A program made the position numbers and the translations under genes. From Spirogloea muscicola (lineage: Eukaryota > Streptophyta > Zygnematophyceae > Spirogloeales > Spirogloeaceae), in the NCBI GenBank assembly GCA_009602725.1, contig WELB01000007.1, forward strand, positions 852,697-888,772: 36,076 nt of DNA, given 5' to 3'. Below, one piece after another: positions 1-36,076 of this stretch. Below the pieces are notes generated by a model. It did not search any database. It saw only the letters and a list, made by a program, of their open reading frames with translations, and had not been told where the DNA came from. The stretch's first letter is position 1, and each line of letters opens with the position of its first letter.

Positions 1-430
1 CTGGCTTCCATGTCGCCGGGTCCCTCGCCCAAGTTTACCGGATGCGCCTGGCCGTCTCTTTGCAGCGGTCCCTAGCTTTTGCGGTCCACTTGCGCGCAGG
101 CCGCGCTCTGGCGGCGGCCTCCGGCTTCCGTCAGGGCGACGTCTTTCCGCCTGCTAGCTACTCAGACTTGCATCTGCTGACGAGAGGTTACTGAGAGTTC
201 GCTTACTGCTGTCTCAGTCCTTAGCACTCCGACTCCTTCAGACCTTGTCCATTCTTTTGGGCTGGCCTCTCCCAGCCACCAGTTAATCTGGCCGCGCTTG
301 CTCTTCTCACGGCCACCAGTCAATTTGGCCGCGCTTTCTTCTGCTCTTTTAGAAAGGCGCGACGTGTCGCGAATTAGAAAGTCTCTGTCGCGAATTAAAA
401 AGTCGCCCTCCACTGGAAGCGCTACAGAAA
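1..430 (+). repeat. Non-LTR-like repeat, copy A (5' truncated by the window edge)
   Basis: The plus strand reads through the end of a conserved frame (residues like RLAVSLQRS..., ending [10 protein letters not shown]-like and a stop near 191), then a non-coding tail. The same frame end recurs in at least five other places in the window. Bases 158-303 match 31433-31578 almost exactly (about 146 bp, a few substitutions), which is an inserted copy with a target-site duplication. The tail after 260 contains two diverged tandem units around 'ccaccagt.aat.tggccgcgct'. No intact protein is encoded. Assignment to a non-LTR family is inference from 5' truncation and the conserved 3' end. Confidence 0.7.
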
Positions 431-433
431 ATC

Positions 434-1378
434 TTATGTTGATTTAGTTCTTCTCAAGGGGCGGGGACAAGAAAAAAGTGGCTCTCTCAAAGGGGGCAAA
501 GGCTGTGAAATTAGATGAAATGTTGACGCGGCCAGCCCAAGAGAAAATTGACAAGGTCGAGTAAAAGAGAAGAAGCTCATCAAAGGGGGCACTTGGTTGT
601 GGAAAGAAAGACTCTTCCAGTTTTTTGGAAGAGTCTTTCTGTTGAGAGCGATGAGTTGAGAGCGATGGCTGTGATTGGCCAGCTCCGGAAAAGGGAATGA
701 ACAAAATTCGAAGGCGGCCAGCCCAAGAGGGGCGGGGGGCACGTGAATGGCCAGCCCAGAAGGAAAAAGGCTCTTCCAGAGCAAGATAGGGTGCACTCCC
801 ATTGGGGGCAAGGGCTGTGAAAAGAAAGAAGTGCGCGCCCATAGAGAAGAGGGGCTGGCAAAGCCAGCCCAAAAAAGAATGGACAATGTCGAGAGCCAAA
901 GAGAGGAGCCGGAAAAAGGACTACACTACAAAATACTGCAGAACACAGAAACGATGCATAGGGAAGCTCAGTACCCACGAGTGAGCAACATCAGGTCTGA
1001 GTAGCTCGCTGCAGGGAAAGAGGCACTCCGCCGAGACCCAGAGGCGGCGGCCATAGCACGGCCTGCTCGCGTGTGGACGGCGTGGGCTAGGGAGCGTGGA
1101 AGCGATACGGCCAGGCGCATGCGGAAGACTTGTGCGAGCGAACCGGCGGCGTTGAAGCCGGGCATCGCCCCTGGCAGACCCGGCCGCCAGTCAATGGCCT
1201 GGCGGGCAAGCCGCTGAATGAGATCCAGCCAGCGGCTGCCGAAAGCCCCGTGTACATCCATCGCCAGGGCCGCGAATTCACCCCCCACCGGGTGATCAGC
1301 ATATTTTCGCTCCTTGCCGGCTGGCCGACCGCGTGCCCTGCAAGCCAGCCCGAAAAGTAGAAGTAAGGCAACGGCCAA
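434..1378 (-). repeat. Non-LTR-like repeat, copy B (longest copy)
   Basis: On minus, an open frame from 1378 to 968 ends with a segment containing ALAMDVHGAFG, then RLAVSLPRSLAHAV, then SDLMLLTRGY and a stop. This resembles the tail found downstream of reverse transcriptase in some non-LTR retrotransposon ORFs (family resemblance from memory, not tested). The roughly 530-nt tail to 434 is built of modules with the palindrome-prone motif GGGCTGGC...GCCAGCCC, including a perfect one at 852-870 and a 15-bp perfect hairpin at 605-640. Copies A and B face each other tail to tail. The frame is only a C-terminal remnant. Confidence 0.65.
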
Positions 1379-1439
1379 GAAGAAACGGGCAAGGACTGAT
1401 GGGGCGGAGAAGCCCGCAGTTCCGCAAGTGCCACCCTAC

Positions 1440-1560
1440 ATGTGCCAGACGGCTTGCAGCTCGCGGACCATGTATCATCGCCGCCACCTTTGTCAACGCG
1501 ACGCTTTTCCGCCTTCTAGTCACTTCGATCTGCGTTTGTTGACTAGACATTATTGAGCGT
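1440..1560 (+). repeat. Non-LTR-like repeat, copy C (short fragment)
   Basis: The plus strand carries the same frame end (SHFDLRLLTRHY and a stop at about 1556), preceded by 'gacgcttttccgcc', which matches 'gacgtctttccgcc' of copy A. The segment upstream (1380-1440) looks like another fragment of the family on the other strand. It has no coding capacity of its own. Confidence 0.55.
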
Positions 1561-1599
1561 CCATGAGCAGAAGCCCCCACAGAGTAAGTTAGTGTTCTT

Positions 1600-2620
1600 G
1601 TGCCTTCTGGCATTTTGGGACCTATCCTCTGGGCTGCCTCTCACGGCCCTTCCCATGCTTTGCAAGAGCATTTCTTCTTCTTCCTCTCGCGCTTGTTCGC
1701 CCCGCCTCCAAAGAACCCAGGAGCGCTCATCCCCGTCGCTCCCCCCACCTTGTCCATTCTATTTGGCTCTGGCCAGGGGACCCACTTCCAGGAGCCTAGC
1801 TTCTCTGATCTGAGGTTGCTTAGCAGGGGTTACTGAGGATTACGTAGCTGCTTTGTTTCTTGTTGTGCTTGTTCTACTTAGCGCTTCCCCTGGCCCCCTT
1901 CTTGTACTCTGTTCCTTCTTTTTTGGGCTGGCTTTTCCAGCCCCTATCCTCAATGGGCGAGCCCTACCTTTTCAGGTCATACCCCCGTCGGATGAGCTTA
2001 CCTCTTTGACAGCATCGGCCCCTTCCGGAGAAGCTTTCTTCCATGCGCTTCCTGGTCTTGGTCACACTTCATAGGAGGAATACAATCTCTTCGAAAGGGC
2101 CGATGGCTGTCAATTGCCAGCTCAGAAAACAAAAGTGAGGTCCCAGGCTTACGCCCTTGCACATGGGCACCGATGCGCCCTTGCAGCTGCTTTTGGGGAT
2201 TGCATGGCCGACTCATACCCTGCTGCTGAAGAGTGGGACTTCCAGGTCCACTCTACTTTGGGCTGTCCTCTACCAGCCTTGCCCCCTTGGATAAAGCTTA
2301 GTTTAGTGCATTGCTGCCATCGCCACCTGTAGTGTAAGCTTCTTCTTTACAGGTTTTGCGGTTTCTGGCCACTTCGGACCTTGTTCTATCTCAATCTCTT
2401 ATTGAATCTGGCCAATTACAGCCATCGCCCTCGACTAGAAGAGTCTTTCTCTTGACTTATCACAGCCGTCCCTTCCTTCTTTCGGACGACTTTAGGTTTT
2501 CCACTACCCTTCTGCCAGTTTGTCCGATTCGGCTGCTATCTAGGGGTGATTCACAGGGTAGGAGGACGCTCACTCAAATCAGCCCCATCTATAGCCGCGG
2601 CTAGCCCTGCTGTCAAATAA
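1600..2620 (+). repeat. Non-LTR-like repeat, copy D with long modular tail
   Basis: The frame end SDLRLLSRGY and a stop at 1834-1836 is followed by a tail of about 780 nt. The tail starts 'ttacgtagctgctttgtttc', which matches the insertion at 24452-24648. Shared modules include 'cagcccctatcctcaatggg' (1938-1957, and again near 24556) and the 'gaagagtctttct' motif also seen in the 605-640 hairpin. The small open frames here look incidental. Confidence 0.6.
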
Positions 2621-2629
2621 GTTGTTGGT

Positions 2630-3690
2630 TTCTATCAGCCACTGTCCCCTTCGCAAGCGCTTCTGCATCTTCAGATCTACTGCGCCCCCTCTGAGGAGTT
2701 TCTTTGCCTACCTTGCCAACTGGTCCACCCCAATCACAGCCACCGTCCTTCTCGGGCGCTGTCACTTGCCAGGAGTAACTCTTGCATCTCTGTCCGGAAG
2801 AACGCCCACTTTATAAAGCGCTCGCTCCTTGCACTTCGGAGATCCTGGCGTCTAGATTGACCACTGACCACCCCAAGTAAACAGACTCGCTAGATGAGGC
2901 GCTTAAGCCTAAGTCTGTCTCAAAATTGGTGATTACATTGGTCGGCAGCGCAAGGTGACAGATCTGAAAGATGCATGCAATACATAAGAAGCAATACTTA
3001 AGAAGCAATTGTTGCCCTTCACAATCCAGACTGCTCAGAGTTTCACCCAGGATCAACATGACATAAAAACGCCTGCTGTAGCCTCTCCAAGTCATGGCTG
3101 CACACTGCCCTGTTGTCAGTGAGAATCTTAGGACCCTCCTCACTCGCAGTCATTAGCGGCACAGTAAGCTACTTTCTTGCTTCAGATGGCAACATCCCTT
3201 AAGAATCACTGTGTTTGCTGCCACATCGCTCTTCTTCCAGGTTGTACGCACCTTGTCCAGCATGAGCAGGATGGACGCGGCCAGAGGCACTGGTCTGCCA
3301 AGGCTATCTACTCATCGATTGGAAAGCATCGTTCCCAAAACGCAGATGCTGTGTAGGCGTCTTACGTCTGTACAAGCTAGCCAGAAGTAGCTGTGCTAGG
3401 CTAGCCCAGAAAGGTTTACATGCCGAAGGTCACAGAAAAGAAGAGATCGTGGACTATTGTCTCGATCTAGCATAAGTTTTATTCCATGGCACTGGAACTC
3501 AACCCCAAATCCTCAAACGTATGCATGTGTTTCAAGACAGGATCATGACTTGACCTGTCAAATGTTCTACTATCCTTCAGCATGGTCCTGTCACAGAGCG
3601 AATGTTGCTAGCACTCTCCGACCTTACTAAAGCAGGAGACCTTTTATGATTCAAGGTAGTCCGCAAGGCAAATATGTGTCAATCATTTGA
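2630..3690. other. Non-genic stretch, nothing recognised
   Basis: This stretch lies between repeat copies D and E. The open frames are short; the longest, on minus at 2811-3143, has no motif I recognise. No repeat-family modules are evident after about 2800. I see no gene, RNA gene or regulatory element here. Confidence 0.5.
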
Positions 3691-3699
3691 GCTGGCCAG

Positions 3700-4345
3700 T
3701 CATGGCAGCGCCTCACCATAAGCGTGCAGGGAGGTCCCCACATGGACAAGGTTTCTTAAGGAAGAAGGCGCGCGGTGCGCATGCACTGAGAGGAAAACAC
3801 AGCTCTTCCACTTTACAGCAGTAGCCGGAGAGGCCAGCCCAAAGGAATGTACAGTCTCTGAGGGGCGGAAGGCGCAAAACAGGGAGGCCGAACAGCCAGT
3901 AACTTGTGTGTAGGAAAAACAAATAAAAAAATAACAGGACCCGAGGTAACAATGGGACCCATACAACCGAATGGGGACTAGTACCCACGAGTGAGAAAAC
4001 AGATCTTCCAGTGGTTGGCAATGGCTGTGGGAGGCCAGCCCATAGGGGCGTACAAGGTCAGAAAGGGCCAGATGGTGCAAAAAGCAGGATACTGTCTTCA
4101 AGCCGTCGGGCTCTCAATAATTATAATAATAAAAAGCCGTTAAGTCAGCAAGTGCAAGTCAGAACTGGAATGACCAGAGGGCGGAAAAGCGTCGCCCTGA
4201 CGGTACTCGGAGGCAGCAGCCAAGGTGCGGCCTGCACGCAAGCCTGGACGGCAAATGCTCAAGGACCGTGTCAACGAGATTGCAAAGGCGCATCCTGGTA
4301 CACCAGATCAAGCAACCCGGCGGCATTGAAGCCGTACTGCACGCT
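3700..4345 (-). repeat. Non-LTR-like repeat, copy E
   Basis: On minus, the conserved coding end runs from about 4345 to 4130 (including 'gtcagggcgacgcttttccg' and a SSDLHLLT end followed by a stop), and the module tail reaches about 3700. Landmarks are the ggccagccca modules at 3830-3842 and 4031-4041 and 'gcggtgcgcatg' at 3772, which recurs near 31838. The reading frame is broken. Confidence 0.6.
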
Positions 4346-4744
4346 CTGACGAGTGAGCACGCACTTATCTGCCAGACTTATTCGGGCCGCCGGTGCACCA
4401 CCCTGCAAGCCAGTGGCCTGGCTTAGTGCGCGATTAGGTGTTCAGCATCTCCCATGCTTCCACAATGACAACTCACTCTCTAAGTGACAGATGAGGAGTG
4501 TGTGCGATGCACAGCGAGCTGCTTGCCATGGCCATCGAGCATGCGTGGGCTCGCAGGGAACACGAGCATGAGCCCGGAGAGTCGAGGTTGGAGCAAGGAG
4601 CTGTAATTCTGTGCAAGTGAAGTCCAGGATTGAGCTGGCCACGCAACTGCGGCACCTCTGCTCGCGACCGCAGACTCTGACAGACGGGTCCAGCGACGTG
4701 CGCGGCAATGAGGAGTGACGGCCTTGCGGCTCGGGAGCGGCGCC

Positions 4745-7700
4745 ATGACTGGAGTGCGCACCAGTTCGCATCCGCACACGCTCGTAGGGACACTTGTAGC
4801 TGTCAGCCCGCTCCTGCGACTCACCGATGGTGGTGCAGCCCATGTCGAGTGCGACATTGTCATGGTGGAGATGCGGCCGTGCCGTCCATCGAGGAGCAGC
4901 AGGCAGGAACTTAGAGAAGCGGCGCTCCAGCGGTGCGGTGCCTCACCAGCAACTAGGGAGGCCGCTGAGTCGGAGGTGGTGGGGCCAGAATGTGCAGCTC
5001 TGGTAAGCAGGCCAACATTCCTGATCGCCCGGGATGGCGTGGCACGTGGGCTGTGGCCGGCTCTGTCGGCGTCGCTTAGCAAGCGCGTCGTCGTTTCGGG
5101 CCTCCTGCGCAAGGCCCTGCTGGCAGGACAAACACCGCAGCGGCCGCGCGTCGTGTTCCTGGCCACAGCCGCCACAGCAGTTGCCTTGCTCGAGAGGTCG
5201 AAGGCCGCTCTCGAAGAGCCTCAAAGGAGGCCCGACGATGCAGCTGCCAAGAGCGAGCGCTTGGCAAGTGTCACTGGGCGAAAATTCTGCGAGCACGCCA
5301 GCAGCGGGACAGTCAGCTACGTGGGCACAGTGACCGGGGTCGTCCTCGATGGCGCGCAGCTGGAGCTGGACGGCTGCGCCCGGCTCATCCTGACACACAC
5401 GCCGAGCTGGCCATTGGGCGGCATCTGCCTCGGCTCCCTGGTGTGAACCTGCGTGCACATCTGACTCGCATGGCTCAGGCTTCTGACGCGAGCCAGCTTT
5501 GCCACAGGAAGTTACCTCGGCATTTATCACAACTGCTTCAAAGAGCCTGCCCGTTGCATGCATTATTGGCGTACAGGTGTTGCTGAGGCATGTCCACTTC
5601 CATAGACTGCGGGGAACTCAACGAGTGCGCCTGGTTTTCGGGGCATGCATCTATTCTCATATATCTGTGGTGGGGACAGCACCAATGTATAATTCATTGA
5701 CGTAAGCCTCTATGCACCTTGTTCACCTGAACATCGAGCTAGATTTCCATCGTCCTTGCATCCACTTGTGACTACGTTGTGATCCGTCTGTCTCTCTGCT
5801 GCTTGACCATCAGAATGTGAAAATTTTACACGACCCTACCGTCAGATTGTGTTAGCTTCTTGAGCTTATCAGAGATGAAGACTCTTCCAGTAGAGGGCTT
5901 ATCAGCTCTCTCTGCCATTCTCAATGTGCAGTAAAGTCGACCCTCTGCCCCCTTGCAGCTTGCTGCGAGCACATCTGGATCGGTTGCCCTTCATCTTGGC
6001 CTTCACGTATGCTCCAAGCATGCATAAAGGCTCATTGCTTGTGCACTGCTTTACAAAGACTTGATTCCATTGCCGCTACTTGTCTAAGCAGAACCTCACA
6101 GTCTGGAACTGCTCCATGCTTTGTATTACTAAGATAAGATAAGATACTAAGAACTGATGTTACATTCTTAAGAACCCAAATCCTTGTTTGAGCTTAAGAG
6201 CGGAAGGTCAGGCTATCTGGGCCTAATTCGTAGCCTTCAACTAAGCCTTCCACTGTAATCATGTAATAACTGCACAGTGCATGCATACACCTTTGAACAT
6301 GCAGTTACCAGTACCTTTGCCTCTTGCTTGCAAGTAACCTACAAATACTGAAGTCGGTGTATTTGCCATCAGGCTCATGGAGGTGTTGCAAGCCTTCCAT
6401 GTCAAATTTCCTGGCTGCTTCAGCAATCAGCAACTTTTGGGGAAATGCGCAAAGGTGAACTTTCATATGAGATCATGCATGGACTGAGTGGAAGGCACAA
6501 GAGACGCTTCTTCTACTTCATTTAATTTGATCGCAACGGCCTTGCTCAACCTTGGTGCATCAAGCAATAGGTATTCTATTAGATATGGCAGAATGCAAGG
6601 GCAGGCACTGTGCAGCCATTAAACCCTCTATGTTGACCTGGCTGATTACAGCCTCACGCATGCAAGGAGAAAGGACTAGCTTTCACCATTGTACGTGATG
6701 GCAAATCGCCTCTTCAATATCTGCAAAGAGTAAGCTTAATAAGCATCAGCATGCTACAGCTTGTAGTGCTGTACCAGTATGCATACAACACTGTTCACAT
6801 GAGATCCTTCTGCCTATGTCTGGCATGGGCTTTGAAGCGGTGATCATCCGGATCATCCTCTAAAGTGGTGATGGCCTTCCCATGGCAGGATGTCTTTGAA
6901 GAGTTCTTGGAGCACTCTTTGTATTGCCAACTCGGAAGCCCGATTGAGCAGCGGTCCTCCATCCAAATACAGGTGCTACACTTTCCCAAGTGTCTGCATT
7001 GCCATCAGTCATGTACGATCGACTGGAAATGTAAGCAGACTTGACGAGCTGAAATAGCAGCTGGAGATGTCTTCCCGGTGTCAGAGCAGCTTGCATGTAC
7101 TTTTTAGGAATGTAGCACGCTTACTTGACAACCTAAAACAGTTGCTAGCTGCTGTGGCCAGCAGGTTCTCACAGTAGCAGAGCTCCTACAAGCGGCTGCA
7201 TTGTTAAGTAGGACAGCCCTTGAGGCACATTCGTCCAAGGGCCAGCTGCGTGTGAAGCATGGTAACTTGGAGAACCAAGTGGTCACCAGGAAGTCAGGCA
7301 AGGAGCTTGGCGTTGTCCTCCTCGCTACACTGCAGGTAGCACGCGGCCAATCTAAGTGGTCCTGCTTTCTTGATTGATTCGCGGACAATATTAAGGGAGC
7401 TGATGTGTTGCAGCCTCATCTAGACATCTAAATTAAAGAAGCTCTGTACTTGCTGTACAGGTCTCCCCAAGAACGGGAAGCCTAGAGCTCGCTGATGCCA
7501 CTGGTGCTCTGGGAGTGGTTATTGACGGTCACACACAGAAGAGTCAACTGAATTGCATCTACAAGGTCTGCCATATCCCGTTGCTAATATATGTGTCGCA
7601 GGATTGACTACAATAAATGCAGCACGTTTTGATGTCGCAAGGTGCTGTAGATGGTCATATCAAGGCTTCCAGAAGTATGTGCTCCTCAGCAGCGTCAACC

Positions 7701-10700
7701 AGTCTAGGCTGCATCGCTCTTTCTTGATGCTTTCCTCAGTACAGCTCAAGTTGTCCCTTCGTTACTGTAGCAGGCAGCACATGTATGCTGTTAATTGGAG
7801 AATGACAATTTGAAACAGTGCTGCTTATCTTAAGGTCCCTGTGGCAGGTGACAGACTTCGACTTGGTCATCCATAGTCGACCTTCAGTAGTGCCTCTGAG
7901 GGAGTGCATTAATGGGCAGAGTGACTTGCCTTGGGCTCAAGCATTCCAACAGCGCACTACTGCTGGCATGCAGCGCTGGGATCCTAGCCAGGCAGAGTGC
8001 TTCGTCGTCTTCCGCCTTCAGGATGCTGCCTTTGTTCGCGCATTGCGCAGCTCAGCATCCCACACCCTATTCACTGGGTCGTCATGGGCTTGGGCCTTGC
8101 GCAGTGGTGACTTGAAGGTTATCATGGTTATCCAAAAACACTCTTTGGCAAAGCATGTGAGTGTCATGGACCTCATACATCAATTTGTGGTGACATGCTT
8201 CGGAGAGTTTCTGGTCAAAAAGCACGTGTGCTATGGGCTTGACGACATAGATCAGCAAGCATTGGAGATTTGTACGTATAGATAGTAGTCTTGCCATATT
8301 GAAATATTTATTTGCGCGATCAACAAGATAGCGCGATAATGTGCTCGCAGCTGTTGTGTGTGCTTGTAAGGTGTGTCCGCTTACTCGTGATGGCAACGCA
8401 TGTGCTCCACAGAAGGCTAGGCGGTCCTCTTCTGCAGCTTCCTGCCAGAACAGTGTTGGCTTCGAAGCCAAGGCAGTGCTGCTTCCTTACAAAATACTTG
8501 ACAATGATTCTATTGATCCTCTGAGTGGACATTCAAGCCAATGTCGTGTTGTACTTCACAAGTCTCAACAAGGCAGGCACACACAAGCACAGTCCAAAGA
8601 AGCTGCAGGAAGTCTGCAGGATATCAAATGCTACATCCAAGTTGACGAGGTCAAGCAGAGGCAAGCGGCACTGGAAGGCCACTTTCAGCAGATTCTCCTC
8701 AGCTTCTCATTGACGTCTCTCGAGAACCACTCTGTAAGTGGCACTAGGCAGCTGGATGCGTCGCAGCTTTTGGCCAATGTTGAGGTGCTAGAGAAGCCCT
8801 CTACTTGAAAGTCGGTGATTCATGTCATCAAATTCGTCTATTGAAATACATGACCTCATTGACCTGTGCCATATGGTTGTCTCTGGTTAACCTCCAGACG
8901 TTGCATGTTGGTCGGTGCTACTTGACCACGTGGCCAGAGCCAAAGCCAGTGGGTGCCCATGAGGCCTTCCTCAAGGCCATGAAGAAGGCACAAGGTGGTC
9001 AACTTGAGCCTGAGCGTTGTGGTTCTCCGATCACTCTAAGAGATCCTCATCTCTGGAGTGTAAGCTTTACTGCTCAAAGAAAAGAAGAGAATCAGGACAA
9101 GTTGGATGCCTGCTGCCAAAACAGGGCCTCAAAGCAGGACCAGAGACAAGAAGAATGTGCCAGCAGTCTCCGTGCAGACAAGGACGATGTCGAGATTGCG
9201 TTGACAGCCACTGCAGCTAGACTGCACGAGGAGCTTGTCCGAAGCCTCGCAGAGTGGCACCCTCAGCCAATCTTGCAGATACGTCAGCTCCTTAGAGATG
9301 AGTCTGGTGAAGCATGCAGGGAGCCCACTATGCTGCCAAAGCCCAGTACTCCAAGCATGAAAGTGGTGATCACGGAATGTAGGTCATCACATTGTCAGCA
9401 GACATGGGGAGCAGATCAGAGGACAGTGACCTTTGACGGCAACGTAGCAGCAATGACAACATCTCTTGACCAGCCTCTGACCGAGGTCCTTGAAGTCAGA
9501 GATCCTGATCAGTCTACCCTGGTGAGTGTGATCCTAAGGCCAGAACATGTGTGCGCGTCATTCCCAGACCAGGGCTCAATAGTAATGGCCTTGTGCTGCT
9601 GCTTCTGTCGCTTGTCATGTTGATACTGCCAGGGCTACGCTGGCGCAGCTCTGCAGTCAACATGAGCTCGCTATGGATATAAGTTAACTTCATAGGAACA
9701 TGACTACTTGAGGGACTGCCTCAACCCCGCATGCAACAGATGAAGCTTGACATGTATGGTCCTCAATCTGCAGTTTCCTGTTTATGTGGACTTCCATAGC
9801 CATTGTAGGCCTGTTGGCCTTGGACCAGGCATGCGAGTAAGGTTCTCCCACTTCCAATTGGGCAGGTGATGCGGACTTTCTTGTCGTTGTAGCAGACTAG
9901 TGGTTGCGAGTTTGCCTCAATCAGGTGATGCCGGTACTTCTGTCACAGAGGGTGGTTGGCTTGCGTGCCCCTATCTTGAATACAAACAGCTATAGATAGC
10001 TCGGAGCCAGATCTGCAGGACATTGCCGACACTTCAATACAGAAGCCAGATAGAACAGCTTAAGCACTGCTTCTTTCGGAGCCCATATTAAGTTCCTATT
10101 ACCTCGTTGTTCCACAGAGTGAGTTGATGCTTTTGATACATGTAAGATGCATATTACATCATGCAATTTCCATCTCCAGCTTACATTGCCATTTTCTACC
10201 ATGGTGCCAACTGCAGGAGGTATGGTGGCACCTTGTATGCCACACAGATTGGCAGCAGCCTGATCACTGTCATCAGTGCAGCAGATTGTTTACTGCAACA
10301 GTCAGAGACATGCCAAGATGCCACCGACGGCAACATAGATCTTCCAACAAGAGCTCTTCTGCTCCAAGAGCTAGCACACGAGAGTCCTTCTGACTCACAA
10401 GTTGCGCTGTACAGCATATGCTGCAGGGTGAGTTGTTGACCTTTCCCTTGCCTTCTATGCTCCATGGAACTTCTGGCCGTGGACTGCAAAACCCAGTGCA
10501 GATTTGGAGAAGGTAGTTTCAGCTTGTAAGAACCTTGTGCACTTCCGGGTTCCTGTCTGTCTGAACAGGTAGTAGCCGTGAGACACGTTATTTTCGGCTT
10601 CATGTGTGAAACCTGCTGTGCAAGAGATAGAAGGACATGGAAAAGTGGAGGTTGTAGATCTTGCTGCACTTCAGATGATCTCAAGATGCAGCTGGTCATT

Positions 10701-11753
10701 GAAGAGCTTGAAGTTGCAGTTGGTAAGAACAATGTCTACGGAATCTGCTGTTTGGAGGGAGAGCACGACTTGCCATAGAATGTCGATTGTTGGTTCACTG
10801 CATTCTTGCTGCAGTGTAGTAGGGTCTTGACTACATCCCTCGTGTGTACGCTGCAGAGGACCACACTGGCCAAGCTCTGTGCAGAGCGGCTGGCTTGCCT
10901 GCTGGCGAGCTCCTGGGACTACCTGAACGTGCACCTCGTACAAGGCCTCGTGAGTCTGCACAACAATCTGGCATTGCAACAAGGGAGACGTACATGACTG
11001 AGCTGCTTGCTCTTCCAAGGAGGCACGGCAGGGTGGTTGCGCAGCGAGGGGGACCGGCTCTCCCTGCTGGCGGCGAGCTGGGCGCGGTGATGCCGACGGC
11101 AGTCTCGTCCAGCTTGCAGCAAGCGCTTGGTGGGCGAGACCGGGAGGTAGTGGAGGAGCTCTTCCTGCGGGCCTCAGTGCAGAAGCCGAAGGTGTGCAAG
11201 GGCTCTATGCATCACAGCTTTCGGACTTGCAATTCCTTTTCTGGGAGTGTCAGCTGTCCAGTGCATGAAGTAGCATCGCAGAACAAGCCAAGCTTTAGCA
11301 ATGTTCTCCCTGCTGTCTCAAGGCATATGGCTTGCTTCCTTAGCAGTACCGCTGCTCTGCATGCTACTTCAGTTGTTGTACGGGTTCAGAGAAGCATGTC
11401 ATACGTGCACAAGAATGTCGATCACAGGCAGGTCACCGTAGCAGAACACGATCTGCACAGATCTATCCGCCTGCAACATTGGGAGTAGGGTTTTCGGCGC
11501 TGGTTGACAATCTCCGCTGCGGTTGCAGGTCCTGGTTTGCCATCGGAGTTGGCAATCCCAACACCAGCCACGTGCTCAATTGCACAGCACAGATACCATT
11601 GACGCCAGCCAGACTCTGGGCTGTACTGCAGCTCCTCAGCTGTCGCTTGTGGCGATAAAGGTCAGCAGGACCGAGGCAAGTGCACGTCTCTTGTGCCAGG
11701 AATTAGAGGCTGCAATCTCTGCAGACCCTATTCTTCCGGCAGTAGTCAGCTAA
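4745..11753 (+). CDS. CTC1: CST telomere complex subunit CTC1 (15 exons; 5' end uncertain)
   Basis: CTC1 is the large subunit of the CST (CTC1-STN1-TEN1) complex, which binds single-stranded telomeric DNA and recruits DNA polymerase alpha-primase. Exons by eye: 4745-5440, 5577-5701, 5932-6006, 6373-6454, 6889-7030, 7142-7335, 7461-7565, 7848-8156, 8449-8733, 8898-9521, 9774-9865, 10217-10427, 10569-10722, 10857-11191, 11529-11753. All junctions keep phase and give 1,217 codons, a usual family length. Visible OB-fold landmarks are SYVGTVTGV near residue 191, SPRTGSLELADATG near 440, a CxxC...CxxC zinc-ribbon-like motif near 993-1012, then EDHTGQALC and a final LSLVAIKVSR block. Sequence similarity to CTC1 is weak in places, so single small exons could be wrong. 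Exon 10 has an internal GTAAGC and may hide an intron. The first exon opens at 4712 after a stop; the ATG at 4745 has a good context, but family members carry about 100 more N-terminal residues, so an upstream exon is likely. Confidence 0.8.
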
Positions 11754-12691
11754 ACGATACTGCCTTCAATACGGTATAGTTGAAAACACCTGTATCATTA
11801 GTGTTCAGCAGAGCAATAATACTCGACCCGCTGCATATGTCATGAGTCTTTGGTAGTGTTTGACTCTTGTCTCCATGTACATCAGAGTGGTGCACAACAG
11901 TGTGCAAGTCATTTTCTTGCCTTTCTCTCATGTTGATCATTTACAGCTGTGATTCTGGACTTACTTTAGCAAAGTGATCTCGACCTCATATCACCTGCTC
12001 ATTGAGGCAGTTATGTCCATTTGTTAGGCTGGCCTTTCTCAATCAAGCCTTTGTCACCTGAGCTTCCCCTTCGTTGAGCATTTCATACAGGCAGCACTTC
12101 GTGCAGTCTACTTTGCGATTCATATAGGAATTTGGCCCTCAGTGATGTAGGTAGGCTAAGCGATGCAAGTCCAACCCCTTCATTGAGCGTTTCTTAAGGC
12201 AGCATATAGTGGATTCAGCTTTGCAGTCCCTATAGAAACCTGGCCATCTATGATTGACGTATGTAGGCTTAGCAATGCAGATCTGAAAGTCAGTTCCTGA
12301 ATGTCATGTGCCCAAGGGTGAAATGTTCAAAAAAAAATTATGAGTCTATCAAGATCTCAAATGAACTCCTCTCCTCACCAAACGATGTGCCATAAGTGCC
12401 TACTGACAGCTCAAAGTCACACGACTGCTATCAGCTGCGTATGTCTTGGTGCCTCGCTGTGATGGAGAGTCTTGGTCTTTGTGATGAAGCTTCTTTATCC
12501 AACAAAGATCAGAAGCCACTCAATAAACTACAACAGGGAAGGAACTATTCAACAATCTTCTAAGTCTTGCCGAGGTGACCTTACACTGTCTCACATTTTG
12601 CTACTTCCCAGTGGCAGAGTGGAAAATCAGGAGTTTATCTGGACGACCTTCGCTTAGGCAATCCCATCTGCTTGGTTGCTGTCGCTTGTCT
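11754..12691. other. Convergent intergenic region between CTC1 and the TPX2-like gene
   Basis: Both flanking genes end here. No coding exon was recognised. It holds a diverged tandem duplication (12066-12285, listed separately) and presumably both 3' UTRs. An aataaa at 12522 could serve as a plus-strand polyadenylation signal, but nothing confirms it. Confidence 0.5.
12066..12285. repeat. Diverged tandem duplication, two units of about 109 bp
   Basis: Unit 1 (12066-12174) and unit 2 (12175-12285) both start 'ccccttc.ttgagc' and share 'ggcagca', 'tataga/ggaa' followed by 'ctggcc' or 'ttggcc', and a terminal 'taggct.agc.atgca'. Divergence is substantial, so the duplication is old. No function is implied. 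Confidence 0.6.
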
Positions 12692-13810
12692 TTACACTGT
12701 GAATGGCGCGACTCCGTCTCCCGCCGGGCTCTTGCTTGGCATCTTCTTAATCTTGTCATAGAAGGCATTGGGCCGGATGATGTTTTTCTTCTTCTGATCC
12801 GTCAGAGGGGCATGCGGACTTGACCCCTGCTGCAACGATCCATTGCCAGTTCCCTCGCTGCTGCGCCGTCTGCCGAGCTTCGGGGATACTGCTCTGGTTG
12901 GGCGGAAGACTGGCTTCTTACCAACCACACGAGGTTGCCTCTGCACACACAAAACGCATTCTCACTTGCCCTGTTCCAGGAAGATCATTAACGTCAAATT
13001 GCCTCACTCATCTACAATTCTCAAAATTGCAACAGCAAATTTGCTCGCGAGTACCTTGAGTTAGTTTGCTAACTTGCTGGAGCATGCATTACAGCCAAGT
13101 CAAGCAGCAGAGTACAAATGTCATCAGGGATGATTAGTGAGACCTTGTCACTTTCATGAAGAACACCAGGATCTTCTAAGGTAGTCTTCTGATAGAACTC
13201 TGGCAACGGATTCGCCTTGAAAGTCAAACCCTTCCTGTAATCTTCCCTCTCCTTGTTCAAATCTTCCTGCTTGTCAGAGACATCTCAACCATATTGACCA
13301 CGAGGAAAAGGCTGCTGCAAAAGTCTACTACGAAATCTGACAAGACTGAACAAGCTCATCTCAAGCGCAAAGCTTGATTTGTAAAGTGAGCATGATAGCA
13401 ACATATTCCACCTTTATCTTCAGCTCTTGCTGTTGCCTCTCCCACCCCCTTGTAGACTCAATCTGCTCCAGCTTGCTATGGAACTGCCAAGACGGCAAGC
13501 TTACAGGCAAAGGTTGATACGGAGAGGGATCGATGCAGTAACTCATGCAATGTACACGTTATCAATTAAAGCCCTTTGGATCTTCATGCAACCATTGGCT
13601 GCGAGAACTCATAGAAGCACCAAAAGCTGATGCTTGCGACTATGCAGATTTAGCTGCAGCCACGCATGACACACTTCATCTCTCTAATTGCAGGCAGGAA
13701 GGACAACATGTCCACTACACAAGGTGCAAGGCACCTTTTCCCATTCCTTGGCCCTTTGATCAAGTGCGAAGCTGAAAGTGGCCGCTTCCAGAGGCTTCTG
13801 CTCCAGAACC
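12692..13810 (-). CDS. TPX2/WVD2-like microtubule-binding protein, C-terminal exons
   Basis: Four phase-consistent exons on minus (13735-13810, 13412-13483, 13144-13266, 12692-12940 with the stop) encode one TPX2 domain. In order: FSFALDQRAKEWEK, FHSKLEQIE, then EDLNKEREDYRKGLTFKANP and LPEFYQ, then RPTRAVSPKLGRRRSS and a basic tail. The FxFxxDxRAxxxxxF-xKLE-LTFKAxPxPxFY-SPKLGRR series is typical of the plant WAVE-DAMPENED2-like branch, which binds and bundles microtubules. The usual KLEEK core reads KLEQI here. The C-terminal tail of about 80 residues is lysine/serine-rich. Exons further 5' are listed separately (14842-15994). Family assignment is firm; which WVD2-like paralogue cannot be told. 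Confidence 0.85.
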
Positions 13811-14841
13811 CTGACACATGAGTGGTCTACTTCAGCACGAGACAAGTGAGGAGAGATGCAACAAAACTTGAAGAGATTGGTTGAATGAGGAGGCTCTAGA
13901 AGAGCGTGGAAAGAAGGAATTGCATGTAAAGCTCAAGACATGCTCTACAGACATACAGGTCATTGGATTGTGCATGTGCTTCCTGGGTGTCCACCATCTG
14001 CTCATGGGGTTTGTCAGACTCGCAGAGACTGCTCCGTTGTTCCTGGCGCCGTCTGTGGCAACAGTAATCATACTGTTTACACAGCGTGTCCTCAGAAATG
14101 CAGCAAAGCACAAACATCTGCCGGTACTCCTAGAAGAAGCTTTCACTGCTCTGATACTGCAGGTGTGTGCCGCACATTCCTGAAATGTGCAGCAAGTGAG
14201 CTATTCGAGCACAGCAGATAATCACCTTGTCTCAAGATTGAACGGCTGCGGTACGGTTGTGGGCCGTGAGCTTGGTCTGGATGGTGCCTGTAGAAGGTGT
14301 CCATGTTGAGTACATAGCACCAGTAGTAGGGGCCAAGCGACAATTCTGGCAGTCGCTGTGCGCAGCGACTTGAACAACAGTGTGCAGCAGCCACGTTGCT
14401 TTTGACAGGGGAACATCCTAGGAGTGAAGAAGCTCTAACAACGTGGACATACGCTCAAGCACACCCATGGACATGATGTCAACTCTGTGGAGCTTGAGTG
14501 CTGATTGCCAGATGTGGCAAATTGAACGTACTTGGGTTGGAGCAGCCCTGGAATGGGTGGATTGACGAGATGCTTGGGCCCTGGCAACAAGACCCACGTT
14601 GTAATGTGAATGTCACAAATGGTCTGAGAATGTATAGGTGGCTGTCGGCTCGACTGACGCTCTACTGTTATGTTCATGGTACGGATACATTGTCGTGACT
14701 CTTAATGTTGGGGCGTGCCCGCTCCACTGCCCCCCCCTGACGACAGCGGCGGCTACGGCGACAGCGACTGATGGACGGACTTAGGGACCTTGTTTATGGA
14801 CCTTGTATATTGTGTCGGTAAGGGGTGCAGCGTTGCACTAC

Positions 14842-15994
14842 CTGATGTCCGTGGCAAGCTTGAAAGGTTGGACAACTGTGACATTTGACTTTGAAGACCT
14901 GTTGGTGATGGTCGGAACCCCTTCTGCCTGACCTGCAGGTGACAGGCTGGTCCCCACCCCTCTCTTGCCCTGTTTTTAATAAACAGAACCAGGTCATACT
15001 TCCTCCATCTACAGATACTCTTCTACCTCCACAAAATTGTACGCAGGCCACCAAAAGCAACCACACACACACAGCAGCTGATCACACTAAACCTCAGAAA
15101 TGCATCTCTTGCATGTAGCAGGTGCAGTGTCAGTCCGCTCATTATCAGGCAAAAGAGGCCCGAAGACACAAGCAGAATCTGAGCGACGTGATACATTGAC
15201 CTGAGGACCCAGACAGTCAGATAGATAGTTCTATTTGGGTCAAGAGAGGGCTGTCACCTGAGCTGCACTGCCAATGCCAGGCCCAGAGCTGCGACGCCGT
15301 GGAGCGTCTCCAGCTTCGGCGACCCGGCTGGGCGACGCCGACTTGGACCTCACGCTGCTGCCCGCTGAAGGTGCTGTACGAACCTGAGGTGATGCCGGCA
15401 TGGGCTGCGAGAGTACTCGATGTCCTTCAGCCAGCGGGGCAGCCGTCTGGCTTGCTGTGGCAGAGGCTGCCGAGCTCTCGGCAGGGCTGAGGGCATCTCC
15501 GGCAGTGGAGGATGCGGGAGCTTCGTCATGGGCGCCTGGGACGTCCGCCTGCAGCCCAGTGAGCAGCAACCACAGCGGCCGAGCACTCATTCAGCACTGG
15601 CGAGGCCTGATGGCTCCTGGCCCCCTGGTCGTCTCTGACGAGTCCCGACGACCACGAAGCGGCATGGCAAGCCGGTCCCAGGCTGCAGGGTCCCGGTCCG
15701 AACCAGGCTCGGGCCAGGAGGCGCCGCACCCTCGTCTGGCCTCGCCGCCGGCCCCCTCTCCGTGCTCTCCAGCACGTCGGCTGCGGCGGCCTCAGGGTGG
15801 TCCAGCGCACCCTCCCGCTCCTTCTCGTCGGAGCGGTCGTCGTCGGGGGCGTGCAGCGCGCGGCCAAAGTCGGCGGACGCGGCCGGCGACGGCCCCGCGC
15901 TCAGCGACGGCGAGCGGTCCGAGATGAAGCCGTCCACGGCGCGCTCCGGCAGGATGCCGTTCCAGTGCGCCACGGGCGCGCCCCCGTCGTCCAT
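14842..15994 (-). CDS. Probable N-terminal exons of the TPX2/WVD2-like gene
   Basis: A minus-strand frame begins at an ATG at 15994 (context gccgcggacATGgac) and is Ala/Ser/Pro/Asp-rich. A second exon, 15258-15548, starts after ctgcag and ends SAAQ before GTGACA. A third candidate, 14842-14932 (RQKGFRPSPTG...), keeps phase with it. None has a recognisable domain, which fits the variable N-terminus of WVD2-like proteins. I link them to the downstream TPX2 exons because strand and spacing agree and no other gene lies between. The junction near 15549-15660 and the exons between 13811 and 14841 are unresolved. The frame continues open upstream of 15994 as a poly-Pro stretch (with one N at 16017), more likely 5' UTR. 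It could instead be a separate gene. Confidence 0.5.
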
Positions 15995-16656
15995 GTCCGC
16001 CGCGGCGGCCAGTGGCNGCGCCAGCGGCGGCGGCGCCGGCGGCGGCGGCGGTGGCGGCGACCGTGGCAATGGCGGCGAGGGTGGCGGGAGGGCGGCGCAA
16101 TCTTCGTCTTGCCGAGCGGCGGCAAAGCCGGACGCTATGTCGCCGTTAGCTGTGCCGCCTCCCAAGCTTGCCCCGAGACGGCGCTACTGCGGCGCCAGCT
16201 CACCGTTTACCATGAAACCGCTAAAAGTCGTTTCCCCGATCTTAAACCCCGGCTCCTCGAACCCTTTGGCCCCAAACCCTGACACTTGCCGCAAGAAGCA
16301 GCTCTCTCAAAAACGGGCAAGGGCTGCGGAAGCCAGCCCACAAAAATTTGCAGCACTACAAGGAATAATCGCCATCCTGGCGCAGGACCTGCCACCCTCA
16401 CTTCCCTTCCTGTCTGTCACTTCTCATGGCTCTCCTCTCCCAGATTGTAAGTTCACAGTGCGAAGGCATTGACTGCCTTACCTACAGCTATACTATTACC
16501 TCTCCTCACGCTGCCAGCTCGGCTTGTCCGCCTAGAGCAAGGTGGCCGCATCGGTCAAAAATGGCAGCATATATCTGCTGCTTACCTGAACTCTGCCCAC
16601 TGTGTCTTGAGCACTTAGCATATCGCCGGCAATGTCTTGAGAAGCTGCCTGGGGCC
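15995..16656. other. Intergenic: GGC-rich leader, repeat scrap, probable promoter of the TPX2-like gene
   Basis: Bases 16005-16080 are GGC/GGT repeats containing the window's only ambiguous base (16017). Bases 16296-16348 carry a short scrap of the non-LTR-like tail ('gggcaagggctgcggaagcc'). The rest is presumed promoter of the minus-strand TPX2-like gene and the 3' UTR of the GILT gene. No clear TATA box was seen. Confidence 0.45.
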
Positions 16657-18233
16657 TCAGGACGCGGCGACAGAGGCAGGGACAGCATTGGCACCTTGCC
16701 GCTCACACACTCCACCGTGTGAGCTTCCAACAGTGCCTGTCAAATTGCCCAAGGGCGCTTCTCGGCCCGTCGCATTGCAAATGAGCGGCAGCCGCTTTGG
16801 CCCAGTGTACGCCTTGCAGATGTACGCGTCCAGGTTGTTAAAGTCCTACGAAAGCATATACTCTCCCCAGATTTGGTGAGGCAAGACCTGGAGGCAGCCA
16901 GTTACGCTGGTGCAGCGTATTGCACAAAGCCAATTGCCTTCACGGCAAGCTGGATCTCTTACCTCATACAGTGGCTGGCCGTTCACGACCACCCAAGGGA
17001 CAAAGAGGTGCGGCGGATCCAACGCGTCCGTCTCCTTGCCATATTTTCTCAGGAGCTGCACCGATCCGCAGAATGTGCCGGGCTCAACCTGGGGCTGGAT
17101 CGCCAGCGCTTGCCAGATGGTGCCGTGGGTGGGCAAAAGTGGCCACTGCTTGTCCACTTTGCCAGGTGAGGCGTAAAGGATTTGGGAGATACCTTGCCAC
17201 CAAGCTCACCCTCAGCACACCGGTCTATCCGCTGGAAGGACAATCCAGCCTCCCGTGCACACTGCCGCATGGCCCCCAGCTCTGGCGTCGTCTCCATGCA
17301 CTCCACGAAGGGGAACCAATCGTCCTGCCGCGGTTGTCGACAACACGGGAGTCAGCTCGGCCAGCTTTGGCAAACCACGTTGGTGCTGTCCACAATTGCC
17401 ATGCGGGTCATCAATTGAGCAGGCGACAAGCATCACCGAGGTCAGCTCGCGCGCGTTGTTGGTGATGGACGGATGCGGCTGCTGATATAAAAAGTGCGGC
17501 TATAAGAGAGATGGAGGAGAGAACGGCCAGCGTCTCACCACGGCCGGATAGTGGTGGAGCGCGCAGGCGAGGACAATGTTGAGGCGGCACTCAAGCGGCC
17601 CATGCTGCGGCAGCAGGATGTGCAGGCCGTGCCACATGTCAGTATATGTCCAAGCTGCCGCTGTAGCGCTCAGCAGCAATGCGCAGTACTCCCTAGAAGA
17701 GTCGGCGCCAGTCGCGGCTTGCGAGCCACGGAGAGCACGCTACCTGGCAGACGATGGTGCCATTATCGAGAACACGCGCGTTGCCATATGGCACGATGCG
17801 CAGGCGCACGACGTCGATGAGTCCGGTGCGGAACAGGCTGCGCAGCTCGCCGATGATGAAGCGCGCGCAGTAGGGGCACAGCGCCTCCTCGTACAGCGCC
17901 ACATGCACCAGGCCGCCACCGGCGTAGCCCGCCGCCGGCGCCGCCACGGCCGGAGGGTGCAGCTTCGGGCCTGGATGCCGCCAGCGGAAGCAGCGGAGCG
18001 CCGGCCCTTGAAGCCCGGGGCCGGAGAGCGCCCCGCGCTAGTACCGCCATGGGATGCGGAAGCCGCCGCCGTCGCAAGCTTGTGCGCCAGTGGCGGCGCC
18101 ACTGGCTGGCCGGCCCCGGCAGGCGCTCACCGGCCCTCACGGCGTCAACGCTTGCGGTCGCCGCCGCCGCCGCCATTACGGCGACGACCGCCACCAGCGC
18201 GAGCTCGGCGCCGGGGCGGCGGCGAGCCGCCAT
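16657..18233 (-). CDS. GILT: GILT-family (gamma-interferon-inducible lysosomal thiol reductase-like) protein
   Basis: GILT enzymes reduce protein disulfides at acidic pH in lysosomes/vacuoles or outside the cell. Six exons on minus keep phase: 18131-18233, 17744-17970, 17539-17604, 17193-17324, 16963-17055, 16657-16845, giving 269 residues. The N-terminus has a signal peptide (basic MAARRR, then a hydrophobic Ala/Val run). The active-site CPYC falls at residues 66-69, and the family signature CQHGx2ECx2Nx4C is exact (CQHGPLECRLNIVLAC, about 109-124), split by an intron after CQ. DDWFPFVECME, DALDPPHLFVPWVVVNG and DFNNLDAYICKAY match the conserved C-terminal half. An in-frame ATG at 18308 would add 25 residues and weaken the signal peptide. 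The gene is divergent to bS16, 420 bp away. Identification is firm; the substrate is unknown. Confidence 0.93.
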
Positions 18234-18653
18234 GGCGGGGCTCCCCCGCGCCTGGCCCCGCTCGGTGCTCGGCAAGGCCTGGCGGCGGCGGGCAAGGATG
18301 CAGTGCACCCAGAGCGCTTCTGAGCCAACGGAGTGAATGCCTCAAAGCGGGCCGAGGATGGCGACGTAGTGGAGCGCCGCCTCGCATCGTCGGCCGGCTT
18401 GCTCGATGGCTCTGGGCTTTTGGGCTGCTGCCTAGGGCTTAGTGAGCGGGGCACCTGGTCGCCACGCTTTAGCTTTAGCTCCAAGCGACTGCTAGCGAAG
18501 CTCCCACCGTCTCTTCCGATATATTGGCGACATCACTAACCCCCATCCCCCCCCCATTCGGACTCGAGACGTTCAAAGCGCCCCCAGGCTTCCCCGCCTC
18601 GCCAACGTAGGCCGCTGCCCCGCGCCGCGCGATCTGCCGGCGGCGGCGCGGCG
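18234..18653. promoter_or_regulatory. Shared divergent promoter region of GILT (-) and bS16 (+)
   Basis: The start codons of the two divergent genes are 420 bp apart, so this interval must hold both promoters unless an unseen 5' exon exists. It is GC-rich with a C-tract near 18540-18556 and has no obvious TATA box. Individual factor sites cannot be assigned from sequence alone. Confidence 0.55.
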
Positions 18654-19536
18654 ATGGGCGTGGTGCGGCTGCGGCTGGCGCGCTTCGGCCGTCGCAACCT
18701 GCCCTTCTACCGCATCTTCGCTGCTGACAGCCGCTTCCCCCGCGACGGGCGCCACCTCGAGATCCTGGGCCACTACGACCCCCTTCCAGGTACGTCGCCT
18801 GCCCTCCGCTTCCCTTTCTCCTCCTTCCTCCTCCGCTTGCCGACGTGGGTGATCGACCGAGGTGGACCCTCGCCGGCCTCCATCTGTGGTCTCTTTCTTC
18901 TTGGCATGAGTAAGCAAGCATGTCTTCTTCATGCACACGCTGGCTGTGCTGACCCGAGACAGCGAGTAGTCGGGACTACCAGGCCAGCAGTCAGTTGCCT
19001 CTTGTGAAGATACCGTCTTGCAATGAAGCTGATGAGGATGACCAGTGGCGAGGGTGCTTGCTGGCAGGCAAGGACGGAATGAAGAGGATTGGCGTCAACT
19101 CTGAGAGGATCAAGTACAAAGCCCCCACAGCGCCTTCTCACCGGCCCAACGCCCTCCCTTCCTCCCTCCCTCCCCCCCTCCCCTTCCTCCACTCTATTCT
19201 ATCCCTCTGTTATGTGTGAAAGTGCTGTGGTCGTGCACGTTCACACATCTCTTTGCATGTTGCAGTGTGCGATGCATCACAGGGCTGCGCATTTTGCTGG
19301 ACGGCCGTCCCCTCTTCCCTCTGCATACCTTGGGCAGGTGGCTTGGGAGAGTGCACGTGCAACACTGATGTGAGCAGGGGCCTCCACGTTGCAGGTACTG
19401 GCTATCGGTCGGTGCGCAGCCTTCAGACACTGTTGCCAGGCTGCTGCACAAGGCTGGCATCCTGCCACCGCCACCAGCAAAGCGCTCCCCACCTCAGGGC
19501 GGCAGACACGCCAGGATGTCCAAGCCACAAGAGTAG
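18654..19536 (+). CDS. rps16: Ribosomal protein bS16, organellar (nuclear gene)
   Basis: bS16 is a small-subunit assembly protein of bacterial-type ribosomes. Exons 18654-18789, 19068-19113 and 19395-19536 are in phase and give 107 residues. The protein starts [20 protein letters not shown], then [16 protein letters not shown] at the first junction, [19 protein letters not shown] across the second, and ends [10 protein letters not shown] plus a short basic tail. All are hallmarks of the family. There is no separate N-terminal transit peptide; plant nuclear bS16 proteins are known to reach mitochondria, and sometimes plastids, without a cleaved extension, so a mitochondrial or dual location is inferred. 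Both introns use GTAC donors (GTACGT, GTACAA). It faces away from the GILT gene. Confidence 0.93.
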
Positions 19537-20990
19537 TGGCGCAGGTCAGCTTGCCCAGCAGATTTCGAAGAGCTCTTGTGAACAGCAATGCTCGACTCTT
19601 TTCTTGGGCAGCAGCACCGACAACCTCCACATTGCAAATGGTAATGCACCAGCTCGTATCCAGGCTGACTTCTTCTCGGCCTGTCACGACAGGTGAATAT
19701 TGGAAATATTTGCAGAGGTAGCGGCTGCCTCAGCTGAACAAGCTCCAAGTCGCAAACCGTGAAATTGCTGCAAGTAGCCTCTGTGTTGTCGGAGGATCTG
19801 GAGCCAAACCACCCTGCCAAGGAGGAGCTCTAGTGATGAGCATGCGGCCGGCAGCTTACATGACATCGTCTAAAGTCAGAGCACGATGTGAAGGGCCTTC
19901 CGCATGTGGATCTTCTTACTGGCCGTGCTTCGACGGAGGCTGAGGCAGACAAGAGGCCAAGCTTCAGCTTGAGAGGAACTGCTGCTGCGTCAAGTCAGCA
20001 CTCAAGGGAGGAGGGCAATGAGCTGGCTTGGCGTTGCACCAGTCAGCGGCAAGCCCCGACCGCCCCTACTGGAGAGGTGCCTCGAGTGGTGGCAGCCAAG
20101 CAGCCTGGGAGGAGGCGGGCAGGACCCTATCTTCTTTCCTATGCTGCTGGGTTACTGGTGTGCGCGGTGCGCACCAGCCCGGCAGCTTCTTCTCCGGCAT
20201 CAAAGCGCGAGCTGAGGATGGCTGGGGTTCGACTATGAGCCGCGTCACACTTTGCTGCTCACAAGCTTGTGCTCCTCCCCGGCCATGCCAACCCTGGTGG
20301 TGGTCCAGGATAGTCCTTGAAGGAAGGATCTGCACATTCAGGCGGACTGCCTCATGAACTGCCTCATGAAAGCACAGTAGCTTGAGAGGCAAACCAAGGG
20401 AAGAAGGGTGATTTGCAAGAGATACAATCGGCAGCAAGAAGGTCACCATGTACGGTAATAAATGAGTAGCTCACACACTGAAGGAAGCTGAGTGCCTCCT
20501 CCCGCTTGTCTCAAAGAGCTTTTGCGCATCCTGTGACTGAGCCTTTTCTCCTACATGAGCACCATATCTCCTTACCGGCTGCAAACTAACGGGCCCCTGG
20601 TTCCTGGCGGGCCTTGACTGAATGATGCAAGTTAGAGGTGCTCTGCTGGCTACATAGAAGCTGAAGTGCAAGCTAGGGAAGAGTGGAGGTCCTCGTAGAG
20701 GAGCAGTGGGCAACAAGCAACCACCTGAGAAGCATACGAAGACGAGACTGTCAGGTAAGGACAGTCTCTGCAGCATAGGAGGCCGACGGAGCAGTAGCAA
20801 CAGTGGCAACCAAACAACCCACGCAACCCATGCAACTTGACATTGTTCAGTGTCTCTAGCCTCTCACAGCAACAGCCTTCTTCTGGGAACAGTTCTCTTC
20901 TTCATTCAAGTTGACGGCCGCAGCCCCACTGGCGCCTGCTCAGCCGCCGCCCTCGGCAGAGGAGCACCTTCTCTGTGACCACCCTTCTCG
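19537..20990. other. Unassigned region between bS16 and the repeats
   Basis: Moderately GC-rich sequence with several overlapping open frames (plus 19888-20238, 20028-20357; minus 20471-20809), none with a motif I recognise and none with a convincing splice series. aataaa at 20456 (plus) could be a polyadenylation signal. It may contain the bS16 3' UTR and an unrecognised gene or relic. Confidence 0.4.
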
Positions 20991-20993
20991 TAC

Positions 20994-21240
20994 TTGAGAA
21001 ATTTGTTAAATCTAGGCTGTGCACAACGCGCAGATGTGCTTCTGGCCAAGATGGGCTTGCCAGCTGCATCGTTCTTGCGCCATCAAGTGTTGGCCTGTAT
21101 GCGGCGTGCTCAGGCTCATGCTTTGCACCAGAAAGCTAGGCGAGCTCTAATTGGTGGCAGAAGGGCTTGGAAATTGGCATCTGGTGTTCCGACATCGATA
21201 AGCGACCTTTATCTGCTGACTCGTAGTTACTGAGCGGGTC
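20994..21240 (+). repeat. Non-LTR-like repeat, copy F
   Basis: The plus strand carries the diverged conserved frame: RRAQAHALHQKARRALIGG..., ending SDLYLLTRSY and a stop at 21231-21233. The layout is as in copy B (about 40 residues between the HAL/HAV block and the end). It is a C-terminal relic. Confidence 0.6.
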
Positions 21241-21399
21241 AATTTGCGGTAGGTTATGTACGTCATCGGATTTGCTTGCCACTGTACTTGGCCACTTTGG
21301 CCTTCCTTGATTTCAGTACTAAAAAGAAATACTCTCATACGTCCTATGCCTGCTGTATGGACACAGCTTGGCCTCCCTCCTGGCCCCTTCGCACTGTTA

Positions 21400-22023
21400 A
21401 TTCATTCTCGCTGGACTGGCCAAGTACACCCATCGCCTCTACTGGATGAGTCTTTCTCCCTCCTCCTTGATCCGCACCGCGCGCCTTCTCTCTCAGTGGC
21501 GTGTGAAGTGGGCCAAGCCCCGAAAGCAACATCGCTGCCAACGTGACTGGTGGCTGGAAGAGGCCAGCCCAATCAAATGGGCACACAGATGGAGGAGCTC
21601 TTCGCTGCCGGTGGGCGCGCGAGCCGCGCGCGCCTTGCACAAGTACTAAGGACCACACGGCGGGGTGCAGCACCTTCCTGGAGGCTCGGTGCCTTTGGGT
21701 CTTGTGTACTGCTACCGCATGCGATTGTCTATGTCCCTCCAGCGCTCCCAAGCGCTTGCTTTGCACCGCCGCGCCGGTCGCGCCCTTGCAGCAGCCTCTG
21801 GCTTGCGCAGCGGGGTTGCTCTTCCTCCCCTTAGCTTTGTCTGTCTAGCCTGTGGCTCCGTCATGAACACCTGTATGCATCTGGCTGGCTTTCACAGCCG
21901 CTCTTTTAATATCAGCAGCCGCTTGACCTTAGCTCAGCTGACTTCCTACTGCTGACCCGGGGGTACTAAGAGCGCCCTCTCTGCCCCTAGCCTGTGGCTC
22001 CGTCAAGAACACCTGTATGCATC
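21400..22023 (+). repeat. Non-LTR-like repeat copy G and flanking tail fragments
   Basis: Bases 21700-21840 carry the conserved frame in plus (MRLSMSLQRSQALALHRRAGRALAAASG). A module tail fragment ('ggaagaggccagccca') lies before it at 21556-21571. A 37-bp segment, 21845-21881, is repeated directly at 21988-22024 with one mismatch. Bases 21888-21922 recur at 31697-31731, at the other edge of the retroelement complex. Confidence 0.55.
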
Positions 22024-22079
22024 TCATTTGTATTCAGTGCATGGACTTAAGGTCCGGCCGTAAAGTAGCAACTTCGACT
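22024..22079 (+). mobile_element. 56-bp copy of the gag start region of the Ty3-type element
   Basis: This 56-bp stretch is identical to 25465-25520, which spans the last leader bases and the first gag codons (MDLRSGRKVATST). It is joined directly to reverse-oriented RNase H sequence, marking a rearrangement junction. It has no coding role. Confidence 0.85.
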
Positions 22080-23878
22080 TCTCTGCGTAAGAACTGCTCC
22101 CATGCCCACTTTGCTCCAATCGGTATGTAAAAAGAAATCCCGACTGCAGTCAGGGCGTCTCAATACAGGGGCTTTGGTAAGAGCAAACTTAAGTTGCTGA
22201 AATGACTGACGGCGTGAGTCAGTCCACTCCCACACTGCTTCTTTCTTGAGCAGGTCATTGAGAGGTCTAGCAATAGAGCTGAAATCCTTGATGAATCGCC
22301 TATAATAACTAGCAAGACCAAGAAATGACCGCAACGATCTCAAATCAGTTGGGTCAGGGATAGCAATGACAGCCTGAATCTTGTCATCTTGAGGAGATAA
22401 TCCGTTCTTCGAGATTAGATGTCCAAGATAGGAGGCCTCGCTAAGCCCGAAGTGACATTTCCCGGGATGACACTTGAGTCCGGCCTTTTAAATGGCATCC
22501 AGTACCACTGCAACATGAGTCAAGTGATCATTGAAATCCCGACTGAAAATCAGTATATCGTCTATGTAACAACGAGCAAAAGGAATGCCTCTCAAAACAA
22601 CATCCATAACACGTTGAAACATTATGGGCGCATTCTTCAATCCAAATGGCATTTTCTTCCATTGGAAAAGGATGCTGACACCGTCTCGTACTCCCCAGAA
22701 AGCTGTTTTATGCCTGTCACAAGGCTTAATGTCAACTTGGTTAAAACCTTGCCTAAGATCTAAGACAGAAAAGATCTCACTAGCGCCGAGTCGATTGAAA
22801 ATCTCTTCTGGAGTTGGCATTGGGTAGCGGTCTAAGGGCGTGGCGACATTTGACTCTGTAGTCACCACACATCCGCATCTCTGTGTAGTTGCCATTCTCA
22901 TCCTTCTTCTTCGGTAGGACTGTCGGAGCTGCAAAAGAGCTGAAGGAAGGTTCAATCAAACCTACAGCCAACAACTCTTGACATTTTTTTGCCAATGATT
23001 GCATCCTCATATGGAGACAAAGAATACCTCCTTCTGAAGATAGGCTTGTCATCGTTCAGGTCAATCTGGAAGTGAGCGCCGACATAAGTACCCAGATCAG
23101 ATGATGAAAAAGCAAAACAAATCAATTTACTATTCAAAAGGTAAACAATCTTGTTTCTGTCTACAGTACCCAGATCAGGTCCGCAATGCCATTCGTACTC
23201 TGATAAAGAATGGTATACCTGTCTGGAAAACTGTAATTGCTAAATATCCTCGGACCACTCAGATGCCACAGGCTCGAACGTGCTTAAGAGTTTCAGATCT
23301 AACTCTGACATAGCATGCGCGAGGTTCTGTTTGGCTATCTTTGCATGATATTCAATTTGTAGGGCTCCGGTAATGCTGAGCATCCAGGCAATTGCATTAG
23401 CATCAAATGCCTGTCCCGTCAATCGGATATTCGTTTTGAGAGGGAAATGGGGAAGTGTTATGTCGCCTGGGTTGTAACCTAAACACTTCTCGCGCTCCGT
23501 AGGGTTAAGTTCTTCATAGAGCCCTGTCAATCTCCGTCGAACCATTCCTTGGGCAGCTACTCCATTCGCCTCCCGGAAGTTGATGGATGCTACCGATGCG
23601 ACCAGAGTGGGAAAGGTGACGCGTGGTGCATGTGGGTTCTCATTATTGAAGGCGTGTCGACGGTTGTACCAATAGTCCACAGGCACAACGTCGCGACCTG
23701 GGTCCAAAGCCATATAGGCGTACAGGTTTGGAGGGCGACGTTGTCGGTTGATGCATGCCTGCAGCATCTTCGCCGGGGCAAGGTTGGTCCAATGGACACG
23801 GCGTCGATCTGCAAGTGAACCCAGATATGCAGCGTCCAAAATGGTGTAAGGCCCGAGTACATCACAAATGGTGTTGAA
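22080..23878 (-). pseudogene. Ty3/gypsy-type pol fragment: linker, reverse transcriptase, start of RNase H
   Basis: Reading minus from 23878: an open linker block (about 23839-23240, with NPTEREKCLGYNPGD), then RT N-terminal motifs (FRRRYSLSPYE; AAPTVLPKKKDENGNY; MCGDYR), RT core (FSVLDLRQGFNQVDIKP; MPFGLKNAP; the catalytic YIDD box in ARCYIDDILIFS), then the tether (FLGLASYYRRFIKDFSS) and the RNase H start (FFLHTDWSKVGMGAVLTQ), where it breaks off at about 22080. RT is split over several frames, so it is inactive as written. The order matches protease-RT-RNase H-integrase of Ty3/gypsy elements, but integrase is not next to it in the same orientation. Confidence 0.9.
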
Positions 23879-24451
23879 GTCGAATTGCGCCTTGGGACAT
23901 TATGGTGTGAAACGTACTATAAGCTTGTTAGCCACACGTTATTGGTGGATTGGCTTGACTGACATGGTCAGACATGTATTATCTCAGTGTGAGGAATGCG
24001 ACCGGATACGAAGCATGTTCTCTCTGAAGTCACCTGCCTTACATCCTCTGCCAATACAAGGGTTGGTTTACAGGTGGAGCCTGGATTTAGCTGGTCCACT
24101 ACAGAAGGGCAACGAACGTCCTCACGTACTCATCATGATAGAGCACTTCCAAGTGGGTAGAGGTGGTCGTTATTCCCGGCAAGTCTAGCACATATATTGC
24201 TGAAGCGTTCCTGAATCAGTTGTTATCACGGTTTGGTGCTTGTGCAGAAGTACTGACTGATCGTGGTTCTGAATTCCAGGGTGACTTCCAGCAGTTGCTG
24301 GACCGGACATGTATTGACCATCGCCTGACGTCGCGTGACCATCCACAGGCAGATGGGCTTGCTGAGCGCATGGTGCAAACCGTCAAGAGTGGCTTGGTTA
24401 AGTATGCACTTCGGAAAGGTTTAGAACGATGGGACAAGCGGGTGCCCACCT
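23879..24451 (+). pseudogene. Ty3-type integrase, left copy (frameshifted, C-terminus missing)
   Basis: Integrase inserts retroelement cDNA into DNA. Visible are the end of the zinc-binding HHCC domain (GHYGVKRT ... CEECDR) and the DDE core: WSLDLAGPL (first Asp), LTDRGSEFQ (second Asp) and [11 protein letters not shown] (Glu). A 2-nt deletion near 24150 ('cacttccaag' against 'cacttctccaag' in the right copy) shifts the frame between the first and second Asp. The sequence stops at LERWDKRVP, before the usual C-terminal domain, and runs into a non-LTR-like insertion followed by a DXR-like fragment. The junction with minus-strand linker at about 23879 is abrupt. Confidence 0.9.
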
Positions 24452-24648
24452 CCGCTTCGTAGCTGTTTCGTTTCTTCTTTGTGCTTGTTGTTCTTCGTAC
24501 TTCCCCTGGTCCCTTCTCGTCCTTAGTTCGTTCTTTTTTGGGATGGCTTTTTCCAGCCCCTATCCTCAATGGGCGAGCCCTTTCTATCGGGCTGGCTTCT
24601 CACAGCCCTTGCCCCCGTTGGGAGAGCCACTTCTTCTTTCTATCCGAA
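24452..24648 (+). mobile_element. Non-LTR-like insertion at the integrase/DXR junction (left arm only)
   Basis: The right arm reads straight from 'cccacctccgc' to 'ctacctggcccc' (minus, near 31100), whereas here about 197 bp intervene. The insert matches the tail of copy D ('cgtagctg', 'cagcccctatcctcaatggg'), then 'cacagcccttgcccccgttg'. It lacks the conserved coding end, so it is 5' truncated. No clean target-site duplication is visible; 'tccg' on both sides is weak. Confidence 0.75.
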
Positions 24649-24651
24649 GCT

Positions 24652-24810
24652 ACCTGGCCCCGACTCGACTTTGTCAAGATGGGCAACCTGACGTTCCGGG
24701 AGCCTGACCACGCCAAGTACCCGAGCATGGAGCTGGCGTACGCGGCAGGCCGTGCTGGCGGAACCATGACAGGAGTGCTCAGCGCTGCCAACGAGCAGGC
24801 GGTGGAACTC
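24652..24810 (+). pseudogene. DXR (1-deoxy-D-xylulose 5-phosphate reductoisomerase) fragment, left copy
   Basis: Fifty-three codons translate to [19 protein letters not shown], then [16 protein letters not shown] and [16 protein letters not shown]. This fits the C-terminal connecting region of plant and bacterial DXR (IspC), the second enzyme of the plastid MEP isoprenoid pathway. The similarity stops sharply at AVEL; the next codons read into a GCC/GCT-rich simple repeat. There is no start, no catalytic NADPH domain and no metal site, so it has no enzyme activity. It sits between integrase and the LTR-like leader in both arms, so it was part of the element before the inverted duplication. 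Confidence 0.8.
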
Positions 24811-24814
24811 TCCC

Positions 24815-24945
24815 TCTGGCTTATCCGCTGTCGCCGCCGCCGCTGCCGCTGCTGTCGCCGTCGCTACTGCTGCTACTGCCGCCGCTGTCGCCGTCGCTGC
24901 TGCTGCTGCCGTCACTGTCGCCGCCATCGCCGCTGTTACAACAAC
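24815..24945 (+). repeat. GCTGTCGCCGTC-type simple repeat, left copy
   Basis: An imperfect array of cgctgtcgccgc/gctactgct units follows the DXR-like piece. A matching array on minus lies at about 30818-30930. In the right copy it stays open and would add a Leu/Pro/Ser tail to the integrase-DXR frame. It may be a microsatellite carried by the element. Confidence 0.7.
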
Positions 24946-24959
24946 GAGCGTAGCGTGCG

Positions 24960-25481
24960 CGTTCAGTGTCACGCCAAGAGGGCGTGGCACAGGTGTCCGC
25001 GTAGAAGCCGCTAGAGAGCCGTACCCCCGAGAAGCTTCCGTCACCGGCGCGTAAGACTGGACACACGCGGTAAGTCACAAAGATTGTGACCTTGTGTGTT
25101 GTTGAGCGACTGACAAGCATAACCTTGCGTTGCTCTGAGGCGTTGTATACATCCAGCATCTTGTTCCTTGCACGAGTGCATATTGCATCTTGTTTGGACC
25201 CCCCGTCTACATCAAGGCTTGGAGCCTGTCCGAAGTAGCTAGGCCTGGGCTTGGCCCCCGTTACCAAGTAGATAGGCTGGGCTAGGCCCCCGTTCTGGCT
25301 CGAGTTACTGCCAAATTGGTTACGAACCGGGTGACTATCAATCAATATCGGACTACACGATCGATCTCACACCTGCATTGAGTATTTGTTGAACTTCTAG
25401 TTGCCGCACAAGCTTTACTGAGCCGAGAAGACTTCTTGCATTCTCTTGTGTGGCAATTGGATTTTCATTTGTATTCAGTGC
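24960..25481 (+). mobile_element. Putative LTR/leader of the Ty3-type element, left copy
   Basis: Non-coding sequence directly upstream of gag. It begins with a near-palindrome (tgtcacgcc-aagag-ggcgtggca at about 24967-24989) and contains two diverged tandem units ending 'ggcccccgtt' (about 25252-25294). The position between integrase of one unit and gag of the next fits an LTR shared by head-to-tail elements. I could not fix the TG...CA ends or a primer-binding site, so the exact LTR limits are unknown. Confidence 0.6.
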
Positions 25482-26816
25482 ATGGACTTAAGGTCCGGCC
25501 GTAAAGTAGCAACTTCGACTGATACTCCGGATATTGCTTCTACAGTAATTGATAGTGTAGCGGAAATATCCGAAGTTGCTGCTGATATCCCGGACATTGT
25601 TTCTGTGGCGGTTGAACCTGTTCCAGAAAAAGCAGAGGTGACACCACAGCCACTTCGCATCATGTCTCAAGGAGATCGTCCACAGTACAGAGGTACGCCT
25701 GGTGGTTCTTCACTAAAAACAGTGGAGGAACACTACGAGGCAGAGATATGTGAGCTGCGCATGCAAAAGTGTCTGATAAGCCGCGAGGATGCTATGCTTT
25801 TACTGAGTCGTTATCTCAGTCATGAATCTAGCGATGTCTATAGACGTTCGCGTGACACTATCTTGCAGATGACCACACCAGTACCTAGTAATGCATCTGA
25901 AGCGGAAAGGCAGCTAGGTCCTCAGCTTCTGACGGATTCCGTACGCGAGATGTTTAATCGTCTTGCTCATCACTTCCCTGAGGACACTGTTATTCACCAG
26001 CAGGCATTGATGAGATTTGCTCGCAAGCCTGACGAGTCTGTGACTGTTTGTTATTACCGGTTTCTAAAAGTGATGGAAAAGTCTCACACACAGATAAGTC
26101 AGAAGGACCTTGCATATCAATTCTTGCGTGTTGTCGCAGGGAAGGGGTTGCGTCCAGGGACTATTGATGATGCGTAGGCAGGTGATCTCAACAAGAAGGA
26201 CTACGACATAGAAGACGTCTTCCGAGTCATGCTTGACAAGGAGACTGACGACTTTAAATTACAATGTGCCGATGAACGCTTTGCAGGTTCTCAAGGCACA
26301 TCTGATATGAAACCGACTGCTTCATCACTGGACAAGGCACGAGGTATGAAGAAGGCTTTTGTAGCCTATCCAGTCGCTACACGTTCGGCAGACGCGTCTG
26401 TGACTAGGACGGTCGTAGAGTGTCATGGATGTGGTAAGCAAGGGCACATCAAGAAAGATTGTACCCAGAGGCATCAGACATCTGGTGCCATATGCTCGTT
26501 TTGTTCCAAATCTGGGCACTTAGAACAGCAGTGTTGGGGGAAATTCCCTGATAAGATGCCTGTAGCTTTGAGAAATAAAATTGCTATGAGGAGGGGGTTG
26601 TCTAGCAGAACCTTGTCTGATAGACCTGACTCCAGATATGAACAGATGGCGCGGCAGATAGCGGAATTGACCAAGCAGCTTGCTTCAGCTCAACAGCATA
26701 GCAAGACTAAAGTCGTTCCTACTGCCATGCTAGAAGCAGATGATTACCCAGAAGATGAGGAATACGATCCTCAGGGAATCTACGTCGATGAGGAAGGAGG
26801 AGATGGGCAACTATGA
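25482..26816 (+). pseudogene. Ty3-type gag, left copy (in-frame stop)
   Basis: Gag forms the particle that packages retroelement RNA. The frame starts at the ATG at 25482 (MDLRSGRKV) and is interrupted by TAG at 26175-26177, then continues in the same frame to 26816. The second part has two CCHC zinc knuckles, CHGCGKQGHIKKDC (about 26421-26462) and CSFCSKSGHLEQQC (about 26493-26534), then a coiled-coil-like YEQMARQIAELTKQLASAQQ and an acidic end. It overlaps the protease frame by 77 nt in a different frame, as in many gag-pol pairs. The right copy carries the same stop. Confidence 0.9.
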
Positions 26817-27542
26817 GGGGTATGCTCATGTCGCCAACCTTGTCCCTCAAGCTGCAGACGTACAGGGTTCTTCATCTCGCAATCCCCTGAGGAGGGGAGA
26901 GATAGAACTAACTCAGCAAGCACCTCGTGGAACGGCCCGATACCCAGCCAATTTCAGAGTCAAGGATACTGGTGATATCGTTGTACCCGTCCTTAGCTCG
27001 ACTCCGAAGGTTGCTACCAGTGCAGATATGCTTGTTAAATCTTCAGTGCCTACTAAAGTATTGCTTACCAGAATGCTTGAGGCACCAGTTCTCAGCTTGA
27101 ATGATATTGGTGTATCTAAGGAGACTTTGCATGACATGGTCCTGACAAACAGAGAAGTTGAAGATGTTGTCGCATCACAGGTGGCACAGCACTCACCTGT
27201 AATGTTCGCAACTTCACCTCTGATTCTGTCAGCTCCTGAGATCAAACCTTGCAGATCTCCGACTGAGCGTACAGAGATCATCGCCGCGGTGGCCATGCTT
27301 GACAACACCCAGGGAGTGGTGAAGTTGGCTACCGATACCTATGTAGCAACCCCTGCCTTGGTGCTACTTGATACAGGTGCACAACCTATCCTTATTAGCC
27401 AACGGTTTGCCAAAAACTCCGTCTGGGGAAGGACGACATCAGTGCTAGTACCTTGAGGATCAGGATGGCAACCGGTGGTGCGGACACTGTCGTGGGTGTC
27501 ACCAAAAAACCACTGTGTATCAAGTTGCATGCTGATGATTCA
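26740..27542 (+). pseudogene. Ty3-type aspartic protease region, left copy (truncated at the palindrome)
   Basis: The frame to 27456 ends in the aspartic protease core LVLLDTGAQPILIS (active-site DTG). After AKN a one-base loss in an A-run shifts the frame; the correct continuation (LRIRMATGGADTVVG) lies in another frame. The sequence breaks at 27542, the inner edge of the inverted repeat. The upstream part of the frame (TRYPANFRVKDTGD onward) is a gag-protease linker with no known motif. Confidence 0.85.
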
Positions 27543-27786
27543 CAACTCTCCGCATGCGAGCATACCTTCCAAACATTTGGTCACCATTACATAACGGCAC
27601 TTGCTGCAATTATAATCGCCGTTATTTAGCGTATCCGGATTGACGCCATTTTGGTCTATACCATGCAGATTCTGCATAGTAGTCAATCCCGAATCCTAAT
27701 GGGATTAGGATCTCAGTTCCCAACAAGACATCATAAGTATCAGCCCTTGTGATGAGACACACCGCAGTGAACGAGGTGCGTGCTTC
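27543..27786. other. Spacer between the inverted-repeat arms
   Basis: 244 bp. The right two thirds continue the minus-strand protease frame (DVLLGTEILIPLGFGIDYY), so this is native element sequence on the right side and the left arm is the one cut off. A 7-bp inverted pair, taacggc...gccgtta, lies near 27593-27626. Confidence 0.8.
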
Positions 27787-28589
27787 TGAATCATCAGCAT
27801 GCAACTTGATACACAGTGGTTTTTTGGTGACACCCACGACAGTGTCCGCACCACCGGTTGCCATCCTGATCCTCAAGGTACTAGCACTGATGTCGTCCTT
27901 CCCCAGACGGAGTTTTTGGCAAACCGTTGGCTAATAAGGATAGGTTGTGCACCTGTATCAAGTAGCACCAAGGCAGGGGTTGCTACATAGGTATCGGTAG
28001 CCAACTTCACCACTCCCTGGGTGTTGTCAAGCATGGCCACCGCGGCGATGATCTCTGTACGCTCAGTCGGAGATCTGCAAGGTTTGATCTCAGGAGCTGA
28101 CAGAATCAGAGGTGAAGTTGCGAACATTACAGGTGAGTGCTGTGCCACCTGTGATGCGACAACATCTTCAACTTCTCTGTTTGTCAGGACCATGTCATGC
28201 AAAGTCTCCTTAGATACACCAATATCATTCAAGCTGAGAACTGGTGCCTCAAGCATTCTGGTAAGCAATACTTTAGTAGGCACTGAAGATTTAACAAGCA
28301 TATCTGCACTGGTAGCAACCTTCGGAGTCGAGCTAAGGACGGGTACAACGATATCACCAGTATCCTTGACTCTGAAATTGGCTGGGTATCGGGCCGTTCC
28401 ACGAGGTGCTTGCTGAGTTAGTTCTATCTCTCCCCTCCTCAGGGGATTGCGAGATGAAGAACCCTGTACGTCTGCAGCTTGAGGGACAAGGTTGGCGACA
28501 TGAGCATACCCCTCATAGTTGCCCATCTCCTCCTTCCTCATCGACGTAGATTCCCTGAGGATCGTATTCCTCATCTTCTGGGTAATCAT
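27622..28589 (-). pseudogene. Ty3-type aspartic protease region, right copy
   Basis: Mirror copy of 26740-27542 that extends further into the protease: DTGA core, the same one-base frameshift, then LRIRMATGG...TYDVLLGTEILIPLGF, the conserved C-terminal flap/ILG-type block, ending at a stop at 27622. It shows what the left arm lost. Confidence 0.85.
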
Positions 28590-30293
28590 CTGCTTCTAGC
28601 ATGGCAGTAGGAACGACTTTAGTCTTGCTATGCTGTTGAGCTGAAGCAAGCTGCTTGGTCAATTCCGCTATCTGCCGCGCCATCTGTTCATATCTGGAGT
28701 CAGGTCTATCAGACAAGGTTCTGCTAGACAACCCCCTCCTCATAGCAATTTTATTTCTCAAAGCTACAGGCATCTTATCAGGGAATTTCCCCCAACACTG
28801 CTGTTCTAAGTGCCCAGATTTGGAACAAAACGAGCATATGGCACCAGATGTCTGATGCCTCTGGGTACAATCTTTCTTGATGTGCCCTTGCTTACCACAT
28901 CCATGACACTCTACGACCGTCCTAGTCACAGACGCGTCTGCCGAACGTGTAGCGACTGGATAGGCTACAAAAGCCTTCTTCATACCTCGTGCCTTGTCCA
29001 GTGATGAAGCAGTCGGTTTCATATCAGATGTGCCTTGAGAACCTGCAAAGCGTTCATCGGCACATTGTAATTTAAAGTCGTCAGTCTCCTTGTCAAGCAT
29101 GACTCGGAAGACGTCTTCTATGTCGTAGTCCTTCTTGTTGAGATCACCTGCCTACGCATCATCAATAGTCCCTGGACGCAACCCCTTCCCTGCGACAACA
29201 CGCAAGAATTGATATGCAAGGTCCTTCTGACTTATCTGTGTGTGAGACTTTTCCATCACTTTTAGAAACCGGTAATAACAAACAGTCACAGACTCGTCAG
29301 GCTTGCGAGCAAATCTCATCAATGCCTGCTGGTGAATAACAGTGTCCTCAGGGAAGTGATGAGCAAGACGATTAAACATCTCGCGTACGGAATCCGTCAG
29401 AAGCTGAGGACCTAGCTGCCTTTCCGCTTCAGATGCATTACTAGGTACTGGTGTGGTCATCTGCAAGATAGTGTCACGCGAACGTCTATAGACATCGCTA
29501 GATTCATGACTGAGATAACGACTCAGTAAAAGCATAGCATCCTCGCGGCTTATCAGACACTTCTGCATGCGCAGCTCACATATCTCTGCCTCGTAGTGTT
29601 CCTCCACTGTTTTTAGTGAAGAACCACCAGGCGTACCTCTGTACTGTGGACGATCTCCTTGAGACATGATGCGAAGTGGCTGTGGTGTCACCTCTGCTTT
29701 TTCTGGAACAGGTTCAACCGCCACAGAAACAATGTCCGGGATATCAGCAGCAACTTCGGATATTTCCGCTACACTATCAATTACTGTAGAAGCAATATCC
29801 GGAGTATCAGTCGAAGTTGCTACTTTACGGCCGGACCTTAAGTCCATGCACTGAATACAAATGAAAATCCAATTGCCACACAAGAGAATGCAAGAAGTCT
29901 TCTCGGCTCAGTAAAGCTTGTGCGGCAACTAGAAGTTCAACAAATACTCAATGCAGGTGTGAGATCGATCGTGTAGTCCGATATTGATTGATAGTCACCC
30001 GGTTCGTAACCAATTTGGCAGTAACTCGAGCCAGAACGGGGGCCTAGCCCAGCCTATCTACTTGGTAACGGGGGCCAAGCCCAGGCCTAGCTACTTCGGA
30101 CAGGCTCCAAGCCTTGATGTAGACGGGGGGTCCAAACAAGATGCAATATGCACTCGTGCAAGGAACAAGATGCTGGATGTATACAACACCTCAGAGCAAC
30201 GCAAGGTTATGCTTGTCAGTCGCTCAACAACACACAGGTCACAATCTTTGTGACTTACCGCGTGTGTCCAGTCTTACGCGCCGGTGACGGAAG
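27787..30293 (-). repeat. Right arm of the 2.5-kb inverted repeat
   Basis: Partner of 25035-27542, 2,507 against 2,508 bp, consistent with the single-base indel noted near 30237. Its outer edge falls exactly where the tandemly duplicated leader begins. Confidence 0.93.
28513..29847 (-). pseudogene. Ty3-type gag, right copy
   Basis: Mirror image of the left gag with identical predicted protein, both CCHC knuckles and the same in-frame TAG (at about 29152-29154 on this side). Sharing a disabling stop shows that both arms derive from one already degenerate copy. Confidence 0.9.
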
Positions 30294-30780
30294 TCTTCTC
30301 GGCTCAGTCTCTCCCTCTTACTGGTCAGTAAAGCTTGTGCAGCAACTAGAAGTTCAACAAATACTCAATGCAGGTGTGAGATCGATTATGTAGTCCGATA
30401 TTGATTGATAGTCACCCGGTCCGTAACCAATTTGGTAGTAACTCGAGCCAGAACGGGGGCCTAGCCCAGCCTTTCTACTTGGTAACGGGGGCCAAGCCCA
30501 GGCTTATCTACTTCGGACAGGCTCCAAGCCTTGATGTAGACGGGGGGTCCAAACAAGATGCAATATGCACTCTTGCAAGGAAACAAGATGCTGGATATAT
30601 GCAACACCTCAGAGCAACGCAAGGTTATGCTTGTCAGTCGCTCAACAACACACAAGGTCACAATCTTTGTGTCTTACCGCGTGTGTCCGGTCTTACGCGC
30701 CGGTGACGGAAGCTTCTCGGGGTACGGCTCTCTAGCGGCTATCACGCGGACACCTGTGCCACGCCCTCTTGGCGTGACAC
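29848..30780 (-). mobile_element. LTR-like leader, right copy, tandemly duplicated
   Basis: Two direct copies of the leader lie in a row, offset by about 417 bp ('agacggggggtcc' at 30121 and again at 30538). The copies differ at several bases, and the second has an extra 'tctctccctcttactggtcag' type insert near 30309-30329. The left arm has only one copy. An LTR-LTR tandem or unequal exchange would explain this. Confidence 0.75.
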
Positions 30781-30936
30781 TGAGCGCGCGCGCTACGCTC
30801 GTTGTTGTAACAGCGGCGATGGCGGCGACAGTGACGGCAGCAGCAGCAGCGACGGCGACAGCGGCGGCAGTAGCAGCAGCAGCGACGGCGACAGCAGCGG
30901 CAGCGGCGGCGGCGACAGCGGCAAAAGCCAGAGGGA

Positions 30937-31095
30937 GAGTTCCACCGCCTGCTCGTTGGCAGCGCTGAGCACTCCTGTCATGGTTCCGCCAGCACGGCCT
31001 GCCGCGTACGCCAGCTCCATGCTCGGGTACTTGGCGTGGTCAGGCTCCCGGAACGTCAGGTTGCCCATCTTGACAAAGTCGAGGCGGGGCCAGGT
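30937..31095 (-). pseudogene. DXR fragment, right copy, in frame with integrase
   Basis: The same 53-codon DXR-like piece as at 24652-24810, 159 bp. Here no insertion intervenes: the integrase frame reads ...[13 protein letters not shown] directly into [12 protein letters not shown]..., through AVEL and into a Leu/Pro/Ser-rich tail, stopping near 30793. The fusion lies where many Ty3-type integrases carry a C-terminal domain. Confidence 0.8.
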
Positions 31096-31696
31096 AGATG
31101 CGGAGGTGGGCACCCGCTTGTCCCATCGTTCTAAACCTTTCCGAAGTGCATACTTAACCAAGCCACTCTTGACGGTTTGCACCATGCGCTCAGCAAGCCC
31201 ATCTGCCTGTGGATGGTCACGCGACGTCAGGCGATGGTCAATACATGTCCGGTCCAGCAACTGCTGGAAGTCACCCTGGAATTCAGAACCACGACCAGTC
31301 AGTACTTCTGCACAAGCACCAAACCGTGATAACACCTGATTCAGGAACGCTTCAGCAATATATGTGCTAGACTTGCCGGGAGTAACGACCACCTCTACCC
31401 ACTTGGAGAAGTGCTCTATCATGATGAGTACGCTATTCAGATTTGCATCTACTGACGAGAGGTTACTGAGAGTTCGCTTACTGCTGTCTCAGTCCTTAGC
31501 ACTCCGACTCCTTCAGACCTTGTCCATTCTTTTGGGCTGGCCTCTCCCAGCCACCAGTTAATCTGGCCGCGCTTGCTCCGAGTACGTAAGGACGTTCGTT
31601 GGCCTTCTGTAGTGGACCAGCTAAATCCAGGCTCCACCTGTGAAACAACCCTTGTATTGGCAGAGGATGTAAGCCAGGTGACTTCAGAGAGAACAT
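31096..31696 (-). pseudogene. Ty3-type integrase, right copy (interrupted, active-site Asp lost)
   Basis: Minus from 31696: MFSLKSPGLHPLPIQG, WSLDLAGPL (first Asp), then an insertion at 31433-31579, then [22 protein letters not shown] and [11 protein letters not shown] (Glu). The second catalytic Asp is Gly here (LTGRG against LTDRG in the left copy). The zinc-binding N-terminus is missing; the sequence starts at a junction with a 35-bp repeat at 31697. It is a dead copy. Confidence 0.9.
31433..31579 (+). mobile_element. Non-LTR-like insertion in integrase with 7-bp target-site duplication
   Basis: 147 bp flanked by GAGTACG at 31426-31432 and 31580-31586. The left-arm integrase has the uninterrupted site ('cctcacgtactcatcatg', near 24120). 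The insert matches 158-303 of copy A almost base for base, starting inside the conserved coding end (truncated 5') and running to 'gcttgctcc'. This gives the repeat family a real insertion boundary. Confidence 0.88.
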
Positions 31697-32112
31697 GCTT
31701 TCACAGCCGCTCTTTCAATATCAGCAGCCGCATTTCTTTTGCCGGAGTCCACGTGCGGACGCCGAAGGCCACGTCGGCAGCCCGCCGTAGGCTTGCCACT
31801 TGGCTTGGCAGCATGATTCTCAGTGACGTGAAGCCGCGCGGTGCGCATGGAACGTTAGAAGAAGTGGCTCTCCCAATGGGGGCAAGGGCTGTGAGAACGT
31901 TAGGGCCAAATCGGTTGCTAATACGCAGTCTCAGTAGGGGGGCGGGTCATCGAACGAGGCGGCCCGCTCGAAGCGGGGCGGTGTCCAGTGGCAGTCAGTG
32001 GTGCCAAGCCCACCGGGCGGTGGTGACGGTGGAGTGGTAGAGGCCTCGACGAGCACGGCGCTTGGGCTGACGTCCGCTGGCAGAAACGGCCCATTCAACG
32101 TAAAGGCGATGA
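31697..32112. repeat. Repeat fragments upstream of the reductase gene
   Basis: Bases 31697-31731 repeat 21888-21922 (one mismatch). Bases 31836-31895 carry tail modules of the non-LTR-like family ('gcggtgcgcatgg', 'aagaagtggctctcccaatg', 'ggcaagggctgtgagaacg'). The remainder, GC-rich from 31930, probably contains the promoter of the downstream reductase. Confidence 0.55.
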
Positions 32113-32292
32113 ATGGGTTTGAAAGAGGCAGCCCAGAAGGCACGAACCGGACAGGCCTCGCTCGAGCGCCTCGAGAAGGGTGGCGAGCCACGCAGCCCGG
32201 ACGAGCTCGCGGAGGCCGCGCCGGCGGACGCGGAGCCCGGCCTCGCCGCCCGCCTGCCGCCGCCGGGGCCTCGCTCGTCGACGAGGGCCACC

Positions 32293-34055
32293 ATGCCGCG
32301 CGCGGTGGTCGTTGAAGCGGCCGCCGACGGTGGCGGCGGCGGCGACCCGATGGACCGCGTCGTGTTGCGCGACAAGGCCAAGCCGACGTGAGGAGGCCCG
32401 TCGCGCCGTCTCCGTCTCGCCTGCCGCGCGAGCCGCCGCGCGGCGCTCGATAAGCTGAGCTGAGGGCGGCGGCGGCGGCGGCGGCGGCGTGCAGGCCCGC
32501 GCCAGGCGAGATCCTGGTGCGCATCACCATCCGGCCGGTGAATCCGTCGGACGTGGCAACGATTCAGCGGCAGGGCCTGGCGGGGCAGCTGCCGCTCGTC
32601 CCCGGCGAGGAGGGCGCCGGCGTCGTCGAGGAGGTGCGCGCGCCTCCTGGCATGCCGGAATGCTTGCAACATCCCGAACAAAAATCAAAATACACCATTT
32701 TGTATTGCTATATGTGTATATATATGTGTGTGTATACATATGTTGATTTTAATATATATGAGTCCGGCCGCTGCTGACAGAGGCAGTCCAGCCGGCCATG
32801 GCGGCCCGCAGGTCGGGCCCGGCGTGAGCAAGTTCAAGCGCGGGCAGCGCGTCGTGGCGCTGGTCTTCTTCCGGCGCGCCGCCCGCTGGGAGGGCACGTG
32901 GCAGGAGTACCTGCTCGTCAAGGCCGTGGACGCCGTGCCCATCCCCGACACCATCTCCGACGAGGCCGCCGCGCAGTTCGTCATCAACCCCTGGACCGTC
33001 TACGGCATGCTCAACGACGCGGCCGTCCCTGAGGGCGAGTACCTCCTCCAGACGGCGGCCGCTTCCGTCATTGGCAGGTGGGAGAGCCTGCAAGCAATGG
33101 GCAGCAGAGCCCACATGACAAAAGGGGTTCTCGCACTCGCAGCAACTCCAGCACCGCAAACCATGACCGCTTGTCCAAAACTCATGGCGCAGTTGATCAC
33201 AGCACGTCGACTCGGCTGAGCAAGTCAGCAGTCTGGCGGTGCATTAAGCGTGGCGCTTGCAGGCAGATGATCCAGCTGGCGAAGCACCGGGGCATTCGGA
33301 CGATCAACCTCGTGCGGCGCGAGGAGCAGAAGGAGCAGCTCCACAGCATTGGCGCAAACGCCGTCATCAATTTTGAGACAGAAGGTTCCGCCGCCGTCAC
33401 TGCCACAAGTGTCTTCGTCAATATGTTCTGCTTTTGCCTGCTTGAGTATAGCTTGAATGACAGCTTGAATTTACAGCTTGAAGAACGTTGTCTAAATGTG
33501 TTGTGAGGCTCGCAGACGTCGTAGCCAGGGTGAAGGAGATTACTCAGGGCCACCTTGCGTACACCGCCGTTGATGCTGTTGGTGGAGAGCTAACCAAGGT
33601 GAGAATTGTCTCCTCTATACGTCTAGTTTGCTGCTTGACAACTGTGCTGCACTTTCTGTGTCTTCCACTGGTCTTAACTTGCAAGTCACACCGATGTGCA
33701 ATTTAGTAATCAAGTCACACAAATGGTCGTCAATTGTATGGGCATGCAGCGTGTTGCAGCAAGCGTGCGCAAGGAGGGCACGGTATTCATCTACGGTGAC
33801 CTTGCGGGCCCGAGCTTCTGCGTGGACGTTGCGGACGTGCTACAGCGCGGCGTGCGCATACTTGGATGGAACCTGGACACCCGTGTGACGCGCGAGGAGG
33901 ACAAGCGCAAGATTGCACGAGAGATGTTTCAGCTGCTCGAGGAGCGGGTCGTTGTCCCGTTCGCAGGCGAGAAGTTTGACCTCGCGGACTTCAGAACCGC
34001 CATCCGCAAGAGTCAGGAGACGGGGCGCTCCGGCAAGGTCTTCCTTGTTGGCTGA
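32293..34055 (+). CDS. Medium-chain reductase, 2-enoyl thioester reductase (ETR)-like
   Basis: Zinc-independent MDR-superfamily NAD(P)H oxidoreductase; relatives reduce enoyl-CoA/ACP in mitochondrial fatty acid synthesis or reduce quinones. Exons 32293-32387, 32495-32633, 32812-33077, 33263-33384, 33516-33598 and 33750-34055 stay in phase: 336 residues. Motifs in order: PAPGEILVRI...PVNPSD; VPGEEGAGVVEEVG; FKRGQRVVAL; a nucleotide-binding stretch QTAAASVIGR then QLAKHRGIRTINLVRR; TVFIYGDLAGPS; GWNLDTRV; KVFLVG end. No zinc ligands are seen. The Tyr usually present after xIQG in ETRs is not visible (VATIQRQGLAG). Intron 4 has a poor donor (GTTCCG), so that boundary is less sure. An in-frame ATG at 32113 would add 60 residues without an obvious transit peptide. 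The gene converges with NF-YB. Confidence 0.85.
32695..32762. repeat. TA/TG-alternating tract in reductase intron 2
   Basis: An alternating pyrimidine-purine stretch (tatgtgtatatatatgtgtg and onward) lies inside the second intron, in otherwise GC-rich surroundings. It is a microsatellite-like sequence; no function is shown. Confidence 0.7.
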
Positions 34056-34831
34056 GACGGAGCTGCCTCTAGATTTTCAATGTATCCAACTCTCTTCTTG
34101 TACCCACAGCCCACTCCGATATAAAGCAGCAGTCAGGTGACTCGACCTCCCTGGCTTGAGTCAACTTAAGTCACTCATCGAAGTGCCAGCTTGGCCATGT
34201 GGACCACTCTCTTTCCTGTATGGTTAGCACCTGCATTTTAGGTCAGGGGCCAATAGCAACTACTCATCCTGAGGAAGGTCCATATGCTCAACACAGTGAA
34301 GGTACTGGCAAAAAGTAGCAGATGCATTGAAGACATCTTACTGCATGCGGCTGGGTGCTGACAACAAGTCACCGAGTATGTATGAATTTAGTGCACTAGC
34401 TGGCAGAGAGGTTGCAGCCAAATTGCAGGTTGCCCGGCTGCTTGGTGCAGCAGTAGTGCGTCGCAGCAGGGTCCCATATATTTCCTTCACTCCTGTCTCT
34501 GTCTGGAACCCCCACTCTCTCCACAGCTCTCTCTGGAATGATCTACAAATTAAAATTCAAGGCAGCAATGTGGAAGCGATTGCGCACACAGTTCCTCTGT
34601 GGCTGTTGCAACTGCAGCTCCAAAAGCCCGAATAAAGCAGCTCATGTGCAAGTCCCAAGAAGCTGGCAACAGGCAATGGCTCCAGTGCCAGGATGCTGTG
34701 CCCACATGGCCCCTCTCTTTGTGTTTGGGCGCCTGCTCATGAGCGGCCATGAATATTGCAGACAGCAACAGCAGCCCTAAGAAGGGGGCCGAGCATTGCC
34801 CATTGCTGACGTGTTGACGGAGGCCCCACCC
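34056..34831. other. Convergent intergenic region, 3' ends of reductase and NF-YB genes
   Basis: Presumed 3' UTRs of both genes. No coding exon, repeat-family module or RNA gene was recognised; the open frames are short and lack motifs. Confidence 0.5.
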
Positions 34832-35949
34832 TTACGACGCACCACTTCCCGGTGGTGTGGCACTCTGGGAGTGCGGCATGGCTTGGTAGCCACCAGATAC
34901 CATCATCTGTGATGGCGCGTACACCATGCCTGGCGGCAGCCCGTACTGTCCATACGGCGAAGCACCATACTGCCCCGCCCCCTAACAGCAGAGACCAATG
35001 CCAGCACCTACTATCAGGAAAGTGAGCACAGCCCATGCACTGTTGCCACAGCGGCATGCGCAACGCTCCAAGTGCGTCGCCACAATCAAACCAAGCAGAC
35101 TTCGAGCTGCAGTCAACGAGCAGCACATGGATGCCGGCAGCGACAACGAGCTGCAAGACAGTTGGCGCTTTGCATGGCTGGCTCTGGACAACAGAGCCAT
35201 CGCGCGTGGTGACACAAGGCGCCGCACCTGGGAGGAGGCAGGGGGCGTGCCCCCTGCGCCAGCACCCGCTGGCCCCCGGCCGTCATCGCCAGCAGCTCGG
35301 GCGCCGGCGTCCGAGCCCTCCCCGCCCTTGGCAAGCTGTGCCTTCTCGCCCTCGGTCTCGCGGTAGCGCTGCAGGTACAGCTTCAGCGGCTCGATGTAGT
35401 CGTCGAATCCCAGCGTGCTCATCGCCCAGATGAGGTCGTCGCCGTTCACCGTCTTGCGCTTCTCCCGGTGGCACTTGTCGCTCGCCTCGCCCGTGATGAA
35501 GCTGCAGTGACAGCCGCAGCAGCACAAGGAAGGGGCAGTAGGGTCAATGGCAGGGCCTATGGGACGGCTTGGATGGGCTGCAGTCCAGCGACTTCGCTGC
35601 ATGCCAGTCAATTGCCCGTCTGCCGCTGCTCCTGACGGCCGTCGCCGGTCCGCCATCCTTGCGCCGAGGCTCCCTGAGCGGCGGCGGCGGCAGTGGCGGC
35701 GGCGGCGGCGGACCTGATGAACTCAGAGACGCACTCCTGGACGGTCTCCTTGGCCTCCTTGGAGATCTTGGCGGTGGGCGGCAGGACGCGCTTCATGACG
35801 CGCCCGACGTTGGCGATGGGCAGCAGTCGGTCCTGCTCGCGCACGCCGCCGCCCTCGCCATGACCGCCGGAGCCGCCGCCGCCGCCGCCGCCCGTGTGCT
35901 CGCCGCCCGAGTCCTCCTCGTGCGCCTCCGTGCCGCCCGCCTCCGCCAT
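34832..35949 (-). CDS. NF-YB: NF-YB (CCAAT-binding factor HAP3 subunit)
   Basis: NF-YB pairs with NF-YC through a histone fold and, with NF-YA, binds CCAAT boxes in promoters. Exons 35714-35949, 35228-35501 and 34832-34981 keep phase and give 219 residues. An acidic, Gly-rich N-terminus is followed by [62 protein letters not shown] and [14 protein letters not shown] (residues about 38-131), then an Ala/Gly linker and a Gln/Pro/Tyr/Met-rich tail ([18 protein letters not shown]). The core is plant-like. The position that is Asp in LEC1-type plant NF-YBs is Lys here (AKISK, residue 64), so it is the non-LEC1 type. The start codon is the last gene sequence before a poly(A) run, so promoter and 5' UTR are not in the window. 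Confidence 0.95.
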
Positions 35950-35953
35950 GGCG

Positions 35954-36076
<123 letters not shown>

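Follow-up and report, generated by a model that had tools for sequence, protein, structure and literature searches.

How did a piece of the gene for 1-deoxy-D-xylulose-5-phosphate reductoisomerase (DXR) come to lie between the integrase and the LTR of a Ty3-type element in the alga Spirogloea muscicola? The locus falls in a stretch of 36,076 nt on contig WELB01000007.1 (C7:852697-888772), here termed the window, and the assembly in which its relatives were sought comprises 153 Mb in 471 contigs. The host is photosynthetic, with 68 matches to PF00504 (chlorophyll a/b-binding family) in the assembly.

Architecture and identity of the nest

At about 22.0-31.7 kb of the window we found a scrambled nest of Ty3-type element parts, in which two arms, each consisting of integrase, DXR, LTR interior, gag and protease-like sequence, face each other across a centre at about 27.6 kb. 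The parts are as follows:

21640..22023, plus strand: abundant repeat bordering the Ty3 nest on the left
22080..23866, minus strand: reverse transcriptase, a partial RNase H and an unassigned 219-aa element domain, in opposite orientation to the adjoining integrase
23890..24436, plus strand: left-arm integrase, with H2C2 zinc finger and catalytic core, ending ...LERWDK
24437..24454, plus strand: left-arm DXR piece, first 18 nt
24455..24642, no strand assigned: later repeat insertion splitting the left-arm DXR piece, with TCCG on both sides (edges approximate)
about 24643..24807, plus strand: left-arm DXR piece, remainder, with the exon-exon junction between 24677 and 24678
24808..25431, plus strand: left-arm interior of the family LTR with a CCG-rich simple repeat, starting mid-LTR at the DXR junction
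25432..27545, plus strand: left-arm gag-like region and protease-like stretch, an arm of the inner palindrome
27546..27624, no strand assigned: 79-nt filler at the palindrome centre
27625..29897, minus strand: right-arm gag-protease-like region, covering about 160 nt more of the element than its left-arm counterpart
29898..30302, minus strand: second, partial LTR copy, right-arm inner
30316..30939, minus strand: interior of the right-arm outer LTR, meeting DXR at 30939/30940
30940..31118, minus strand: right-arm captured DXR piece, 179 nt, without the intron, with the exon junction between 31070 and 31069
31119..31696, minus strand: right-arm integrase fragment, broken by a 147-nt repeat at about 31432-31578
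31697..31731, plus strand: right-edge stretch of the left-flank abundant repeat, with GCTT common to the integrase end

Profile matches above the Pfam cut-offs are seen for RVT_1 (E=1.1e-20), RT_RNaseH_2 (1.8e-14) and H2C2 (8.7e-11), and the integrase core (rve, 2.7e-7) and the gag-like zinc knuckle of the left arm (E=0.00097) score just below theirs. The left-arm stretch 25432..27545 also displays an LDTGA motif, which we take to mark it as protease-like. Parts of the insertion at 24455..24642 match positions 1843-1965 and 31857-31897 of the window, and the 79-nt filler has no other match in the assembly. The 219-aa frame beside the integrase was considered as a second captured host gene; its 129 matches identify it as element sequence instead.

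The order expected of a Ty3-type element is displayed by a relative on contig C365, where an LTR, the 219-aa domain, reverse transcriptase-RNase H and then integrase lie on one strand, and relative to which the block at 22080-23866 is inverted with respect to the integrase (from 23890) in the window. This relative is itself not intact, having a gag region without a match and a 590-nt palindromic stretch. At C26, LTR parts on the same strand lie 3.9 kb apart and are 92.6% alike. For the nest we found no pair of direct LTRs with a target-site duplication, its LTR pieces being in both orientations, and it is a derivative rather than an intact Ty3-type element.

A processed DXR piece and its history

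The captured peptide matches PF13288 (DXP reductoisomerase C-terminal domain; E=4.6e-16) and solved DXR structures (E down to 2.9e-7), and the longest aligned block of the piece is identical at 135 of 139 nt to each of two DXR genes, a similarity beyond chance that bears out the initial annotation, made from the letters alone, in joining integrase to DXR in both arms. Across the whole assembly the DNA of the piece matches four places, namely the two arms, C67:123673-123808 and C115:60670-60802, and PF13288 matches six, namely the two arms and two exons of each DXR gene; both counts are lower bounds, though all candidates were scored (4/4 for DNA, 8/8 for PF13288). The C67 and C115 matches sit in DXR genes, with PF08436 about 1 kb upstream in each. 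Neither the DNA nor the PF13288 search revealed a further processed DXR copy in the assembly. The right-arm frame covers only profile positions 16-72 of the 115 in PF13288, and contains neither a complete DXR with all its domains nor any other DXR family.

The matching stretch of both DXR genes is interrupted by a GT-AG intron of 179 nt (ends GTGAGC...GTGTAG in C115 and GTAAGC...GTGCAG in C67). Because this intron, present in both genes, is exactly absent from both arms, where the exons are joined precisely, the DXR piece was evidently copied from spliced mRNA. The piece, which is also 179 nt long, starts within one exon, ends within the next and has no poly(A). The initial annotation was right on both the junction and the capture, for which the missing intron is the proof; where it counted 53 codons, the piece is a 59-codon stretch, which in the left arm is split by the insertion of about 190 nt.

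Three changes (positions -10, 122 and 143) are common to both arms and absent from both genes, and a single capture therefore preceded the inverted duplication, as had been proposed for a host DXR piece in a Ty3-type element. All three are synonymous and may be older than the capture. Across two long aligned blocks, likeness between the C67 and C115 genes is 88-89%; they differ at six sites of the piece, which sides with C67 at three and with C115 at three; the pairwise differences between the piece, C67 and C115 are 6, 6 and 6, with the sites at positions -33 and 143, within a few bases of a junction, being less sure. These six sites are few, and suggest a capture near the time of the C67/C115 split or from a third allele.

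The outer arms are 1.2-5.0% apart by segment (integrase 4/333 and 5/121, DXR 3/165, LTR 7/218 and 20/404). The gag-protease arms differ at 2/2114, and the whole inner arm has 2 mismatches and 2 gaps in 2517 columns by BLAST, giving an inner palindrome 0.1-0.2% apart (MAFFT disagrees for the inner LTR, at 7/404, and the BLAST value is used). Two histories would account for this: the outer arms may have been separate copies when the palindrome arose, or gene conversion may have homogenised the inner ones. Since divergence is greater between the outer arms than within the inner palindrome, and since the piece is as far from one gene as from the other, the DXR capture may predate the nest. On the same two grounds the integrase-DXR chimera might even have been a mobile non-autonomous lineage with at least two copies before the nest, in which DXR replaced the integrase C-terminus and the LTR start, a tentative reading that we hold to be doubtful.

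The joins, the reading frame and the route of capture

At the integrase side, the initial annotation had placed the cut after LERWDKRVP. The true cut follows LERWDK: in the window, WDK is succeeded by RVPTS, which already belongs to DXR (the genes read WPQRVPTSEA), and integrase relatives at the junction read WDRFLPWLIMGYRMSKQT or similar. Of 22 integrase matches in the genome, only the two arms of the nest are joined to DXR (0/20 others), and the piece itself matches only the arms and the two genes; within this assembly the junction is confined to one locus, contrary to the suggestion that it may be a feature of the whole family.

At the other side, DXR meets the LTR at CTCT (window 24808). 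What had been described as a simple repeat and LTR-like leader is indeed LTR, though from its interior; going by the points at which copies start or cease to align (with copy L027), the 5′ edge is about 267 nt away. Seventeen of 30 fetched LTR loci, those with alignments starting near this point, were examined, the other 13 being the nest itself (3), overlapping duplicates (3) and loci not cleanly reaching the point (7). Upstream of the equivalent point, 15/17 carry the LTR's own sequence and 2/17 (C26 and C8) enter an inverted LTR. In the relatives the join point falls in the 3′ base of a hairpin, which in the four copies folded, out of the 15 with upstream sequence, yields -27.6, -26.6, -25.4 and -21.5 kcal/mol (z -3.47, -3.45, -3.11 and -1.20); from the window it is gone, having been removed by the join. 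As gauged against relatives, microhomology amounts to 4 nt (CTCT) on the LTR side and at most 2 nt (AG) on the integrase side, and the DXR mRNA at the integrase-side switch shows no unusual structure (z -0.28). We also considered 24808 as the start of R, that is, the end of strong-stop DNA, a reading weakened by the inversion at C26, where the same breakpoint recurs; breakage at 24808 may be a general matter.

The right-arm frame is open over the junction, as annotated (231 aa from stop to stop, 30793-31488), but its integrase is interrupted by the 147-nt repeat. In the left arm a stop lies within the insertion, and near 24148 there is a 2-nt length difference from the right arm; the breaks of the two integrases are, as read from the sequence, independent events. 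With the integrase frame disrupted on either side, an intact fusion is encoded by neither arm, and a working integrase-DXR fusion protein is unlikely. We reject the in-frame fusion as a sign of function, as one join in three keeps the DXR frame by chance and the integrase frames are broken; likewise, the idea that the piece serves as a targeting module finds no support in a 59-codon enzyme stretch beside two broken integrases.

We consider the best explanation, and a probable one, to be template switching of reverse transcriptase between Ty3 RNA and spliced DXR mRNA. One reverse transcriptase would have copied both the Ty3-type retrotransposon RNA and the spliced DXR mRNA, presumably after their co-packaging. 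Minus-strand synthesis, moving from R/U5 towards U3, would have stalled on reaching the base of the strong U3 hairpin and, at the CTCT match, changed template to the DXR mRNA; it would then have copied 179 nt across the exon junction and switched back onto element RNA within integrase, if the jumps came in this order, with the outcome that DXR sequence took the place of the integrase C-terminus and of the LTR's 5′ part. Later, the chimeric cDNA would have undergone inverted duplication and, together with other element pieces, entered a repeat carried by one member of a homologous chromosome pair, probably by end joining. Template switching fits best with the replacement, rather than splitting, of element sequence, with the CTCT microhomology and with the hairpin in relatives (z -3.1 to -3.5 in 3/4 folded), and switching at the base of a U3 hairpin is the rule that the case suggests. 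It also agrees with the lost intron, the breakpoints within exons, the lack of poly(A), the three changes common to both arms, the absence of the nest from C11 and the lack of any other processed DXR copy among the assembly matches. Against it stands the second switch, which it leaves without explanation, with at most 2 nt of microhomology and a DXR mRNA of no unusual structure there; the weaker fold of the fourth hairpin copy, with four of 15 relatives folded, and the reuse of breakpoint 24808 at C26 also count against it.

Given the scrambled nest, DNA-level patching of cDNA pieces may also account for the DXR joins. A scrap of DXR cDNA and several element cDNAs, stitched by microhomology at a DNA break without template switching, would fit the inverted and scrambled order, the 79-nt filler, the lack of a target-site duplication and the GCTT microhomology at the right edge; we nonetheless judge such a repair unlikely, as both DXR joins replace element sequence, one of them at a strong RNA hairpin in relatives, and the DXR capture seems older than the nest. 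It is very improbable that a LINE-made processed DXR pseudogene was hit by, or recombined with, a Ty3 element that left only a fragment: the piece is processed, but it is internal to the mRNA, is flanked by integrase and LTR, has neither poly(A) nor a target-site duplication around it, and is accompanied by no other processed DXR sequence in the assembly.

Still less credence attaches to genomic capture, by recombination of the element with DXR gene DNA or by the exon capture with matching exon borders that the initial annotation envisaged. The identity of 135/139 nt to two DXR genes would be expected of it, but the missing intron and the borders inside exons contradict it, unless an intron-free DXR gene exists. 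The annotation had also named what would overturn it: a junction restricted to this locus and showing signs of local recombination with a DXR gene next to it. Half of this applies, in that the junction is unique; the two genes themselves bear the intron and lie on other contigs, which excludes the neighbour. Near-identical inverted arms are difficult to assemble, yet an assembly artefact in the palindromic repeat is just as implausible in the face of arms that share the same DXR joins but, beyond the inner palindrome, are 1-5% apart, and whose later insertions differ.

The insertion site and comparison with known captures

At C11 lies a 90% identical counterpart of the nest's right flank (window 33100-35700), and because of this and of the 88-89% likeness of the DXR genes the assembly appears to hold two diverged chromosome sets. 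The homologous copy at C11 lacks the nest: its alignment with the window stops at about 21628 and resumes at 31738, and only 6 nt of C11 separate the two blocks. The Ty3 part is embedded in an abundant repeat (at least 50 matches from the best 40 of 2528 first-look candidates), whose left side ends ...TGCATCT and whose right side resumes GCTTTCACAGCC; the repeat copy at 21845-21922 reads TGCATCTGGCTGGCTTTCACAGCC. Assuming a prior second, partly duplicated repeat copy at the site, about 5 nt seem to have been lost at insertion, with GCTT common to the integrase end. The nest edges bear no target-site duplication, and the nest likely entered by end joining and not by integrase.

The uptake of a host message by an LTR element can here be read at base resolution in a photosynthetic eukaryote: the donor genes, the lost intron, the two breakpoints and the homologous site without the nest are all visible. 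Among the titles and abstract beginnings examined, those on reductoisomerase and deoxyxylulose included, we found no title on DXR captured by a retrotransposon, and in a study on retrogenes of Volvox and Chlamydomonas (PMC4972966) the phrase 'LTR retrotransposon' appears only in the reference list. That LTR elements take up segments of host genes is established, through Bs1 of maize and template-switch chimeras (PMC13317346, PMC5408686). With an intron-free host segment inside element sequence in both arms, the present case belongs to this Bs1-like transduction of host mRNA by LTR elements; the marks of an intact carrier, including integrase insertion with a target-site duplication at the nest edges, are absent.

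Like Bs1, as described there, the nest holds host gene sequence within the retroelement's own; Bs1 carries pieces of three genes, whereas here, at one dead locus, a single 179-nt DXR piece stands in place of the integrase C-terminus and some of the LTR. In LTR-mediated retroposition by template switching (Tan et al. 2016, as summarised in PMC5408686), a host mRNA segment is joined to the element at short similarities, as here, but the DXR piece does not lie between two intact LTRs, has no target-site duplication and sits in a scrambled carrier. Sabot and Schulman 2007 (PMC1950507) describe complex elements of Triticeae that arose through abnormal template switching. In these, two elements are fused head to tail and target-site duplications are retained, with no host mRNA in the sections of that paper that describe them; yet, as in the nest, their pieces share an internal LTR and template switching is the explanation offered.

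Sequence components of the nest and its surroundings

Four features of the window lie in or around the scrambled, inverted Ty3-type element (the nest):
21640-22023, a very abundant short repeat
23243-23899, minus strand, an element domain of 219 aa, upstream of the reverse transcriptase
27546-27624, a filler of 79 nt at the palindrome centre
35957-36076, a tandem repeat of short period at the window's end

The 219-aa domain has 129 matches genome-wide and none in Pfam. The short repeat, for which 40 of the 2528 first-look candidates in the assembly were scored, contains a protein-like stretch resembling sequence that adjoins other element copies. The filler, which matches nothing in the rest of the assembly or in the other fetched sequences, may be a further piece picked up from elsewhere. 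Beside the nest, at 32400-35720, lie probable host genes: judged by eye, one frame resembles a quinone or enoyl reductase and another, on the minus strand, a histone-fold NF-YB protein.

LTR inversions and breakpoints

Inverted or palindromic LTRs recur in the nest's Ty3-type family, being found in the window, in a further fetched locus (L068, 3719-4316) and on another contig (C8:957865-958950). Breakpoints are used repeatedly in these LTRs, near window positions 24808 and ~25027, and short inverted motifs (TTCTCGG / CCGAGAA) lie there.

Paired loci in the assembly

Several chlorophyll-binding genes, judged by eye, seem to be paired in the assembly. Sequence comparison at two loci, the nest-bearing locus with its nest-free homologous copy (C7/C11) and the contigs with two DXR genes (C67/C115), suggests that the assembly holds two chromosome sets, ~10% apart.
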